Position numbers and translations under genes: made by a program. The notes under the pieces were generated by a model that was not told where the DNA came from, did not search any database, and worked only from the letters and a program-made list of their open reading frames with translations. A stretch of DNA of 64,000 nt from Curtobacterium citreum (GTDB taxonomy: Bacteria > Actinomycetota > Actinomycetes > Actinomycetales > Microbacteriaceae). Shown one piece after another: positions 1 through 64,000 of the stretch (positions within the stretch are counted from its first letter, which is position 1; every line of letters starts with the position of its first letter). The DNA lies in the NCBI RefSeq assembly GCF_006715175.1, contig NZ_VFMQ01000001.1, positions 1,860,001-1,924,000 of the forward strand. Direction: 5' to 3'.

Positions 1-55
1 CGCCGTCCGATCATCCCTTTCGTGCAGCACCCTTCCAATGATGTAAGAGGACCCC

Positions 56-1528
56 ATGGCCCAAGACACCACCACGCTCTCCAGTGGCACCCTGACCACG
101 ATCGAGCAACGCGGCATCGAACCCGTCCCCCACGATGAACGCAACGGCGCACCAGGCGCCCTCTTCTGGGTTTGGTTCGCGGCGAACATCTCGATCCTCG
201 GCCTACCCCTCGGCGCGACCCTCGTAGCGTTCCAGCGCCTCAACATCTGGCAGGCGCTGCTCGTCGCGGTGATCGGCGCCGCCGGCTCCTTCGCGGTCGT
301 TGGCGTCATCTCGATCGCCGGCCGCCGAGGTGGCGCGCCCGGGCTGACCCTGAGCAGGGCGGTGTTCGGTGTCCGCGGCAACATCGGACCGACCGCCGTG
401 TCGCTGCTGTCCCGCCTCGGGTGGGAGACCGTGAACACCACCACAGCGGCCTTCGTGCTCCTGTCGCTCTTCACGATCCTGTTCGGTACCAACGGAGACG
501 CCAAAGCGAACCCGGTGCTGACCATCGTCGCAATCCTCGTGTTCGTCGCCGCGACCGTGCTCGTCTCCGGCCTCGGGCACGCGTTCATCGTCGCCGTGCA
601 GAAGTGGGCGACCTGGGTGTTCGGCGCCCTCAACGTCTTCGTCGCTGTCTTCCTGATCGTCCGCGTCAACTGGGACGTCGTCGGCTCCCAGCCCGCGGGC
701 CCCGTCGCCGCGCTGGTGATCGGTGTCGGCACCATCGCCGCGGGCACCGGCATCGGATGGGCAACCGCGGGCGCGGACATCGCCCGCTACACCCGCACGT
801 CGGTGAAGGCCGGCGCACTCATCAGCGCGAGCGCGGCCGGAGCCGGGATTCCACTGGTCGTTCTGGTCGGCCTCGGCGCCCTCGTCTCCGCAGGCGATCC
901 GACCCTAGCGCAGGCCGGTGACCCGGTTGCAGCAATCCGTGATCTGCTGCCGAGCTGGATGGCGATTCCGTACCTCATCGCTGCGTTCGGCGGGCTGCTG
1001 CTGTCGAACCACCTCTCCGTCTACTCGGCGAGCCTCACGACGCTCACACTCGGCGTCAAGGTGCCCCGGGTCTGGGCGGTCGGAGTCGACGTGGTCGTCA
1101 CAACGCTCGGAGCGATGTACTTCATGCTCGTCGCGGACGGCTTCTACGCGCCGTTCATCACGTTCATCTCCGTGCTCGCCGTACCGATCACCGCCTGGCT
1201 CGGCGTGTTCACCGCCGACATGCTCCGCCGCCGCTGGTACGACCCGACGGCACTCCTCGACCTGCGCCCCGGCGGCCGCTACTGGTACCGCGGCGGCGTC
1301 GCGTGGGGAGCCCTCGGCGCCTGGGTCGTCGCGATCGTCGTCGGCTTCCTCTTCACCTCGATCCAGGTCGGCAGCGCGCACCCGATCTACGTCGGTGCGC
1401 TGTCAGACAGCTGGATCGGCGCGAACGGCCTCGGCTGGGTCGTCACCTTCGTCGTCGCGGCGGCAGCGTACCTGCTCACCGGCGGAGCACGCGGTCAGGT
1501 CGTCGCTCCGACGGAGGCCCGGTCCTGA
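56..1528 (+). CDS. NCS1-family nucleobase (cytosine/purine) permease
   Basis: A 490-residue polytopic membrane protein that fits the purine-cytosine permease (NCS1) family, which imports nucleobases or related compounds with protons or sodium. The amphipathic N-terminus leads into the typical first helix (FWVWFAANISILGLPLGA), and about 12 hydrophobic segments follow. The internal GIGWATAGADIARYTR stretch resembles the family's conserved loop. The ATG start is preceded by AAGAGGA. The stop codon overlaps the ATG of the PfkB kinase that follows (TGATG), so the two are probably translationally coupled and work as an import-and-phosphorylate pair. Substrate cannot be read from sequence; cytosine, a purine or a nucleoside analogue are all possible. 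Confidence 0.85.
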   Translation: MAQDTTTLSSGTLTTIEQRGIEPVPHDERNGAPGALFWVWFAANISILGLPLGATLVAFQRLNIWQALLVAVIGAAGSFAVVGVISIAGRRGGAPGLTLSRAVFGVRGNIGPTAVSLLSRLGWETVNTTTAAFVLLSLFTILFGTNGDAKANPVLTIVAILVFVAATVLVSGLGHAFIVAVQKWATWVFGALNVFVAVFLIVRVNWDVVGSQPAGPVAALVIGVGTIAAGTGIGWATAGADIARYTRTSVKAGALISASAAGAGIPLVVLVGLGALVSAGDPTLAQAGDPVAAIRDLLPSWMAIPYLIAAFGGLLLSNHLSVYSASLTTLTLGVKVPRVWAVGVDVVVTTLGAMYFMLVADGFYAPFITFISVLAVPITAWLGVFTADMLRRRWYDPTALLDLRPGGRYWYRGGVAWGALGAWVVAIVVGFLFTSIQVGSAHPIYVGALSDSWIGANGLGWVVTFVVAAAAYLLTGGARGQVVAPTEARS

Positions 1529-2460
1529 TGGGGCGGCTCGTCTCCGTCGGCAACGTCATAGTCGACATCGTCCTGCGCGTCGACGCCGTCCCGGAACCGG
1601 GAGGGGACGTCATCGCCTCGGCGTCGTCGATCACCGCCGGCGGTGGCCTCAACACCATGGTCGCCGCTGCCCGCGACGGTCTGTCGGTGGTCTTCGCGGG
1701 CCAGTACGGCACGGGACCGTTCGGCGACGTCGTCCGCGCAGCTCTCGAGGAGTCCGGCGTCGACGTCGTCCAGCCCGGGCTCGAGGACGTCGACAGCGGC
1801 TACTGCGTCGCACTGGTGGACGCATCGACCGAGCGCACGTTCGTCACGAGCGTCGGAGCAGAGGGTCGCCTCACCCGAGCGGACCTCGACCGGGTCGAGC
1901 TCCGCTCTGAAGACACGGTGTTCGTATCCGGCTACGGGCTCGCTCACACCACCAACGGTCCAGCCATCGCCGACTGGCTGAGCACCGTCCCCGACGACGT
2001 GCGCGTCGTTCTTGATCCCTCCCCGCTGGTCGACACGCTGTCGCACACGGTGCTGGACCCCGTGATGACGAGGGCCGACGTTGTCAGCGCCAACGCGCGC
2101 GAGGCACGGCTGATGGCGCCGACCAAGGCCGAGCTATCCGGGGCAGTCGCCGCGATCGCCGGGCGTGCACGCGGCGTCGCGCTGGCCCGTGACGGTGCAG
2201 CAGGTTGCTGGGTCGCCGAGCCCGGACACAGCCCAATCCTGGTTCCAGGCTTCACCGTCGATGCGGTGGACTCGAACGGTGCAGGTGACGCTCACGGCGG
2301 CGTGCTCATCGCAGCCCTGACTCGCGGGGATCCATTGACTGCTGCGGTTCGACGCGCCAACGCCGCCGCCGCCCTCGCAGTGACACAACACGGACCAGCA
2401 ACAGCACCGACCAGCACCCAGATCGACGCATTGCTCGCGGCCCCGATCACAGTCCACTGA
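1528..2460 (+). CDS. PfkB-family carbohydrate/nucleoside kinase
   Basis: A 310-residue ribokinase-like kinase. The N-terminal glycine-rich region TAGGGLNTMVAAARDG matches PfkB signature 1, and DSNGAGDAHGG near residue 255 matches signature 2 with the anion hole and catalytic Asp; Asn replaces the usual Thr. The start overlaps the stop of the NCS1 permease gene, which argues for a nucleoside or ribose-type substrate delivered by that transporter. An alternative in-frame start far upstream lies inside the permease gene and is unlikely. The family assignment is firm, the substrate is inference. Confidence 0.85.
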   Translation: MGRLVSVGNVIVDIVLRVDAVPEPGGDVIASASSITAGGGLNTMVAAARDGLSVVFAGQYGTGPFGDVVRAALEESGVDVVQPGLEDVDSGYCVALVDASTERTFVTSVGAEGRLTRADLDRVELRSEDTVFVSGYGLAHTTNGPAIADWLSTVPDDVRVVLDPSPLVDTLSHTVLDPVMTRADVVSANAREARLMAPTKAELSGAVAAIAGRARGVALARDGAAGCWVAEPGHSPILVPGFTVDAVDSNGAGDAHGGVLIAALTRGDPLTAAVRRANAAAALAVTQHGPATAPTSTQIDALLAAPITVH

Positions 2461-2500
2461 GCAAAGCGTCCGCGATCCGCAGCAACCGCATCCAGCAGGA

Positions 2501-2537
2501 CGAAGCCCCCGGCCGGAGTGAGCAGTCGGGGGCTTCG
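2501..2537 (+). terminator. Hairpin after the permease-kinase operon
   Basis: Perfect 11-bp inverted repeat CGAAGCCCCCG / CGGGGGCTTCG with a 15-base loop, 40 bases after the kinase stop. No clear T tract follows, so it may be a hairpin-only terminator, as is common in high-GC genomes. Confidence 0.7.
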
Positions 2538-2553
2538 TGGTCGGTACCGGTAG

Positions 2554-2907
2554 ATGGTCGGCACCGATGATGCGGCCCACAGCGATCGTCATCGGCTACT
2601 GAGACGCCATGGGCAGTCCCGTGACACTGAGCGGTTCGATCGAGACGCCTTGGACGAGTCAGCAGCCCACTTGCTCGTGGCGTCGCTGTTCTCTGCTGCG
2701 GCTGCGCTCACGCTGTTCCTCGGGATGAACTTCATGTCCGATCCGCAGACCGGCGCCGTTCACGGATTCTTCGCCGCGATGGCCGTCGCCTTCGCCAGCT
2801 ACGTGCTGCTGCTCTTCCTGAGTGCCGGACCGCGCCTGGACACGGCCTACGTCACCCTCCACTCCGTCCGCAACGAGTTGAACGGGACCCACCGAAGCCG
2901 TCGCTGA
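2554..2907 (+). CDS. Small hypothetical two-helix membrane protein
   Basis: An open frame of 117 residues. A charged His/Arg-rich N-terminus is followed by two hydrophobic segments (about residues 40-58 and 66-90) and a short basic C-terminus. No family is recognised. The start is weak, since no good ribosome site precedes the ATG and it lies just behind the upstream terminator. The membrane segments and lack of a better antisense gene favour a real product, but the N-terminus is uncertain. Confidence 0.45.
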   Translation: MVGTDDAAHSDRHRLLRRHGQSRDTERFDRDALDESAAHLLVASLFSAAAALTLFLGMNFMSDPQTGAVHGFFAAMAVAFASYVLLLFLSAGPRLDTAYVTLHSVRNELNGTHRSRR

Positions 2908-2964
2908 CGTCTCGGTCATCGATCGGCTACCGAGATGTGCAGGGTCCAGTCGCGAGTGATGACC

Positions 2965-3552
2965 TCAATCTGGCCAGAGCGCGGTGACCTGTTCAGCCGC
3001 TTGGAGCATGTCTGCCGCGGGGAGGGCGACGCGCTGTTCGGGGAGGCCGAGCGATGGCCACTGCACGACGAGCTCGAGCGGTCCTGTCGGTGGAAGGGGG
3101 TGCAGCCAGAGTTCGTCGGTGTACCGGTACGACGACGCGCCCCCACCGCCCCCGCCACCGTGCCGCATCAACACGGCTCCGGTGCCTTCACTGTCGCGGC
3201 CGAACGGGTAGCCGTCGGTGACGTGCTGCCCGTCAGCAAGGACCGCTCCGTACCGGAGTCGCGCTCGGCGGTCCTCGTCCGAGGCGTAGAAGTGGTCCTC
3301 GTGAACCAGCTGCTGGAACGCTCGCACGCTCAGATCACCGCGGCGGAGTTGCCGACCGACCTGGAACATGACCCCGTCGGAGAAGACACGAGCCGCTTCG
3401 ACGACGACCATCGCGTTCGCACTCGATCCCCACCGCAGCCCGTACCCGAGCACACCCGGCAGCTCATCCTCCGATGGCCCGTGCCGTGGATCCCGAGGAG
3501 GCTCGTCCATGGGTGCAGCATCGAGCGGGTCCGGTTCGTCGGCGAAGAACAT
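2965..3552 (-). CDS. Hypothetical protein with a glycine-run linker
   Basis: About 195 residues from the ATG at 3552; a GTG one codon upstream is equally possible. The N-terminal half contains GYGLRWGSSANAMVVVEAAR. A run of seven glycines near residue 150 separates it from a C-terminal part with TDELWLHPLPPTGPLELV and WPSLGLPEQRV. From memory, actinobacteria carry an uncharacterised family with this layout (Gly run, then W-x-x-PLPP-x-GPL). No enzymatic motif is visible. It is divergent from the VbhA-like gene with 121 bp between, so they may share a control region. Function unknown. Confidence 0.6.
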   Translation of the reverse strand: MFFADEPDPLDAAPMDEPPRDPRHGPSEDELPGVLGYGLRWGSSANAMVVVEAARVFSDGVMFQVGRQLRRGDLSVRAFQQLVHEDHFYASDEDRRARLRYGAVLADGQHVTDGYPFGRDSEGTGAVLMRHGGGGGGGASSYRYTDELWLHPLPPTGPLELVVQWPSLGLPEQRVALPAADMLQAAEQVTALWPD

Positions 3553-3673
3553 CACCCGCTCACCGCACCACGACGAACTGGAAACAACCAGTGACGACGG
3601 TCGCGGTGCCGCACCGTCGGCGCTCGGCGGCGGCCGCACGAGCGACGCTCGCTGCATCTTCTGGAGGGGTGCG

Positions 3674-4249
3674 ATGAACGACGATCGACGGCCGCTGAGC
3701 CGTGACGCACTCGAGCAGGCCATGGCGATGATCGAGAAGGGTCAGCAGCTCGCCGGGCACTTCCCCGACGCCGAGGCGCTGGGGCGGGCGCGCGGCATCC
3801 TCGACGGCTCGCTGACGTACGAAGAAGCGGCGGCGCAGCTCGAAGCGAAGTACGGCTTCCCCGTGCTCCGACCGCGACGGTCTACGCGGCTGAGCCCCGA
3901 TGAGCACGACCGGCGGCGACAGATCGTCGATGAAGCACGGGTGTCCACCGCTCTCGAAGGAGGTCGTGCGTCCGATGCGGTGCACGAGCTGCAGGACCGG
4001 TGGGCTGCCGGTGAGACCACGTGGGAGCGGATGCACGCCGAGGTGCGGCGGCTCCACCCGTCGACGGCGGACCCGCGTGAGACGGAGTCGGATTCCTCCG
4101 TTGGTCGGGTTGCGCTGCCGCGTCCGGCAGAGGACGGGAGGCGCGGTGCGGGTGACCACCGCGCCTCCGGTACCGACGTGGTCGAGATCGGCCCGCTCTG
4201 TGGGCCGTTGCGCCGACCGCCGGGGTCGCGTGGGAACCCGGTGCCGTGA
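3674..4249 (+). CDS. Protein with two VbhA-like (Fic-antitoxin) segments
   Basis: A 191-residue product starting at an ATG preceded by GGAGGGG; this is preferred over longer in-frame starts lacking a ribosome site. Residues about 10-62 (GQQLAGHFPDAEALGR, then RARGILDGSLTYEEAAAQLE) resemble the small antitoxin VbhA. The position of the inhibitory motif (S/T)xxxE(G/N) reads GQQLAG, so Ser and Glu are lost. Residues about 80-125 repeat the pattern (STALEGGRASDAVHELQ, then WAAGETTWERMHAEVRRL), and here STALEG keeps the motif exactly. The last 60 residues are low complexity. No Fic toxin (HxFx(D/E)GNGR) is encoded nearby. VbhA similarity is by eye and not proven. Confidence 0.55.
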   Translation: MNDDRRPLSRDALEQAMAMIEKGQQLAGHFPDAEALGRARGILDGSLTYEEAAAQLEAKYGFPVLRPRRSTRLSPDEHDRRRQIVDEARVSTALEGGRASDAVHELQDRWAAGETTWERMHAEVRRLHPSTADPRETESDSSVGRVALPRPAEDGRRGAGDHRASGTDVVEIGPLCGPLRRPPGSRGNPVP

Positions 4250-4281
4250 CACACCCGCGTCGGTAGCGCGGTCGAGGATCG

Positions 4282-4299
4282 CCGCGGCCCTGGCCGCGG
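4282..4299. terminator. Hairpin between convergent genes
   Basis: CCGCGGCC-CT-GGCCGCGG inverted repeat in the 127-bp gap between the VbhA-like gene and the oppositely oriented monooxygenase. It could terminate either transcript. No T tract, so moderate support only. Confidence 0.4.
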
Positions 4300-4376
4300 G
4301 TGCGGGCGCGGTCCGGTGACCGTCGAACGCCGACGGTGACCCACCGGTCGGCGCGGGCAGGCCGGACCTCGGGGTG

Positions 4377-5402
4377 TCAGACGCGGGGCGTGGGGGACCA
4401 GCCGAGCTCGGGGCCCAGGCGCTCCGCGATGTCCGTCACGATCTGCGTGTAGTCGTTCGGTGCGAACGAGAACGGCAGGGCGAAGGCGACCTCCGTCGCG
4501 ACCTGGTACCCGGCGTCCGCGCGCAGACGGTCCGCGATCTCGGTGGACGTCCCGACCAGGTCGGCGGCGAACAGCATGCCCGCCGGCCCCTGCGGGACGC
4601 CGACCCGGTCCGCGCGGGACGCGGCGTAGGCCCGGTACCGCGCTACCTGTTCGGGCGTCGCGGTGTCCGTCGGCACGACGACGAGTCCCTGCGAGACCCG
4701 CGCGTGCTCCGGCGTGGGATGTGCGTCGAGGTAGGCCTCGACCTGGGCGCGCTGGTTCGCGGCGAAGTCCGTGCCGACCTCGCTCCGGGTGACGCTCGAC
4801 GTGAGCAGGTGGAACCCGTTCCGCGCGGCCCAGACCGCCGAGCGCGTGCTCCCGGTGCCGTACCAGAGCCGGTCGACCAGGCCCGGGCTGTGCGGTTGGA
4901 CCGTGGAGGCGAACTCCTCGATGCCCCGGCGTCCGACGGGCCCGGTGACCGGGTCGCCCCGGACGAGGTCGCGGAAGCGCAGCAGCCGTCCTTCGCCGAG
5001 GTCCTCGTGCTCGGCGGTGTCGGGGTGGATCGCTTCGCGGTACAGGTCGTAGTGCATCGGCGTCCCGGACGAGAAGCCCGGTTGCAGCCGCCCGCCGAGC
5101 AGCACGTCGACCGTGGCCAGGTCCTCGGCCAGGCGGAACGGGTTCTCCGCACCGATCGGTGTGACGGCGGTGCCGAGCGCGATGCGGGAGGTCCGCTGTG
5201 ACGCAGCTGCCATGACCGCGACGGGGGACGAGATGCCGTGCTGCAGGTGTCGGTGGCGGAGCCAGGCGCTGTCGAAGCCGAGCGCCTCGGCGCGTTCGAT
5301 CGTGCGGAGGGTGTCCTCGTGTCCCGCTCCCGGTGCCGCGGGGTCGAAGGACCCGATGGTCAGGAAGCCGAGTCGTGCCAGGGGTCGTCCGTGGTCAGGC
5401 AT
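4377..5402 (-). CDS. LLM-class flavin-dependent oxidoreductase
   Basis: A 341-residue luciferase-like monooxygenase (TIM-barrel, FMN/F420 dependent). Typical family blocks are the N-terminal LGFLTIGSFD strand, ERAEALGFDSAWLRHRH, RIALGTAVTP and DVLLGGRLQPGFSSGTP. The start at 5402 is chosen because CGGAG lies just upstream and the strand begins directly after it; an earlier in-frame start adds 22 basic residues unlike the family. It stands alone on the minus strand. Substrate cannot be inferred. A 16-bp palindrome 44 bp upstream may be its operator. Confidence 0.8.
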   Translation of the reverse strand: MPDHGRPLARLGFLTIGSFDPAAPGAGHEDTLRTIERAEALGFDSAWLRHRHLQHGISSPVAVMAAASQRTSRIALGTAVTPIGAENPFRLAEDLATVDVLLGGRLQPGFSSGTPMHYDLYREAIHPDTAEHEDLGEGRLLRFRDLVRGDPVTGPVGRRGIEEFASTVQPHSPGLVDRLWYGTGSTRSAVWAARNGFHLLTSSVTRSEVGTDFAANQRAQVEAYLDAHPTPEHARVSQGLVVVPTDTATPEQVARYRAYAASRADRVGVPQGPAGMLFAADLVGTSTEIADRLRADAGYQVATEVAFALPFSFAPNDYTQIVTDIAERLGPELGWSPTPRV

Positions 5403-5445
5403 GCTCCGATGGTGGCACGGCACGCGATCGGAGGCATGGTGCCGG

Positions 5446-5461
5446 TGAGCCGATCGGCTCA
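5446..5461. promoter_or_regulatory. 16-bp palindrome upstream of the LLM oxidoreductase
   Basis: TGAGCCGATCGGCTCA is a perfect palindrome without a loop, 44 bp before the start of the minus-strand gene. A dyad without a loop suits a dimeric regulator rather than an RNA hairpin. The cognate regulator is unknown. A related 22-bp palindrome lies at 16897-16918. Confidence 0.45.
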
Positions 5462-5529
5462 ACCGCACCGTGCCTCCAGTCCGTCGACGCGGCCCCGCCG
5501 CGGCTCCCGCCGCCGCGGCTCCTACAGCC

Positions 5530-8500
5530 TCAGGCGCCGCGCGGTCGGATGCGCAGGGTCATCACCTGGAACGGCCGCAGCCCGAGCGCGACCGTCCCAC
5601 CCGACCACGCGAAGCGCCGCGCCGTGAGCGCGGGGTCCGCGAGGGGACGCTCGCGCAGGTCCACCTGCTCGACGGCCACCGCGTCGATCCGCAGGTCGAG
5701 CTCCGTGTCGGAGCGGGCGCCGAGCGCCTCGTACAGCCGGACCACGACGTCGCCGGATCGGTCGTCGGCGAGCTTCACCGACTCGACGCGGACCCCGGGC
5801 GACGACGACACGACCGGTGCCGCCACGGACGCGCCCGTGCCGTCGGCAGCGGTGTCGCCCGCCACGGGGACCACCCGCAGCGGCAGGTTCTCGTCGTACC
5901 CGCTCGCGACGACCGCCGCGACGTCCGCGCCCGGGTGCACGGAGTAGGCGAAGGTGTGGTGCCCGAGGTCCTGCTCGGGGTCGGGGGACTGCGCCCCGCG
6001 CACCAGGCTGAGACGGACCTCGGTCTCGACCTCGCCGTGTACGCCGACGCGCCGGGTGACGTCGTGGCCGTACGTGCCGGCGTTCGTCACGCCGACGCCG
6101 TAGCCGGGTTCCTCGACGTGCACCCAGCGGTGCGCCATCACCTCGAAGCGGGCGTCGTCCCACGAGGTGTTGGTGTGGGTCGGTCGGCGCAGGTGCCCGA
6201 ACTGGATCTCGGCGCTGTGGTGCTGCGCGTGCACGACGAAGGGCAGCGACGCCTTGAGGAGCTTCTCGCGCTCCCGCCACTCCAGGTCGACCCCGAGGTG
6301 GACGCGGACGTCGTCGGCGTGTACGGCGATCGTCTGCACGAGCTCGGAGGACCCGAACACCCGGCGGACCCGGACGACGGCGCGCAGGTCGCCGTCGGTG
6401 GTGAGCTCGACGGACTCGGCGGCGCGGAGTTCCACGACGGAGCGCCGGTAGTGCGCGTCGACGTCCCACGCGTCCCACGCGTTCGGCAGGTCCTCGTGCA
6501 GGTGCAGCAGGTTCGCCGAGCGGTCAGCGGGCACGAGCTCCCGGTCGTGGGCGAGGTCGACGATCGAGTGGACGAGCCCGTCGCCGTCGACGTGCACGCG
6601 GACCAGGCCGTTGTCGAGGACGGTGCCGTCCGCGCCCTGCGTCGCCGTGACCGGGTGCTCCGGTGTGACGACGGTCAGCGGGGAGAGCGCGTGCGCACGG
6701 GCCTCGACCACGCCGACGGGGGTGCCGGCCGCGTCGAGGACGAGCTCGCGGCGGTCGTGGTCCGCGGCGTTCGCGACGACCCCGGCGGCGCCGAGGTGGG
6801 CGAGGGCCCGCGCGGTGAGCTGCTCGATCTCGGCGTGGTTGCGCCGGTAGCTCTCCTCGTTCTCCTCGTGCACCCAGCGGATCGACGAGCCGGGCAGGAT
6901 GTCGTGGAACTGCTGCAGGAGCGTGGCCTGCCAGAGCTCGTCCAGGCACTCGTACGGGTACGGCGCCCCCTGCAGTGCGGCGGCGGTCGACCAGAGCTCG
7001 GCTTCGCGCAGCAGGTGCTCGGCCCGGCGGTTGCCGCGCTTCTCGCGGGCGTGCGAGGTGAACGTGCCGCGGTGCAGCTCGAGGTAGAGCTCGCCGACCC
7101 AGACGGGGGCGTCCGGGTACTCCTCGCGGGCCCGGGCGAAGAAGTCGTCCGGGTGCTCGACCTCCACCCGGGGCGATCCCTCGAGCGACTCGACGCGGCG
7201 CTGGCGCTCCATCATCTCGCGGATCGGGCCGCCGCCGCCGTCGCCGTAGCCGAACGGCACGAGGGACGTCGTCGCGGCGCCCTTCTCGCGGAACTGCCGG
7301 ACCGCGTGGTGGAGTTCCTCGCCCTCGAGCGTCGCGTTGTAGGTGTCGATCGGCGGGAAGTGCGTGAAGATCCGGGAGCCGTCGATGCCCTCCCACCAGA
7401 ACGTGTGGTGCGGGAACGTGTTCGTCTGGTTCCAGGACAGCTTCTGTGTGAGGAACCACTCCAGCCCGGCGAGCTTCGCGATCTGCGGGAAGGCCGCCGT
7501 GTAGCCGAACGAGTCGGGCAGCCAGATGCCGTGCGTCTCGACGTCGAGCTCGTCGGCGAAGAAGCGCAGCCCCTGCGTGACCTGGCGCACCATGGCCTCG
7601 CCGCCGGGCAGGTTGCCGTCCGGCTCGATCCACTGCGAGCCGACGACGATCCACTGGCCGCGGGCGATCGCCGCCTTGATGCCCGCGAACACCGTGGGGT
7701 AGCGCTCCTTGACCCAGGCGTACTGCTGGGCACTCGAGGCCGCGAACTTGAAGTCCGGGTACTGCTCGGCCAGCGCGAGCACGTTGGAGAACGTCCGGCC
7801 GGTCTTCCGCTTGGTCTCGCGGATCGGCCAGAGCCAGGCCGTGTCGATGTGCGCGTGGCCGATGCCGCTCAGGCGGTGCGCGGACGGGTTCGCGGGGCTG
7901 GCGAGGGCCCCGGCGAGCTCGGCCCGGGCGGCCGCCGCGGTGCCGACGACGTCGTCGAGCGCCAGGACGTCCATCGCGCGCTCCAGGTCGCGCAGCACCT
8001 CGTGGCGGCGCGGGTCGGCCTCCGGGAGCTCCTTCACCATCTGGAACAGCACCTCGACGTCGAAGCGCAGCGCCCAGACCTCGGGCTCGAACACGGCGAG
8101 CTCGGCGGTGCGGAAGGTGTAGATCGGGGTCTCGGGCGCGGTCCGCTTCGAGCCGAACGTCGTCGGGACGAACTCGTTCACCAGGATGTCCGGGTTCGCC
8201 GCCATCTCCAGGTACAGGTGCACCTGCTCGCCGCCGACGGCCCGGTCCGTGATGCGCAGGTGGTGGTTCCGCGGGTGGATGCCCTTCACCGGGGTGCCGT
8301 CCGGCGTGTGCAGGAGCCCCTCGGCCTGGTTGCCGGGCCAGTCGCCCTGGAAGCCCGGGTCGACGAGCAGCTCTACGGTCCGTCCGGCCCACTCCGCCGG
8401 GACGGCCCCGGTCACCTCGAACCACCACGTCGACCACGCCCGCCCCCAGGACTCGCCGACCGCGAACGGTCGGTACTCGGCGGCGAGCGCCTCGGCCGCC

Positions 8501-8631
8501 GGGACGGGTTCGTCCGGCACCTGCCATGCGGCGAGGGTCACGGGCGTGCGGGCCTGGTGGACGGCGGGGACGATCCGCTCGTTCAGGACGCGCTCGATGC
8601 GCGCCTCGACGAGCTGCTGGTTCTGGTGCAT
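5530..8631 (-). CDS. GH38 alpha-mannosidase
   Basis: A 1033-residue cytoplasmic glycoside hydrolase family 38 enzyme, the usual length for bacterial alpha-mannosidases. The zinc-binding HAHIDTAWLWPIRETKRK block lies near residue 260, and LPDSFGYTAAFPQI near residue 370 holds the nucleophile Asp. The large C-terminal beta-sandwich region continues to the end. No signal peptide is seen, so it should cleave mannosides after import. The ATG at 8631 has AGGAAG upstream. It is the last gene of deoR-GH4-GH38, 60 bp after GH4, and lies opposite an ABC sugar importer operon that probably feeds it. Confidence 0.9.
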   Translation of the reverse strand: MHQNQQLVEARIERVLNERIVPAVHQARTPVTLAAWQVPDEPVPAAEALAAEYRPFAVGESWGRAWSTWWFEVTGAVPAEWAGRTVELLVDPGFQGDWPGNQAEGLLHTPDGTPVKGIHPRNHHLRITDRAVGGEQVHLYLEMAANPDILVNEFVPTTFGSKRTAPETPIYTFRTAELAVFEPEVWALRFDVEVLFQMVKELPEADPRRHEVLRDLERAMDVLALDDVVGTAAAARAELAGALASPANPSAHRLSGIGHAHIDTAWLWPIRETKRKTGRTFSNVLALAEQYPDFKFAASSAQQYAWVKERYPTVFAGIKAAIARGQWIVVGSQWIEPDGNLPGGEAMVRQVTQGLRFFADELDVETHGIWLPDSFGYTAAFPQIAKLAGLEWFLTQKLSWNQTNTFPHHTFWWEGIDGSRIFTHFPPIDTYNATLEGEELHHAVRQFREKGAATTSLVPFGYGDGGGGPIREMMERQRRVESLEGSPRVEVEHPDDFFARAREEYPDAPVWVGELYLELHRGTFTSHAREKRGNRRAEHLLREAELWSTAAALQGAPYPYECLDELWQATLLQQFHDILPGSSIRWVHEENEESYRRNHAEIEQLTARALAHLGAAGVVANAADHDRRELVLDAAGTPVGVVEARAHALSPLTVVTPEHPVTATQGADGTVLDNGLVRVHVDGDGLVHSIVDLAHDRELVPADRSANLLHLHEDLPNAWDAWDVDAHYRRSVVELRAAESVELTTDGDLRAVVRVRRVFGSSELVQTIAVHADDVRVHLGVDLEWREREKLLKASLPFVVHAQHHSAEIQFGHLRRPTHTNTSWDDARFEVMAHRWVHVEEPGYGVGVTNAGTYGHDVTRRVGVHGEVETEVRLSLVRGAQSPDPEQDLGHHTFAYSVHPGADVAAVVASGYDENLPLRVVPVAGDTAADGTGASVAAPVVSSSPGVRVESVKLADDRSGDVVVRLYEALGARSDTELDLRIDAVAVEQVDLRERPLADPALTARRFAWSGGTVALGLRPFQVMTLRIRPRGA

Positions 8632-8691
8632 GGCGGGCTTCCTGGGAGGGGCGGACCGGGCGGTGGGCTGGGGACGGCCGGGAGGAGCGGG

Positions 8692-10032
8692 TCAGGTCAG
8701 GTAGGACAGGTGCGGGAACGTGGACCGCGCGTCCTCGAGCAGGGCGCGGGCGACGCGCACCGAGTCGACGAGCGGGTGGTGCGCGAGGGCGCGGAGGGCG
8801 GCGGCGCGGGAGCCGTGCAGTGCCGCCTCGATGGTCTGCCGTTCGACGTACTTCACGGCGGTCACGGTGCCGAGCCCGAAGTCGGGCACGCGGGCGCCGG
8901 GGACCGGGTGGGCACCGGTCGCGTCGACCGTGCAGGGGACCTCGACGACGGCGTCGTCGTCGAGTCCGGCGAGGGCGCCGCCGTTCCGGACGTTCAGGAT
9001 GAGCCGGGCGCGCTGGTCGTACGCGATGCCGCGCATGAGCGCGAGTGCGACGTCCTCGTAGCCGCCCGAGGTCATGTCCTCGAGGTCGCGGTCGCCCATC
9101 CCGGCGGAGTCGCGGTTCGTCGCCATGTAGGTGGCCTCGCGCTCGTTCCGGCTGTCCTGCCAGGCGTGGAACGGGTGGTCGCACGACGCCGCGGCGGCCC
9201 AGAACCGGTCCTGCTGCTCGACGAGGTACCGCGCCCGGGTGTGCGGGGCGTACTGGTCGGCCTGCAGGACGTCGCGGCGGTAGGCGTAGTAGTGCAGGTA
9301 CTCGTTCGGCAGCGCGCCGAGGGCCTGGATCCACTCGGCACCGAAGAGCTTGCCCTCCTCGAAGGACTCGATCCGCCCGGCGTCGGCGAGGACCTCGGGC
9401 AGCCGGTCGACGCCGTCGACGCGGATCGCGGTGAGCCAGCCGAGGTGGTTCAGGCCCGCGTACTCGAGTTCGACGTCGGGCCCGTGCTGCACGCCGATCG
9501 TGCCGAGTGCTCGACGGGCGAGCCCGATGGGGGAGTCGCAGATGCCGATCACCCGGTGCCCGAGGACCGTGGACATCGCCTCGGTGACGACGCCGGCGGG
9601 GTTCGTGAAGTTGATCACCCAGGCATCAGGCGCCAGGCGCTGGATGGTCCGGGCGAGCGCCATCACCGTGGGGAGCGTGCGGAGGGCGTACGAGATGCCC
9701 CCGAAGCCCACCGTCTCCTGGCCGATCACGCCGTGCGACTGCCCGATGCGCTCGTCCGCCGCACGGCCCTCCATGCCGGCGACGCGGATCGCCGAGAAGA
9801 CGAAGTCGGCGCCGGGCAGCGCTTCCTCGACGTCGGTGTGCACGGAGACGGTCGGCGCGTCCGCGACGCCGTCGGCCTGGTCGGCGAGGATCCGGGCCAT
9901 CGTGGTGAGGCGGGCCGCGTCGACGTCGACGAGGGCGACCTCGGTGACCCGCCCGGGGGCGCGGTCGCGGAGCAGGGCGGAGTACACGAGCGGTGTGCGG
10001 AACCCGCCACCGCCGATCATGACGAGCTTCAC
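8692..10032 (-). CDS. GH4 6-phospho-glycosidase-like enzyme
   Basis: A 446-residue glycoside hydrolase family 4 protein. GH4 enzymes use NAD and a divalent metal in an oxidation-elimination mechanism, often on 6-phosphoglycosides. The N-terminus has the nucleotide-binding GGGGFRTPL. NFTNPAGVVTEA lies near residue 139, the metal Cys in CDSPIG near 165 and the metal His in LNHLGW near 193. The GTG start at 10032 overlaps the deoR stop (GTGA). No PTS component is in the window. Either the substrate is not phosphorylated or the PfkB kinase across the divergent region phosphorylates it. The family call is firm, the substrate is open. Confidence 0.85.
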   Translation of the reverse strand: MKLVMIGGGGFRTPLVYSALLRDRAPGRVTEVALVDVDAARLTTMARILADQADGVADAPTVSVHTDVEEALPGADFVFSAIRVAGMEGRAADERIGQSHGVIGQETVGFGGISYALRTLPTVMALARTIQRLAPDAWVINFTNPAGVVTEAMSTVLGHRVIGICDSPIGLARRALGTIGVQHGPDVELEYAGLNHLGWLTAIRVDGVDRLPEVLADAGRIESFEEGKLFGAEWIQALGALPNEYLHYYAYRRDVLQADQYAPHTRARYLVEQQDRFWAAAASCDHPFHAWQDSRNEREATYMATNRDSAGMGDRDLEDMTSGGYEDVALALMRGIAYDQRARLILNVRNGGALAGLDDDAVVEVPCTVDATGAHPVPGARVPDFGLGTVTAVKYVERQTIEAALHGSRAAALRALAHHPLVDSVRVARALLEDARSTFPHLSYLT

Positions 10033-10796
10033 GTGACGATGACCTCCACGCCGTGCGCGGCGAACGCGGCGGCGACCGGGACCGGCGGTTCGTCGTCGGT
10101 GACGACCCGCACGATCGAGCTGGGCAGGTCGATGCGTGCCGCCCCGGTGCCGGGGAACTTGCTGCTGTCGGCGAGGACGGTGACCTCGTCGCACGCGTCG
10201 GCGATCGCCTGCTTGACGGGGACCTGCGCGATCGTGGTGTCGCGCAGGTCGCCGCTCGCCGAGATCCCGCTGACGCCGAGGAAGGCGTGGTCGGCGCGGA
10301 TCAGGCGGAGCGAGTCGGTGGTCAGGTGCCCCGAGACGCAGTGGTACACGGGGTCGTAGTCGCCCGGCAGGAGCACGAGGTGCGTCGCGGGGGCGTCCTT
10401 GAGGGCCTCGAACACCGCCATGTTCGCGGTGATGACGGTGATCGGCCGCCCGCGCAGCAGGAGCGCGAGCTGGAGCACGGTCGTGCCGATGTCGAGCACG
10501 ACGGTGTGCCCGTCCTCGACCAGCTCGGCCGCGGCCCGGGCGATCCTGGCCTTCGCGTCACGGTTCACGGTCTCGACCTCCGGGAAGGGGGCGTCGCCCT
10601 CGTGCGGGTCCGCCAGGACGGCGCCGCCCCGGGTCCGACGGAGCAGTCCGGCCTCGTCGAGCCGCTGCAGGTCGCGGCGGATCGTGGCGATGCTCGACCC
10701 CGTCGCCTCGGCGAGGTCGGTCACCGACGCCGCCCGTGCCGCCCGCAGGTGGTCGAGGATCGCGATGTCCCGGATGTCCTTCATGCCGAGCAGCAT
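10029..10796 (-). CDS. DeoR/GlpR-family transcriptional regulator
   Basis: About 255 residues. The N-terminal winged HTH (ILDHLRAARAASVTDLAEAT, then SSIATIRRDLQRLDEAGLLR) is typical of DeoR, and the C-terminal sugar-phosphate sensor domain includes VLDIGTTVLQLA and LADSSKF. Possible starts are TTG 10805, ATG 10796 and ATG 10784; 10796 is used because GAAG lies at a reasonable distance. It heads the deoR-GH4-GH38 operon and faces the PfkB-ABC transporter operon. It therefore probably represses both directions from the shared region at 10797-10904, with a sugar phosphate as inducer. Confidence 0.88.
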   Translation of the reverse strand: MLLGMKDIRDIAILDHLRAARAASVTDLAEATGSSIATIRRDLQRLDEAGLLRRTRGGAVLADPHEGDAPFPEVETVNRDAKARIARAAAELVEDGHTVVLDIGTTVLQLALLLRGRPITVITANMAVFEALKDAPATHLVLLPGDYDPVYHCVSGHLTTDSLRLIRADHAFLGVSGISASGDLRDTTIAQVPVKQAIADACDEVTVLADSSKFPGTGAARIDLPSSIVRVVTDDEPPVPVAAAFAAHGVEVIVT

Positions 10797-10818
10797 ACCG
10801 ATCAACTTCGCTCAGAAC

Positions 10819-10883
10819 GCAAGCATGAACGAACAAAAAGTTGCTTGCTCTTGATCGATCGGTGTTGTAGCTTCCACAACACC
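10819..10883. promoter_or_regulatory. Divergent control region with two inverted repeats
   Basis: Two clean dyads lie between deoR and the PfkB kinase. The first is GCAAGCA (10819-10825) with TGCTTGC (10842-10848). The second is GGTGTTGT (10861-10868) with ACAACACC (10876-10883), with a 7-base centre. A weak promoter for the plus direction, TTGCTT (10841-10846) and TTGTAG (10865-10870), is overlapped by both. This is where a regulator would block transcription. That DeoR is that regulator is inference from position. Confidence 0.6.
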
Positions 10884-10904
10884 ACCAGAGCCGACGGAGA
10901 TCCG

Positions 10905-11909
10905 ATGGACGATCGAACGCACCGCAGCACCGACGCCGGCGTGCTCGTCGCGGGCCAGCTGTTCTTCGACGCCGTCTTCGCCGACCTGCCCCAGGCCCCC
11001 GTGCCCGGGCAGGAGGTCTGGACACCGCACTTCGGCTGGACCCCCGGCGGCATCGCCAACTTCGCGATCGCCGCAGCCCGGCTCGGCGCGTCCACGGACG
11101 TCTGCGCCGCGGTCGGCGACGACGACCTGTCGGGGCTCTGCCGCGCGGCCCTCGTCCGCGAGGGGATCGGCACGGCGCTCCTCCGGGAGGTCGCCGGGTG
11201 GGCGCTCCCGGTCAGCGCGTGCATCGACCACGACGGCGACCGCGCGATCGTCACCGGCGGGACCCCCACACCGCTCGCGCTGCCCGACCTGCTCCCGCCG
11301 ACGGGCGGTCGCGTCGCGGCCCTGCACGTCGACGCGTCCACCGCCGAGTGGGTCCGCGGGAGTGCCGACCGCGGCCTGCGGGTCTTCGCGGACGTCGGAT
11401 GGGACCCGACCGGCGCCTGGGACCCCGCGCTCCTCGACGCGATCGACGGTGCGTACGCCTTCACCCCGAACGCGCACGAGGCCCTCGCCTACACGCGCAC
11501 CGACGACCCGGTCCGTGCCGCGCGCCTGCTCGCCGAGCGGGTGCCCCTCGCCGTCGTGACGCTCGGCGCCGACGGCGTGGTCGCGGTCGACTCGTCCACC
11601 GGGGAGCAGGTCGTCGTGCCGCCGGTCCGGGTCCGCGCCGTGGACAGCACCGGCGCCGGTGACGTGTTCTGCGCGGCCCTCGCCGTCGGGACGCTCGCCG
11701 AGCTGCCGCTCCGCGAGCGCATCGACCTCGCCGCGCTCGTCGCGGCGATCACCGTCTCGCGACCGGGCGGCGCCGCAGGCGCGCCCCGACGCGCCGAACT
11801 CGCCCCGTGGCTGGCCGCCAACCCGGCCGCCGCGGACCCGGACCGGTACGGCTTCGTCACCACGAGCCTCCCGTCGGTCCTCGCCGGACCGGCGATCCGG
11901 ACCCCCTGA
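10905..11909 (+). CDS. PfkB-family sugar kinase
   Basis: A 334-residue ribokinase-like kinase. Signature 1 region is GWTPGGIANFAIAAARLGA and signature 2 is DSTGAGDVFCAALAVG near residue 250, with the catalytic Asp. ACGGAGA precedes the ATG. It is the first gene of the plus-strand operon with the ABC importer and is divergent from deoR-GH4-GH38. The context suggests it phosphorylates a sugar released from, or carried on, the imported glycoside. Its product could be the DeoR inducer or the GH4 substrate. Confidence 0.87.
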   Translation: MDDRTHRSTDAGVLVAGQLFFDAVFADLPQAPVPGQEVWTPHFGWTPGGIANFAIAAARLGASTDVCAAVGDDDLSGLCRAALVREGIGTALLREVAGWALPVSACIDHDGDRAIVTGGTPTPLALPDLLPPTGGRVAALHVDASTAEWVRGSADRGLRVFADVGWDPTGAWDPALLDAIDGAYAFTPNAHEALAYTRTDDPVRAARLLAERVPLAVVTLGADGVVAVDSSTGEQVVVPPVRVRAVDSTGAGDVFCAALAVGTLAELPLRERIDLAALVAAITVSRPGGAAGAPRRAELAPWLAANPAAADPDRYGFVTTSLPSVLAGPAIRTP

Positions 11910-11959
11910 CCCACCCGCACCACCGCACCCGCTCCCTTCCCCCGACCCCAGGAGACCCC

Positions 11960-13225
11960 ATGCGCACCACCACGAAGCGTCGCCGCACCGCCGCGGTCCT
12001 CGCCACCGCGGTCGCGGCCGCCCTCGTCCTCACCGGCTGCACGGCCGGATCATCGGCCTCGACCGGCAAGCTCACCGCCTGGCTCTGGCCCGGCGCCGTC
12101 GGCGACTCGGTCGTGTCGAACGCCAAGAAGGAGTTCGCGTCCGACAAGCTCCAGGTCAACGTGATCGGCGGCGACTTCAAGCAGAAGCTCGTCACGACCT
12201 TCACCGGCAAGACGAACATCCCGTCGGTCACCGGCGTCAAGGGCGAGGACATGCCCTACTTCCTGCAGCAGTCGAGCCTGTTCACCGACCTGAAGGACCT
12301 CGTCCCCGCGTCGTACCTGGCGCAGTTCCCGAAGTGGAAGCTGGCCGAGGCCACGACCGCCGACGGCAAGCTCATCGGCATCCCGACCGACATCGGCCCG
12401 TCCGCGCTGTTCTACCGCGAGGACGTGCTGGCGAAGGCCGGACTCCCGAGCGACCCGGCCGCCGTCGCCGACGCGACGAGCACCTGGGACAAGTACTTCG
12501 CCTTCGGCAAGGAGCTCAAGGCCAAGACGGGCGCCTCGCTCGAGGTGTCCATGGGCGACGTGTTCTCGTGGTCGATGGCGCAGGCCGACAGCGGCTTCGT
12601 GAGCGGGTCGGGGAAGTTCACCGGCGACGACGCGACCGTGAAGGAAGCGTGGGACCGTGCGGTCACCGCGAAGCAGGACGGTGTCGTCGCGGGCATCGAG
12701 GACGGCAGCCCGGACTGGGCGTCGGCGGTGAACCAGGGCAAGCTCCCGACCGTGATCGGGGCCGCCTGGCACGCCGGTGACATCAAGAGTGCCGCACCGG
12801 ACACCTCGGGCAAGTGGCGGGTCACGGCCACCCCCGGCGGCCCGGGCAACGCCGGCGGCTCGTTCCTCACCATCCCGGCGTCGACCGCCGACAAGAAGAC
12901 CGCGCTCAAGGTCATCGAGGCCATGGTCGCCCCGTCCGCCCAGGCGACGACCTACAGCCAGGTCGGCAACTTCCCGTCCTCGTCGAAGGCGCTCACCGAG
13001 TCGGCCCTCACGAGCGGGGACACGTTCTTCGGCGGGCAGGACACGGTCTCGGTGTTCCGGGAGTCGATCGCGTCGATGCCGACGAAGTACACCAGCCCGT
13101 ACGACGCGCAGGTCGGCGCGCCGTACCTGACCGAGCTGACGAACGTCCAGGGCGGCAAGGACCCCGACCAGGCGTGGAACGACGCCGTCAAGGCCGCGAA
13201 GGCCGCGCTGGAGTCAGCGAAGTGA
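11960..13225 (+). CDS. ABC transporter sugar-binding lipoprotein (CUT1-type)
   Basis: A 421-residue extracellular solute-binding protein family 1. A basic N-terminus and hydrophobic segment end in the lipobox LVLTGC with Cys27 as the lipidation site. The mature part starts KLTAWLWPGAVGDS and has the family's IPTDIGPSALFYREDVLAKAG block. An AGGAG-type site (CAGGAGACCCC) precedes the ATG. The stop overlaps the GTG of the first permease. It binds the substrate outside the membrane and delivers it to the two permeases that follow. No ATPase gene is in the operon, so a shared MsmK-like ATPase encoded elsewhere is expected. Confidence 0.92.
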   Translation: MRTTTKRRRTAAVLATAVAAALVLTGCTAGSSASTGKLTAWLWPGAVGDSVVSNAKKEFASDKLQVNVIGGDFKQKLVTTFTGKTNIPSVTGVKGEDMPYFLQQSSLFTDLKDLVPASYLAQFPKWKLAEATTADGKLIGIPTDIGPSALFYREDVLAKAGLPSDPAAVADATSTWDKYFAFGKELKAKTGASLEVSMGDVFSWSMAQADSGFVSGSGKFTGDDATVKEAWDRAVTAKQDGVVAGIEDGSPDWASAVNQGKLPTVIGAAWHAGDIKSAAPDTSGKWRVTATPGGPGNAGGSFLTIPASTADKKTALKVIEAMVAPSAQATTYSQVGNFPSSSKALTESALTSGDTFFGGQDTVSVFRESIASMPTKYTSPYDAQVGAPYLTELTNVQGGKDPDQAWNDAVKAAKAALESAK

Positions 13226-14178
13226 CGACGACCGTCGCGCCGTCGCTCGCGGGGCCGGGCCAGCAGACCCGGCCCCGCCGGCGGGGCCTCCGCCGCACCT
13301 GGCCGATGTACCTGGCGGTCGCGCCGTTCTTCGTCCTGTTCATCGCGTTCGGCCTGTACCCGACGCTCTACTCGCTCGTGCTGTCGTTCCAGGACTGGAA
13401 CGGGCTGGGGGACCCGACGTGGGTCGGGCTCGAGAACTTCCAGAAGCTGTTCGCCGACCCGACCTTCTACCTGTCGATCCGGAACACCTTCGTCATCTTC
13501 GCCCTGTCGACCTTCCCGATGCTCGTCATCGCGATCGCCGTCGCCGCCATGCTCAACAACGCCGTCCGCTTCAGCACGGCGTTCCGGATCGCCTACTTCG
13601 TGCCGAACATCACCTCGGTCGTCGCGATGGCGGTGCTGTTCGGGTCGATCTTCGGCCAGAACTTCGGGCTCGCGAACACGCTGCTGCAGGGGATCGGGCT
13701 GCCCGCCGTGCCGTGGCTGTCGACCCCGCTCGGGATCCAGGTCACGGTGTCGCTGCTCATCACGTACCAGTGGACCGGGTACAACGCGATCATCTTCCTC
13801 GCGGGCATGCAGTCGATCGGCGCCGAGGTCTACGAGGCCGCGAAGATCGACGGTGCCGGTGCCTTCCGGAGCTTCTTCTCGATCACGCTGCCGCTCCTGC
13901 GCCCGACCGTCATCTTCGTGCTCGTCGTGAGCACCATCACGGGCCTGCAGAGCTTCACCGAGGCGCAGGTCCTCACCACGACGGCCGGCTCGACGAACAG
14001 CGGTGGTGCGGGGCAGGGCGGCCTGACGATGGTCCTGTACTTCTACCAGCAGGCCTTCGGCTTCAACCGCTTCGGCTACGGCGCCGCCATCGCGTGGGGC
14101 GTGTTCCTCATCGTCGTCGTGTTCACGATCATCAGCTGGCGCTTCACCGCCGGCCGCAAGGAAGAGGCGCGCTCGTGA
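13222..14178 (+). CDS. ABC sugar permease, inner-membrane subunit 1
   Basis: A 318-residue MalF/UgpA-like permease with six expected helices. The N-terminal helix is MYLAVAPFFVLFIAFGLYP and the EAA loop that docks the ATPase is EAAKIDGAG near residue 212. Its GTG start overlaps the binding-protein stop (GTGA), and its own stop overlaps the next GTG. It forms the heterodimeric channel with the following permease. Confidence 0.92.
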   Translation: MTTTVAPSLAGPGQQTRPRRRGLRRTWPMYLAVAPFFVLFIAFGLYPTLYSLVLSFQDWNGLGDPTWVGLENFQKLFADPTFYLSIRNTFVIFALSTFPMLVIAIAVAAMLNNAVRFSTAFRIAYFVPNITSVVAMAVLFGSIFGQNFGLANTLLQGIGLPAVPWLSTPLGIQVTVSLLITYQWTGYNAIIFLAGMQSIGAEVYEAAKIDGAGAFRSFFSITLPLLRPTVIFVLVVSTITGLQSFTEAQVLTTTAGSTNSGGAGQGGLTMVLYFYQQAFGFNRFGYGAAIAWGVFLIVVVFTIISWRFTAGRKEEARS

Positions 14179-15065
14179 CCGTCCTGACCCGCCCGGACAC
14201 CGCCGCCCCGGCGACCCGGACCACCGTCACCCGCCGCCGCCGTCGCGGCCCGGGAGCGTCCCGCGTCGTGCTCTACACGCTGCTCACCATCGGCGCCGTG
14301 GTCTCGGTCTTCCCGCTGTACTGGCTGTTCGTGATGGCGAGCAACACCACGAGCGACATCTACAAGTCGCCGCCCGTGTTCGTCCCCGGACCCTGGCTGT
14401 TCCAGAACATCGGCGAGGTGTTCCAGAAGATCGACTTCGGTGGGGCGCTCCTCAACACGGTGATCGTCTCGGTCAGCGTCACGGTGCTCGTGCTGTTCTT
14501 CGACTCGCTCGCCGCGTTCACCTTCGCGAAGTTCGACTTCCCGTTCCGGAAGACCCTGTTCACGATCGTCCTGGTGACGTTCATGCTGCCGATGCAGCTG
14601 TCGATCATCCCGCAGTTCATCACCATGACGAACCTCGGCTGGGTGGGGCACCTGCAGGCGCTCATCGTCCCGGCCGCGGCGAACGCCTTCGGCATCTTCT
14701 GGCTCCGGCAGTACATCCTGTCGAGCATCCCCGACGAGCTCCTCGACGCCGCGGTCATCGACGGCGCCGGGTTCTTCCGGCAGTGGTGGACCGTCTGCAT
14801 CCCGCTCATCCGGCCGGGTCTGGGCTTCCTCGGGATCTTCACGTTCATCGGCTCGTGGAACGACTACCTCTGGCCGCTCATCGTGCTGAACGACCCGAAC
14901 CACCTGACCCTCCAGGTCGCCATGGCACAGCTGAACACGACGTTCGCGAACAACTACAGCATGGTGATGGCCGGCGCACTGCTCTCCGTGCTGCCCCTGC
15001 TCGTGGTGTTCCTGATCGGTGCGCGGCAGTTCATCGGCGACATCGCGAAGGGCGCGATCAAGTGA
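14175..15065 (+). CDS. ABC sugar permease, inner-membrane subunit 2
   Basis: A 296-residue MalG/UgpE-like permease. An Arg-rich N-terminal tail (TRRRRRGPG) leads to the first helix, and the EAA-type loop reads DAAVIDGAGFFRQWWTV near residue 195. The C-terminus GDIAKGAIK is typical of the family. Its GTG overlaps the previous stop. It completes the importer; no ABC ATPase follows, as in many actinobacterial sugar operons that share one ATPase. Confidence 0.92.
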   Translation: MTVLTRPDTAAPATRTTVTRRRRRGPGASRVVLYTLLTIGAVVSVFPLYWLFVMASNTTSDIYKSPPVFVPGPWLFQNIGEVFQKIDFGGALLNTVIVSVSVTVLVLFFDSLAAFTFAKFDFPFRKTLFTIVLVTFMLPMQLSIIPQFITMTNLGWVGHLQALIVPAAANAFGIFWLRQYILSSIPDELLDAAVIDGAGFFRQWWTVCIPLIRPGLGFLGIFTFIGSWNDYLWPLIVLNDPNHLTLQVAMAQLNTTFANNYSMVMAGALLSVLPLLVVFLIGARQFIGDIAKGAIK

Positions 15066-15202
15066 CCGCCTGCGCGGCCGGGCACTGACCACCTGACCGC
15101 CCGGGCCGTTCCTGGCCGGGACCGCACCCGGTCGCCCGTCGGTACCGTGGTGGACGGACCTGCCGGTGCACGGGGCGCTCGGCAGCGGCAAGGGGGATCC
15201 AC

Positions 15203-15844
15203 ATGTCCGTCACGACCACACTCACCCGGACGGCCGCCGCGCTCGTCGTCGCCGTCGCACTCACCGGGTGCGCCGGTCCGGCACCCGCGGGGCAGCGCTC
15301 TGCGGCCGTCCGGCCGACCGCCAGCGCGACGCCCACCACGGCGCCGAGCCCGAGCACGCCGACCGCCGTCGCGTCGCGCGACCTCCGGTTCGAGGACGGC
15401 GACGCGCTGTCCGCGAGCGCGCTGCCCGCGTTCGCGCTCGAGGTCTCCGCGCTCGACGGCTGGACGCAGACCGGCGAGGACCCGAGCGCCGGGTCCCGCG
15501 AGTACACGAACGCGGCCGGCTCGGTCGCGAACATCACCCAGCAGCGGGTCACCGACCTCGACCCCACGGCGGGGGACCGCGCCGCCACGGAGCGGATGTT
15601 CACGGCGTCGGGTGCGCCGGTCGAGCGGCTCGAGGAGCAGCTCCTGCCCACCGCGACCGGCGGCACGGCGCAGTTCCTGTCCGTCGCGTCGCAGGACTCC
15701 GACGGGTCGTGGTCGGCGACGGTGGCGCGGGCGTTCGCGAAGCCGGGCATCGTGCTCGTCGTCCGGGTGCGCACCACCTCGCAGGAGGCGCTCCGCCCCG
15801 ACCTGCACGACGTGCTCGTCGCGGCGAAGGTCGTCGTGGCGTAG
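15203..15844 (+). CDS. Hypothetical lipoprotein
   Basis: A 213-residue exported protein with a clear lipobox (ALTGC, Cys23), then a Pro/Thr/Ser-rich linker to about residue 50 and a globular domain (ALEVSALDGWTQTGEDPSAG to the end). AAGGGG precedes the ATG at a proper distance. No family is recognised. It follows the ABC operon by 137 bp but shows no functional link, and converges on the FNT channel gene across a long palindromic terminator. Confidence 0.75.
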   Translation: MSVTTTLTRTAAALVVAVALTGCAGPAPAGQRSAAVRPTASATPTTAPSPSTPTAVASRDLRFEDGDALSASALPAFALEVSALDGWTQTGEDPSAGSREYTNAAGSVANITQQRVTDLDPTAGDRAATERMFTASGAPVERLEEQLLPTATGGTAQFLSVASQDSDGSWSATVARAFAKPGIVLVVRVRTTSQEALRPDLHDVLVAAKVVVA

Positions 15845-15886
15845 CCGCACCGACATCCGTTGCGCCGGTCGCGTGGCCGGCGCCAC

Positions 15887-15934
15887 ACCGGACGGGAGGA
15901 TCGTGGCGGAACCGCCACGATCCTCCCGTCCGGT
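15887..15934. repeat. Dispersed palindrome family A, perfect copy
   Basis: A 48-bp inverted repeat with perfect 23-bp arms and a 2-base AA centre. The left arm begins ACCGGACGGGAGGATCGTGG and the right arm ends CGATCCTCCCGTCCGGT. It fills the gap between the convergent lipoprotein and FNT genes, so it can act as a bidirectional terminator. Related copies are at 16937, 24945, 29003 and 33209. Confidence 0.85.
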
Positions 15935-15952
15935 TCCGGGTCGCGCCCGACG

Positions 15953-16801
15953 TCAGCCGTCGTCGCGCTCGCGCGCGGACCGCGCCGGGTCGGACGGGGC
16001 GTCCCGACGCCGCGAACGGAGGAGGTCGGCGGACCGCACGAGCCGCAGCGCCGTGACGAGGACGAGGCCGCCGAGGACGTTGAACAGCAGCGTCCAGCCG
16101 GACCACGCGGCCCACTGCCCGTAGGACAGCTCCGCTCCCGCCTGGATCGCCCCGAACACCAGGAGCGAGTCGAGGATCGAGTGGAAGAGCTGCAGGCCGG
16201 ACAGCAGGAAGCCACCGACGACGGCGGCGACGATCTTCGCCGGGTCCGAGTCGGTGCCCTGCTGCATCCTCGTGACGAGCGTGATCGTGCTGCCGCCGAG
16301 CACGGCGAGGACGGCGGTCTGCAGGCCGAAGGGCGCCTCGACGTAGTGCCGACCGGCCTCGACGAGCTCGCCGTGCCACTGCGGGAACGCCTGCACGACG
16401 AGCCACATCACGACCCACCCGCCGGCGAGGTTGGCGAGCAGGGTGCCGACCCACAGCCGGAGCAGCTGACCGACCGTGCCCTCCCGGGCGATGAGGGCCG
16501 TGATGGGAACGAGGAAGTTCTCGGTGAAGAGCTCGCTGTGCGCCAGGTAGAGCGCGATGAGCCCGATGCTGAACGCCAGGCCCGCGAGGAGGTGGCTGTC
16601 GGTCTCGTGCAGGACGGCGAGGTACCCCATCACCCCGAGGCCGATCTCCAGTCCGCCCGCGAAGCCGGTCGTCAGCACGACCCGGGTCGTGCGCTGCAGG
16701 CGTTCGGCGCCCTCCTCGACGATCGCGTCGAAGGACTCGTGGATCTCGTCCTCCACCGGGGCGTCGCTGCTGCCGACCTCGCGGCGTCTGTCGTCGGTCA
16801 C
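15953..16801 (-). CDS. Formate/nitrite transporter (FNT/FocA) family channel
   Basis: A 282-residue membrane protein of the FNT family, which passes formate, nitrite or similar small anions as a pentamer. A hydrophilic acidic N-terminus (DAPVEDEIHESFDAIVEEG) precedes six helices, with LAHSELFTENFLVPI near residue 100 and STITLVTRMQQGTDSD near 190. The GTG at 16801 is chosen because the upstream in-frame extension is unlike the family. It is a single gene; the extended charged N-terminus suggests the FocA-like branch common in actinobacteria. Confidence 0.85.
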   Translation of the reverse strand: MTDDRRREVGSSDAPVEDEIHESFDAIVEEGAERLQRTTRVVLTTGFAGGLEIGLGVMGYLAVLHETDSHLLAGLAFSIGLIALYLAHSELFTENFLVPITALIAREGTVGQLLRLWVGTLLANLAGGWVVMWLVVQAFPQWHGELVEAGRHYVEAPFGLQTAVLAVLGGSTITLVTRMQQGTDSDPAKIVAAVVGGFLLSGLQLFHSILDSLLVFGAIQAGAELSYGQWAAWSGWTLLFNVLGGLVLVTALRLVRSADLLRSRRRDAPSDPARSARERDDG

Positions 16802-16896
16802 CGGTCCGACGCTAGCCCCGTCGACCCCGCTCCGGCGACGGTGCGCGCAGCGGCGGGGGACGCGGACCTGTCGGACGCGCGGCACGACCGACCGGT

Positions 16897-16918
16897 CTGA
16901 GCCGAGCGCTCGGCTCAG
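16897..16918. promoter_or_regulatory. 22-bp perfect palindrome in the 501-bp divergent gap
   Basis: Half-site CTGAGCCGAGC followed directly by its complement GCTCGGCTCAG, with no loop. It lies 96 bp upstream of the FNT start, and the whole gap 16802-17302 separates FNT from the glycosyltransferase. It looks like a dimer binding site. The rest of the gap holds a repeat half-copy (16937-16957), a TTGCG/CGCAA dyad around 17015-17031 and the untranslated leader of the glycosyltransferase, whose promoter I could not place. Confidence 0.5.
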
Positions 16919-16936
16919 CAGGGACGAGGCGGACGC

Positions 16937-16957
16937 GCCACGATCCTCCCGTCCGGT
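16937..16957. repeat. Half copy of palindrome family A
   Basis: One arm only: CCACGATCCTCCCGTCCGGT matches the right arm of the repeat at 15912-15934, but no matching left arm precedes it. It lies in the divergent gap between FNT and the glycosyltransferase, unlike the full copies, which sit at 3' ends. Probably a decayed copy. Confidence 0.6.
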
Positions 16958-17302
16958 GTGAGCTGGGTGTCCACCGGACGTGACCGGTCGGCACCGATCC
17001 GCGTCCTGACGGGGTTGCGCGATCCCGCAATGCGGATTCCCCGCGCTTGTGGGGTACGCGGACCCGAGAGTACGTTCAGCGTGACGAGATCACTCAGGGG
17101 CGAGTGGTCACCCGTTCCCTCCTGGTCGGTCGTCGTCACCTGTTCCCTCGGTCACGACCGCTGCCGACCCAGCCTCGTCGAGCTCTGCGTCCTCCCGATC
17201 GCCGTGCGTCCCGTGCTGCCCGCACGCGGCGCTGCGCCGTGCTGCCCACCCAGCGGCCGACCCGTACCCGACCCGAACACCCGCACGAAGGACCCGAACC
17301 TC

Positions 17303-18667
17303 ATGCAACCGCTCGTCCTCCTCGCGTCGCAGACATCGACCCAGGTCGTGCTCGACAACCTCGCAGCCTTCGGGCACGAAGCCCTGAAGTACTTCCCGAT
17401 CGGCATCGCCGGCATCATCGTCTGGTCGCTCTGGCTGTACCGCGTGGTGCTCTCCGCCCGCGCGAAGCCGGTCGAGAACGGGTTCCGCACGTCCACCTCG
17501 GTCGTCGTGCCGTCCTTCCACGAGGACCCCGACATCCTGCTGCGGTGCCTGGAGAGCTGGCGGGAGCAGCACCCGGACGAGATCATCATCGTGCTCGACG
17601 TCGCGGACACCGACGCCTACCGGCGGATCGTCGCGATCGGTGACCCGACCGTGAAGCCCGTCCTGTTCCACCACGTCGGCAAGCGCAGCGCGCTCGGTGA
17701 GGGGATCCGGCGGGCGAGGTACGACGTGCTCGTGCTCGTCGACTCCGACACCTCGTGGGAGCCGGGGCTGCTCGAGTCCGTGCAGATGCCGTTCGTCGAC
17801 GAGCGGGTCGGCGGGGTCGGGACGCAGCAGAACGTCTACCAGCGCAACTCGAGCATCTGGCGGATCATCGCCGACTGGCTCGTCAACCTGCGCTACTTCA
17901 ACTACGTCCCGGCGATGGGTGCCGCTGGAGCCGTCCCGATCCTGTCCGGCCGGACCGCGGCGTACCGCCGGTCTGCCGTGATGCCGGTGCTCGACAACCT
18001 CGAGAACGAGTTCTTCCTCGGCCGCCGCTGCATCGCGGGCGACGACGGACGGCTGACCTGGCTGGTCATCGCGTCCGGCTTCAAGACCGTGCACCAGTCG
18101 TCGGCCAAGGCGCTGTCCATGTTCCCGGCGAGCGGCAAGGCGTTCTTCAAGCAGCGCATCCGCTGGAGCCGCAACTCCTACCGCACCTACCTCACCGCCA
18201 TCGCGAAGGGCTGGGTCTGGCGGGTGCCCTTCGTCACGAAGATCACCGTGCTGCAGATCATCCTGACTCCCGTCACCATGGGCATCACGATGTGGTACCT
18301 GCTCTTCAGCCGCCTCGAGCTGAGCGCGGTGGGTGTCCTCTTCACCCTCGGCTGGCTGCTCTTCGGCCGTGCCGTCCGCGGGGCCTCGAACCTCAAGCGG
18401 CACCCCCTCGACCTCCTCGTGCTCCCGTTGCTCGCCCTCGTGGTGATCGCGGTGGCCCTCCCCATCAAGGTGTACGCGTTCGTGACGATGAACAAGCAGG
18501 GCTGGCTCACCCGCCACGCCGACCAGATCGGCGGCGACGGGCAGCAGGCCCGCACGCTCCAGCCGGAGCCCGTCGCCGAGACCCGGCGGCCGACGCCCGG
18601 TGTCGTCGTCCAGCCCGGTGCGGTCGCGGCCTCCGCTTCCTCCGACGACCAGGCGGTGGCAGCATGA
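17303..18667 (+). CDS. Processive family 2 glycosyltransferase (HasA/NodC/Alg8-like synthase)
   Basis: A 454-residue membrane glycosyltransferase. An N-terminal helix (about residues 27-50) precedes the GT-A domain, with STSVVVPSFHEDPDILLRCL, the DxD motif in VDSDTSW near 147, the catalytic GDDGRLTW near 246 and the processivity motif QRIRW near 285. Three or four C-terminal helices follow. This set is diagnostic for processive polysaccharide synthases that polymerise and export a chain. GAAGGA precedes the ATG. Its stop overlaps the next ATG (ATGA). It is co-transcribed with two beta-helix proteins and UDP-glucose dehydrogenase, pointing to a uronic-acid-containing polymer. Confidence 0.88.
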   Translation: MQPLVLLASQTSTQVVLDNLAAFGHEALKYFPIGIAGIIVWSLWLYRVVLSARAKPVENGFRTSTSVVVPSFHEDPDILLRCLESWREQHPDEIIIVLDVADTDAYRRIVAIGDPTVKPVLFHHVGKRSALGEGIRRARYDVLVLVDSDTSWEPGLLESVQMPFVDERVGGVGTQQNVYQRNSSIWRIIADWLVNLRYFNYVPAMGAAGAVPILSGRTAAYRRSAVMPVLDNLENEFFLGRRCIAGDDGRLTWLVIASGFKTVHQSSAKALSMFPASGKAFFKQRIRWSRNSYRTYLTAIAKGWVWRVPFVTKITVLQIILTPVTMGITMWYLLFSRLELSAVGVLFTLGWLLFGRAVRGASNLKRHPLDLLVLPLLALVVIAVALPIKVYAFVTMNKQGWLTRHADQIGGDGQQARTLQPEPVAETRRPTPGVVVQPGAVAASASSDDQAVAA

Positions 18668-20622
18668 GCGGGGTGCGCTCCACCATCCTGCGCGGCACGA
18701 CCGCGCTGGCGATCGGCGCGGGACTCGTCCTGGCCGGCGTGGCCGCCGCGCCCGCCGCCACGGCGGCGACCGGCGGGTCCGGCTCGGCGACCGGCGGGTC
18801 CGGCTCGGCGGCCACGGCCGCCGGGTCCGCGGCGGTCGGGCGTCCGTACAAGGGCGACCCGGACAAGGAGGCGCGGCTCGTCTCCGCCGAGGACGACCGG
18901 ATCTACAACGTGCGGGCACTTGCATCGGCGGCCCGCTGGAGCGGGCTCGCGGTCTCGCAGCCGTACCGGCTCGCGACCGGGTCGTCGTACACGCTCGTGC
19001 TCGTGGCGCGTGGCGCCCCGTACACGATCGACGACCTCACGCAGCTCGCGCCGTCCACCTTCGTGAAGCAGCCGGACGGCTCGTGGCTCCTCAGCGAGAA
19101 CATCGTCGTCGAGAACGGCGCGACCCTCCGGCTCGCGAGCCCGGACGGCCTCCGCATCCACATGAAGAGCAACCACGACGGCTTCGTCTCGATCGTGACG
19201 CAGGCCGGTGGCCTGCAGGTCGTCGGGTCGGCGAAGTCCCCCGTCGCGATCGACGCGTGGGACCCGCAGGCCGGTGCCGTCGACACGCAGACGTCCGACG
19301 GACGGGCGTACGTCCGGGTCCAGGGCGGCACCGCGACGCTGAAGTACGCGTCGTTCTCGCACCTCGGGTTCTGGAGCGGCACCACCGGCGGCGTCTCGCT
19401 GACCGGCACCGACCTCACCACGCTCGACCAGGCGTCCGGCGACCAGCAGGGCAAGACGAAGCGGACGACGCAGGACGTCTTCGGGAACGCGATCCTGCCG
19501 ACCGGGGCGCTGCCGAGCACCGGCGGGAGCTCGGCCAGTGCCGGCGCCTACAGCTACGTCTCGGCGCTCGTGCAGCACGTCACGTTCGACGGCAACGCCT
19601 ACGGGCTGTTCCTGACGAGCGCGGACGGCGTCACGATGTCGAACGCCACCGTCGAGCACTCCCTGATCGACGGCCTGGTGCTGCACCGGTACGTGACGAA
19701 CTCGACCTTCACGTCGGTGCAGTCCACCGACAACGCCATGGACGGCGTGAAGATGACCCGCGCGTCCACGGGCATCGTGTTCAGCCAGGTCAAGGCCACG
19801 GACAACGGGCGGAACGGCATCACCCTGAACGGCAGCGGTCTCGCCGACGGCCCGAACTCGGCCGGCATGCCGACCACCACGTACGGCAACAACGCCCTCA
19901 CGGACAGCACGAGCGCCGACAACGGCCGCTACGGCGTCGAGGTGATCGGCGGCAAGAACGTCCGGATCAGCGGATCGACCGCCACCGGCAACCAGATGGG
20001 CATCGTCGTCCGGCACGACGCCGACGACGTGGTCATCCGGAACAACGTGGTGAAGGACTCGGCGCAGAACGGCATCGCCGTGGTCGACGGTCCGAGCGCG
20101 ACCGAGGTCTCCGAGAACTCGATCAGCGGCGCCGACATCGGGGTGTACCTGCGCGGTGCCACCACGTCGTCCGTGACGAACAACACCGTCACCGACGCGC
20201 GGATGCACGGCGTCACGACGGTCGGCGCCGCCGACGGCACGCAGATCGAGAACAACACCGTCCGCGGATCCGGGCCGAGCGCCATCGACCTGGCCCGCTC
20301 CGACGGTGCCGCCCAGCAGGGCAACACGACGGTGGAGTGGCACTCGACCAAGCCCTTCCTGGTGACCCTGCGCGCGATCTTCCAGCCGCTCACCGTGCTC
20401 TGGACGGTGCTCCTGCTCGTCGTGCTCATCGCGGCGATCGGCGGGATCCGTCGCCGCCGCCGGGCCGGTCGCCGCGAGCACCCGTACGCCAAGCTCGCGC
20501 CGTTGTCGAGCTTCACCCGCGGCGCGGTCGACCCGGTCTCGCTCGGTCTGCCCCCGGCGCCGACGGCCCGGGGCTCGCACGCCGCCGACCCGGGCGGCGC
20601 GGCGCCGCAGACGGCGAGCTGA
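18664..20622 (+). CDS. Exported, membrane-anchored right-handed beta-helix protein
   Basis: A 652-residue protein with a signal peptide (residues 1-35), a short duplicated Ala-Thr-Gly-Ser linker, and a long parallel beta-helix of repeated NN-x-(V/I) turns (for example GNQMGIVVRHDADDVVIRNN). A single C-terminal helix near residues 572-595 is followed by a basic cytoplasmic tail. Such folds occur in pectate lyases, NosD and the alginate C5-epimerase AlgG. Its start overlaps the stop of the glycosyltransferase, so it likely modifies or guides the nascent polysaccharide at the outer face. Epimerase, lyase or structural roles cannot be told apart by eye. Confidence 0.8.
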   Translation: MSGVRSTILRGTTALAIGAGLVLAGVAAAPAATAATGGSGSATGGSGSAATAAGSAAVGRPYKGDPDKEARLVSAEDDRIYNVRALASAARWSGLAVSQPYRLATGSSYTLVLVARGAPYTIDDLTQLAPSTFVKQPDGSWLLSENIVVENGATLRLASPDGLRIHMKSNHDGFVSIVTQAGGLQVVGSAKSPVAIDAWDPQAGAVDTQTSDGRAYVRVQGGTATLKYASFSHLGFWSGTTGGVSLTGTDLTTLDQASGDQQGKTKRTTQDVFGNAILPTGALPSTGGSSASAGAYSYVSALVQHVTFDGNAYGLFLTSADGVTMSNATVEHSLIDGLVLHRYVTNSTFTSVQSTDNAMDGVKMTRASTGIVFSQVKATDNGRNGITLNGSGLADGPNSAGMPTTTYGNNALTDSTSADNGRYGVEVIGGKNVRISGSTATGNQMGIVVRHDADDVVIRNNVVKDSAQNGIAVVDGPSATEVSENSISGADIGVYLRGATTSSVTNNTVTDARMHGVTTVGAADGTQIENNTVRGSGPSAIDLARSDGAAQQGNTTVEWHSTKPFLVTLRAIFQPLTVLWTVLLLVVLIAAIGGIRRRRRAGRREHPYAKLAPLSSFTRGAVDPVSLGLPPAPTARGSHAADPGGAAPQTAS

Positions 20623-20625
20623 CCG

Positions 20626-21756
20626 ATGACGACACCCCTGCGGAGGTTCCGGTCCCACCTGGTCGTGGGTGCCGTCGGTCTGGTCGTCGGCGCGGTCGTG
20701 GTCGGCGGGGTCTGGGTCGCGGCGAGCACGCCCGACGCGCCGCGTGCCGCCACCACGACCCGCCCGTCGGAGCGGAGCACCGCTCCGACGCCGGCACCCT
20801 CCCGGTCGGCACCGTCGACTGCCCCGACCACGGCGCCGGACGCCGAGCGGGCGGACCTGTCCTGCTCGGCCGACGCGACGACGACGGTCTCGACCACGAA
20901 GGCGCTCGAGGCGGCGCTGTCGAAGGCGACCGCCGGCCAGGTCATCGCGATGGCACCGGGCACGTACACCGGCAACTTCACCGGCAGCGCCGCGGGGACC
21001 GCCGCGCAGCCGATCACCCTGTGCGGCCCGACCGACGCCGTGCTCGACGGTGGCAGCACCGACAAGGGCTACGTCCTGCACCTCGACGGGGCGTCGTACT
21101 GGCGGCTCGCCGGCTTCACGGTGCAGAACGGGCAGAAGGGCGTCATGTTCGACGACGTCCAGCACACCACCGTCGACGGGATCACCGTGACCGACATCGG
21201 CGACGAGGGCATCCACCTGCGCGCCGGCAGCAGTGACAACACGGTGAGCGGCAGCTCGGTCACGAAGACCGGACTCCGGAAGCCGCAGTTCGGCGAGGGC
21301 ATCTACGTCGGGTCCTCGAAGAGCAACTGGTGCAAGGTCTCGGACTGCCAGGAGGACCGGAGCGACCGCAACGTCGTCACCGGGAACACGATCTCCGACA
21401 CCGCCGCCGAGAACGTCGACATCAAGGAGGGCACCACCGGCGGGACGCTGTCGGACAACTCCTTCGACGGCGTCGGCATGCAGGGCGAGAACCACGCCGA
21501 CTCGTGGGTCGACGTCAAGGGCAACGGTTGGACGGTGACGGGCAACCGTGGCGTCGACTCGCCCCTCGACGGGTTCCAGACGCACGAGCTGCTGGCCGGC
21601 TGGGGGACCGACAACACCTTCACCGACAACACCGTCGACCTCGGCAACAGCTCCGGGGTGGCGTTCGCCTTCCGGCCCGTCGAGGGCAACACCGTCTCCT
21701 GCGACAACACCGTCGTGGGGTCGAACGAGCTGAGCACCACGCGCTGCACGGGCTGA
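20626..21756 (+). CDS. Exported beta-helix protein (PL6/epimerase-like)
   Basis: A 376-residue protein with an N-terminal signal anchor (about residues 12-33), a Pro/Thr/Ser-rich stalk to about 75, and a right-handed beta-helix. The first rungs (GQVIAMAPGTYTGNF, then AQPITLCGPTDAVLDGG) resemble the entry of PL6-type lyases and related epimerases. Later rungs carry NTVSG-type turns and four Cys that could pair. It starts 3 bp after the preceding gene. A polysaccharide-modifying role is inferred from fold and operon; no lyase catalytic Lys/Arg pair was verified. Confidence 0.75.
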   Translation: MTTPLRRFRSHLVVGAVGLVVGAVVVGGVWVAASTPDAPRAATTTRPSERSTAPTPAPSRSAPSTAPTTAPDAERADLSCSADATTTVSTTKALEAALSKATAGQVIAMAPGTYTGNFTGSAAGTAAQPITLCGPTDAVLDGGSTDKGYVLHLDGASYWRLAGFTVQNGQKGVMFDDVQHTTVDGITVTDIGDEGIHLRAGSSDNTVSGSSVTKTGLRKPQFGEGIYVGSSKSNWCKVSDCQEDRSDRNVVTGNTISDTAAENVDIKEGTTGGTLSDNSFDGVGMQGENHADSWVDVKGNGWTVTGNRGVDSPLDGFQTHELLAGWGTDNTFTDNTVDLGNSSGVAFAFRPVEGNTVSCDNTVVGSNELSTTRCTG

Positions 21757-21890
21757 CCCGCCCACCCAGCGCCCTGCGCCCCGGCACGCACCGTGCCCCG
21801 TCGCGCCCTCCGTCGCGCCTCCGGGCGGTCCCCAGCGGCCGTCCGCCCCACCGAACCGTCCCCGCTCCCGCCCCCGAAAGCGAGTCCACC

Positions 21891-23321
21891 ATGTCCGTCC
21901 CCGTGACCCCGTTCCCGACGCGGGACCTCCCGCCCGTCGCCCAGCAGCCGCGCCTCACCGTCATCGGCACCGGCTACCTCGGCGCCACCCACGCCGTCTC
22001 GATGGCCGTCCTCGGCTACGAGGTGCTCGGCGTCGACGTCGACCCGGCGAAGGTCGACGCACTCGTCGCCGGCCGGGTCCCGTTCCACGAGCCGGGTCTG
22101 CCCGAGAAGCTCGCCGAGGCGCTCGCGTCCGGGCGGCTCCGGTTCTCCTCCTCGATGCAGGAGGCCGCCGAGTTCGGCGACGTGCACTTCGTCTGCGTCG
22201 GCACCCCGCAGCAGCGCGGCTCGAACGCCGCGGACCTGACCTACGTCGACGGCGCGTTCCGCGAGCTCGCGAGCCACATCACCCGCCGGGCACTCGTCGT
22301 CGGCAAGTCGACCGTGCCCGTCGGCACCGCCGCCCGGCTCGCCGCCCTCGTCCGCGAGGTCGCCCCCGCCGGCGCCGACGTCGAGGTCGCGTGGAACCCC
22401 GAGTTCCTCCGCGAGGGCTACGCCGTCCAGGACACGCTGCACCCGGACCGCCTGGTGTTCGGCGTGGAGTCGCCGTGGGCCGAGGCGCAGCTCCGCGCCG
22501 CCTTCCGCCCGGTGCTCGACGAGGGCACGCCACTCGTCGTCGCGGACCTGCCGACGTCCGAGCTCGTCAAGGTCGCGGCGAACTCGTTCCTCGCCACGAA
22601 GATCTCGTTCATCAACGCGATGGCCGAGATCTGCGAGGCGACCGGCGCCGACGTCAGCCTGCTCGCGAGCGCGCTGTCGCACGACACCCGGATCGGCGGC
22701 CGGTTCCTCAAGCCGGGCCTCGGGTTCGGCGGCGGCTGCCTGCCGAAGGACATCCGGGCGTTCTCGGCCCGCGCGGACGAGCTCGGCGTCGGCCAGGCCG
22801 TGCGCTTCCTCGACGAGGTCGACGCGATCAACCTCCGTCGCCGGCAGCGCACCGTCGACCTCGTGGCGGAGCTCGTCGACGGTGACCTGGCCGGAAAGAA
22901 GGTCGCGGCGCTCGGCGCGGCGTTCAAGCCGAACTCGGACGACATCCGGGACGCCCCGGCGCTCGACGTCGCCCGGATGCTCCGCGACGCCGGGGCGATC
23001 GTCACGGTGTACGACCCCGAGGCGATGGCGAACGCCGCCCGGGTCCGCCCCGAGCTCCGGTACGCGCCGTCGCTGACCGCCGCCGTTGTCGACGCGGACG
23101 TCGTCGTGCTGCTCACGGAGTGGCAGCAGTTCCGCGACGCCGACCCCGAGGACCTCGGCGCCCTCGTGCACACCCGGCGGATCGTCGACGGCCGGCACGC
23201 GCTCGACGCCGACCGGTACCGTGCCGCGGGCTGGGAGTACCGGGCGCTCGGCCGACCGGTCGCGCCGCGCACGGTCGAGATCTCCGTCGACGAGCAGGAC
23301 GAGCTCCAGCGCTCCGCCTGA
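21891..23321 (+). CDS. UDP-glucose 6-dehydrogenase family protein
   Basis: A 476-residue nucleotide-sugar dehydrogenase, oxidising UDP-glucose to UDP-glucuronate (or a close relative) with two NAD. VIGTGYLGATHAV near residue 24 is the NAD site, VAANSFLATKISFINAMAE is the central helix, and GFGGGCLPKD near residue 283 contains the catalytic Cys. FKPNSDDIRDAPALDVA marks the C-terminal domain. An extra 20-residue tail (PRTVEISVDEQDEL) is unusual. It closes the exopolysaccharide operon after a 134-bp gap and probably supplies the uronic acid donor for the GT2 synthase. Confidence 0.88.
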   Translation: MSVPVTPFPTRDLPPVAQQPRLTVIGTGYLGATHAVSMAVLGYEVLGVDVDPAKVDALVAGRVPFHEPGLPEKLAEALASGRLRFSSSMQEAAEFGDVHFVCVGTPQQRGSNAADLTYVDGAFRELASHITRRALVVGKSTVPVGTAARLAALVREVAPAGADVEVAWNPEFLREGYAVQDTLHPDRLVFGVESPWAEAQLRAAFRPVLDEGTPLVVADLPTSELVKVAANSFLATKISFINAMAEICEATGADVSLLASALSHDTRIGGRFLKPGLGFGGGCLPKDIRAFSARADELGVGQAVRFLDEVDAINLRRRQRTVDLVAELVDGDLAGKKVAALGAAFKPNSDDIRDAPALDVARMLRDAGAIVTVYDPEAMANAARVRPELRYAPSLTAAVVDADVVVLLTEWQQFRDADPEDLGALVHTRRIVDGRHALDADRYRAAGWEYRALGRPVAPRTVEISVDEQDELQRSA

Positions 23322-23394
23322 CGGTTGCCCGCCGGGGACGGCGCCGACCGGTCCGACACCGGATCCGTGCGGCGCCCGCCCGGCGGCGAGAGGA

Positions 23395-23421
23395 CTCCCC
23401 GGTGGGGGTACCACCGGGGAG
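23395..23421 (+). terminator. Terminator of the exopolysaccharide operon
   Basis: CTCCCCGGTGG / CCACCGGGGAG, perfect 11-bp arms around a GGGTA loop, 74 bp after the dehydrogenase stop. The whole gap 23322-23648 is made of three successive hairpins and holds no gene I can support. Confidence 0.65.
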
Positions 23422-23451
23422 CGGGCACCCGTCCGCGCGACGGGGGCGTCC

Positions 23452-23491
23452 ACGGGGACGACGGCATCGGGTTCGCCGTTCGTCCCCGTGC
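23452..23491. repeat. Inverted repeat, second hairpin in the 23.4 kb gap
   Basis: CACGGGGACGACGGC pairs with GCCGTTCGTCCCCGTG, with one bulged base, around a short centre. It lies between the operon terminator and the larger hairpin at 23511. No family relation seen elsewhere in the window. Confidence 0.5.
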
Positions 23492-23510
23492 GGCCCGCCC
23501 GCGCGGGACC

Positions 23511-23577
23511 GTCGAACCACGTTCCCGACGTCGAACCAGCCCCCGCGCCCGGTTCGACGTCGCATCCGTGGTTCGAC
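23511..23577. repeat. Long imperfect hairpin with nested GTTCGAC sites
   Basis: Arms of 27 bp: the left arm begins GTCGAACCACG and ends CGACGTCGAACC, the right arm begins GGTTCGACGTCG and ends CGTGGTTCGAC. Only the four central positions of each arm mismatch, and the centre is 13 bases. It gives four GTTCGAC-type sites in alternating orientation. It lies about 70 bp upstream of the next gene and could be a cruciform, terminator or multi-site operator. Confidence 0.6.
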
Positions 23578-23648
23578 GCCCCGCGACGCCTCGCGACGCC
23601 CCCGCGCGTCGCGACCGGGCCAGCGCCCCGGACCCGTCAGCATGGACC

Positions 23649-24101
23649 GTGCCCACACCGCAGCAGATCCGCCGGGGGATCCTCCTCGGCGCGGCGACCA
23701 TCGCCGTCGTCGGGGTCGTCGCAGCGACCGCCCCGTCCTGGTCGACCACCTCCGTCGCGGTCCCGCCGCGCTCCGCGTCCGCCCGCACCGTCGCCGAGAC
23801 GTTCTGGCGAGCGGCCGAGCACCGCGACTGCGCCACCATGCGAGCACTGTCCGACCCGGACGACACGACCTGGTGCGTCTCCTGGTGGGACACGTTCACG
23901 GGCCAGGACCCGCACCTGCTCGGGCACGGCCGGTTCAGCGACCCCACCACCCAGCCCGACGACGGGACGGGGGAGACGTCCGTCCGGTTCACCGTCGACG
24001 TGCGGAACGTGTCCGGGATGCCCGACGGGTGGAACGAGTGGGGACTGTTCCTCCGCCACACCGCGGACGGATGGCGGGTCAGCGAGGAAGGCGTCGTCTG
24101 A
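23649..24101 (+). CDS. Hypothetical membrane-anchored protein
   Basis: About 150 residues from the GTG at 23649. A short basic start (TPQQIRRG) is followed by one helix (ILLGAATIAVVGVVAATA) and an exported domain with RTVAETFWRAAEHRDCATMRA, two Cys, and FLRHTADGWRVSEEG at the end. The layout resembles small NTF2-like exported domains, but I cannot assign a family. Longer in-frame starts add Arg-rich sequence read from the hairpin region and are rejected. It converges on the DUF1345 gene. Confidence 0.6.
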   Translation: MPTPQQIRRGILLGAATIAVVGVVAATAPSWSTTSVAVPPRSASARTVAETFWRAAEHRDCATMRALSDPDDTTWCVSWWDTFTGQDPHLLGHGRFSDPTTQPDDGTGETSVRFTVDVRNVSGMPDGWNEWGLFLRHTADGWRVSEEGVV

Positions 24102-24160
24102 CCGACGGCGACGCCCCCGACTGAGCAACGCCCCTCGACACGCCGCCGCGCCCGTGCCCG

Positions 24161-24844
24161 TCAGCTCCCGAGCCCGGCGACCAGGTTGACGACGCTCGCG
24201 ATCACCACGGTTCCGAAGAAGAACGACAGCAGCGCGTGCCGCAGCGTCGTCACGCGGACCGCGCTCGAGGTGATCGACGTGTCGGACACCTGGTACGTCA
24301 TCCCCACCGTGACCGCGAAGTACGCGAAGTCCGAGTACCGCGGCGGCTCGTCCTGGTTGAACGAGATCCCGCCAGGCGTGCCGCTGTAGTACAGCTCGGC
24401 GTACCGGAGGGTGAAGAGCGTCTGCACGAGCAGCCACGACAGGAAGACGCTCACGACGCCGAGCGCGGCCGCGAGGTCCTGCGCCGTCCCGTGCAGCCCC
24501 CGCGCCGTGCTCAGCACGACGAGCAGTGCGACGACGCTCGCCGCCGAGGCACCGACGAGCAGCAGGTCCGACACCGTCCGCCGCGGGTCCTCGCGGTCGG
24601 CCAGCCGCGCGGTGCGCTCCGCGTCGGCCCGCAGGAGCGGGAAGGCGGTCACCACGTACGACGCGCACGCCGCCGCCCACCCGACCGAGGCGGCCCACCG
24701 CGGCCCGACCGTCAGCCCGGTCACCACCGCCACGACGACCCCGACGACCACCATGAGCACGAGCCGGTTCCGGTAGCGACGGGACCGCCCGACTCGCGGG
24801 ACGGGGGTCGGCTGCGGTGCCGACGGAGCGGCGGGCGTGGTCAT
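24161..24844 (-). CDS. DUF1345 family membrane protein
   Basis: A 227-residue integral membrane protein with about five helices. The C-terminal block PPRYSDFAYFAVTVGMTYQV followed by SDTSITSSAVR is the hallmark of DUF1345, a family of unknown function. A proline-rich N-terminal tail precedes the first helix. It is a single gene on the minus strand, downstream of the SDR gene and a family A palindrome. Confidence 0.85.
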   Translation of the reverse strand: MTTPAAPSAPQPTPVPRVGRSRRYRNRLVLMVVVGVVVAVVTGLTVGPRWAASVGWAAACASYVVTAFPLLRADAERTARLADREDPRRTVSDLLLVGASAASVVALLVVLSTARGLHGTAQDLAAALGVVSVFLSWLLVQTLFTLRYAELYYSGTPGGISFNQDEPPRYSDFAYFAVTVGMTYQVSDTSITSSAVRVTTLRHALLSFFFGTVVIASVVNLVAGLGS

Positions 24845-24944
24845 CCGCCCAGGTTCCCGGTCGCCGCCGTCAGTGCGCCGGGACCGGGCCGCCGCGCCGC
24901 TGAGGGAGCGCGCAGGTGCGCGGCTTCGGAGCGGTCACCGGACC

Positions 24945-24986
24945 GGACGGGAGGCACGTGGCGGCGCCGCCACGTGCCTCCCGTCC
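24945..24986. repeat. Dispersed palindrome family A, loop-less perfect copy
   Basis: A 42-bp perfect palindrome with 21-bp half-sites and no centre. The left half begins GGACGGGAGGCACGTGGCGG. It ends 2 bp from the stop of the minus-strand SDR gene and so serves as its terminator hairpin. It differs from the 15887 copy only in the three bases before GTGGC (CAC here, ATC there), with both arms changed together. Confidence 0.85.
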
Positions 24987-24987
24987 G

Positions 24988-25869
24988 TCACGGGGTGACG
25001 TTCTCGAGGTCCGCCAGCAGGCTCGGGTGGGTGGGCTGCCAACCGAGCGCACGCTGGGTCGCCGCCCCGGAGGCGGGCTGGTCCGTCGCGAAGATCGGAG
25101 CGAACGGGCCGAAGGTGTCGTCCGGGACGGCGGCGACCGGCAGGCCGAGGCGGCGGCCGATGACCTCGGCGAGGTCGCGGACGCGGTCGCCCTCGTCGGC
25201 GACGGCGTGCCAGGTGGAGCCGGCCGGCGCGTCCTCGAGCGCGAGGCGGAACAGCGCGGCGGCGTCGCGGGCGTGCACCGCCGGCCAGCGCTGGTCGCCG
25301 GTGCCGGGGTAGCCGGCGGTGCCCGATGCCCGCGCGGTCTCGGTGAGGATGCCCGCGAAGCCGCCCGCGCCGTCGGCGTGCACGGTGCGGGGGAGTCGCA
25401 CCGCCGACACCCGGACCCCGCGGTCGGCCAGGTCCAGGGCGGCGAGGACCGTTCGGGCCCGCCCAGCGACCGGGCCGTCGAGGGGGAGCGGGTCGGTCTC
25501 GAGCGCGAGCCGGCCCGGGACCCACGGCGTCCCCGAGACGACCACGAGCGGCTTGCCGGTGTCGACGAGTGCCTCGCCGAGGGTGTGGACCGCGGCGGAC
25601 TCCTCCGCGATGGCCTGCTCGAGGCCCTCCGCCGTGCCGAAGTCGTTCGCGAACGCCAGGCTGACGACCCCGTCGGCGGCGTCGGCAGCGGCCCGGAGGA
25701 CGTCGAGGTCGGCGATGCTCCCGCGCACCGTCTCGGCGCCCTGGGCGGCCAGCGCCTCGACGGAGCGGTCGGAGCGGGCGAGGGCGGTGACGGTGTGGCC
25801 CGCCGAGCGGAGTTCGGCGATCACGGCGGTGCCGATCGTGCCGGTGCCGCCGGTGACGAAGACGTGCAT
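24988..25869 (-). CDS. NAD(P)-dependent SDR-family oxidoreductase/epimerase
   Basis: A 293-residue extended SDR. FVTGGTGTIGTAVIAELRSAG at the N-terminus is the Rossmann glycine motif, and VVSLAFANDFG and VSAVRLPRTVHADGAGG follow the NAD-dependent epimerase pattern, without a clear YxxxK. The last third has HARDAAALFRLALE, typical of this group. It is divergent from a TetR regulator with two strong operators between them, so TetR repression responding to a small molecule is likely. The physiological substrate is unknown. Confidence 0.85.
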   Translation of the reverse strand: MHVFVTGGTGTIGTAVIAELRSAGHTVTALARSDRSVEALAAQGAETVRGSIADLDVLRAAADAADGVVSLAFANDFGTAEGLEQAIAEESAAVHTLGEALVDTGKPLVVVSGTPWVPGRLALETDPLPLDGPVAGRARTVLAALDLADRGVRVSAVRLPRTVHADGAGGFAGILTETARASGTAGYPGTGDQRWPAVHARDAAALFRLALEDAPAGSTWHAVADEGDRVRDLAEVIGRRLGLPVAAVPDDTFGPFAPIFATDQPASGAATQRALGWQPTHPSLLADLENVTP

Positions 25870-25929
25870 GGTGTGCTCCTGTCTGGTCCGCCGAGTGACG
25901 GGACCGTGGTGCCATCACGCTAGGACCGT

Positions 25930-25982
25930 GACGGGACAGTTGTCCCGTCGGTGCGCGAATCGGATGGGACAAGAGTCCCGTC
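25930..25982. promoter_or_regulatory. Twin TetR-type operators between SDR and tetR
   Basis: Two dyads of the same site: GACGGGACA-GT-TGTCCCGTC (25930-25949, perfect) and GATGGGACA-AG-AGTCCCGTC (25963-25982, two mismatches). Their centres are 33 bp apart, about three helical turns, so two dimers would bind on the same face. The pair lies 61 bp before the SDR start and 29 bp before tetR, ideal for repressing both. Confidence 0.75.
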
Positions 25983-26010
25983 AGTGGTCGTCGGGCCGTA
26001 GGATCGGCGG

Positions 26011-26589
26011 ATGGCGAGGTGGGAACCCGGAGCGCGGGAGCGGTTGGTGCTGGCCGCGGTCGACCTGTTCTCGGAGCAGGGGTACGACGACACGACCGTG
26101 ACCGAGATCGCCGAGCGCGCCGGGGTGACGAAGAGCACCTTCTTCCGGCACTTCCCGGACAAGCGGGAGCTGCTCGTCGCCGGGCAGGAGACGCTCAGCC
26201 GACTGCTCGCCGAGGGGATCGCGGACGCGCCGGACGGGGCGACACCGCTCGAGGCCGTCGCGAACGGAGTGGAGCGGGCCTCGGCCGAGATGGGCCCGGT
26301 GAACCGGGAGCTCGGGCCCAGGCTCCGTGCGGCGGTGGCCGCGAGTGCGGAGCTGCGCGAGCGGGACGCCCTGAAGAGCGTCGGCCTGGCCGCGGCGATG
26401 ACCGACGCGCTGCTCGCGCGCGGGGTCGACGCGGTACCGGCGCGGCTCGCGAGCGAGATGGGCGTGCTCGCCTTCACACAGGGGTTCGAGCGGTGGTCGG
26501 GGCGGGGCGTCGCGGACGACGAGCCGCTCGCGGTGCAGACCCTGGCGGTCCTGCGCGAGCTGCGGGAGGCGGCGGCGGCGCTGCGCTGA
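26011..26589 (+). CDS. TetR/AcrR-family transcriptional regulator
   Basis: A 192-residue TetR regulator. The N-terminal HTH (AERAGVTKSTFFRHFPDK, about residues 33-50) is followed by an all-helical ligand domain. It is divergent from the SDR gene and lies just after the twin operators at 25930-25982, so it is the probable repressor of itself and the SDR. The ligand is unknown. It converges on the disrupted IMPase gene across a long palindrome. Confidence 0.9.
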   Translation: MARWEPGARERLVLAAVDLFSEQGYDDTTVTEIAERAGVTKSTFFRHFPDKRELLVAGQETLSRLLAEGIADAPDGATPLEAVANGVERASAEMGPVNRELGPRLRAAVAASAELRERDALKSVGLAAAMTDALLARGVDAVPARLASEMGVLAFTQGFERWSGRGVADDEPLAVQTLAVLRELREAAAALR

Positions 26590-26644
26590 GCCGGTGCGGT
26601 GCGGTGCGGTGCGGTGCGGTGTTGTGCGGGGCGGTGTGGTGGTC

Positions 26645-26710
26645 TCCGCACAACCGGAAGCACGCCGCGCCCGGGACTTCCGTGGCGCGGCGCGCTTCTG
26701 GTTGTTCGGC
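26645..26710. repeat. Dispersed palindrome family B
   Basis: Left arm CCGCACAACCGGAAGCACGC continuing to CGCGCC, paired with GGCGCGGCGCGCTTCTGGTT continuing to GTTCGG, with a few mismatches and a 12-base centre. It lies between the convergent tetR and IMPase genes, where it can end both transcripts. A second copy is at 30725-30804. A GGTGC direct repeat run (26593-26620) precedes it. Confidence 0.75.
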
Positions 26711-26743
26711 AGCAGAGCGCGCCGCCGCGCGCCGCCGACCCCG

Positions 26744-27512
26744 CTAGGCGCTGCCCGCGCGCAGCAGCGCCGCGGCCTCGCGCACGGCGGTCGGCGCGCC
26801 CGCCAGGTGCCAGCCGTGCCCGTGCGCCCGCACGACCTCGGCCGCGCCGCCGGCACCCTCGACGAGCGCCCGGCCCGGCAGCCAGTCCCAGTCGGCGCAG
26901 TCCGTCTGCACCCAGAGCGCCGTCCGCCCGGCGGCGACGTCCGCCAGGTCGCACGACCCCGAGCCGCTGATCCGGATGGTCGCGGCGGCACCGAGCAGGG
27001 CGAACAGCGGCGCGGTCGCACGCTCCCGCAGGTGCGAGGCGTTGAGGAACGTCGCGACGGCTCCGGACCCGAGCGGCACGTCGGGGATCGCCGGCACGGG
27101 GACGCCGTCGGCACGCGGTCACCCCCGCGCTCGCGACCCACGTCTCGTCGGGCAGGAGTCGTCGCACGGCACCGAGCACGAGTCCGCCGTCGACCTCGAG
27201 GGACACCGCGCTGCACCAGGCCGGCAGCCCGGCGACGTAGTTGTACGTGCCGTCGATCGGGTCGACGGTCCAGCGGCGGCCGTTCGCCGGGTCGTCGTGG
27301 GCGCCCTCCTCGCCGGTGACGCCGTCCCCGGGGCGCTGCTCGGCGAGCATGCCGTGCACGAGGTCCTCGGCGGCGCGGTCGGCCGCGGTCACCAGGTCGG
27401 CGGCCGAGGTCTTCTGCTCGGCCCGCGTGCCCGAGACCCGCATCTCCGCGGCGAGCGCGGCGGCCCGCGACACGAGGGCGACGGCGAGATCGCGGTCCGC
27501 CTCCGGGGTCAT
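26744..27512 (-). pseudogene. Inositol monophosphatase family gene, frameshifted
   Basis: The first part reads GEEGAHDD and WTVDPIDGTYNYVAGLPAWC, the metal-binding motifs of the IMPase/CysQ superfamily. After WVASAG, at about 27108-27122, the frame is lost by one extra base. The remainder continues in another frame as PAIPDVPLGSGAVATFLN and ends with CADWDWLPGRALVEGAGG, the second metal motif. With one base removed the product would be 255 residues and intact. The ATG overlaps the Nudix stop (ATGA), so the pair formed a nucleotide or phosphate-ester clean-up operon. A sequencing error is possible, since the region is G/C-rich. Confidence 0.75.
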
Positions 27513-28183
27513 CGACCCGCTCCCGTCCCGACCAGCCCGCGGAGTGCCGCCCACTGCAGCAGCAGGATCGTCTTGCCGTCGACGATGCGGCCGTCGTCGA
27601 GCATCGCGAGCGCCTCGTCGCCGGGGACCTCGAGCACCTCGATCTCCTCGCCCTCGTCCGCGATCCCGCCGCCGGCGTCGACCCGGTCCGCCGCGGAGTA
27701 CGGCGCCGCGTAGCAGTGCACCCGCTCGGTCACCGAGCCCGGGCTCATGTACGCGTCGACGACGTGGGTCAACGGGCCGAGGCGGACGCCGAGCTCCTCG
27801 TGCGCCTCGCGCCGGACCGCCGTCTCCGGGTCGTCGGCGTCGAGCAGGCCGGCGGCGACCTCGACGAGCATGCCGTCCGGGTGCTCGTTGACGTACGCGG
27901 GCCAGCGGAACTGCCGGGTCAGCAGGACGGTGCCGCGCTCCGGATCGTACGGGAGCACCGCCGCACCGTTGCCGCGGTCGTAGGTCTCGCGCTGCTGCGT
28001 CGTCCACGAGCCGTCCCGCCCGCGGACGTCGAACGTCGTCCGGCGGAGCACGTGCCAGCCGTCCGAGGTCACCTCGACGTCCCGGACGACCACGTCCGGG
28101 TTGCGGTCGAGGTCTCGGCCGACCCGGTCGAGACCGGTCCTGCCCCTGCTGTCCGGTTCGGTGGCCCCACGCGTCGTCGTCAC
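27509..28183 (-). CDS. Nudix hydrolase, ADP-ribose pyrophosphatase-like
   Basis: A 224-residue product from the GTG at 28183. The Nudix box region is GLLDADDPETAVRREAHEEL, keeping the REAHEELG core but one residue shorter than usual before it. Upstream, LTRQFRWPAYVNEHPDG and VEVAAG match the NudF/ADP-ribose pyrophosphatase subgroup, and a proline-type specificity residue region follows (DAYMSPGSVTERVH). The longer in-frame start reads through a tandem repeat and is rejected. Its stop overlaps the IMPase ATG. It likely hydrolyses ADP-ribose or a related nucleoside diphosphate sugar. Confidence 0.85.
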   Translation of the reverse strand: MTTTRGATEPDSRGRTGLDRVGRDLDRNPDVVVRDVEVTSDGWHVLRRTTFDVRGRDGSWTTQQRETYDRGNGAAVLPYDPERGTVLLTRQFRWPAYVNEHPDGMLVEVAAGLLDADDPETAVRREAHEELGVRLGPLTHVVDAYMSPGSVTERVHCYAAPYSAADRVDAGGGIADEGEEIEVLEVPGDEALAMLDDGRIVDGKTILLLQWAALRGLVGTGAGR

Positions 28184-28206
28184 GCCACCGACGCTAGCGG
28201 ACCGGC

Positions 28207-28264
28207 GCGAGCGGACGCGACGCGAGCGGACCCGACGCGAGCGGACCCGACGTGAGCGGACCGC
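28207..28264. repeat. 15-bp tandem repeat between divergent genes
   Basis: About four copies of GCGAGCGGACCCGAC (28207, 28222, 28237, 28252), the first and last slightly changed. It lies 24 bp upstream of the Nudix GTG and 77 bp before the next plus-strand gene. Copy number could vary between strains and alter the spacing of both promoters. Confidence 0.8.
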
Positions 28265-28340
28265 ACGGACTCGATCCCGCTGCGTGAGGGATCCGTCAGT
28301 GCCCGGCCCACCGCACGTCCCCGGGGCGAGGCTCCTGGAC

Positions 28341-28898
28341 GTGGACAGCAACACCGACCGACCGGCGACCGGCAGCCGCCGCCACGCCCCGGGCCGCCGC
28401 GCGCGGAGCCTGCAGGGCGAGCACCTCTGGGGCCGCTACACCGTGCAGCCCGTCACCCGGGCCCTGTGGAGTGCCCGGACCCTCGAGGTCTACCCGCCCG
28501 GCACGAACGCGACCGAGCTCCTGTTCCTCCGCGCCTGGCACGCCTGGCGCCTCGGTGGCCCGCTCACCGCTGCCGTGCTGCTCCTGGTGCTGCACGACCG
28601 TCCGTTCGTCGCCGTCGGGCTCGCCGTGACGCTGAACGTCGTCGGGTTCCTCGTGCTCGCCCGTGCCACCCGTCGCACCCGCCCGGCCGTCCGGACCCTG
28701 ACCGTCACGACCTTCCACGGCAACGGCCGCCCCGAGGAGCACGGTGACCGCCGGCTCTTCGACGGATCGCTCGACGCGCTCACCGTGCTCGAGCGGGCGC
28801 ACCGGCAGGACCGCGTCGGACGGGTCGAGTTCGAGCTCGTCTGGGGTGACGTCTGGGACGCGATCCCCGCGACCCCGGGGCGCGGGGCGCGGTCGTGA
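28341..28898 (+). CDS. Hypothetical membrane protein
   Basis: A 185-residue protein from the GTG at 28341 with GAGG upstream. A basic N-terminus (SRRHAPGRRARSLQG) and LWGRYTVQPVTRALWSARTL precede two adjacent helices (about residues 75-110), and a soluble C-terminal domain ends FELVWGDVWDAIP. No family assigned. Its stop overlaps a GTG opening a 27-residue frame, suggesting a two-gene unit. Confidence 0.6.
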   Translation: MDSNTDRPATGSRRHAPGRRARSLQGEHLWGRYTVQPVTRALWSARTLEVYPPGTNATELLFLRAWHAWRLGGPLTAAVLLLVLHDRPFVAVGLAVTLNVVGFLVLARATRRTRPAVRTLTVTTFHGNGRPEEHGDRRLFDGSLDALTVLERAHRQDRVGRVEFELVWGDVWDAIPATPGRGARS

Positions 28899-28978
28899 CC
28901 ACCGTCCTGACGCGACCGACCCTCCCGACCGCACCGGAGCAGGAGGACGACGGCACCGTGGTCCTCGGCTACGACTGA
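28895..28978 (+). CDS. Possible 27-residue small protein
   Basis: GTG start overlapping the stop of the previous gene (GTGA), reading VTTVLTRPTLPTAPEQEDDG and ending VVLGYD. The overlap is the same as in the true operon junctions of this window. The sequence is acidic at the C-terminus and has no membrane segment. There is no homology evidence, so this is a low-confidence call. Confidence 0.3.
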   Translation: MTTVLTRPTLPTAPEQEDDGTVVLGYD

Positions 28979-29002
28979 TCGACCGTCGGGCCCGTGACCC
29001 AC

Positions 29003-29046
29003 CGGACGGGAGGCACGGTGCCGGCCCGCCCCGCGCCTCCCGTCCG
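29003..29046. repeat. Dispersed palindrome family A, diverged centre
   Basis: CGGACGGGAGGC (29003-29014) pairs with GCCTCCCGTCCG (29035-29046), while the inner bases no longer match. It lies between the convergent 28.9 kb gene pair and the minus-strand tetR, consistent with a bidirectional terminator. Confidence 0.75.
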
Positions 29047-29058
29047 ACGGTGGTGCCG

Positions 29059-29688
29059 TCAGGCGGGGCCGCGTGTGGTCGCGTCGGCGACGGAGGCGAC
29101 CCGTACGTCGGCGTCGGCGATGCCGAAGGAGACGAGCAGGGGGACCCAGAGCGCGCGGAGGCGGGCGACGAGGTCGTCCGGCGTCGTCGTCGCGGCCGAC
29201 GTGACGAGCCCGAAGGTCGCCTCGAGGAGCAGGTCCTCGGCGCGGTCGGGCAGCGCCGGGGCGTCCGCGGGCCGGGCGGCGTCGAGCTGCTCGCGGATGA
29301 AGTCGGCCCAGACGAAGCCGCGGGGGACCTCGACGTCGGTGTGGAGGAGCTCGCGGAGCAGGCGGACGGCGCCGCCCGCCTCGGGGCGTTCGCGGGTCTC
29401 GAGCGCGGTGTCGAGCAGCACGCGGGTCAATCGTTCGACCCCGGCCGGCTCGTCGGCGGCGGCAGCGGCCGTCTCGACCCAGCGGACCTGCTGTTCCTCG
29501 ATCACGGCGACGGCGAGCGCGTGCTTCGACGGGAACAGGTGGTACCCGATCGCGGACTTGGGGCGTCCCATGGCCTCGGCGATGCGGGCGAAGCTCGTGG
29601 CCTCGTAGCCGTAGCGGGCGAACTGGGCCCCCGCCGCGGCGACGATCGCTCCACGTGACGCGGCCATCGCTGCCTGTCGTCGGTTCAC
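29059..29688 (-). CDS. TetR-family regulator, ScbR/ArpA-like
   Basis: A 209-residue TetR protein. The GTG at 29688 is preceded by AGGAGG at ideal distance, which decides the start. The HTH region (SFARIAEAMGRPKSAIGYHL, then FPSKHALAVAVIEEQ) resembles gamma-butyrolactone receptor-type regulators. Its target is not obvious: upstream lies the chorismate mutase operon on the same strand, with a separate palindrome at 30631-30644. No butyrolactone synthase is in the window, so a signalling role is not supported. Confidence 0.85.
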   Translation of the reverse strand: MNRRQAAMAASRGAIVAAAGAQFARYGYEATSFARIAEAMGRPKSAIGYHLFPSKHALAVAVIEEQQVRWVETAAAAADEPAGVERLTRVLLDTALETRERPEAGGAVRLLRELLHTDVEVPRGFVWADFIREQLDAARPADAPALPDRAEDLLLEATFGLVTSAATTTPDDLVARLRALWVPLLVSFGIADADVRVASVADATTRGPA

Positions 29689-29770
29689 GGTCCTCCTGGT
29701 CGGTGCCGGGCCGTCGGGTCGACCCGGCACCACTCTAGGAGCACTGTTCGCGTCGGTGTCGGTCTCGGCG

Positions 29771-30406
29771 TCAGTCGGTGCAGAAGTTCGACCACGCGAC
29801 GTGCAGGCCCTTGCGCTGCAGCGAGTCGAGGCCGGATTCGACCCGGTGTCGCTCGGCCTCGACGGCGTGGGCGCAGCGCGGCGCCGCGGCGATCGGCGCG
29901 ACCGCCGCGAGCCGGTCGACCAGGTCGTCGTCGATCTGCGTGATCTGCGTGCGGACGGCGGTCAGGTCGGGCGCGGTCGTCGGGGCGGACCACGGCTCGT
30001 GGGTCCACCGTGTGAAGAGTCCGCGCTGCACGAGCTTGCTCGCCGCGATCTGGTCGCGGAGCACCCGGGTCACGAGGTCCGGGTCGACGCCCTCGGCTCG
30101 GGCCCGGGCGACGCCCGCGTCGACGACGGCCTGCTCGCGGGCCGGGTCCGCGATCGGCTTCCCGCTCAGCCACTTGCTCTCCGCGACGGGCTCGGCCAGG
30201 GCGAGTCGGCTGACGACGAGGTCACCGACGCCCGAGAGCCGTCCGGTGTCGGTGCCGGCGAAGGTGGTGGTGTCGGACGTGGTCGGCGCGGCGATCGCGG
30301 GTCGGGCTGCGACGAGGCCGGAGCCGACCACCGTCGCGATCAGGCTCAGCAGCACGGCGGTCGTCATCGCGGTCCGTCGTCCAGCGGTGCGGGTGTGGCG
30401 TTCCAT
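29771..30406 (-). CDS. Secreted chorismate mutase (*AroQ gamma class)
   Basis: A 211-residue product with a Sec signal peptide (about residues 1-40, ending PAIAAP) and an all-helical AroQ-gamma domain. SRLALAEPVAESKW, DPAREQAVVD and VLRDQIAASKLVQRG carry the family's Arg, Lys, Asp, Arg, Glu-Gln active-site pattern. A C-terminal part contains two Cys (PRCAHAV and SNFCTD), expected to form the disulfide seen in mycobacterial secreted chorismate mutase. It converts chorismate to prephenate outside the cytoplasm; in other host-associated bacteria such enzymes are suspected effectors. Its first 43 bp overlap the upstream small gene. Confidence 0.85.
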   Translation of the reverse strand: MERHTRTAGRRTAMTTAVLLSLIATVVGSGLVAARPAIAAPTTSDTTTFAGTDTGRLSGVGDLVVSRLALAEPVAESKWLSGKPIADPAREQAVVDAGVARARAEGVDPDLVTRVLRDQIAASKLVQRGLFTRWTHEPWSAPTTAPDLTAVRTQITQIDDDLVDRLAAVAPIAAAPRCAHAVEAERHRVESGLDSLQRKGLHVAWSNFCTD

Positions 30407-30609
30407 GGGTGTTCCGTCTCCTCGTCGTCCAGGAAGCGGATCGTCACGTCCTCCGTTCGACGGCGGATCGCCCGGCGCAGGGGCTCCACCACGAGTTCGC
30501 TCCACGTCGGGTACACCTCGACGTGGTCGACGGCGGACGCGCACGAGCACGGTTCGACCACGGGCACGTCGAGTCCGGGGTAGACCGTGGTGACCTGGTG
30601 CAGCACCAT
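30364..30609 (-). CDS. Small hypothetical protein overlapping the chorismate mutase start
   Basis: An 81-residue frame with a good AAGGAG site before the ATG. It reads MVLHQVTTVYPGLDVPVVEP, a CSC pair, VEVYPTWSELVVEPLRRAIR, then an acidic tail. Its 3' end overlaps the chorismate mutase in another frame by 43 bp, so they are one transcript. No family is recognised. A 14-bp palindrome lies 22 bp upstream. Confidence 0.55.
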   Translation of the reverse strand: MVLHQVTTVYPGLDVPVVEPCSCASAVDHVEVYPTWSELVVEPLRRAIRRRTEDVTIRFLDDEETEHPWNATPAPLDDGPR

Positions 30610-30630
30610 GCCGCCGCTCCTTCCTGTCGC

Positions 30631-30644
30631 CAGACGATCGTCTG
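30631..30644. promoter_or_regulatory. 14-bp palindrome upstream of the chorismate mutase operon
   Basis: CAGACGATCGTCTG, perfect and loop-less, 22 bp before the ATG at 30609. Position and symmetry suggest an operator. The TetR at 29059-29688 is a candidate binder by proximity only. Confidence 0.5.
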
Positions 30645-30724
30645 ACGAAAGGAAGGTACCGCCGCGGTCGGCCCCGGCGCGATGAGGGTGCGCTCAGCCC
30701 GCGGTCCAGTGCGCCGGGCGGATC

Positions 30725-30804
30725 GTTGTGCGGCGTGCCGCCGCACAACGCGGAGCACTCCGCGCCACGGCGAACCATGGCGCGGAGTGCTTCCCGTTGT
30801 GCGG
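30725..30804. repeat. Dispersed palindrome family B, second copy
   Basis: Arms at 30741-30766 (CCGCACAACGCGGAGCACTC, then CGCGCC) and 30779-30804 (GGCGCGGAGTGCTTCCCGTT, then GTGCGG), 26 bp with two mismatches. A nested GTTGTGCGGC/GCCGCACAAC hairpin precedes and shares the left arm. It lies just after the amidase stop on the minus strand, as a terminator would. Confidence 0.75.
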
Positions 30805-30834
30805 AGCGCAGTCGGCCGGGCCGTCCGCCGTGGC

Positions 30835-31779
30835 TCAGCCCGCGGCGGCGCCCAGCACCGCCTTCGGCACCCGGTGCAGCGTCACGGCACCCACCGCGGC
30901 GAACGGGTGCAGCGGGTCCGGGTCGCCGGAGCCCGTCGGCCCGCCGAGCTTCGAGTCGCCCACGGCGCTGAGCACCGCGTACGCGTCCTCGGCGCTCCAC
31001 CCGTGCTCGTCGACCAGGAACGCGAACGTGTCCTCGTACCCGCGCCGGATGCTCTCCTGCACGGGGTCTCCGAGCCCGACGAACAGCCACTCCTCAGGCG
31101 TCTCGATGCGCGGCGCCCGGAGGGCGGCCCCGCCCTGCAGCAGGTCGACGGAGACGATCGCGGTGCCCTGGGCCTCGATCGCGACGAAGGACGACTCGCC
31201 CTCGGCCATGATCGCGTGCACGTCCCCGATCGACAGGAGCGCGCCGGTCACCCGCACGGGCAGGTACACGGTGGAGCCGGGGCGGGCCTCGGTCACGTCC
31301 ATGTTCCCGCCCTCGGCGTACGCGGGCATGATCGTCGAGTTCGTGCCCTCGGCCGGTGCCACCCCGATGCAGCCGATCATCGGCCGGACCGGGAAGGCGT
31401 GCCGGTCCGTCACGTGCACGACGCCGTCCTCGATCGGGCAGCGGCGCGCGAAGACCCCCTCGGGCATGACGTGCTGGAGCGCCCCGGACCCGGGGAGCGA
31501 GACCGACCAGCCGTGCGTCGTCAGCTCGATGTCGTGGATGTGCACCGCGAGGGTGTCGCCCGGCATCGCGCCCTCGACGTACACCGGGCCGGTCACCGGG
31601 TTGATCGGTGCCTGCAGCTGGGCCAGGTCGTGGTGCCGGTCGAGTTCGGCGTACACGGCGTCGGTCGTCTCGAAGCCGATCGTCTCGCCGGTGCCCGGGG
31701 TGATGCGGAGCACGGGCTCGCGTGCCGGGTCGAACCCGGGGACGCCGAGGGTGTTCGGCAGGTGGTGGTCGGGGGTCAT
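30835..31779 (-). CDS. Acetamidase/formamidase family amidohydrolase
   Basis: A 314-residue FmdA/AmdA family enzyme hydrolysing short amides to acid and ammonia. Family blocks are YVEGAMPGDTLAVHIHDIEL, PVRPMIGCIGVAPAEG, GGNMDVTEARPGSTVYLPV and LSIGDVHAIMAEGE. GGAAGGAG precedes the ATG, which overlaps the permease stop (ATGA). It is the last gene of peptidase-permease-amidase, a set fitting uptake and breakdown of an amide or proline-containing compound. It appears intact although its two upstream partners are broken. Confidence 0.85.
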   Translation of the reverse strand: MTPDHHLPNTLGVPGFDPAREPVLRITPGTGETIGFETTDAVYAELDRHHDLAQLQAPINPVTGPVYVEGAMPGDTLAVHIHDIELTTHGWSVSLPGSGALQHVMPEGVFARRCPIEDGVVHVTDRHAFPVRPMIGCIGVAPAEGTNSTIMPAYAEGGNMDVTEARPGSTVYLPVRVTGALLSIGDVHAIMAEGESSFVAIEAQGTAIVSVDLLQGGAALRAPRIETPEEWLFVGLGDPVQESIRRGYEDTFAFLVDEHGWSAEDAYAVLSAVGDSKLGGPTGSGDPDPLHPFAAVGAVTLHRVPKAVLGAAAG

Positions 31780-33168
31780 GCGTGGTCTCCTTCCGAGCCG
31801 ACCTCGGTCGACCGTCCCGTCGCACGGTAGTAGAGGAACACGATCGCACCGACGACCAGCCACACGATGCCGCCGACCTTGGCCTCGACCGCGGCGTTGA
31901 GCAGCACGTACCCGATGATCAGGAAGCCGATGAGCGGCACGACCAGGTGCAGCAGCCAGTTGCGCGACTTCCCCTTCACGACGTGGTGCACGAACACCGA
32001 CACGTGCAGGAGCATGAAGCCGAACAGGGCACCGAAGTTGACCAGGGACGAGATCGTGTCGATCTGCCCGACGAAGAACAGCACGAGGATCGCGGACAGC
32101 ACCGAGACGACGATGATCGCGTTCTGTGGGACCTGTCGGCCGTTCAGCTTGTGCAGGAACGCGGGGAGCTGCCGGTCGCGGCTCATCGAGAAGAGCAGGC
32201 GGCTCGTGGCGGCCTGCGCGGCCATGGCGTTGGCGATGCCGACGGCCAGGACGTTCACCGCGAAGAACGCCGTCGCCCACCCGCTCGACGAGGCCTGTTC
32301 GACGATCGAGAAGAAGGCGTTGCCGACCTCGCTGTCCGGGAACGCGTCCCGGTCGGCGGCCAGCGCGGAGGCGAGCCAGGTCTGCAGGACGAACAGGAAC
32401 GCGACGATCACGAGCGCCAGGATCATCGCGAGGCCGGCGCCCCCGCGGCGGCCGGTGGACTCCTCGGACAGGGTCGAGATGCCGTCGAAGCCGAGGAAGC
32501 TCAGCACCGCGATGGACAGGGCGCTCGCGATGAGCGGCGCGGAGACCTTCGCCGGGTCCCACACCTGGTCGGTCGAGAACGAGGCTCCGGGCACGGTGCC
32601 GCCGGTGAGGGCGACGATCGCGATGACGACGAAGATCGCGACGAACACGAGCTCGATGAGCAGGAAGATGCGGTTCGCGAGCTTGAGCGACGAGACGCCG
32701 AGCAGGTTGATGACGGTGTTGATCGCGACGAAGAGCAGCGCCCACAGCCAGCGGGGCGTGCCCGGGAAGATCCCGACCATGCTCTCCGCGGCGAACACGT
32801 AGAGCAGCGTCGGGACGAGCAGGTAGTCGAGCAGGATCGCCCAGCCGGCGAAGAACCCGGCGGCGGGGTGGATGCCGCGGCCGACGTACGAGAACACGCT
32901 GCCCGCGAGCGGGATGGACTTCGCCATCTGCGCGTACGCGAGCGCCGTGAAGATCATCGCCACGAGACCGACGAGGTAGACGAGCGGCACCATGCCGCTC
33001 GACGCGTTGTAGACGGTGCCGAAGATCGCCCAGGGGGCGATCGGCACCATGAACGACGAGCCCGTAGACGAGCAGGTCGGTGGTGGACACGGAGCGATTG
33101 AGCTCCTGCTTGTAGCCGTAGGCCTCGAGCTGCTGCTGTGCGGAGAGCTCGCTGTGCTGCTGCGACAT
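31776..33168 (-). pseudogene. APC-family amino-acid permease, frameshifted near the N-terminus
   Basis: The start is normal (MSQQHSELSAQQQLEAYGYK, then STTDLLVYGLV). At about 33051-33057 one extra base shifts the frame. The remainder reads FMVPIAPWAIFGTVYNASSG and about 12 helices of an APC permease (EESTGRRGGAGLAMILALV; GWATAFFAVNVLAVG) in the next frame, to the stop overlapping the amidase ATG. Removing one base restores 463 residues. The family imports amino acids or ethanolamine-like amines. Either a true inactivation or a sequencing error. Confidence 0.8.
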
Positions 33169-33208
33169 GACGGTTCCGTTCGGGGAGACGGTGCGTGGGT
33201 GGGGGGAG

Positions 33209-33254
33209 CCGGACGGGAGGATCGTGGCGGGGTGGTGCCGCGCCTCCCGTCCGG
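33209..33254. repeat. Dispersed palindrome family A
   Basis: CCGGACGGGAGG (33209-33220) pairs with CCTCCCGTCCGG (33243-33254). The inner part still shows ATCGTGGCGG on the left only. It sits in the 100-bp gap after the peptidase gene and before the permease, so it may terminate or attenuate between them. Confidence 0.75.
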
Positions 33255-33268
33255 TGTGGGGTCGCGAC

Positions 33269-34201
33269 CTAGGAGGTGGGCCGGTCCGCGACGGTGGGGT
33301 GGTCGTCGTGCGTCGCCGCGAACGCGGCGACGAGGCGGCGGAACTCCTCCGGCTGCTCCAGGTGGGTGCAGTGGCTGGCGCCGGGGAAGACGTGCTGGCG
33401 GACGTCGGCGATGCGCTCGACGAAGGGCTGCCAGGTGGCGGGGGTGGCCTCGTCGTGCTCGCCGGCGACGACCAGGGTGGGGACGGCGACCCGGTCGAGC
33501 CGGTCGACGATCGTCCAGTCGCGCATGGTGCCGATGACGTGGAACTCGTTCGGGCCGTTCATCGTGTGGTAGACCGTCGGCTCCTGTTCCATCTGGGTCT
33601 CGGAGTCGACGAAGTCCTACGGCATGGGGACGACGCGGCAGACGTGGCGCTCGTAGAAGACCTGCGTCGCGGCGAGGTACTCGGGGTCGTCGACCGTGCC
33701 GGCCTGCTCGTGCCGGGGCAGGGCGTCCTGGACGTCCCCGGGTAGCTGCGCGCGGAGCTCGGCGGCGCCGTCGACCCAGAGCTGCATCGACGCGGGGGAG
33801 TTGCAGATCATCAGGCTGCGCAGGTGTTCGGGCTGCCGGACGGCGATCTCCGCGCCGAGCATGCCGCCCCACGACTGCCCGAGGACGTGGTGGTCGCCGA
33901 GGCCCAGGTGCTCGACGAGCGCGGCGTACTCGTCGACGAAGAGCTGCGGGACCCAGGTGTCGACGGGGGCGTCGGGACGGTGGGAGCTTCGGCCGCAGCC
34001 GAACTGGTCGTGGTGGACGACGGTCCGACCGGTCTCGTCTGCAAGGGCCGCGAGGTTCCGGAGGTAGTCGTGGGCCATGCCGGGGCCGCCGTGCAGCACG
34101 ACGAGCGGCAGCGCACCGGGGGTCGGGGAGACGGGTTCGGTGACGCGATACCAGGTGTGGCCGTCGCGGAACGGCATCGTGCCTTCGGTGATGCGGGACA
34201 T
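33269..34201 (-). pseudogene. Proline iminopeptidase-like alpha/beta hydrolase with internal amber codon
   Basis: An S33-family hydrolase of 310 residues interrupted by one in-frame TAG at 33617-33619. Before it are the oxyanion LVVLHGGPGMAHDYLR and the nucleophile GQSWGGMLGAEIA. After it, in the same frame, TVYHTMNGPNEFH, GEHDEATP with the acid Asp and GASHCTHLEQP with the His complete the triad. GAG to TAG is the simplest change. The start at 34201 is used because an earlier one would lie across the operator at 34221-34246. It should release N-terminal proline or act on amino-acid amides. Confidence 0.8.
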
Positions 34202-34220
34202 GCCGCTCAGCATGGCTCCC

Positions 34221-34246
34221 GAAAAGGTCTGCTGCAAGACCTTTTC
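34221..34246. promoter_or_regulatory. GntR-type operator between peptidase and gntR
   Basis: GAAAAGGTCT-GCTGCA-AGACCTTTTC, perfect 10-bp arms around 6 bases, AT-rich for this genome. It is 20 bp from the peptidase start and 42 bp from the gntR start, so one dimer would control both directions. Confidence 0.75.
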
Positions 34247-34287
34247 CGGTCCTTTAACGTGGACGAAACAGGACAGGAGGGGCCGAC

Positions 34288-35064
34288 GTGGCGGAACGCG
34301 CGCCGGAGAGCCGGGTCGACGAGGTCGAGGACCGGCTCGTCACCGCGGTCGCCGTCGGGGAGTACCTGCCCGGGTCCCGGCTGCCGCCGGAGCGCGAGCT
34401 GACCGGCCTGCTCGGGGTCGGGCGGGTCACCGTCCGGGCCGCCCTCGCGCGCCTGGTGGACCGTGGGCTCCTCGAGACCCGGCGCGGCCGCGGCGGCGGG
34501 ACGTTCGTCCGGACGCAGTGGCCGGACTCGTCCTCCGAGGCGGTCGGGCGCACGATGACCGCGAGGTGGGCCGGCATCCGCGAGACCGCGGACGCGATCG
34601 CGCTCCTGCACGGTGCCCTCGCCACGGCGGCCGCCGAGCGGATCGCCGACGACGAGCGCGGGGCGCTCCGCGCTCGGCTCGAGGACTTCCGGGTCGCGGA
34701 GTCCGGGCTCGCGAAGCAGCAGGCGGACGCCGTGCTGCACCGGACGATCATCGACGCGGCACGGAACGACGTGCTCGCTGCGACCCTGGCCGGGCTCGAG
34801 TCGCAGGTGTCGATCGCGGCGCCCGCGCACCTCTGGGGGACCGCGGAGGGCATGGCCGAGATGGAGGCCCGGGCGCTCCGGGAGCACGAGGCGCTCGTCG
34901 ACGCCGTGTGCGACGGGGCGACGGTGACGGCCGGGCAGATCGCGCGGCGGCACGTCGGGATCGACCTGGAGCTGCTCGAGCGGGCGATGCTGCGGGCGGG
35001 GCAGGTGCCCGCGCGGGGTCAGGGTGGGGTCGAGCCCTCGAGCCGCGCCTCCTCGGCGTCGTAG
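34288..35064 (+). CDS. GntR-family (FadR/FCD) transcriptional regulator
   Basis: A 258-residue regulator. The N-terminal winged HTH reads GSRLPPERELTGLLGVGRVT then VRAALARLVDRGLLETRRG. The C-terminal helical FCD domain follows (DAVLHRTIIDAARND; REHEALVDAV with a metal-ligand His). The GTG is preceded by AGGAGG. It is divergent from the peptidase-permease-amidase genes with a clear operator between. Its 3' end overlaps the tail-to-tail antiporter gene by 46 bp. Probable ligand: an amino or carboxylic acid handled by that operon. Confidence 0.88.
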   Translation: MAERAPESRVDEVEDRLVTAVAVGEYLPGSRLPPERELTGLLGVGRVTVRAALARLVDRGLLETRRGRGGGTFVRTQWPDSSSEAVGRTMTARWAGIRETADAIALLHGALATAAAERIADDERGALRARLEDFRVAESGLAKQQADAVLHRTIIDAARNDVLAATLAGLESQVSIAAPAHLWGTAEGMAEMEARALREHEALVDAVCDGATVTAGQIARRHVGIDLELLERAMLRAGQVPARGQGGVEPSSRASSAS

Positions 35065-36599
35065 CCTGCGCGGACCTGGCGGAGTACCAGGTCGTCGATC
35101 TCGTCGGCGTCGCGGAGCCGCAGGAGGGTCGCCGCCTTGTGGCGGACGAGCGCGAGCTCGAGCGCAACGGCGGAGTCGTGGCGCTGCAGGGCCGGGTGGT
35201 CCTCGTCCTCCTGGGCGCGGGCCTCGATGACGTCCAGGTGTGCCTCGTAGTCCTTCCGGATCCGCGCCACCGTCGCACGGTCGGCACCGGCAGAGCGTGC
35301 GAGTCGGGGGAGTGCGTCGAGCGCCTCCTCGATGGCCGTGCGCTCGGCGTGCCGCCGCTCCTCGCCGACCGACTCGTCCTCCGGCAGGGCCGCCCGACGG
35401 AGCACCGCCGGCAGGACGAGCGCCTGGCCGACGATCGTCAGGACGACGACGCCCGCCGTGACGAACACGATGAGGTCCCGCTCCGGGAACGCGCCCCCGG
35501 ACTCGAGCGTGCGGGGGACGGCGACCGCCATCGCGAGCGACACCGCGCCCCGGAACCCGGCGAAGCCGCTCACGAGCCGGTCGCGGCGGTCCTCGCGGGG
35601 CTCGCCGCCGAAGCGCCGGGTGACGAGCCAGACCGTTCCACCGATCGTGCCCTCGAACGCGAAGCGCACGAGGACCAGCACGACCGAGACCGCGACCACG
35701 AGCCCGACGCCGCTCCACAGTTCGCGGGCGTCGAGCTCCCGCGCGGCCACCATGGCCTCGATGCCGACGAGCACGAACAGGGCGCCGTTGAGCAGGTACG
35801 TCAGGAAGGACCAGAACGCGCGGACCTGCTGCCGGGTCTCGGCACGGTCGAGCTTCGGTGCGACCTGGCTCACCACGATGCCTGCCGCGACGACCGCGAG
35901 CACGCCCGAGGCGCCGATCGCCTCGGCGCCGAGGAACGCCGCGAACGGGACGAGCAGCGTCACGAGGTTCTCGAGCACCACGGTGTCCACCCGGCGCAGC
36001 ACGAGCGAGCCGAGCCACGCCGCGAGGAGCCCGGCCGCGACCCCGCCGACGTAGGAGAGCACGAGCATCCACGAGACGCTCCAGAACGTCAGCTGCTGGG
36101 TGCCCACGGTCACGGCGACCGCGATGCCGTAGACCACCAGGGTCGTGCCGTCGTTGACCAGGCTCTCGGCGCGGAGCACCGTGACGTTGCGACGGGGCAG
36201 CATCTTCGTCAGGACGCCCACCGCCGTGGCGTCGGTCGGGGCGACCGCGGCGCCGAGCACCCACGCCGGCCCCCACGGCATGCCGAGGAGGTGCAGGAGC
36301 GTGGCGACGACCCCGGCCGTCACGACGACGAGCACGGTCCCCATCAGGACGATCCCGCGGAGGTTCTTCCGGATCTCCCGGAGCGAGGTCGTCAGGCTCT
36401 CCCAGTACAGCAGCGCCGGCAGGAACAGCAGGAGCACGGCGTCCGCGGGGAGCTCCACCAACCCGAAGGTCGGCACGAGCGCGAGCAGCGCACCGATCAC
36501 GAGCAGGAGCACCGGCGGCGCGACGCGGATGCGGTCGGCGACGGCAGCCGTCACGGCGATGGCGAGGCCGAGGGCGACCACCAGTTCAGGACCGAGCAC
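35019..36599 (-). CDS. CPA1-family Na+/H+ antiporter
   Basis: A 526-residue antiporter with about 12 helices and a 100-residue cytoplasmic tail. Transport motifs AAVAPTDATAVGVL and RAESLVNDGTTLVVYG (the Asp of the ND pair is the ion site) identify the NhaP/NHE group. GFRGAVSLAMAVAVP is the late conserved helix. The start is GTG with GAGGAG upstream. It exchanges cytoplasmic sodium or potassium for protons. It is monocistronic; the helical charged tail (LARSAGADRATVARIRKDYE) may be regulatory. Confidence 0.9.
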   Translation of the reverse strand: MLGPELVVALGLAIAVTAAVADRIRVAPPVLLLVIGALLALVPTFGLVELPADAVLLLFLPALLYWESLTTSLREIRKNLRGIVLMGTVLVVVTAGVVATLLHLLGMPWGPAWVLGAAVAPTDATAVGVLTKMLPRRNVTVLRAESLVNDGTTLVVYGIAVAVTVGTQQLTFWSVSWMLVLSYVGGVAAGLLAAWLGSLVLRRVDTVVLENLVTLLVPFAAFLGAEAIGASGVLAVVAAGIVVSQVAPKLDRAETRQQVRAFWSFLTYLLNGALFVLVGIEAMVAARELDARELWSGVGLVVAVSVVLVLVRFAFEGTIGGTVWLVTRRFGGEPREDRRDRLVSGFAGFRGAVSLAMAVAVPRTLESGGAFPERDLIVFVTAGVVVLTIVGQALVLPAVLRRAALPEDESVGEERRHAERTAIEEALDALPRLARSAGADRATVARIRKDYEAHLDVIEARAQEDEDHPALQRHDSAVALELALVRHKAATLLRLRDADEIDDLVLRQVRAGYDAEEARLEGSTPP

Positions 36600-36703
36600 G
36601 TGTCTCCTCGAGGTTCGTCCGACCTGTCAGTCAACGCCCGAGGTGCTGCGGGTTTTCCCGATCCGCGCCCGCGGCCGACGTGTCGCGCCTCGTGCCCCGC
36701 GCG

Positions 36704-37516
36704 TCAGAGGTCGCAGACGGCCGTCGGCCGGTTCACGTCCCCGATCCAGACGGCGCCGACGTGCCCGCCGGTCCCGATCTGGAAACGCACCGTCCCGCCG
36801 TCGACGGCCACCGACCACATCGACCAGTCGCCGGTGGTGCCGGGGGAGTCGTTCACCAGGTCCGGGTACGCCGCGTGCAGCTCCTCTGCCGATGACCCCA
36901 CCCCGATGCCGGCGGCCGTGGTCGGTCCGGCGACGGGTGCGGTCGGCGTCGAGGTGGCCGTGCTCGTGACCTCCACGGTGCTGACCGACCCGCTGTCGTC
37001 GGCGACCACCTGCACCTGCACGCCGTCGGGGGAGACCCAGGTGTTGTCCGCGACGCACCCGTCAGCGGGCGAGGGCAGGAGGCTGAAGGGGCCGCGGAGG
37101 TCGTCGGTCTCACCGGCCACCGTCCCGCCGAGCGCCACCGGTCCGATCTCCGAGCCGGAGATCGTCCACGTCGACGGATCGGTCTGACGGTAGGGCCGTC
37201 GCGTCGGCGTCGAGGTGGGCGGAGGCGACTGGACGACCGGTGCCGAGGACGGGACGCTCGTCACCGCCGGCTCCGGGGTCACCGTCGCGATCGGCGCGGG
37301 TCCGGCGACGAAGGCGCGCGGCACCATCCCGAGCGCGACGGCGCCGCTGGTGGCGCCGATGCCGAGCAGGGCGACGACGCCGATGACCAGTCCCGCCCGT
37401 CGACCGGCGCCGTGGCGACGACGCGGCGCCTGGTCGGGTGTGCGTTCGAGGACGTTCTGCTTCATCGCGACCAGCATCCGTTCGAGGTCGTCTCCGACCG
37501 GGGGTTCAGTGTTCAC
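36704..37516 (-). CDS. Membrane partner of the adjacent sigma factor (possible anti-sigma)
   Basis: A 270-residue single-pass protein. A 40-residue cytoplasmic N-terminus (DDLERMLVAMKQNVLERTPD) is followed by a helix (about 42-66), a Pro/Thr/Ser stalk and an exported beta-rich domain (STWTISGSEIGPVALGG; GIGVGSSAEELHAAYPDLV). The GTG start overlaps the sigma gene by 11 bp, the usual arrangement of sigma/anti-sigma pairs. No zinc-binding HxxxCxxC motif is seen, so the anti-sigma role is inference from gene order and topology. Confidence 0.65.
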   Translation of the reverse strand: MNTEPPVGDDLERMLVAMKQNVLERTPDQAPRRRHGAGRRAGLVIGVVALLGIGATSGAVALGMVPRAFVAGPAPIATVTPEPAVTSVPSSAPVVQSPPPTSTPTRRPYRQTDPSTWTISGSEIGPVALGGTVAGETDDLRGPFSLLPSPADGCVADNTWVSPDGVQVQVVADDSGSVSTVEVTSTATSTPTAPVAGPTTAAGIGVGSSAEELHAAYPDLVNDSPGTTGDWSMWSVAVDGGTVRFQIGTGGHVGAVWIGDVNRPTAVCDL

Positions 37517-38018
37517 CGTGGTTCACCGCCTCCGTGCGCTGCTTCGTGGTCCGCCGTGCGGGTCGGGCGGTCGCCGCGACGGGTCGTCCGAGGACCCGGG
37601 CGGCGTCCTGGTAGGAGTGGCCTCCGCCGAGGGCGAGCTCGACGAGCCGACGGTCGAGCTCTGGGAGCGCGTCGACCTGTCCGCCGACGAAGCGCGGTCG
37701 GTGCCGGGCACGGGCGTCGGCGTCGGCGGGGGTGCTCGCGACGTGGAGGTCGCGGCACGTGACGAGGAGCCAGGGGAGCAGGGCGGAGGTCGCGAGGACG
37801 AGCGTCGGAGCCTCCCGCCACAGGGCCGCGAGCGTGTCCTGCACGAGTCGCTGTGCGTCGTCCGGTGTGTCGGCGAGTCCCCACGCGTAGCGCAGGACGG
37901 TCGGCGCGTGGCGGTCGAACGCGGTCGCCAGGGCCGCGCGGTCGCCGGCGGCGAGGGCGGCGAGCAGCTGCCTGTCTGCCATGCCGCTCTCCGGCCCGGT
38001 GTCCATCAGTGGTCCCAT
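37506..38018 (-). CDS. ECF-like RNA polymerase sigma factor
   Basis: A 170-residue small sigma factor. Region 2 is LATAFDRHAPTVLRYAWGLA plus DDAQRLVQDTLAALWREAP. Region 4 is ELDRRLVELALGGGHSYQDA then ARVLGRPVAATARPARRTTK. The ATG at 38018 is preceded by GAGGGGGAA, which decides the start. Region 2 is somewhat degenerate (LVQDT in place of the usual AEDxVQ-type core). It is coupled to a membrane protein, so probably an envelope-stress or surface-signal switch. Confidence 0.7.
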   Translation of the reverse strand: MGPLMDTGPESGMADRQLLAALAAGDRAALATAFDRHAPTVLRYAWGLADTPDDAQRLVQDTLAALWREAPTLVLATSALLPWLLVTCRDLHVASTPADADARARHRPRFVGGQVDALPELDRRLVELALGGGHSYQDAARVLGRPVAATARPARRTTKQRTEAVNHGEH

Positions 38019-38107
38019 GGTTCCCCCTCTCATCCTGGAAGTGTCCCGCGACCCGGTATCCTGACCAGGTCGTTCCTCCCGGGCGTGTCGTACCGTTCCC
38101 CCTGCAA

Positions 38108-38167
38108 CACGCAACGTGGGCGGTCGCTCGCAGCGGAGTACCGCTGCGAGGAACCGCCCACGTTGCG
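38108..38167. repeat. 60-bp two-stage hairpin after murA
   Basis: Outer arms ACGCAACGTGGGCGGT / ACCGCCCACGTTGCGT (16 bp, perfect) enclose inner arms CTCGCAGCGG / CCGCTGCGAG around an AGTA loop, with 2-base bulges between. It lies 21 bp after the minus-strand murA stop and acts as its likely terminator. It is a different sequence family from A and B. Confidence 0.75.
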
Positions 38168-38188
38168 TTTCGCGATGGGGGGGGGAGG

Positions 38189-39769
38189 TCAGTCGTGGAA
38201 CGTCTCGATGGACGCGCCGAGCGAGTTGAGGCGCTCCTGCAGCTGCTCGTACCCGCGGGCGATGATGCCCACGTTGCGGAGGACGCTCTCGCCCTTCGCC
38301 GCGAGCATCGCCAGCAGGATGACCACCGCGGGACGCAGGGCCGGCGGGCAGCTGACCTCGGCACCGGAGAAGTGCGTCGGGCCGGTGACGTCGAGCCGGT
38401 GCGGGTCGCGCAGGGTCACACTGGCGCCGAGCCGGGTCAGGTCGAGCAGGTGGATCGCCCGGCCCTCGTAGACCCAGTCGTGCACGAGCGTCGTGCCCTC
38501 GGCCATCGCCGCGATCACGACGAAGAACGGCAGGTTGTCGATGTTCAGGCCAGGGAACGGCATCGCGTGGATCTTGTCGATCGGCGCGTGCAGCTCCGAG
38601 GGGTGGACCGTGATGTCGACGAGGCGGGTCCGACCGTTCGCGGCCGAGTACTCCTCGCTGACGTCGAAGCGCAGACCCATCTCGGCCAGGGTCGCGAGCT
38701 CGATCTCCAGGAACTCGATCGGCGCGCGCGTCACGGTCAGGGTCGATGACGTGACGATGCCGGCGGTCAGCAGGCTCATCGCCTCGACCGGGTCCTCGCT
38801 GGGCCAGTAGTCCACGACCTCGTCGATCCGGCTCTTGCCCGTGATCTTGAGCGTCGTCGTGCCGATGCCCTCGACCTGCACCCCGAGGAGCTCGAGGAAG
38901 AAGCAGAGGTCCTGCACCATGTAGTTCGGGCTGGCGTTCCGGATGGTGGTCACACCGTCGCGGGCGGCAGCCGCGAGGATCGCGTTCTCGGTCACGGTGT
39001 CGCCGCGTTCGGTCAGGACGACGGAGTGCGCCGGGACGTCCTGGTTCGCGACGCCGACCTCGTACCAGCCGGAGGTCGCCTCGACGTCGACGCCGAAGGG
39101 GCGCAGCGCGATGAGGTGCGGCTCGACGGTCCGGGTCCCGAGGTCGCAGCCGCCGGCGTAGGGGAGTCGGAACGACCCGTACCGACCGCTCAGCGGGCCG
39201 AGGAACATCAGCACGCTGCGCGTGCGGCGCGCGGCGTCCGCGTCGATCGCGTCGAGGTGCAGGTCCGACGGAGCGACGATCTCCAGGACCTCGCCGTCGG
39301 GCGACCAGGTGACGGTCGCGCCGAGGCTGCGGAGCACGTCGATGATGCGGTCGACCTCGACGATGCGCGCGACCCGGTGCAGCCGCGTCACGCCACGGTT
39401 CAGCAGCGAGGCGCAGAGCAGCGCGACGGCCGCGTTCTTGCTCGAGTTGACGGCGATGGAGCCGCTGAGCTTCCGTCCGCCCTGCACCCGCAGGTGCGAG
39501 CGCTGCGGTGCGCCGCCGATCGAGACGATCTGCTGGTCGAGCGCTTCGCTGATGCGCGTGAGCATCTCGAGGGACAGGTTCTGGCCACCCTGCTCGATCC
39601 GGTTGATCGCGCTCTGGCTGGTCCCGACGCGCTCGGCGAGCTGCGACTGGGTCATGCTGCGTCCCTTGCGGGCGCCGCGGATGAGCGCGCCGACCTCGCG
39701 CAGGGGCGCGGTGGCCGCTGCGGGAGCAGCCGGGTCGGTGGGCGTGACGACGGTGGTGGTGTCGGACAT
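38189..39769 (-). CDS. murA: UDP-GlcNAc 1-carboxyvinyltransferase (MurA) with N-terminal XRE domain
   Basis: A 526-residue fusion. Residues about 23-84 form an XRE helix-turn-helix (SMTQSQLAERVGTSQSAINR, then IEQGGQNLSLEMLTRISEAL). From about residue 94 a full enolpyruvyl transferase follows. SSKNAAVALLCASLL holds the substrate Lys111, and PYAGGCDLGTRTVEPH has Cys208 at the catalytic loop position that fosfomycin attacks. PFPGLNIDNLPFFVV is the late family block. MurA makes the first committed precursor of peptidoglycan. The start at 39769 is chosen because the MSDTTT sequence opens the domain; longer in-frame starts exist to 39814. The fusion suggests a MurA that binds DNA or a partner. Confidence 0.88.
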   Translation of the reverse strand: MSDTTTVVTPTDPAAPAAATAPLREVGALIRGARKGRSMTQSQLAERVGTSQSAINRIEQGGQNLSLEMLTRISEALDQQIVSIGGAPQRSHLRVQGGRKLSGSIAVNSSKNAAVALLCASLLNRGVTRLHRVARIVEVDRIIDVLRSLGATVTWSPDGEVLEIVAPSDLHLDAIDADAARRTRSVLMFLGPLSGRYGSFRLPYAGGCDLGTRTVEPHLIALRPFGVDVEATSGWYEVGVANQDVPAHSVVLTERGDTVTENAILAAAARDGVTTIRNASPNYMVQDLCFFLELLGVQVEGIGTTTLKITGKSRIDEVVDYWPSEDPVEAMSLLTAGIVTSSTLTVTRAPIEFLEIELATLAEMGLRFDVSEEYSAANGRTRLVDITVHPSELHAPIDKIHAMPFPGLNIDNLPFFVVIAAMAEGTTLVHDWVYEGRAIHLLDLTRLGASVTLRDPHRLDVTGPTHFSGAEVSCPPALRPAVVILLAMLAAKGESVLRNVGIIARGYEQLQERLNSLGASIETFHD

Positions 39770-39889
39770 GGGCGTCACGCTAACACGCTCATGAGATAAA
39801 ACAGGGGACATCACGGGGCTGATTCGCAGGAACGGATCGGGAATAACTCGTCCATGAGAACTTGGGCGACGGGTGTGGTGCGGCTCCTA

Positions 39890-39916
39890 ACGAGGTCGGG
39901 ACCTCCGCCGATAGCC
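39890..39916 (+). promoter_or_regulatory. Sigma28 (FliA/SigD)-type promoter of the flagellar operon
   Basis: TAAC (39890-39893), 15 bases, then GCCGATAG (39909-39916). This matches TAAA-N15-GCCGATAT of flagellar sigma factors at 3 of 4 and 7 of 8 positions with exact spacing. It lies 77 bp before the flbD ATG. The spacer contains GAGGTC-GG-GACCTC, a possible operator. A weaker match, TAAA at 39797 with GCTGATTC at 39818, has a 17-base spacer. Confidence 0.7.
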
Positions 39917-39992
39917 ACCGGTGCAGGACCACGGACGGGCCTGCATCCCGCTCCACGGACGGCGGCGGGACGATCGAGAACCAGGACGGGCC

Positions 39993-40289
39993 ATGATCGT
40001 CGTCACACGACTCAACGGCAGCGCATTCGCTGTCAACCCGGACCTCGTGGAGCGCATCCAGGAGACGCCGGACACGACCCTCATCATGGTCGACGGGGCG
40101 AAGTACATCGTCCGCGAGTCCATGACCGAGGTGATCGACCTCGTCGCCGCGTACCGCGCCCGGATCGTCGGGATGGCGTACGGCACCGACGCGCAGTCCG
40201 TCCAGAACGCGGGCGGTCCTCATTCCCTCGCACCCGTCGCGGCCCTGCCGAGCAGGCCGACCGACGCCCGCGCGGACGGGGGGCGCTGA
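39993..40289 (+). CDS. flbD: FlbD family flagellar protein
   Basis: A 98-residue protein. The FlbD core MIVVTRLNGSAFAVNPDLVE, IQETPDTTLIMVDG and KYIVRESMTEVIDLVAAYR is well conserved. A non-conserved Pro/Ala tail follows from about residue 70. The site is AGGA before the ATG at 39993. It is the first gene of the flagellar operon and precedes motA by one base. FlbD is found next to mot genes in many Gram-positives, but its biochemical role is not settled. Confidence 0.88.
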   Translation: MIVVTRLNGSAFAVNPDLVERIQETPDTTLIMVDGAKYIVRESMTEVIDLVAAYRARIVGMAYGTDAQSVQNAGGPHSLAPVAALPSRPTDARADGGR

Positions 40290-40290
40290 C

Positions 40291-41115
40291 GTGGACATCG
40301 CGACCATCGTCGGCATCCTCGTTGCCTTCGGCGCCCTGTTCGGCATGGCGCAGATGGAACACGTCGAGCTCGCCGGACTGTTCCTGCCCGCCCCGATGCT
40401 GCTCGTGTTCGGCGCGACGATCGGCTGCGGCATCGCGAGCACCACGCTGAAGGACGCGATCGCCGCGTTCAAGGCGGTGCCGAAGGCGTTCACGGGCAAG
40501 GTCACGCCGCCGCAGGCCGTCATCGACGACGTCGTCGGGCTCGCCGAGACCGCCCGCTCGAACGGTCTGCTCGCGCTCGAGCAGGAGGCCGACAAGCACG
40601 ACGACCCGTTCATGAAGAAGGCGCTGCAGAACATCGCCGACGGCACCGACGGGGACGAGCTCCGGATCCTGCTCGAGGACGAGATCGAGTCGAACGCCGC
40701 ACCGCTGCGGAGCGCGAGTGCGTTCTTCATGGGCCTCGGCGGCTTCGCCCCGACGGTCGGCATCATCGGCACGGTAGTGTCGCTCACCCACGTCCTCGCG
40801 AACCTCGGCAAACCAGACGAGCTCGGTCCGCTCATCGCGAGCGCGTTCGTCGCGACGCTCTGGGGCCTGCTCACCGCGAACTTCCTGTGGCTCCCGTTCG
40901 GCGGCAAGCTCAAGAAGCTCGCGCAGCTCGAGTCGGACCGTCAGACCCTCCTGATGGAGGGGCTGCTCGCCGTGCAGGCCGGCAGCCAGCCCCGCCTGCT
41001 CGGCGAACGCCTGACCGCGATGGTCCCGCCGACCGCCCGCGGCGACGCGAAGGGCGGCAAGGGCGCGAAGGGCCGGGCGTCGGCGGACGTCGACGACCAA
41101 CAGCTGGCGGCCTGA
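40291..41115 (+). CDS. motA: Flagellar motor stator protein MotA
   Basis: A 274-residue four-helix stator subunit. MDIATIVGILVAFGALFGMA opens helix 1. The late helices contain GLGGFAPTVGIIGTVVSLTH and FVATLWGLLTANFLWLPFGG. The cytoplasmic loop between helices 2 and 3 carries the charged residues (LRILLEDEIESN) that contact FliG. The start is GTG, one base after flbD. Partner MotB follows by 2 bp. A Lys/Gly/Ala-rich C-terminal tail of 30 residues is extra. Confidence 0.92.
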   Translation: MDIATIVGILVAFGALFGMAQMEHVELAGLFLPAPMLLVFGATIGCGIASTTLKDAIAAFKAVPKAFTGKVTPPQAVIDDVVGLAETARSNGLLALEQEADKHDDPFMKKALQNIADGTDGDELRILLEDEIESNAAPLRSASAFFMGLGGFAPTVGIIGTVVSLTHVLANLGKPDELGPLIASAFVATLWGLLTANFLWLPFGGKLKKLAQLESDRQTLLMEGLLAVQAGSQPRLLGERLTAMVPPTARGDAKGGKGAKGRASADVDDQQLAA

Positions 41116-41117
41116 CC

Positions 41118-42053
41118 GTGAGCGCGAACCCCCGGGGCCGCGGACGCGGTCGGAAGCGCGGCGGCCACGACGAGGCCGAGCACCCCGACGAGCGGTGGAT
41201 GGCGTCCTACATGGACATGATCACCGTCCTGATGTGCATGTTCCTCGTCCTGTTCGCGATGTCGTCGGTCGACCAGCAGAAGTTCATCGCGCTGAAGACC
41301 TCGCTCGCGACCGGCTTCGGCGAGGTCAAGTCCGACAAGATCGACACGGCGTCCGGCACGGTCGTGTCGAAGTCGCAGGTCACGAAGGACGGCAAGGGCT
41401 ACGCGACCGACAAGTCGAAGGCCGAGCACTCCACCGCGGCCTCCGGCGCGAAGGACACCAACGTCGACCCCGCGTCCACGGTGGTCCCGCCGGTCGCGTC
41501 GAAGGCCGACCTGGCCGCCGCGCAGCACGAGTTGGACGACCTGAAGGCGATCGAGTCGGCGATCCAGGGCAACCTGGACAAGGCCGGCGAGCAGGCGAAC
41601 GTGCAGTTCACGGTCGACGCCCGCGGGCTCACGGTCCGGCTGATCGGCAGCGAGACCTACTTCGGCACGAACAGCGCCGACCTCTCCGACCAGGCGCGGC
41701 GGATCATGGACGCCATCGCGCCGGTCCTGCGGACGAGCAACCACGACGTGAGCGTCGAGGGGCACGCCGACCAGCGGAACTCGACCGCGCCGTACGCCAC
41801 GAACTGGGAGCTCAGCGCCGCCCGGGCGACGGGCGTGCTCCGCGACCTGGTCGAGCGCGGCGGGATGCCCGGCGAGCACGTGCAGAGCGTCGGCTTCGGG
41901 TCGAGCCGCCCGCTCGCGAAGGGCGACTCGGACGCCGACCTCGCGCTGAACCGCCGCGTCGACATCGTCGTGCTCTCGAACGCGGACCAGGACGTCAGCA
42001 GCCTGATGCCCGCGCTCGCGACCGCGCAGGACGGAGCGCGCGCCGCCGGCTGA
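41118..42053 (+). CDS. motB: Flagellar motor protein MotB
   Basis: A 311-residue stator subunit. A basic N-terminus precedes the single helix (YMDMITVLMCMFLVLFAMS), with Asp33 as the proton-carrying residue, equivalent to Asp32 of E. coli. A long exported linker leads to an OmpA-like peptidoglycan-binding domain (VSVEGHADQRNSTAPYATNW, then ELSAARATGVLRDLVERGG; GSSRPLAKGDSDADLALNRR). It anchors MotA to the wall. The GTG start follows motA closely. Confidence 0.92.
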   Translation: MSANPRGRGRGRKRGGHDEAEHPDERWMASYMDMITVLMCMFLVLFAMSSVDQQKFIALKTSLATGFGEVKSDKIDTASGTVVSKSQVTKDGKGYATDKSKAEHSTAASGAKDTNVDPASTVVPPVASKADLAAAQHELDDLKAIESAIQGNLDKAGEQANVQFTVDARGLTVRLIGSETYFGTNSADLSDQARRIMDAIAPVLRTSNHDVSVEGHADQRNSTAPYATNWELSAARATGVLRDLVERGGMPGEHVQSVGFGSSRPLAKGDSDADLALNRRVDIVVLSNADQDVSSLMPALATAQDGARAAG

Positions 42054-42083
42054 CACACGACGAGCGAACACATGCCGGAGCGC

Positions 42084-42145
42084 CCGGGCACAGCAGCCCG
42101 GTGACCCGACAAGGCCCCCGCCCCACCGGCCCCAGTCCGGGGGCC
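42084..42145. terminator. Two hairpins in the motB-fliM gap
   Basis: CCGGGC/GCCCGG (42084-42101) and GGCCCCCG/CGGGGGCC (42113-42120 with 42138-42145). They fill the 132-bp gap between motB and fliM, the only long gap in the flagellar operon. They could partially terminate so that stator genes are made in excess over the export genes, or stabilise the upstream message. No promoter was recognised here. Confidence 0.5.
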
Positions 42146-42185
42146 AGCACTGACGCGCGCCCGCCGGCGGCCGACAGACGCACCC

Positions 42186-43064
42186 GTGACCGAGACCCTG
42201 CCAGCGCCCGAGGTGTACGACTTCGCGCGCCCGTCGACGCTCGCCCGCGAGCACGCCAGGGTCCTCGAGCTCGCCTTCGAGACCTTCGCCCGGCAGTGGG
42301 GCACGCAGCTGACCGCCAAGGTCCGGGCGGTCAGCCAGGTCACCTGCGAGCAGGTCGAGATGACGACGTACGACGAGTACGCCGCGTCGCTGCCCGCCCT
42401 GACCGGCATGGTGCTCCTGCCGATCGCCGGCATCGCACCCAAGGGCGTGCTGCAGGTACCGCTCGACGCCGCCCTGACCTGGGTGTCGCACGCCCTCGGC
42501 GCCTCGAAGCCGCTGCCGACCCCCGACCGCACCTTCACCCCGATCGAGCAGGCGCTCGTCCGGAAGATCGTCGAGGACGCCCTCGACGACCTGCGCTACT
42601 CGTTCGGCGGGCTGCTCACGCACGAGGTCGCGACCGGCGGCTTCCAGTTCAACAGCCAGTTCGCACAGGCCGCGCAGAAGGGCGACCTGATGATCGTCGC
42701 CTCGTTCGCGATCCGCGTCGGCGACCGCGTCGCACCGGGGACCCTCGCGCTGCCGGCCGAGGCGCTCCTGCCGCAGCTCGGCGAAGACACCTCGAGCGTC
42801 ACCGCCGCCGACGCGAAGGCCCTGCTCGACGCGCAGCTCGCGGCGGTCCCGGTCGGTGTCAGCCTGCGCTTCGCGCCGGCGACCGTGCTCCCCGCGCGGG
42901 TCCTCGGCCTCGCGGTCGGCGACGTCCTGCCGCTGCCGCACCCGCAGCACCGCCCCCTCACCATCGCCGTCGACGGCGAGCCCGTCGGCACGGCCGCCGT
43001 CGGCGCGAACGGTTCGCGCCTCGCCGGCATCGTCGTCACGACCACCACGGAGCAGCACGCATGA
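42186..43064 (+). CDS. fliM: Flagellar motor switch protein FliM
   Basis: A 292-residue C-ring protein. YDFARPSTLAREHARVLELA is the usual start of the FliM middle domain. GFQFNSQFAQAAQKGDLMIV and the C-terminal SpoA-like domain (PARVLGLAVGDVLPLPHPQH) follow. The N-terminal LSQxEIDALL segment that binds phospho-CheY in other bacteria is absent: only ten residues precede YDF, and no upstream start codon in frame could supply it. The start is GTG; the stop overlaps the fliN ATG (ATGA). Confidence 0.9.
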   Translation: MTETLPAPEVYDFARPSTLAREHARVLELAFETFARQWGTQLTAKVRAVSQVTCEQVEMTTYDEYAASLPALTGMVLLPIAGIAPKGVLQVPLDAALTWVSHALGASKPLPTPDRTFTPIEQALVRKIVEDALDDLRYSFGGLLTHEVATGGFQFNSQFAQAAQKGDLMIVASFAIRVGDRVAPGTLALPAEALLPQLGEDTSSVTAADAKALLDAQLAAVPVGVSLRFAPATVLPARVLGLAVGDVLPLPHPQHRPLTIAVDGEPVGTAAVGANGSRLAGIVVTTTTEQHA

Positions 43065-43765
43065 CCACGACCACCCTCCACACCGCAGCCGCCGAGTCGC
43101 TCGCGGCGCAGCTCCCGACGGCGGCCCCCCTGTCCGCGGTGGCACAGCCTGGAGGCGCGCCCGCGGTCGTGCTCGAAGCGGCGGCCGACGCGGTGGTCGC
43201 GTCCTTCGTCGGCGGCCTGTCGGCCGACCTGGCCCTGGTGCTCACCGACCTGGAGGCCGTCGTCGCCGCCGGCGGCACCGACCACGGGATCGTCGCGGTC
43301 ACCGACGTCCTCCGCCCGTCCCTCGAGGCCGCCGCCGGGGTCCTCGGCGTCGGGGTCCTCGGCGAGGCCCGCCGCGAGTCGGCCGCGTCGCTGTTCGCCG
43401 ACCCGGAGACGGTCGTGTTCGCACTGACCGCCGGCGGCGTCCCCGGTGGGTGGTTCGGCCTGCGCGTCCGCGAGAACGGCACCGTCTCCGCCCCGGCCGC
43501 CACGCCCGCCGTGCCGACCGGGAACCTCGGCCGGATCAACAACGTCGAGATGACGCTGACGGTCGAGATCGGCCGCACGCGCATGTCCGTCCGCGACGTC
43601 CTCGGCATGGAACCGGGCGCCGTCGTCGAGCTCGACCGCAGCGCCGGGGCCCCCGCGGACGTCCTGCTGAACGGTCGGCTCATCGCGCACGGCGAGGTCG
43701 TCGTCGTCGACCAGGACTACGCGGTCCGCATCACGAAGATCCTCGACGTCGCCGAGAGCGTCTGA
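43061..43765 (+). CDS. fliN: Flagellar motor switch protein FliN (with N-terminal extension)
   Basis: A 234-residue protein whose last 85 residues are a clear FliN/SpoA domain (NNVEMTLTVEIGRTRMSVRD, VLGMEPGAVVELDRSAG, VLLNGRLIAHGEVVVVDQDY). The first 145 residues (VASFVGGLSADLALVLTDLE, ASLFADPETVVFALTAGG) are an extension somewhat like the CheC-like part of FliY, but the CheC phosphatase motif is not evident. The ATG overlaps the fliM stop. It forms the lower C-ring with FliM. Confidence 0.88.
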   Translation: MTTTTLHTAAAESLAAQLPTAAPLSAVAQPGGAPAVVLEAAADAVVASFVGGLSADLALVLTDLEAVVAAGGTDHGIVAVTDVLRPSLEAAAGVLGVGVLGEARRESAASLFADPETVVFALTAGGVPGGWFGLRVRENGTVSAPAATPAVPTGNLGRINNVEMTLTVEIGRTRMSVRDVLGMEPGAVVELDRSAGAPADVLLNGRLIAHGEVVVVDQDYAVRITKILDVAESV

Positions 43766-43773
43766 GCCCGGCC

Positions 43774-44298
43774 GTGGACACACTGGTCATCGTCCTCCGC
43801 GTCGCCCTGTCGCTCGGCGTCGTGCTCGCCCTGATGTGGGTGCTGCACCGCCGCGTGTCGAAGGGGCAGCTCGGCCGACCGAAGGCCCGCGGCCGCCGAG
43901 CCGCGTCCGTCGAGGTCGTCGGGCGCACCGGCATCGGCGGCAAGGCGAGCGTCGTCGTGGTGGACGTCGAGGGGGAGCGCCTCGTCCTCGGCGTGTCCGA
44001 GCACGGGGTCGCGCTGCTCACGAGCGGGCAGGCGCCCGCTCCGGAGCCCGAGCTCGCGATCGTCACGTCCGCCGACCGGTTCCGCGCCGAGCTGGAGCAG
44101 CAGGACGACCCCGCCACGATCCTCCCGGTCGGAGCGGCCGAGACGGCCGAGGTGACGGCGTCGCTGCCCATGCGTCCGCGCAACCGGCGTCCGCAGCGCA
44201 CCTTCGTGCCGACCAACCGTCAGCTGCACGGTTCGATCCTGTCCGCCGACACGTGGCGGCAGGCCGCGGCTGCGCTCCGCGACCGGCGGGCCGGGTGA
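43774..44298 (+). CDS. fliO: Flagellar export protein FliO
   Basis: A 174-residue protein with one N-terminal helix (LVIVLRVALSLGVVLALMWV) and a small cytoplasmic FliO domain (VEVVGRTGIGGKASVVVVDV then EGERLVLGVSEHGVALL). A disordered basic tail (MRPRNRRPQRTFVPTNRQ) extends it. The GTG start is 8 bp after fliN; the stop overlaps fliP (GTGA). It helps assemble FliP in the export gate. Confidence 0.85.
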   Translation: MDTLVIVLRVALSLGVVLALMWVLHRRVSKGQLGRPKARGRRAASVEVVGRTGIGGKASVVVVDVEGERLVLGVSEHGVALLTSGQAPAPEPELAIVTSADRFRAELEQQDDPATILPVGAAETAEVTASLPMRPRNRRPQRTFVPTNRQLHGSILSADTWRQAAAALRDRRAG

Positions 44299-45116
44299 CC
44301 GCCGCACGCGTCGGCCGCCTCGTCACGCTCGTCCTGCTCGGCGCGGCGGTGCTCGCCGGCCTGCTGCTCCTGGACCCGACCGGCGCACACGCCGCCGGGG
44401 TCGTCCAGCCGAGCGCGCCCGCGACGCCGACCCCGCCCGCGACCGGGGACTTCAGCGTCAGCGTGAACGGTCCGGACGGCAGCCCGTCGTCGGCGGTCGT
44501 GACGCTCCTGGGCATCACGCTCCTCAGCGTCGCCCCGTCGCTGCTGCTCATGATGACGTCCTTCACGAAGATCTTCGTGGTCCTCGCGATGACCCGGAAC
44601 GCGCTCGCGCTCCAGGGCATCCCGCCGAACCAGGTCCTCGCCGGACTCGCGCTCTTCCTGTCGCTCTTCGTGATGGCACCGGTGCTCGGGCACATCAACG
44701 ACGACGCCCTGCAGCCGTACCTGGCGGGGCACGTCGACTTCGCGACGGCGGTCGAGGTCGGGACGAAGCCGCTCCGCACGTTCATGCTGCACCAGACGCG
44801 CGAGGAGGACGTCGCGCTCATCACCCGCGCGGCCGGTCAGGCCAACCCGAAGGACATGGACGCCGTCCCGATGACGACCGTGATCCCGGCGTTCGTGATC
44901 TCCGAGCTCCGCAGCGCGTTCATCATCGGGTTCGTCATCTTCATCCCGTTCCTGGTGATCGACCTCGTCGTGTCCGCAGCGCTGATGTCGATGGGCATGA
45001 TGATGCTCCCACCGGTGATGATCTCGCTGCCGTTCAAGATCCTGCTGTTCGTGCTCGTCGACGGGTGGGGGCTCATCATCCAGTCGCTCATCGAGAGCTA
45101 CCAGGTGGTGCACTGA
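44295..45116 (+). CDS. fliP: Flagellar type III export gate protein FliP
   Basis: A 273-residue FliP with a cleavable signal-like N-terminus (LVTLVLLGAAVLAGLLLL), as typical of the family. The signature LLLMMTSFTKIFVVLAMTRN and the second helical part (VIPAFVISELRSAFIIGFVI; PFLVIDLVVSAALMSMGMMM) are complete. It forms the export pore with FliQ and FliR, encoded directly behind with overlapping codons. Confidence 0.93.
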   Translation: MTAARVGRLVTLVLLGAAVLAGLLLLDPTGAHAAGVVQPSAPATPTPPATGDFSVSVNGPDGSPSSAVVTLLGITLLSVAPSLLLMMTSFTKIFVVLAMTRNALALQGIPPNQVLAGLALFLSLFVMAPVLGHINDDALQPYLAGHVDFATAVEVGTKPLRTFMLHQTREEDVALITRAAGQANPKDMDAVPMTTVIPAFVISELRSAFIIGFVIFIPFLVIDLVVSAALMSMGMMMLPPVMISLPFKILLFVLVDGWGLIIQSLIESYQVVH

Positions 45117-45391
45117 TGAACCAGCAGGCCGTCATCGACCTCACGCTCCAGGCGCTCCTGGTGTCGGCGAAGCTCGCCGCCCCGGTCCTCGTGACCTCGC
45201 TCGTCGTCGGGTTCGCGATCTCGCTGTTCCAGTCCGTGACCCAGATCCAGGAGGTCACGCTCTCGTTCGTGCCGAAGGCCGTCGCCGTCGCGATCGCCCT
45301 GGTCGTCTGCGGCAACTGGATGATCTCGGAGATGGTGGCGTTCACGCACGTCGCGTTCGACATGATCCCGAAGCTGCTCGGGACCGGCTGA
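45116..45391 (+). CDS. fliQ: Flagellar type III export gate protein FliQ
   Basis: A 91-residue protein with two helices. VIDLTLQALLVSAKLAAPVL and FQSVTQIQEVTLSFVPKAVA are diagnostic of FliQ. The ATG overlaps the fliP TGA (TGATG) and its stop overlaps the fliR ATG, so the gate subunits are tightly coupled. Confidence 0.93.
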   Translation: MNQQAVIDLTLQALLVSAKLAAPVLVTSLVVGFAISLFQSVTQIQEVTLSFVPKAVAVAIALVVCGNWMISEMVAFTHVAFDMIPKLLGTG

Positions 45392-46167
45392 TGGACCTCG
45401 TCGTCGACGGCGCGCGGCTCGAGGCCACGATGCTCGCCGGGGTGCGGCTCGTGGCGTTCTTCGTCATCGCGCCGCCGTTCTCGTACCGGGCGTTCCCGGC
45501 GACGATCAAGGTCGTCCTCGGGCTCGCCCTGGCGATCGGCCTCGCGCCGCACGTCGGCGCCGGGTACGTGCAGGCGGACACCGGGGCGTTCCTCCTCGCC
45601 CTCCTCACCCAGCTCGCGGTGGGGCTCGGGCTCGGGTTCCTGGTGTTCCTCGTCTTCGCCGCCGTGCAGTCCGCCGGTGCGCTCATCGACCTGTTCGGAG
45701 GGTTCACCCTCGCGCAGGCGTTCGACCCGCAGTCCCAGGTGAACGGCGCGCAGTTCACCCGGCTGTTCCAGATGGCGTCCCTCGCGCTCCTGTTCGCCAG
45801 CGGGGGCTACCAGCCCATCGTCGGCGGACTCGTCCGGTCGTTCGACGCGGTGCCCCTCGTCGGCACCGACGGTGCACCCGGCACCTTCGCGGTCGGGTCA
45901 CTCGCGGCGCTGCTCGTCACCGCGATGTCGCAGATGTTCCTCGCGGCGCTGCAGATCGCCGGCCCGCTCGTCGTCGTGCTCTTCCTGGCGGACGTCGGAC
46001 TCGGGCTGCTCACCCGGGTCGCACCCGCGCTGAACGCCTTCCAGATGGGCTTCCCGATCAAGATCGGGCTGACCGTCGTGTTCGCCGGCGCGCTCTTCAT
46101 GGCCCTGCCCGCGGTGGTGTCGTCCCTCACCGGGGACGCCGTCGCCGCGATCACCGGACGGGGGTGA
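45391..46167 (+). CDS. fliR: Flagellar type III export gate protein FliR
   Basis: A 258-residue polytopic protein. LAGVRLVAFFVIAPPFSYRA near the N-terminus, the GALIDLFGGFTLAQAFDPQS block, and the late FLADVGLGLLTRVAPALNAF then QMGFPIKIGLTV are typical FliR. The ATG overlaps the fliQ stop. It is separated from flhB by 4 bp. Confidence 0.92.
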   Translation: MDLVVDGARLEATMLAGVRLVAFFVIAPPFSYRAFPATIKVVLGLALAIGLAPHVGAGYVQADTGAFLLALLTQLAVGLGLGFLVFLVFAAVQSAGALIDLFGGFTLAQAFDPQSQVNGAQFTRLFQMASLALLFASGGYQPIVGGLVRSFDAVPLVGTDGAPGTFAVGSLAALLVTAMSQMFLAALQIAGPLVVVLFLADVGLGLLTRVAPALNAFQMGFPIKIGLTVVFAGALFMALPAVVSSLTGDAVAAITGRG

Positions 46168-46171
46168 CGGC

Positions 46172-47404
46172 GTGTCCGACGGCGGCAGCGGGGAACGGTC
46201 CGAGCGGGCCACCCAGAAGCGCATGCAGGAGGTGCACCGGAAGGGGCAGCTCGGCCGGTCGCAGGACCTCGGCGCCTGGGTCGGGATCGCGACGGCGGCG
46301 CTCATGATGCCCGCCGCGATCGGCAGTGCCGCCTCGGCCGGGCAGGAGCAGCTGCACGTCGTGCAGCGGGTGATCGCCGACCCCACGACCGCCACGGCGC
46401 GGCAGGCGCTCGTCGACGCGTTCGCCTCGATCGGGGCGACGCTCGGCCCGATGCTCGGCGTCGTCGCGGTCGCCGTCGCGGCGGTGTCCGTCGCGCAGGG
46501 CGGGGTGCACTTCCGTCGGATGACCCCGCAGCCGGACCACTTCGACCCGGTCGCCGGGATCAAGCGGGTGTTCGGCGTGCAGGCGCTCTGGAACGGGGTG
46601 AAGGCGCTGCTCAAGACCGCGGTCGTCGGGCTCGTGCTCTGGTTCGCCGTGCAGTCGCTCGTGCCCGTGCTCATGACGAGCGGCTCGCTGCCGCTGTCCG
46701 CGGTGCTCGACGCCGCCGCGGCCGGCACCGGGACGCTCCTGCGCGCCGCCGTCGCCGCGGGGCTGCTCCTCGCCGCGGTCGACGTCTTCGTGGTTGTCCG
46801 GCGCAACCGGAAGCGCACCATGATGACCAAGCAGGAGGTCAAGGACGAGTCGAAGCACAGCGAGGGCGACCCCCTCGTGAAGTCGCAGCGACGCTCCCGC
46901 CAGCTGGCGATGAGCCGGAACCGGATGGTCGCCGCGATCGGGGACGCCGACGTCGTCATGACGAACCCGACCCACTACGCGGTCGCGCTCCGCTACGAAC
47001 CGGGGAAGTCCGCTCCACGGGTGACCGCGAAGGGTGCCGGGCCGGTCGCCGACGTCATCCGCGCCAGGGCCGAGGAGGCCCGGGTACCGATCGTCCGCGA
47101 CGTCCCGCTCACCCGGGCGCTGCACGCCGCGTGCGAGCTCGGGCAGGAGGTCCCGGTCGACCTCTACACGCCCGTCGCCCGCGTCCTGTCGTTCGTGATG
47201 GCCCTCAAGGCCCGCGGTGCCGCGGCGGGCACGCACGCCGCACCCCGTCCGACCACCCCGGCCGAGGTCGCCGCCGTCCTCGACCCCGCCACCCTCAGCG
47301 GCGACCTGCGTCCGCGCCGGCTCCGCCCGTCCCGTCCCGCCGCCGACGCGGCACCCAGCCCGTCGTCGTCCGCGACCTCCGATCCGCAAGGGGTTCCCGC
47401 ATGA
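46172..47404 (+). CDS. flhB: Flagellar export switch protein FlhB
   Basis: A 410-residue protein. The cytoplasmic start (SERATQKRMQEVHRKGQLGR) and four helices lead to the cytoplasmic domain with the self-cleavage motif NPTHYAVALRY near residue 265, where cleavage between Asn and Pro switches export from hook to filament. A 50-residue Pro/Ala/Arg tail is additional. The start is GTG; the stop overlaps flhA (ATGA). Confidence 0.93.
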   Translation: MSDGGSGERSERATQKRMQEVHRKGQLGRSQDLGAWVGIATAALMMPAAIGSAASAGQEQLHVVQRVIADPTTATARQALVDAFASIGATLGPMLGVVAVAVAAVSVAQGGVHFRRMTPQPDHFDPVAGIKRVFGVQALWNGVKALLKTAVVGLVLWFAVQSLVPVLMTSGSLPLSAVLDAAAAGTGTLLRAAVAAGLLLAAVDVFVVVRRNRKRTMMTKQEVKDESKHSEGDPLVKSQRRSRQLAMSRNRMVAAIGDADVVMTNPTHYAVALRYEPGKSAPRVTAKGAGPVADVIRARAEEARVPIVRDVPLTRALHAACELGQEVPVDLYTPVARVLSFVMALKARGAAAGTHAAPRPTTPAEVAAVLDPATLSGDLRPRRLRPSRPAADAAPSPSSSATSDPQGVPA

Positions 47405-49455
47405 ACCGCAAGGACCTGCCGAAGCTCGCCGTCCCCGTCTTCATCGTCGGGATCGTCCTGCTCCTGATCCTGCCGGTGCCGTCGTTCCTGCTCGACGTGC
47501 TCATCATCTGCAACATCCTGCTGGCGCTCGTGATCCTGCTCACGACGCTGTTCGTGAAGAAGCCGCTCGACTTCTCGGTGTTCCCCTCGCTGCTGCTCGT
47601 CGCGACGCTGTTCCGGCTCGGCCTGAACGTCGCGTCCACCCGGCTCGTGCTCGGCGAGGGGTTCGCCGGCGACGTCATCCAGGCGTTCGGCCACGTCGCG
47701 GTCTCCGGGTCGGTGATCATCGGCGCGGTCGTGTTCCTCATCCTCGTGGTGATCCAGTTCGTCGTCGTCACGAAGGGCGCCGAGCGCGTCGCCGAGGTCG
47801 GGGCGCGGTTCACCCTCGACGCCATGCCGGGCAAGCAGATGGCGATCGACGCCGACCTGAACGCCGGGCTCATCACGGACGCCGAGGCGAAGGAGCGCCG
47901 CGCGGCCGTCTCCGCCGAGGCCGACTTCTACGGCGCGATGGACGGCGCATCGAAGTTCGTCAAGGGCGACGCGATCGCGGGCATCCTGATCATCGTCATC
48001 AACCTCATCGGCGGCATCGCGATCGGCATGCTGCAGAACGGCCTCTCGATCACCGACGCCCTGTCGAAGTACGGCATCCTGACGATCGGCGACGGGCTCG
48101 TGACGCAGATCCCGGCGCTCCTGATGGCGGTCTCGACGGGCATGATCGTGACCCGGTCCGGCGCGGAGACCGAGATCGGCGCCTCGGCGACGAAGCAGCT
48201 GACCCAGTCCCGCAACGCGCTGATGATCGCCGGGGTGGCCGCGATCGCGATGGGCTTCATCCCCGGCATGCCGATCGTCCCGTTCCTGCTCATCGGCGCC
48301 GGCCTGCTGTTCGCCGGATGGCGACTCGCCCGGCAGGCGAAGCGCGAGGAGCAAGCGGCCGAGCAGCAGCAGGCGCTCGAGGCCGCGGCGCCCACGTCGG
48401 ACAGCCCCGAGGACCTGCTCGAGCAGATGCGCGTGCACGCCCTCGAGATCCTGCTCGCCCCCGACCTGGTCGACATGGTGTCCGGCGCCTCGGACGACCT
48501 GCTCGGTCGGGTCCGCGCGCTCCGCCGGAAGATCGCCGTCGACATGGGGATCGTCGTGCCGCCGGTGCGGACGCGCGACAGCATCGACCTGCCGCCGGCG
48601 ACCTACGCCATCCGGATCGCCGGCGTCGAGGCCGGTCGGGGGACCGCGCCCGCGCGGAGCGTCCTCGCACTCGGCGACCAGCTCGACGGGCTGCCCGGCG
48701 CGGTGACGGTCGAGCCGGTGTTCGGGCTCGCCGGCAAGTGGGTCCCCGCCGAGCTCCGGCACGCGGCGGAGATGACGGGTGCGACCGTGATCGACCGGGT
48801 CTCCGTGCTCGTCACCCACCTGCAGGCCGTGATCGGGGACAACGCCGCACGGCTGCTCACGCGCGAGGACGTCAAGGTCCTCACCGAGGGCGTCAAGCAG
48901 GTGAACCCGGCCGCGGTCGAGGAGCTCGTCCCCGGCATGCTCTCGCTCGCCGAGGTGCAGCGCGTGCTCCAGGGCCTGCTGTCCGAGCGTGTCCCGATCA
49001 ACGACCTCGGCCGGATCTGCGAGGCGCTCACCCTCCGGGCCAAGGTCTCGACGGACCCCGAGGGACTCGTCGAGGCCGCCCGCACCGCCCTCGGTCCGGC
49101 CCTGCCCGCGCGCTACGCCGAGGACGGCACGCTCCGGGTGATCATGATCGACCCGCTCCTGGAGCAGTCGATGCTCGAGGGGCTCCGGCCGTCCGAGCAG
49201 GGTACCCAGATCGTGCTCGACGCGCACCGCATCGAGCAGGTCCTCGGGTCCCTCCGCGACGCCGTGCGCTCGGTCGAGGAACAGGGGCTCTCCGCCGTCC
49301 TGGTGTGCGCCCCGCAGCTCCGCCCGGCCGTGCACCGCATGGTCTCCGCGCAGGCGAACGGCCTGCCGGTGCTGTCGTACCAGGAGGCCACCGCCGCGGG
49401 CTCCACCATCGAGACCGTGGGGGTGGTCCGTGCCGCCGACCCGATCGCTGCGTAG
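47401..49455 (+). CDS. flhA: Flagellar export apparatus protein FlhA
   Basis: A 684-residue export gate component. Eight N-terminal helices include LVATLFRLGLNVASTRLVL, the FHIPEP family signature region, and the loop GARFTLDAMPGKQMAIDADL then NAGLITDAEAKERR. The C-terminal cytoplasmic domain from about residue 330 receives chaperone-substrate complexes (LREDVKVLTEGVKQ-type region at LLTREDVKVLTEGVKQVNPA). Start overlaps the flhB stop; the 3' end overlaps the next gene by 26 bp. Confidence 0.95.
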   Translation: MNRKDLPKLAVPVFIVGIVLLLILPVPSFLLDVLIICNILLALVILLTTLFVKKPLDFSVFPSLLLVATLFRLGLNVASTRLVLGEGFAGDVIQAFGHVAVSGSVIIGAVVFLILVVIQFVVVTKGAERVAEVGARFTLDAMPGKQMAIDADLNAGLITDAEAKERRAAVSAEADFYGAMDGASKFVKGDAIAGILIIVINLIGGIAIGMLQNGLSITDALSKYGILTIGDGLVTQIPALLMAVSTGMIVTRSGAETEIGASATKQLTQSRNALMIAGVAAIAMGFIPGMPIVPFLLIGAGLLFAGWRLARQAKREEQAAEQQQALEAAAPTSDSPEDLLEQMRVHALEILLAPDLVDMVSGASDDLLGRVRALRRKIAVDMGIVVPPVRTRDSIDLPPATYAIRIAGVEAGRGTAPARSVLALGDQLDGLPGAVTVEPVFGLAGKWVPAELRHAAEMTGATVIDRVSVLVTHLQAVIGDNAARLLTREDVKVLTEGVKQVNPAAVEELVPGMLSLAEVQRVLQGLLSERVPINDLGRICEALTLRAKVSTDPEGLVEAARTALGPALPARYAEDGTLRVIMIDPLLEQSMLEGLRPSEQGTQIVLDAHRIEQVLGSLRDAVRSVEEQGLSAVLVCAPQLRPAVHRMVSAQANGLPVLSYQEATAAGSTIETVGVVRAADPIAA

Positions 49456-50404
49456 GGGCCCGACGCTCGAGGCGGTCCGCGAGGCCGTCCGCGCCGAGTT
49501 CGGCACCAGCGCCCGCATCGTCTCCGCCGAGCGCGTCACGTCCGCCGGCATCGGCGGGCTGTTCCGCCGCGCCCACGTCGAGGCGGTCGTCGAGGTCGCC
49601 GACCCGACCACCCCGCCCGTCGCGCGGGTCGCGATCGCGGACGGTCCGGTCGTGCGGGTCGGCATCGCCGCGCTCCTCGCCGACGCCGAGGCGGCCGAGG
49701 ACCGCATCGCCCGCTCCGACGGCACCGCGACGGCGCGTGCCGACGCGTTCGCGTCGGTGCTCGACGGGTTCGTCGCGGACGGGATCGCACCGCGCGGAGC
49801 TGCAGCCACGTCCGTGCCCGCATCCGTGCCCGCATCCGTGCCAGCGGATGCATCCGTGCCCGTGCCGGTGCCGGTGCGCGGGCCCGCCGGGGCCGGCCCC
49901 GAGCCGGACGCGGGCTTGGTCGACGGGGGCGGGTCGCGCCTCCAGGACGGTGCCGGCGACCAGCCTGGAGGCGCGGTGCCACCGGTCCTGTCGGCCCCCG
50001 TCGTGCCGGCGGTGCGGTCCGCCGACGGCGACCTGGTCCTGCTGGTCGGCCGACCGACCGACGTCGACGCAGCGGCCGGCGTCTTCGCGATGCGGCACGC
50101 GCTCCAGCCGACCGACGCCGCGGACCGGCGGGCCGGGATCCTCGCCCGCGCGGCCGGCGTGCAGGCCGGGCACGCGCTGCTCGGCGTCGCCGCGTGGGAC
50201 GACGTCGCGACGACCGAGGGCCTCGCGCCGGATCAGGTGTGGGTCGTCGTCGACGTCGGCCGGAAGCACGAGGACACCGTGGCGATGGTGTCGGCCGTGG
50301 CGTCGCGCACGTCCGTCGCGGGCATCGTGGCGATCGGTGCGGGGGAGACCGCCACGCCGGAGTCGGTGCACCGGTTGGGGGTCCCGGTCCTGTCGCTAGG
50401 CTGA
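49430..50404 (+). CDS. FlhF-like protein lacking the GTPase P-loop
   Basis: A 324-residue product starting at a GTG inside the end of flhA. The N-terminus (TLEAVREAVRAEFGTSARIV, SAERVTSAGIGGLFRRAHVE) resembles the B domain of FlhF, the SRP-type GTPase that sets flagellar number and site. The linker holds three VPAS-type repeats and a palindromic insert. The C-terminal 130 residues keep the order of the SRP-GTPase fold (VLLVGRP; QVWVVVDVG; VAGIVAIGAGE; LGVPVLSLG), but the P-loop GxxxxGK(S/T) is replaced by GRPTDVDAAA. GTP binding is therefore unlikely. Gene position between flhA and csrA fits flhF. Confidence 0.6.
   Translation: MPPTRSLRRGPTLEAVREAVRAEFGTSARIVSAERVTSAGIGGLFRRAHVEAVVEVADPTTPPVARVAIADGPVVRVGIAALLADAEAAEDRIARSDGTATARADAFASVLDGFVADGIAPRGAAATSVPASVPASVPADASVPVPVPVRGPAGAGPEPDAGLVDGGGSRLQDGAGDQPGGAVPPVLSAPVVPAVRSADGDLVLLVGRPTDVDAAAGVFAMRHALQPTDAADRRAGILARAAGVQAGHALLGVAAWDDVATTEGLAPDQVWVVVDVGRKHEDTVAMVSAVASRTSVAGIVAIGAGETATPESVHRLGVPVLSLG
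49935..49975. repeat. Palindromic insert inside the flhF-like gene
   Basis: CGCGCCTCCAGG (49935-49946) and CCTGGAGGCGCG (49964-49975), perfect 12-bp arms, in the linker region of the gene. A related CCTGGAGGCGCG stretch occurs once at 43149-43160 within fliN, without its partner. It may be a small mobile palindrome tolerated in coding sequence. Confidence 0.6.
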
Positions 50405-50408
50405 CGGG

Positions 50409-50678
50409 GTGCTGGTACTCACGCGGAAGGTCGGCGAGCGGATCCTCGTCGGTGACGACGTCGTCATCACGGTGCTCGACAGCCGCGGGGACGGCGTGCG
50501 GATCGGTATCGACGCACCGCGCGGGGTGAAGATCCAGCGCGAGGAGGTCGTGCGCGCCGTCACCGAGGCGAACGCCGAGGCGGCTGCCGCCGCCGCGTCC
50601 GCCGGTGCCGCGGGGCCGGACGACGCCGAGGCGCGGCTGCGGGCGGCGCTGGGGCGCACCGCGCCGGACCCCGACTGA
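50409..50678 (+). CDS. csrA: Carbon storage regulator CsrA
   Basis: An 89-residue RNA-binding regulator. MLVLTRKVGERILVGDDVVI and GVRIGIDAPRGVKIQREEVV are the complete CsrA core with the RNA-contacting Arg of REEV. The last 35 residues (Ala-rich, then LRAALGRTAPDPD) are longer than usual and merge with a tandem repeat. The GTG start is 4 bp after the flhF-like gene. In Gram-positive bacteria CsrA beside flagellar genes represses flagellin translation, with FliW as antagonist; fliW is not in the window. Confidence 0.93.
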   Translation: MLVLTRKVGERILVGDDVVITVLDSRGDGVRIGIDAPRGVKIQREEVVRAVTEANAEAAAAAASAGAAGPDDAEARLRAALGRTAPDPD

Positions 50679-50755
50679 GGCGTTCTGCGCCGGACCTCGC
50701 GCCGGGGCGCTCCGCGCTGGACCCCGACCGGGGCGTTCTGCGCCGGACCCCGACC
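50651..50755. repeat. 26-bp imperfect tandem repeat across the csrA stop
   Basis: Four copies of a unit like GGGGCGTTCTGCGCCGGACC plus CCGACC at 50651, 50677, 50704 and 50730. The first copy encodes the csrA C-terminus and contains its stop. The rest runs through the gap to the acyl-CoA oxidase. Slippage here could change the CsrA tail length. Confidence 0.7.
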
Positions 50756-50815
50756 GAGGCCCGGCGCTCCTGCGGCTCCGACTGGGATCCCGCCGCCTGC
50801 CCTGCCTGCGGATCG

Positions 50816-52930
50816 CTACGGCCGGGGCTTCTTCTCCTGCTCGGGCAGGCGTCCGGCGGCGGCCTCGGCCGCGAACCACGCCGCTGCCTCCTCCTGCCGG
50901 GCACGCTCCTCGCCGAGGGCGATCGGCGCCCGGACGTGCTCCGGCTCGTAGCCGAACGACTCGATCAGCTGCGGGACGATCGGCCGGATGCGGGCGACGA
51001 GCCGGTCGACGTACGCCGACACCGCGCGACCGCGCTGGGCCGACAGCCGACCGTGCAGCAGGTACCAGTCCAGGTGCTGCTCGAGCAGCCCGAGGGCGAA
51101 CAGGTCGCGCAGCCAGACCAGCGTGCGTCGGGTGTCGCCGGGGGCGACCTCCTCGATCGCGTCCGTGAACGCCTCCCACTGCATGAGCTCCGCGTGCGCC
51201 TTCGCCGCCTCGATCAGCTCGTGCTGCGAGCGGTTCAGGAGCTTCGCCGCCTTCGCTCGGTCCTTGCCGGCCGAGGCGAGCCGCAGTCCGATCTCGGTCA
51301 CCATCGTGTCGACGCGGCCCTGGAGCAGCTCGCGCTGCGTCCGGGGGTCCTGCAGGTCGGTGACGGAGGCCGCGAGCGACCCGCGGTCGGCGACGGTCTG
51401 CCCGAGCCGGCGCAGGCCGGACGCGTCGGCGAGCTTCGCGGCCGCCTGGGCGGCGACGAAGCGGGCCGTCGACGCCGGGTCGCGCGGGGCGCGGGCGCGG
51501 AAGTCGGTGAGGAGCCGCTTGCCGACGAGCTGCAGCAGGATCGTGTTGTCGCCCTCGAACGTCACGTAGACGTCGAGGTCGGCGCGGAGACCGGTGAGGC
51601 GGTTCTCGGCGAGGAACCCGGCGCCACCGCAGGCCTCGCGGCACTCCTGCAGGGTCTCGAGCGCCGACCAGGTCGACATCGACTTGAACGCCGCGGCCTG
51701 GGTCTCCAGGTCCTCGCGGCGCTGCGGGGTGTCCTCGCGCCCGCTGAACACGTCGTCGAACGTGCGCAGGAGCTTCTCGTGCGCGAACGACTGCGCGAAC
51801 ACCGTCGCGAGCCGGGGGATCAGGCGACGCTGGTGTCGGCCGTAGTCGAGCAGCACGCCCTCGTCACCGCCGCCGGTCGGGAACTGCCGACGCTCCATCG
51901 CGTAGGTCAGGGCGATCTGCAGCCCGATCTTCTGCGCGACCACGGCCGCACCGTCGAGCGAGACCCGACCCTGCACGAGGGTGCCGAGCATCGTGAAGAA
52001 GCGGCGTCCGGGCGAGGCGATGGGGGAGCTGTACGTGCCGTCCTCGGCGACGTCGCCGTACCGGTTGAGCAGGTTCGTGCGGGGGACCCGGACGTGGTCG
52101 AACCAGAGCCGGCCGTTGTCGATGCCGTTCAGGCCGCCCTTGACGCCGTCGTCCTCGCCGCCGACGCCGGGCAGGAAGGCGCCCTCGACGTCGCGGAGCG
52201 GCACGTAGAAGGCGTGCACGCCGTGGTCGACGCCCGCGGTGACGAGCTTCGCGAACACGACGGCTGCTCTGCCGTGCAGGGCTGCGTTGCCGATGTAGTC
52301 CTTCCACGCACCGCGGAACGGCGTGTGGATCTCGAACTCCTGCGTCGCCGGGTCGTAGGTCGCCGTCGTCGCGATGCTCTGGACGTCCGAGCCGTGCCCG
52401 GTCTCCGTCATGGCGAAGCAGCCGGGCACGTCGAAGCGGATGATCCCCGGCAGGAACTCGCGGTGGTTCCGCTCGGTGCCCAGGTGGTGCACGGCCGAGC
52501 CGAACAGTCCCCACTGCACGCCGGCCTTGATCTGGAGCGACGGGTCGGCGGTGGTCAGCTCCTCGAACGCGGCGAGGTTGCCGCCGTGGTTCTCCTGCCC
52601 GCCGAACTCGAGCGGGTACGGACGCTGGATCGCGCCGGCGTCGACCAGGATGCGGAGCTGCTCGAGCGCACGGGCACGGTGCTCGGGGACCGGCTGGCCC
52701 TCGATCTTGTGCACCGCGGGGTCCTTCGTCAGTCGACGGGAGATCCGGCGGTCCTCGGCCCACCGTCCGAGCAGGAGCTCGCCGAGGAGCGTCGTGTCGA
52801 TGCGGACGTCGGTGTCCGTCGAGCCGACCGGGGTGCCGGCCGCCGGGTCGCCGGCGGCGCTGGCGTTCGGGGCCTCGGTCGCCGGGGCTGCGGTCGTCGA
52901 GCTGGGGCGTGCGGGTGCGGTGTCGACCAT
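50816..52930 (-). CDS. Acyl-CoA oxidase/dehydrogenase
   Basis: A 704-residue flavoprotein with acyl-CoA oxidase length and layout. GCFAMTETGHGSDVQSIATT is the FAD/substrate block, and EACGGAGFLAENRL plus YVTFEGDNTILLQLVGKRLL include the catalytic Glu of FEGDN. A 60-residue low-complexity N-terminus precedes the domain. AGGAAGG lies before the ATG at 52930. It oxidises acyl-CoA to enoyl-CoA, passing electrons to oxygen in true oxidases. No other beta-oxidation genes are adjacent, so chain length and physiological role are open. Confidence 0.88.
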   Translation of the reverse strand: MVDTAPARPSSTTAAPATEAPNASAAGDPAAGTPVGSTDTDVRIDTTLLGELLLGRWAEDRRISRRLTKDPAVHKIEGQPVPEHRARALEQLRILVDAGAIQRPYPLEFGGQENHGGNLAAFEELTTADPSLQIKAGVQWGLFGSAVHHLGTERNHREFLPGIIRFDVPGCFAMTETGHGSDVQSIATTATYDPATQEFEIHTPFRGAWKDYIGNAALHGRAAVVFAKLVTAGVDHGVHAFYVPLRDVEGAFLPGVGGEDDGVKGGLNGIDNGRLWFDHVRVPRTNLLNRYGDVAEDGTYSSPIASPGRRFFTMLGTLVQGRVSLDGAAVVAQKIGLQIALTYAMERRQFPTGGGDEGVLLDYGRHQRRLIPRLATVFAQSFAHEKLLRTFDDVFSGREDTPQRREDLETQAAAFKSMSTWSALETLQECREACGGAGFLAENRLTGLRADLDVYVTFEGDNTILLQLVGKRLLTDFRARAPRDPASTARFVAAQAAAKLADASGLRRLGQTVADRGSLAASVTDLQDPRTQRELLQGRVDTMVTEIGLRLASAGKDRAKAAKLLNRSQHELIEAAKAHAELMQWEAFTDAIEEVAPGDTRRTLVWLRDLFALGLLEQHLDWYLLHGRLSAQRGRAVSAYVDRLVARIRPIVPQLIESFGYEPEHVRAPIALGEERARQEEAAAWFAAEAAAGRLPEQEKKPRP

Positions 52931-53059
52931 GCGTGGAGCCTTCCTGAACTGCTCTGTCCGTGTTGCAGAACCCACGCTAGGCACCGCGACCGACAGTCGC
53001 GTGAACGCCGTGTCCGCCGAACAAGACCGTCGCGCTGCCCGGCTCGCGCGTGGTGGGAA

Positions 53060-53081
53060 CCCTCCAAAACGCGCCGGAGGG
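53060..53081. promoter_or_regulatory. Hairpin with T-rich end upstream of the POT transporter
   Basis: CCCTCC-AAAACGCGCC-GGAGGG followed by ATTTTGTT, in the 211-bp divergent gap between the oxidase and the transporter. It looks like a small intrinsic terminator or attenuator 61 bp before the transporter ATG; an operator is also possible. Nothing else clear is seen in the gap. Confidence 0.4.
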
Positions 53082-53141
53082 ATTTTGTTCGCACCCCTGC
53101 TCGATTCGGCCGTCGTCGCGAGCGCGGGGCACAGTGGACGG

Positions 53142-54605
53142 ATGTCCAGCACCACCGCACCCGACTCCCGGGAGCACAAGCGCACCTTCTTCGGGCAGCC
53201 GTTCGAGCTGTCCACACCGTTCGCGGTCGAGCTCTGGGAACGGTTCTCGTTCTACGGCATGCAGGGGATCGTCCTCCTGTACATGTACTACACGGCGTCG
53301 CAGGGCGGCCTCGGCATCAGCGAGGGCATCGCCACCGGCATCATGGGCGCCTACGGCGGCGCGGTGTACCTCTTCACCATCGCGGGGGCGTGGGTCGCCG
53401 ACCGGCTCGCGGGCGCGGACCGGACGCTGTTCGGCAGTGCGATCGTCGTGATGGCCGGGCACGTGGCACTGGCGCTCGTCCCGGGGGTCGCCGGGGTCGG
53501 GATCGGCCTGGTGCTCATCGCGCTCGGGTCCGGTGGCCTCAAGGCGACCGCGACCACCATCGTCGGCGGGCTGTACAGCCGCGACGACCCCCGGCGCGAC
53601 GCCGGCTTCTCGCTGTACTACCTCGGCGTGAACCTCGGCGCCTTCGCCGGCCCGCTGCTCACCGGGCTGCTACAGAGCACCCTCGGCTTCCACTTCGGCT
53701 TCGGACTCGCGGCGATCGGCATGGCGGCGGGGCTCGTGCAGTACGCGATCCGCCGTCCGAAGCTCCCGGACGCCGTCCGGCACGTCACGAACCCGGTCGA
53801 CCGTCGTCGGCTGCCCCTGCTCGGCGGGATCGTCGCCGTCGTGCTCGTGCTCGTCGTGGTGTCCGTCCTGACGGGGCTCCTGACCGTGCGGAACCTGCCG
53901 ACCGTCGTGGTCGCCGTCGTGGTCGTCGCGACGATCGCCTACTTCGTCGTGATCCTGTCGAGCGGACTCACCGCCGACGAGCGGTCCCGCGTCGTCGCCT
54001 TCATCCCGCTGTTCATCGCGAGCGCGGTGTTCTGGTCGCTGTACCAGCAGCAGTTCACCGTCGTCACGGTGTACTCCGACCAGCGCCTCGACCGGTCGTT
54101 CTTCGACTGGACGATGCCGGTCTCGTGGATCCAGTCGATCAACCCGGTGTTCATCATCGTGCTGTCCGGCGTCTTCGCGGCGATGTGGACGAAGCTCGGT
54201 GCCCGGCAGCCCTCGACCCCGACGAAGTTCGCGCTCGGCACGGGCATCATGGGCATCGCGTTCCTGCTGTTCCTGCCCTTCGTCGGCACCGGGGAGAACG
54301 GCACGCCGCTTGTGGCCCTCGTCGCGATCCTGCTCGTCTTCACGCTCGCCGAGCTGCTGCTCTCGCCGGTCGGCCAGTCCGTCGCGACGAAGCTCGCGCC
54401 GCCGAAGTTCCAGACGCAGATGGTCGCGCTGTTCTTCCTGTCGGTGTCGCTCGGCACCGCGGTGACCGGTGTCCTGTCGGCCTACTACGACCCGACGGAC
54501 GAGGCCCCGTACTTCACGGTGCTCGGCCTCGTCGCGGTCGTCGTGGGTGTCGTGCTGCTCCTGCTCGCGAAGCCGGTGCTGAAGGCCATGCGGGGCATCC
54601 GGTAA
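53142..54605 (+). CDS. POT-family proton-coupled di/tripeptide transporter
   Basis: A 487-residue major-facilitator protein. The proton-coupling ExxERFxxY motif appears as ELWERFSFYGM near residue 30. GSGGLKATATTIVGGLYSRD, GFSLYYLGVNLGAFAGPLL and FIASAVFWSLYQQQFTVV are the other POT signatures. About 14 helices are expected. The ATG at 53142 is preceded by GGACGG. It imports small peptides; a 35-residue peptide gene follows within 43 bp and may be co-transcribed. Confidence 0.9.
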   Translation: MSSTTAPDSREHKRTFFGQPFELSTPFAVELWERFSFYGMQGIVLLYMYYTASQGGLGISEGIATGIMGAYGGAVYLFTIAGAWVADRLAGADRTLFGSAIVVMAGHVALALVPGVAGVGIGLVLIALGSGGLKATATTIVGGLYSRDDPRRDAGFSLYYLGVNLGAFAGPLLTGLLQSTLGFHFGFGLAAIGMAAGLVQYAIRRPKLPDAVRHVTNPVDRRRLPLLGGIVAVVLVLVVVSVLTGLLTVRNLPTVVVAVVVVATIAYFVVILSSGLTADERSRVVAFIPLFIASAVFWSLYQQQFTVVTVYSDQRLDRSFFDWTMPVSWIQSINPVFIIVLSGVFAAMWTKLGARQPSTPTKFALGTGIMGIAFLLFLPFVGTGENGTPLVALVAILLVFTLAELLLSPVGQSVATKLAPPKFQTQMVALFFLSVSLGTAVTGVLSAYYDPTDEAPYFTVLGLVAVVVGVVLLLLAKPVLKAMRGIR

Positions 54606-54648
54606 CCTGGAGCGGACCAGCCCGGCCCCGTCACCACAGGAGTCCACC

Positions 54649-54756
54649 ATGCTCGAACTCATCGCAGGCGTCATCATCGGCATCGGCGTCCTCGGGGGCG
54701 TCGGCTTCTGCATGGCCGTCGCCGCGATGATGAAGAGCGGCTCCGAGGAGTACTAG
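54649..54756 (+). CDS. 35-residue single-helix membrane peptide
   Basis: ATG preceded by a strong AGGAG at 7 bases. It reads MLELIAGVIIGIGVLGGVGF, then CMAVAAMM and a polar tail KSGSEEY. One helix of about 24 residues spans most of it, so it probably sits in the membrane with a short charged tail. It lies 43 bp after the peptide transporter gene. No family known to me; it could be a transporter regulator or a stand-alone small protein. Confidence 0.65.
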   Translation: MLELIAGVIIGIGVLGGVGFCMAVAAMMKSGSEEY

Positions 54757-54790
54757 GCCTCGCCGCCCCGGGGCCCGTCGCGGCCCGGGG

Positions 54791-55099
54791 TCACTCCGCC
54801 GGTTCGACCGGCACCAGTTGACGACCCAGGACGGTCGCGCGCTCGAACGGGCCGCGGCCGTCCTCGGTGTGTACGGGCTCGTCGAAGGCGACCACCCACG
54901 CGCGCTGGACGCCGCCGAGCTGGTTCCCGCCCGGCGCCACGACGACCCCGACGGGCTCGCCGACCCAGCGGTCCCCGCCGCGCTCCGACGGGACGACCCG
55001 GACGAGGGCGCCGATCCCGATGCCGCTCCCGCTGCCGTTGCGGCTCCCGTTGCCGGAGGCGTCGTCGGGCCGGGGGCGGGGAGGTCGTCGTCCGAACAC
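54791..55099 (-). CDS. Hypothetical protein downstream of jetC
   Basis: About 102 residues from the GTG at 55099. A basic start (GRRPPRPRPDD) and a Gly/Ser/Asn linker lead to GIGALVRVVPSERGGDRWVG, EPVGVVVAPGGNQLGGVQRA and WVVAFDEPVHTEDGRGPFER. The compact beta-rich pattern resembles small SH3-like domains, but no family is assigned. It occupies the place where jetD would be expected but is far too short and has no TOPRIM motif. The gap to jetC is 208 bp. Confidence 0.55.
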   Translation of the reverse strand: MFGRRPPRPRPDDASGNGSRNGSGSGIGIGALVRVVPSERGGDRWVGEPVGVVVAPGGNQLGGVQRAWVVAFDEPVHTEDGRGPFERATVLGRQLVPVEPAE

Positions 55100-55120
55100 C
55101 CGCTCACCGTACCGCGCGTC

Positions 55121-55172
55121 CCCGGACGCCCCGGACGCTCCGGACGCCCCGGACGCGCCCGGACGCGCCCGG
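55121..55172. repeat. 9-bp tandem repeat
   Basis: About six copies of CCCGGACGC, slightly varied, just upstream of the 102-residue gene. Simple GC-rich repeat, possibly variable in length. Confidence 0.65.
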
Positions 55173-55256
55173 AACCCGAGCGCGGCTCCGCGAGCGTGCA
55201 CGACGTGCCGCGTGCGCATCGTCCGGCGGGCGCGAAGTGTCGGCGGGGGACGGCGA

Positions 55257-55276
55257 GCGTGCCACATGTGGCACGC
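55257..55276. promoter_or_regulatory. 20-bp perfect palindrome after jetC
   Basis: Half-site GCGTGCCACA followed by TGTGGCACGC, no loop, 31 bp beyond the jetC stop. Protein-binding symmetry rather than a hairpin loop. It may control the 102-residue gene (start 55099) or mark the end of the jet operon. Confidence 0.55.
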
Positions 55277-55307
55277 GCGTCCGCCCCCTCGCCCCGCCGC
55301 GCCGCGC

Positions 55308-58300
55308 CTACGCCCGGGCGATCTCCGTGATGGACGAGTGGCCCGTGTCGGGGTGCTTCCGCATCGACAGCAGCCGCTCCATCGAGGGCTCGAGCGCCGT
55401 GACCTTGTCGAGCGGCGCACTCACCACGAGCTGGAACCCGAGCCGGAGCCACGCCGTCACGGCACGCCCCGCGAACTCCGAGTCCGCCTTGATGAACGCT
55501 TCGTCGAGGAACACCGGCGCGAACCGGGGCCGTGGACGGGTCTCGTCGCCGAGCTGGTAGCGCAGGGCCGCCCCGACGATGAACGCGACGAGCTCCTGCG
55601 TCTCGCCGCCGGACTTGTCGCCGAGCGAGGAGTACACGCCCAGGTCGTTGCCGTCCACGTCGTACCGGACGGCCGTGATCTCCATGTGCCGGCGGACGTC
55701 GAGCACCGCGTCGCGCTGCGTCGTGCGCCCACGGGACCCGCCCGGCTCCGGCCGGATGACGGCCATGAACCGGCGGAGCCGTCGGAAGCGGGTCTCGAGC
55801 ACGTCGTCGGTCAGCTCCGTGTCCACCGAGGCCGACAGGGCGCGGAGCTCCCGGCGGAACGCCGTGACGTCCTCGCGCGTGACCCGGCGGATCTGGATCT
55901 TCAGACGGTCCCGGTTCGCACCGAAGGGCAGCTCGCGGAGGATCTCGTTGACGGGTTCGAGCCGCTCCTCGATCTCGACGACCGCCCGGTCGAAGGCTCC
56001 GGCGAGCGGCACGAGGTCCTCGCCGCTCCACTGCGACAGCCGACGACGCCACTCGGTGCGTCGGGCGTGCAGCCCGGTGGCGACGATCTCCTCGAGGATC
56101 GCGTGGTAGTCCGGCCACGACGCGACGCCGGTGCCGAGGTTCGGGTCCGGCCACGCGTCCTGGTACCGCTGGAACGTCACGGTCAGGGCGTTCGAGGCCG
56201 CCGCAGCCCCGTCGAGCGCCTGGGTGAGCCGCTCCTCGAGTCGCCGGCGCAGGCGGCGGGTGGCGTCGTCGAAGCCGTCGATGCCCTCGGGGGCGCCGAC
56301 CTCCTCGAAGGTCTCGGCCAGCAGCTGCGCCTGCGCGTCGTCTGGCACGCTCCCCGGTGCCGAGTCGAAGCGCTCGAGGATGTCCGCGGCGGCGTCCTGC
56401 CCGTCGACGAGCACCGCGTGGCGCTCCTCGAGCCGGGTCACCTGCTGCCGGGCGCTCGCGCGTCGGTCCGCTGCCTCGTCCAGGGACCGGCGGAGACGGG
56501 CCACGGACTCGCGGAGCGTGCGGAGGCCGTCGTCCGCGGCGAGCAGGGCCTGGCGTTCGGCGTCGAGCCGCGCGAGCGACTCGTCCGCACCGGCGACGTC
56601 GATGCCGTCCCACGTCGCGTCCACCAAGTGCTCGTGGGCGGCGCGGACGACGTCGAGCGCGGCGAGGTCCTGGGCGACGTCCGTGCGGCGGGCCTCGAGG
56701 GTCGCGAGGTCCTGCGCGATCGCCGCGAGCTCCTGCTCGACCGCGGCCACGCGGGCCTCGTTCGTGAACCCGATGACGTTCGACTGCCGCCGGTCGCCAT
56801 GCGCGCCGCGCTTGCCGTCACGGAGCTGTCCGGACGGGGTGACCCGGCGGCCGCCGCCACCGAGCTCGGCGGCGGTGTCGACGCAGCGGGCGTCGATCCG
56901 GTCCGACTCGATGCGCTCCCGCACCCACGTGCTGAAGGGGGAGTCCTTGATGGTGAGCTTGCCGGAGACCATCGCGGGGTCGCCGTCGAGGTCGAGGTGC
57001 GGCCCGGTCGGGACGCCCTCGAACTGCACCCGGACGGGCAGCCGCAGGGCGTCGATCGCCTGGCTGAAGTCGGCGAGCCGGTCCTGGTCGACCAGGAGCG
57101 TGCGGGCGACCGGCGCCAGGACGGACTCGATCGCCGTGCGCCACTGCTCCTCGCCGGGGAGCACGTCGAGGAGCTCCGCGACGTACGGCAGCGACTCGGG
57201 GTCGATCCCGGCCGCGCGCGCCATCGCCAGGCGTGCCTCGTGCATCGGCAGCGGCATCGCACCCTGCCGGTGCTCGAGCGACTGCCGCTCCTGCCGCAGG
57301 GTCCGCTCGCGGTCGAGCAGCGGGTACTCCTCGCGGGTCAGCGCGTCGCGGCGCTGGTCGAGGGCGACGCGCTGCCGGGCGACCGAGCCGAGGAACTCCC
57401 GCGAGGTCCGCTGCGCCGCGCCGAACGCGGCCTCGGTGTCGAGCGTCAGCCCGAGCGGCGCGGTGCGCTCCTCGAACGTGGCCCGGGTCCGGGCGATGGT
57501 GTCCCGCTCGCGCGTGCCGCGGTCGATGCGGTCCTCGAGCTGCGCGAGCGCGTTGCCGCCCTGGTCGCGCAGGCGCCCCTCGGCCTCGCGGAGCTCGATC
57601 TCGACGGCGGCGTGCCGGGCCTCGGTCGCGGCGACGTCGGCGCGGGCCGCCGTGCGCTCGCGGGTGTTCCGGTCGACCTCGGCGTCGAGCAGGGCGCGCT
57701 TGCGCGAAGCCGTCCAGTGCGCGAAGGGGGAGACCTCGGCGCCGGGGGCGATGCCGTCCAGTGCCGCCGCGGCCGCGCGGGACCGTTCGATCTCGGCGTG
57801 CAGGTCGACGATCGGCTCGAGGATGCGGACCTTGCGCTCCTCGGTGTCCATCGCCTCGTACGCCTCGTCGAGGGCGGAGAAGTGCGCGAGCGCCCGGTCG
57901 GCGGCGTCGTACGTCCCAGGCGTCTCGAGCACCAGGGACTTGTACAGCGCGTCGACGGTCGGCAGGTGCTGGCCGGCCTGGATGCGGGCGAGCAGGCGCA
58001 TCGCCCGGTTGCCGCCGCCCGAGTCGCCGATCCCGAGCCGGGTCTGCAGCGTGTACGCGAGCTCCTGGTAGGTGTCCCGCACGACGAGCCCCGGCACCCG
58101 GCTGGTCAGCTCGAGGTGGTGGAACCGGGACGGCACGAACTCCTCGAGCCGGCGCAGGTCGAACGTGTCGTCGACCGTCGCCATGGTCATCTGGATGTCG
58201 CCGACGCCCCGCGCCCGCTTCGGCACGACGTAGGTCCGCAGCACGGTGAAGCGCCGTTCGTCGTCGTTCCGGAACGTCACCGCGACCGCGCCCCACGTGG

Positions 58301-58688
58301 TCTGGTCGTCCCCGCGCAGGTTGACGTCGCGCAGGGCGCCGGTCTCCGGGTCCCGTCGCGTGTCGACCTTGCCGCGCAGGTAGGTGAGCAGGTTGCGCTG
58401 GTCGGCGCTCCGGGCGCGCCCGGTGGTCGCGTCGTTCGACGCGCCGTTGAACGGCACGTCCGACGGCATCATGACCGCCAGGTACGCGTCCATCAGGGTC
58501 GACTTGCCGGTGCCGGAGGCGCCGGAGATCAGCGTCGCGGTGCCGGACAGCTCGACGTGCCGGTGGCCGTGGAAGCCGCCCCAGTTGACGACCTGCATCG
58601 ACTCAGCACGCCACTGCGCGACGGTGTCGAAGAGCGCGTCCATGCCCCAGGCGGGCACGCCGGCGGGGTCGGTCGCGGTGTCGGTCAT
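55308..58688 (-). CDS. jetC: JetC: SMC/MukB-like ATPase of a Wadjet-type complex
   Basis: A 1126-residue SMC-like protein. The Walker A GASGTGKS is at residues 56-63. Long coiled-coil arms (for example RTDVAQDLAALDVVRAAHEH) surround a hinge-like region near residues 500-600 (EEQWRTAIESVLAPVARTLL; RQSNVIGFTNEARV). The C-terminal head has the signature SGGETQELVAF at 1026 and Walker B PVFLDEAFIKAD near 1060. The ATG overlaps the jetB stop (ATGA). JetABC forms a loop-extruding complex that in Wadjet systems detects circular plasmids for JetD to cut. Confidence 0.88.
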   Translation of the reverse strand: MTDTATDPAGVPAWGMDALFDTVAQWRAESMQVVNWGGFHGHRHVELSGTATLISGASGTGKSTLMDAYLAVMMPSDVPFNGASNDATTGRARSADQRNLLTYLRGKVDTRRDPETGALRDVNLRGDDQTTWGAVAVTFRNDDERRFTVLRTYVVPKRARGVGDIQMTMATVDDTFDLRRLEEFVPSRFHHLELTSRVPGLVVRDTYQELAYTLQTRLGIGDSGGGNRAMRLLARIQAGQHLPTVDALYKSLVLETPGTYDAADRALAHFSALDEAYEAMDTEERKVRILEPIVDLHAEIERSRAAAAALDGIAPGAEVSPFAHWTASRKRALLDAEVDRNTRERTAARADVAATEARHAAVEIELREAEGRLRDQGGNALAQLEDRIDRGTRERDTIARTRATFEERTAPLGLTLDTEAAFGAAQRTSREFLGSVARQRVALDQRRDALTREEYPLLDRERTLRQERQSLEHRQGAMPLPMHEARLAMARAAGIDPESLPYVAELLDVLPGEEQWRTAIESVLAPVARTLLVDQDRLADFSQAIDALRLPVRVQFEGVPTGPHLDLDGDPAMVSGKLTIKDSPFSTWVRERIESDRIDARCVDTAAELGGGGRRVTPSGQLRDGKRGAHGDRRQSNVIGFTNEARVAAVEQELAAIAQDLATLEARRTDVAQDLAALDVVRAAHEHLVDATWDGIDVAGADESLARLDAERQALLAADDGLRTLRESVARLRRSLDEAADRRASARQQVTRLEERHAVLVDGQDAAADILERFDSAPGSVPDDAQAQLLAETFEEVGAPEGIDGFDDATRRLRRRLEERLTQALDGAAAASNALTVTFQRYQDAWPDPNLGTGVASWPDYHAILEEIVATGLHARRTEWRRRLSQWSGEDLVPLAGAFDRAVVEIEERLEPVNEILRELPFGANRDRLKIQIRRVTREDVTAFRRELRALSASVDTELTDDVLETRFRRLRRFMAVIRPEPGGSRGRTTQRDAVLDVRRHMEITAVRYDVDGNDLGVYSSLGDKSGGETQELVAFIVGAALRYQLGDETRPRPRFAPVFLDEAFIKADSEFAGRAVTAWLRLGFQLVVSAPLDKVTALEPSMERLLSMRKHPDTGHSSITEIARA

Positions 58689-59452
58689 GCGCTCGGCTCG
58701 CCTTCGTCGTCGGTGTCGGTGGGCTCGGCCGGGAGGCTCGTCCCGGCGCCGTCCGTCGGCTCGCCACCGGCGGCGGTCGCGTCGCGCAGCCAGTGCTCGA
58801 GCTCGCGGAGCTGCTCGAGGGGGAGGAGCACCTCGACGACGCTGGCCACCCGGAAGCGGTCCGGGTCGGAGGTCCTCACGAGGACCCGGGCGGTCACCAG
58901 GCGGTCGATCGCCTTCGCGACGCGGGACTCGTCCCGGGTGCGGTCGGTCGACGGCGGGAGGAACCCGGCGACGTGCCCGGTGATCTCGGACCGGTCGACG
59001 ACGACCTGGTCCAGGCCCGGGCGGGGGTCGGCGCGCAGCCGCATCCGCAGGTAGACGAGGACGATCGTCTCCTCGCGCGTGTACGGGACGTCGCGCAGCA
59101 GCGTCGGGAAGGCCCGGCGCTGGCTCTCCGAGCGGGCCTGGCGCTTCCAGGCGACCTCGCGGTCCCGGTCGACGTGCAGTTCGAGGAACAGGTCGTTCAG
59201 CCGCGAGCGGAGCTGGTGCTCGCCGTCCAGCACCGCGCGCCACTCGTCGGCGTGCGTGCGGGCGCTGACGTACGTGCTGCGGAGCAGCGCGACGAGCGCG
59301 CGCCGCTGCGGCTCGTCGAGCCGTCCCTCGTCGCCCTCGAAGAGGGCGAACGTGGTCTCGTCGCGTTCGTCGTCACCGGTCGTGTCGACGACGCCGAGGT
59401 CCGTCTCGTCGCGGTCCACGCTGTCGACGGGAGCCGTCGTCGTGTCGCTCAC
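58685..59452 (-). CDS. jetB: JetB: DUF4194 (KITE/MksE-like) subunit
   Basis: A 255-residue protein with an acidic N-terminus (ETDLGVVDTTGDDERDE). The winged-helix DUF4194 core contains EGRLDEPQRRALVALLRSTY, LFLELHVDRDREVAWKRQAR, LLRDVPYTREETIVLVYLRM and KAIDRLVTARVLVRTSDPDR. The GTG has AGGAGG upstream and overlaps the jetA stop (GTGA). It bridges the kleisin JetA and the ATPase JetC. An acidic C-terminal tail (PTDTDDEGEPSA) is present. Confidence 0.88.
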   Translation of the reverse strand: MSDTTTAPVDSVDRDETDLGVVDTTGDDERDETTFALFEGDEGRLDEPQRRALVALLRSTYVSARTHADEWRAVLDGEHQLRSRLNDLFLELHVDRDREVAWKRQARSESQRRAFPTLLRDVPYTREETIVLVYLRMRLRADPRPGLDQVVVDRSEITGHVAGFLPPSTDRTRDESRVAKAIDRLVTARVLVRTSDPDRFRVASVVEVLLPLEQLRELEHWLRDATAAGGEPTDGAGTSLPAEPTDTDDEGEPSA

Positions 59453-60975
59453 CGTGCCTCCTGGCCGTTGTCGTGGTCGTGCTGGGTGTCCGCCGGCGCG
59501 CCGGTCAGGGACGCCGTGGGCATGTGGAAGGTGACCGGCTCGCCGTCGGGACGCACCGTGCGGTGCGGGACCACGTGCGTGGCGGTCTCGAAGTCGTCGT
59601 TCCCGGTGAGCAGGTGCGCCAGGCCGAACAGCTCGACCGGCCGGCGCTGCTCCGGCGGGAGCGCGTGGAAGGCGTCGGCGCTGTCCGCGGCGTCGCGGAG
59701 CGCCGCGCGGAGTTCCGCCAGGAGCGGGCCGCCGTGCCGACGGAGGCTCTCGACGTCGAGTTCCTCGAAGACGTCGTCGTCGGGCTCCTCGATGGGCGGC
59801 GGGACGGCGTCGTTGTCCGGGTCGTGGAAGCGTTCGCGGAGCGTGCCGACCTCGGCCGTCGCGGGGAGCAGGCCGAGCGGGACGCGGTCGCGGGCGCTGC
59901 CCTGCTCGATCCACGACGCCAGGCCGCGGTTCACGGAGCGGAGCACGGCGTCGAGCTCGCGGTCCCGGACGACGTCGTGTGCCACGATCTGGTCGCGCAA
60001 CGTCGCGGTGAGCTGCCGGCGCTGGGCGAGGACGTCCTCGATGCCCTGGCGGAGGATGCCGACCGTGTTGCGGAAGGCCCGGCGCTCCCCGGACCCGAGC
60101 GTGTCCGCGAACGGGTGGGCCAGGATCGTGGCGATGTCGTCCCGGAGCCGCAGGAGCAGGGCGTCGTCGCGGAGGAGCTCGAACGCGCCCTCGAACGCGC
60201 GGCCCTCCGGCGTCGCCTGCATGAGGTCGTCCGTGCGGGCGAGGTAGTCGTCGAGGATCTCGCCGATCGGGCGCACCTCCTGCCGGAAGTCCTCGACGAT
60301 CGAGCGGTGCATCGCGGCGACCGCCTCCTCGACGCGCTTGAAGTCGCTCGGCAGCTGCCGGATCAGGTCGGAGATGTTCGTGTAGCCGTCGCGCATCCGG
60401 TGGTCGTCGACCGTGACGACCTCGTCGCCGTTCGCCAGGCGGTCCCGCTCGGCCTGCAGCTCGGCGATCTGCGCGTCGAGCCGTCGGACCTGCACGTCGG
60501 GGTCCGGTTCGGCGCGCGCCGCCCACCGGTGCACGGCGTCGACGATCATGGCGAGCCGGCTCTCGCTGATGAGGGCCCGGTCGGCGGCCAGTGCATCGAC
60601 CATGCTCAGGGCCTCGAGGGCGTGGCTCGTCAGGGAGTACTGCTCGTCGCCGTCGGCGGAGTTCGAGCGCACGAGCCACTGCGCCGCCACCCAGTCGCGG
60701 CAGAGCGCACGGCCGTTCGGACGCGCGGTGGTGTCCGTCGGCTCGCCCGAGGTCTGGTCGCTCGCGGGCACGCGCGCGCCCGTCGCCTGCAGGCGCGCGA
60801 CGTGCTCCTCGACCTGCAGGTGCATGCGGTCGGCGGGGACGTACTGGACGTCGCGGTCGAACACCGTCCGGAACACCGCGAGGACGGCGGCGCTCGTCGG
60901 GCGGGACATGAGCCGGAGCGTCGGGCGGTCGAGGACCGCACGGACGCGGGCGAACTCGAGGTCGACGTCGGTCAT
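59449..60975 (-). CDS. jetA: JetA: DUF3375 (kleisin/MksF-like) subunit
   Basis: A 508-residue DUF3375 protein. RVRAVLDRPTLRLMSRPTSA at the start, YSLTSHALEALSMVDAL, and the long helical middle (DGYTNISDLIRQLPSDFKRV; FRQEVRPIGEILDDYLAR; FEGAFELLRDDALLLRLRDD) are typical. GAAGGA precedes the ATG at 60975. It is the first gene of jetA-jetB-jetC, all overlapping. A 13-bp direct repeat lies 24 bp upstream. Confidence 0.88.
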   Translation of the reverse strand: MTDVDLEFARVRAVLDRPTLRLMSRPTSAAVLAVFRTVFDRDVQYVPADRMHLQVEEHVARLQATGARVPASDQTSGEPTDTTARPNGRALCRDWVAAQWLVRSNSADGDEQYSLTSHALEALSMVDALAADRALISESRLAMIVDAVHRWAARAEPDPDVQVRRLDAQIAELQAERDRLANGDEVVTVDDHRMRDGYTNISDLIRQLPSDFKRVEEAVAAMHRSIVEDFRQEVRPIGEILDDYLARTDDLMQATPEGRAFEGAFELLRDDALLLRLRDDIATILAHPFADTLGSGERRAFRNTVGILRQGIEDVLAQRRQLTATLRDQIVAHDVVRDRELDAVLRSVNRGLASWIEQGSARDRVPLGLLPATAEVGTLRERFHDPDNDAVPPPIEEPDDDVFEELDVESLRRHGGPLLAELRAALRDAADSADAFHALPPEQRRPVELFGLAHLLTGNDDFETATHVVPHRTVRPDGEPVTFHMPTASLTGAPADTQHDHDNGQEAR

Positions 60976-60998
60976 GGGTCCTTCGGGTCGTGCGTGCG

Positions 60999-61026
60999 CT
61001 CGGGGGAACAAGCCTCGGGGGAACAA
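60999..61026 (-). promoter_or_regulatory. Direct repeat upstream of jetA
   Basis: On the minus strand TTGTTCCCCCGAG occurs twice with a 15-bp period (61014-61026 and 60999-61011), 24 bp before the jetA ATG. Two tandem sites at this place could bind a regulator of the defence operon or form part of the promoter (two TTGTTC -35-like hexamers). Confidence 0.5.
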
Positions 61027-61027
61027 C

Positions 61028-61057
61028 TAGAGCCCGACGCGATGGCGCCGGGCTCTA
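61028..61057 (-). terminator. Terminator of tRNA-Val(CAC)
   Basis: Perfect 9-bp arms TAGAGCCCG / CGGGCTCTA around a 12-base loop, downstream of the minus-strand tRNA and followed on that strand by GTTGTT. It separates the tRNA from jetA. Confidence 0.7.
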
Positions 61058-61090
61058 CTTGGGTGTTCTTCAGGCCCTGAATGGGCACTG

Positions 61091-61163
61091 TGGGCGATAC
61101 CAGACTCGAACTGATGACCTCTTCGGTGTGAACGAAGCGCGCTACCAACTGCGCCAATCGCCC
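61091..61163 (-). tRNA. tRNA-Val (anticodon CAC)
   Basis: A 73-base cloverleaf: acceptor GGGCGAT/ATCGCCC, anticodon arm CTTCG-TTCACAC-CGAAG with anticodon CAC, and T arm ATCAG-TTCGAGT-CTGGT. Discriminator A; CCA is not encoded. Confidence 0.93.
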
Positions 61164-61443
61164 CCTGCACTTGGGTGCCTGTCGATAGTAGCGGACGTTG
61201 GAGGGTGTGCCGAACACGTGCCGCCGCCCGGGTGTGGCGCGGTCGGCCGCGGGCACGGCTGCGCTGCTCGGCGGCGTGCTCGGCGGGAGGTCTCCGGTGC
61301 TCGCCGGTGGACGGTGGAGCAGAAGGCGTCGGGTTCCCGCTCCCGACTCGACGGTTGCTACTCCATCAAGGGTCGTCGGATGGCGCCGGACCGGCCCGGA
61401 TCCGCATGAACACGGGGGACACGCCCGGTGAACGGGGAGGATT

Positions 61444-61471
61444 TTGGCGGATGCCGTCCGGTTCGTATAGA
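61444..61471 (+). promoter_or_regulatory. Promoter of the tRNA Gly-Cys-Val cluster
   Basis: TTGGCG (61444-61449), 16 bases, TATAGA (61466-61471), about 60 bp before the first tRNA. A housekeeping-type promoter. The rest of the 61164-61530 gap shows no gene. Confidence 0.6.
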
Positions 61472-61530
61472 GTTCTTCTCGTCGCCGCGACAGCGGAGAG
61501 ACAGAGGCGGGCTTCGGGCCGCTTCGAAGT

Positions 61531-61602
61531 GCGGATGTGGCGCAGTGGTAGCGCATCACCTTGCCAAGGTGAGGGTCGCGAGTTCGAATCTCGTCATCCG
61601 CT
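61531..61602 (+). tRNA. tRNA-Gly (anticodon GCC)
   Basis: A 72-base cloverleaf: acceptor GCGGATG/CATCCGC, anticodon arm TCACC-TTGCCAA-GGTGA with anticodon GCC, T arm GCGAG-TTCGAAT-CTCGT. CCA is not encoded. Confidence 0.95.
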
Positions 61603-61684
61603 CGAGTGTGGGAGTCTCCGGACGACCACGACTCACCAGAGGGTATCCCACCGTTCGGGTACTCACGGAGACGTGAACCTCGAT

Positions 61685-61755
61685 GGTGGGGTGGCCGAGA
61701 GGCTAGGCAGCGGCCTGCAAAGCCGTCCACGCGGGTTCGAATCCCGTCCCCACCT
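61685..61755 (+). tRNA. tRNA-Cys (anticodon GCA)
   Basis: A 71-base cloverleaf: acceptor GGTGGGG/CCCCACC, anticodon loop CTGCAAA with anticodon GCA, T loop TTCGAAT. CCA is encoded at 61756-61758. Confidence 0.95.
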
Positions 61756-61773
61756 CCAGCTCCACACTCCCCT

Positions 61774-61845
61774 GGGCGATTGGCGCAGCGGTAGCGCGCT
61801 TCCCTGACACGGAAGAGGTCACTGGTTCGATCCCAGTATCGCCCA
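61774..61845 (+). tRNA. tRNA-Val (anticodon GAC), probable integration site
   Basis: A 72-base cloverleaf: acceptor GGGCGAT/ATCGCCC, anticodon arm CTTCC-CTGACAC-GGAAG with anticodon GAC, T arm ACTGG-TTCGATC-CCAGT. CCA is encoded (to 61848). A tyrosine integrase gene lies 600 bp downstream, and tRNA 3' ends are classic attB sites for such enzymes. No second copy of the 3' end is seen before the window ends. Confidence 0.95.
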
Positions 61846-61850
61846 CCAGC

Positions 61851-61880
61851 CGAAAACCCCCGGAAATCCGGGGGTTTTCG
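61851..61880 (+). terminator. Intrinsic terminator of the tRNA cluster
   Basis: Perfect 13-bp arms CGAAAACCCCCGG / CCGGGGGTTTTCG with an AAAT loop, two bases after the encoded CCA. The T-rich right arm makes it a textbook bidirectional terminator. Confidence 0.85.
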
Positions 61881-62441
61881 TGTTTCTCCACGCGTTGCCC
61901 AAGGCTCGGATCAGGTGCCGTGGCACGGTTCTGGCACGATCAGCGAAAGCTTCCACCGCCCTACGTCTCGCCCGATGTCGGGTAGGCGACGCGTCAAGAG
62001 ATCCGGTCGATCGACGCGTCCTGATCGCACCATGTCGTCGATGCGCGACAGTCGGCGCGTGCCCGTGATGCGAGCGACGTCGCAAAGAGCCCGATGGAAT
62101 CAGGCCCTGGTGCTCGCAGCCGAGGCACGGCAGGTACTACCTGGCTCGACGCAAGGACGTCGCCGGGCGGCGGTCCGGTTCGGCAGGACAAGGCGTCCCC
62201 GACCTGATGCACGGGCTCTTCGGGTAGCGCTCGAGACGTGTCCTTCGAGTAAGGATGATCCGGGAAGTCGAACCCGACGCATGAGTCCTTCCCGCGCGCG
62301 CGTCGCTCGGTTCCGATGCTCCGCGGGCGGTGCGCAGCCGTGCTGTCAGCTACTGGAAGCAAGCATGAAAGCCGAATGCCGGCCTGTCGACGAATCGAAC
62401 AGGCCGGCACTCGGCGCGAAGGATGAAGGGGGAGAGGGCGG
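61881..62441. other. Non-coding left end of the integrated element
   Basis: No open frame here looks coding on either strand. It holds TGGCACG repeated (in GTGGCACGG and CTGGCACGA, near 61921-61939), which could be integrase arm-binding sites, a CCCGA-TG-TCGGG hairpin near 61973, and the integrase terminator at 62377. Being between tRNA-Val and the integrase, it is where an attL site would be expected. Confidence 0.5.
62377..62409 (-). terminator. Terminator of the integrase gene
   Basis: Perfect 11-bp arms TGCCGGCCTGT / ACAGGCCGGCA with an 11-base loop, 33 bp after the integrase stop on the minus strand. Confidence 0.65.
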
Positions 62442-63584
62442 TCAGAGCCGGTCCGCGATGCCCGCTCCAGAGTCGAGGTCGCCGAGCTTGGTGACTAGCG
62501 GGTCGAAGTCGGCCGGGAAGAGTCCGGTGTAGACATCGAGCGTGATGCTCGGCTTGGCGTGACCGAGCATGCCCTGCACGAGGGGCACGGTGGCGCCCGC
62601 GGAAACCCCGAGGCTCGCGGCGGTGTGCCGCAGGTCGTGCGGGGTGAGCTTCGGGAAGTGCTGCACGACCGCTCCGCGCGCGAAGTTGCTCGTTGGCCAG
62701 CTTGCGATCGCACGCCGGACGGCTGGAGCGAAGACTCGACGCCGCCAGGTCGAGAGCCTGAGCATGCCGCCCCCCGGCCCGGTGAAGACGAGGTCGTGTG
62801 CCTCACGCCCTGCCGAGCGTCGTCGGAGCGGCTCCATGACCTGCGGCACTCCCGGAACCTGTCGAGCCTTGCCGTTCTTGGGCGGACCGAGCACGAGCTC
62901 GCCCCTGACCTCGGTCGCGGACCTGCGGACGTGCACGACGTTGTTCGCGAAGTCGAGGTCGGCGAACGTGAGAGCCGCGGCTTCGCCGAACCGCAGTCCT
63001 GAGAACGCCAGGAAGGCGATGAGCATCCGGTCGCGCTCCTGCGCTTCGTCGAGGAGGTGCGCGACCTGCGGGGCGCTGAGGTAACCGTGCTCGCGCGTCA
63101 CCACCGTGGGCAGCTTGACTCCTCGCGCCGGGTTCCCGGTGTGTAGGCCCTGCTCGACACACTCCTCGAGGACGCCCCCTAGGATCTGGTGCGCCTTCTG
63201 GATCGTTTGCGCACCGGCGCCGGCGGCGTGGATGGACTCCACCCAGGCTCTCACCGACTTCTTCGTGAGCGCCTCCAGGGACGTCTCGCTCCAGTACGGC
63301 GTGATCCACTTGCCCGCAACGGCCGCACGGTTCGCGACCGTGGTAGCGGCGAGCGTCGCGCGTCGAGCGAGGAACTCGTCGATGAACGGGCCGAGCTTCT
63401 GCGACAGGTCGGACTGAGTGCGGTAGTTCGGCTTGCTCATTGCGATGAGGTTCGCCGCGGACCAGACCTTCGCGTCACGCTTGGTCCGAAACCCACGCTT
63501 CCGCGTCCTTCCGCCGTCCGGCTTCGTGTACCCGACCTCGAACCGCTTGCCCTTCGCCGTCTCGTATTCACGGATCGTGGCCAT
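62442..63584 (-). CDS. Tyrosine-family site-specific integrase
   Basis: A 380-residue phage/ICE-type integrase. An N-terminal AP2-like arm-binding domain (EYETAKGKRFEVGYTKPDGG) and a SAM-like core-binding domain (about residues 60-150) precede the catalytic domain. Its tetrad includes Arg in FSGLRFGEAAAL, His and Arg in LTPHDLRHTAASLGVS, and His and Tyr in MLGHAKPSITLDVYTGLF. The ATG overlaps the stop of the small HTH gene (TGATG), so the pair is co-expressed. It should integrate the element next to tRNA-Val. Confidence 0.92.
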   Translation of the reverse strand: MATIREYETAKGKRFEVGYTKPDGGRTRKRGFRTKRDAKVWSAANLIAMSKPNYRTQSDLSQKLGPFIDEFLARRATLAATTVANRAAVAGKWITPYWSETSLEALTKKSVRAWVESIHAAGAGAQTIQKAHQILGGVLEECVEQGLHTGNPARGVKLPTVVTREHGYLSAPQVAHLLDEAQERDRMLIAFLAFSGLRFGEAAALTFADLDFANNVVHVRRSATEVRGELVLGPPKNGKARQVPGVPQVMEPLRRRSAGREAHDLVFTGPGGGMLRLSTWRRRVFAPAVRRAIASWPTSNFARGAVVQHFPKLTPHDLRHTAASLGVSAGATVPLVQGMLGHAKPSITLDVYTGLFPADFDPLVTKLGDLDSGAGIADRL

Positions 63585-63835
63585 CAGGCAGCCACTCCGT
63601 TGTGCGATACGCGCGTCTGCTCGACATAGTCGAGCAGGTCACCGAGGCGATAGGCCACGGAGCGGCCGACCTTGATGTACGCGGGACCGCGGCGGAGGTA
63701 GCGCCGCTGGGCGAGCGTCCCGACGGACGTGAGGAGGAACGATGCGGCTTCAGCCGGTTTGAGGAGAGCCGCATACTTCTGGGTGAGCTCGCGGGTCTCC
63801 GATTCCGCGGTCAGGCGGCTCAAGGACGTGGGCAT
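63584..63835 (-). CDS. Small helix-turn-helix protein (excisionase/AlpA-like)
   Basis: About 83 residues from the ATG at 63835. KPAEAASFLLTSVGTLAQRR then YLRRGPAYIKVGRSVAYRLG and DLLDYVEQTRV is the MerR-like HTH_17 fold of excisionases and AlpA regulators. A longer in-frame start at 63928 would add 31 residues; neither has a strong ribosome site. It is coupled to the integrase and probably controls its direction. Beyond it, 63929-64000 shows no recognisable gene; the element continues past the window. Confidence 0.8.
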   Translation of the reverse strand: MPTSLSRLTAESETRELTQKYAALLKPAEAASFLLTSVGTLAQRRYLRRGPAYIKVGRSVAYRLGDLLDYVEQTRVSHNGVAA

Positions 63836-64000
63836 GGGCAGTTCGCTTTCGGTGCTGGACGTAACGGGCTTCGTCAGCTCGTTGCCTCCCGGAGTGGGTG
63901 ACACACCGTCTATGCGCGAACGCCACATCAGCCGTGGTGAAGGAGGCTAAGCCCAGGTCACGTCGGCGAGTCGTCCTCCGCTGATGGGACGGGCTCGGTT

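Follow-up and report, generated by a model that had tools for sequence, protein, structure and literature searches.

A jetABC operon without a recognizable jetD is nearly fixed at one site in Curtobacterium

Introduction

The model proposed for Wadjet is that JetABC pulls DNA in and that JetD would cut once the two motors of the dimer of dimers meet on a small circle (excerpt of PMC10586767). Members of the Mks/Wadjet group that lack JetD have already been published (PMC7617805 and an excerpt of PMC10586767), and the conversion between a defense machine and a chromosome-folding machine, in either direction, has been raised as an open question for MukBEF, MksBEF and Wadjet (PMC10586767, excerpt of section 7). 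In the open-license literature, we found no paper recognizable as describing a jetABC without JetD for Curtobacterium, or as counting losses in Actinomycetes. Curtobacterium and Wadjet are both mentioned in PMC11856565, which is on Clavibacter. The recurrence pattern of jetD loss described here may be new.

We describe a jetABC operon from Curtobacterium citreum. It has three intact genes and no recognizable jetD, is nearly fixed at one site in the genus, is under purifying selection, coexists with ScpA, and shares ancestry with relatives that have jetD.

Results

Three intact genes in one operon

The window (the whole 64,000-nucleotide stretch of C. citreum DNA that was analyzed) contains the following genes and motifs.

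60975-59449, minus strand: jetA / mksF, kleisin subunit, 508 aa; DUF3375 at E 1.4e-97 (Pfam), JetA1 at 608.6 bits (PADLOC)
59452-58685, minus strand: jetB / mksE, KITE subunit, 255 aa, GTG start; DUF4194 at E 5.4e-35 (Pfam), JetB1 (PADLOC)
58688-55308, minus strand: jetC / mksB, SMC-like ATPase, 1126 aa, ATG start; AAA_29, SbcC_Walker_B at E 8.2e-22 and MukB N-terminal (Pfam), JetC1 at 1379.5 bits (PADLOC)
58497..58526, minus strand: JetC Walker A, residues 55-64, SGASGTGKST
55593..55613, minus strand: JetC ABC signature, residues 1026-1032, SGGETQE
55482..55517, minus strand: JetC Walker B stretch, residues 1058-1069, PVFLDEAFIKAD

The best PADLOC models for the three proteins, JetA1, JetB1 and JetC1, are the subunit families of type I Wadjet, and all three subunits are encoded in one operon. 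The genes overlap by 4 bp at each junction (GTGA at the jetA stop and jetB start, ATGA at the jetB stop and jetC start), which indicates that jetABC is probably one translationally coupled operon. An initial annotation, made from the sequence alone, had described three overlapping genes with DUF3375, DUF4194 and an SMC-like ATPase, the last with intact Walker A, signature and Walker B. Pfam, PADLOC and the overlaps agree with that description, and all three motifs are present. The same genes are also homologs of mksF, mksE and mksB, with the ATPase motifs of MksB intact. We compared the JetC motifs across loci and found that the key residues (GxxGxGKS, SGG and DE) were invariant in 130 of 130 rows classed as jetD-less and in 33 of 33 rows with jetD, a comparison that leaves out rows L053, L093, L217 and L286.

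The solved structures closest to JetC are the JetC chains of 8dk2 (P. aeruginosa PA14; E 1.1e-53) and 8as8 (E. coli). Similarity to MukB is weak and confined to the N-terminal domain (29.1 bits in Pfam; 1qhl at E 5.6e-4). MukBEF proper would show full-length similarity to MukB, MukE and MukF and replacement of Smc-ScpAB; here, only the N-terminal domain of MukB matches, and ScpA is present. The AlphaFold2 model of JetA has a pLDDT of 77 and a pTM of 0.37, with uncertain placement of domains. Its best Foldseek matches were JetA chains of solved Wadjet complexes (E 2.1e-13, but with a TM of only 0.32), and the match to MukF was weaker (E 1.4e-5).

The genome has no recognizable jetD

The features behind jetC are as follows.

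55100..55307, no strand: gap of 208 bp, at the position where type I operons have the start of jetD; a jetD remnant was not found
54791..55099, minus strand: 102-codon ORF, GTG start, stop at 54791; Curtobacterium-type small beta-barrel protein, a neighbor probably outside the system
53142..54605, plus strand: POT-family transporter, PF00854 at E 1.9e-54; convergent neighbor, bystander

That is, moving 3' from jetC there is the gap, the small ORF and a convergent transporter, and no jetD, just as the initial annotation had noted. It had also called for a search of the complete genome for a DUF3322/DUF2220 protein, and our search for the two JetD domains turned up no jetD. The genome, assembled as a single contig (3,612,036 bases; completeness rating 100%), gave no match to JetD_C (PF09983) in a profile search; in 14 control genomes, JetD_C was matched in Corynebacterium glutamicum only. 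DUF3322 (PF11795) had a single match in the genome, at 22.2 bits against a cut-off of 22 and with a stop codon inside. The 126-residue ORF at that position matched TatA_B_E above the cut-off of that family (21.7 bits) and DUF3322 below its own (20 bits). We took this ORF as TatB-like and the DUF3322 match as a false positive, not as jetD.

We also searched the DNA behind jetC, up to 4 kb, in loci classed as jetD-less. Weak profile matches that might have been relics of jetD were an artifact of seed frames that extended 5' of jetD and so included the end of jetC in the wrong frame, and they were gone once the seeds were cut at the jetC stop. With the corrected JetD profile and tblastn, nothing significant was found in 134 stretches, including that of the window (best E 1.5; no tblastn match at 0.01); in 126 of these the sequence continues for 1.5 kb or more past jetC, and the other 8 are shorter. 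One of the 8 short stretches (L053) is from a genome (G337) that has JetD_C on another contig. The nuclease of type I Wadjet (DUF3322 plus the TOPRIM domain JetD_C) was thus found neither in the operon nor in the genome by searches for JetD_C and DUF3322 and of the stretches behind jetC, as is the case for MksBEF without MksG/JetD. Because the defining nuclease is absent, we do not name this jetABC Wadjet.

An IFDR motif in the N-terminus of JetB has been reported as a contact to JetD (excerpt of PMC10586767). We did not recognize this motif in the JetB sequences compared here. An N-terminal LFEGDEG block is kept, and relatives with jetD have it in the same or a similar form. Most rows retain the LFEGDEG-like block whether or not jetD is present, the exceptions being the g35/g55 group and some type-divergent rows with jetD. 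Loss of an interface could not be shown, since the block is still present, and this counts against the reading that we favor below. A dif consensus gave 0 matches in the window.

The 102-residue neighbor

We asked what the small ORF behind jetC is, as its product had been proposed as a candidate replacement partner. Of the 59 genus loci that could be read here, 58 have the ORF behind jetC (L114 is without it), and the distance from the end of the jetC frame to the first matched residue ranges from 25 to 1456 bp. The 47 homologs of the protein in the database are from Curtobacterium wherever an organism is stated. The jetABC loci fetched from other genera contained none. Of 14 genomes from other genera that were searched, 6 have weak relatives, in every case at a distance from that genome's own jetA. 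AlphaFold2 predicted a small five-strand barrel with a disordered N-terminus (mean pLDDT 78). Foldseek gave no match to the model at E <= 0.001, and the weak matches were to Tudor, CAP-Gly, KOW and PsaE-like barrels. We saw no nuclease features. As the protein models as a small barrel without a significant fold match and was not seen in the jetABC loci fetched from other genera, we rejected the proposal that it is a replacement partner: it is most likely a bystander, and is unlikely to be a replacement nuclease.

jetABC is a core locus in Curtobacterium

We found jetA (DUF3375) in 63 of 66 Curtobacterium genomes and JetD_C in 1 of 66. The single JetD_C-bearing genome, G002, contains a genus-type jetABC without jetD (L147) and, in addition, a distantly related jetABC with an adjacent jetD (L148), whose proteins are 26-31% identical to the JetABC proteins of the window. 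The site of the genus-type locus is marked by a tRNA gene.

61090..61163, minus strand: tRNA-Val(cac), just upstream of jetA; fixed genomic landmark

Among the 63 genus loci for which upstream sequence is available, not counting L148 and the truncated L219, 62 have this tRNA gene directly upstream of jetA. The exception, L095, had no tRNA within the 1 kb examined upstream of jetA. On the other side, at least 1.5 kb beyond jetC was available in 58 of 63 genus loci, and the POT-family transporter was present in 55 of 63, with 5 of the 8 misses being loci whose sequence ends early.

We compared the window to 21 chosen from the 62 other genus loci and obtained dN/dS values (NG86) of 0.12-0.31 for JetC, 0.15-0.36 for JetA and 0.26-0.37 for JetB, indicating that the proteins are still in use. 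By these sequence comparisons, jetABC belongs to the chromosomal core of Curtobacterium, evolves under purifying selection and is not the result of a fresh deletion. A simple recent deletion of jetD at this spot, a case that the initial annotation had considered, does not hold, as the genus lacks jetD at the site.

Three genomes of the genus were without jetA, and jetC was likewise not found in them: G042 and G043 (both 99% complete) and G065 (73%). That G042 and G043 are near-complete and yet have neither gene indicates that the complex is dispensable, which counts against the reading that we favor. So do broken reading frames in jetA and jetC of a further genome, G009 (65% completeness), which are perhaps assembly errors. 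ScpA, the kleisin of the housekeeping condensin, was found in 65 of 66 genomes (in C. citreum at G000:C1:1376082-1376750), and the only genome without a match, G057, is 88% complete. Judged from ScpA, jetABC is present beside Smc-ScpAB, as MksBEF is.

Distribution and history of jetD

In a sample of the family, DUF3375 was present in 71 of 299 genomes and JetD_C in 32 of 299, with 39 of the 71 lacking JetD_C. In a sample of the order, the numbers were 171 and 89 of 396: both were present in 85 genomes, jetA only in 86 and JetD_C only in 4. With no JetD_C match in 86 of the 171 jetA-bearing genomes of the order sample, calling jetABC matches Wadjet overstates plasmid defense. Outside Curtobacterium, the fetched Microbacteriaceae loci whose JetC could be used for the tree comprise 26 with jetD behind jetC and 38 without it. 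Four genomes (G160, G198, G300 and G320) have a jetD-less locus plus JetABCD elsewhere, and in these a nuclease could be supplied in trans. A conserved neighbor as the replacement effector of jetD-less genera was rejected: among 25 flanking families listed (frames of at least 60 residues, present in at least 3 genera), none unites Curtobacterium with other genera. On plasmids, relatives of JetC were found by tblastn in 7 of 72,556 records, all at less than 60% identity and none from Curtobacterium.

A JetC tree of 99 rows (66 without jetD and 33 with), made by a quick method and with several long branches, gave rough counts of at least 12 changes of state, 11 of which are required by branches with good support. 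Assuming no regain of jetD, the equally rough number of losses is 18 on the tree as drawn and 16 with weak branches collapsed. An initial tree left out L053, L093, L160, L198, L217-L219 and L221-L223, with the genus thinned to 13 genus-type rows plus L148; the 99-row tree additionally left out more near-duplicates and L286. The stretches fetched for L283-L285, L287 and L288 yielded no jetC, and these five were left unscored.

Curtobacterium sits on this tree among relatives, some of which have jetD. For the 33 loci with jetD, separate trees of JetD and of JetC agree in 20 of 30 splits, including the one that separates the 11 jetD-bearing relatives of the Curtobacterium clade. This agreement suggests that jetD was probably ancestral there and then lost, rather than repeatedly gained. 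One jetD-less clade of JetC consists of Curtobacterium, g50 and two Microbacteriaceae (L340 and L341). As this clade is wider than Curtobacterium, the loss of jetD is probably older than the genus. Recent losses seem to occur too: L177 and L178 are from the same genus, with jetD in one genome and not in the other.

Discussion

We lean toward the view that the locus encodes a nuclease-free SMC complex of the Mks/Wadjet group, an auxiliary loop extruder that would act most likely on the chromosome beside Smc-ScpAB, by analogy with MksBEF of P. aeruginosa. A nearly universal three-gene set at one spot in the genus, without the cutter, suggests that the complex now has another job, perhaps in chromosome handling. 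JetC dimers, with JetA (kleisin) and JetB (KITE), would form an ATP-driven DNA motor. Without JetD, two motors colliding on a circle would not lead to cleavage, and the product would be a loop extruder with no cut at its endpoint. It has probably been kept as a second loop extruder on chromosomal DNA beside Smc-ScpAB, for organization or segregation. The initial annotation had offered a chromosomal MksBEF-like condensin as one of two alternatives, and it is the better supported one. One closely examined actinobacterial complex counts against this: in an excerpt of PMC7083940, MksBEFG of C. glutamicum had no effect on chromosome folding, though it has MksG.

The main rival is plasmid control independent of a nuclease, in which JetABC would load on small circles, reel them in, and silence or exclude them without cutting. 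Defense genes are not usually found as core loci passed on vertically, and we regard this rival as rather unlikely, even with a motor of Wadjet type whose nearest solved relatives are Wadjet JetC and JetA, and with MksBEFG of C. glutamicum acting on plasmids (excerpt of PMC7083940). It seems improbable that some other nuclease, encoded elsewhere, is recruited in trans instead of JetD. Beyond the locus, the genome searches covered the two JetD domains, which leaves some room for this notion, but no neighbor among the 25 flanking families listed is common to Curtobacterium and other jetD-less genera, the 102-residue neighbor is without nuclease features, and relatives with jetD have an ordinary linked one.

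Purifying selection across the genus, motifs intact in 130 of 130 jetD-less rows, and a single site kept in 62 of 63 loci argue that this is not a decaying remnant of Wadjet on its way out. We consider decay very improbable, although jetABC is missing in two near-complete congeners and broken in G009. Hardly credible, finally, is a functional Wadjet with a JetD that is too diverged to recognize or elsewhere in the genome. Profile searches are limited, and full-length JetD of relatives scored from 173 down to 106 bits; however, the profile does pick up the JetD proteins that have diverged most in the vicinity of this clade (106-121 bits), and the C. citreum genome, one contig and rated 100% complete, has no JetD_C match. 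In addition, a clade-specific profile and tblastn gave nothing significant in the 134 stretches (126 with at least 1.5 kb beyond jetC), and the some 700 bp between jetC and the convergent transporter are too little for JetD.

With a nuclease-free complex as the preferred reading for Curtobacterium, a wider scenario for Actinomycetes is plausible, and we offer it tentatively. A plasmid-cutting Wadjet may have shed its nuclease many times independently (roughly 16-18 losses if there was no regain), and the bare motor may have long been kept as a stable, vertically inherited chromosomal condensin. If true, the conversion of an immune system into a housekeeping machine would be frequent and repeatable, and could be tested with close relatives with and without jetD. 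Curtobacterium offers a genus with the nuclease-free form nearly fixed, and the close pair L177 and L178 allows a direct test of how losing the nuclease affects the motor and the chromosome.

Comparison with known systems

Type I Wadjet JetABCD (P. aeruginosa PA14, E. coli; PDB 8dk2, 8as8, 8q72) has the same subunit families and gene order (jetA-jetB-jetC) as the Curtobacterium locus and provides the best matches among solved structures. In contrast to that locus, it has JetD, and plasmid cleavage is not expected in Curtobacterium. E. coli MukBEF is, like the complex here, a member of the Wadjet group without MksG/JetD, and it folds the chromosome (PMC7617805). MukBEF replaced Smc-ScpAB in its hosts, whereas ScpA is kept in Curtobacterium and the match to MukB is weak and N-terminal only. 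MksBEFG of C. glutamicum is also actinobacterial and a second condensin beside Smc-ScpAB, but it has MksG, acts on plasmids and has no effect on chromosome folding (excerpts of PMC7083940 and PMC10123090).

P. aeruginosa MksBEF, to which we liken the complex, is from another phylum, and its chromosomal role is shown, whereas that in Curtobacterium is our reading of the locus. As in Curtobacterium, it consists of a kleisin, a KITE subunit and an SMC-like ATPase of the Mks/Wadjet group, has no nuclease (it is MksG-less), and occurs together with the Smc complex in its host (PMC7485682 and an excerpt of PMC10586767).

Chromosomal location of jetABC

We compared the position of jetA in 20 Curtobacterium genomes. 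Twelve of these are complete and have a DnaA-like frame, recognised by its P-loop motif only, at the contig start (the contigs of L264-L274 and L276); the remaining 8 contigs begin elsewhere. In all 12 genomes, jetA was at 0.463-0.502 of the chromosome, and therefore opposite the origin. Because this is one conserved site, the 12 positions are effectively one observation.

An integrative element seems to begin at tRNA-Val(gac), occupying 61813-63928 and continuing beyond the window. It is putatively ~35.7 kb long, based on a copy of the tRNA 3' end further along the contig. The features are:

62442-63584, minus strand, tyrosine integrase
63584-63928, minus strand, small ORF with a weak match to HTH_17, below the cut-off
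97463-97498 (window coordinates, beyond the window), 36-bp repeat of the 3' end of tRNA-Val(gac)

A tRNA array separates jetABC from this putative element; that is, jetABC is outside of it.

Variation in jet genes across the order

Four genomes in the order sample (G376, G489, G559 and G590) had JetD, detected as JetD_C, without a JetA of the DUF3375 type. In genera g35 and g55, the JetB proteins of jetD-less loci L162 and L209-L214 have lost the N-terminal [WF]xGDxG-like block that most other JetB proteins retain, whether jetD is present or absent.

In four genomes, jetA was in several frames or contigs: G009 (L217), G064 (L218 and L219), G267 (L215) and G357 (L220). In G009, jetC was split too. 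These splits may reflect assembly error or decay.

In eight loci of the order sample, from family f12 (L283-L288, L296 and L297), kilobases separate jetA from jetB. No JetD was found in these stretches by tblastn with queries cut at the jetC stop, and jetC was found in three of the eight (L296, L297 and, in part, L286). Thus, the jet operon in this family is broken up, yet kept in several genomes.
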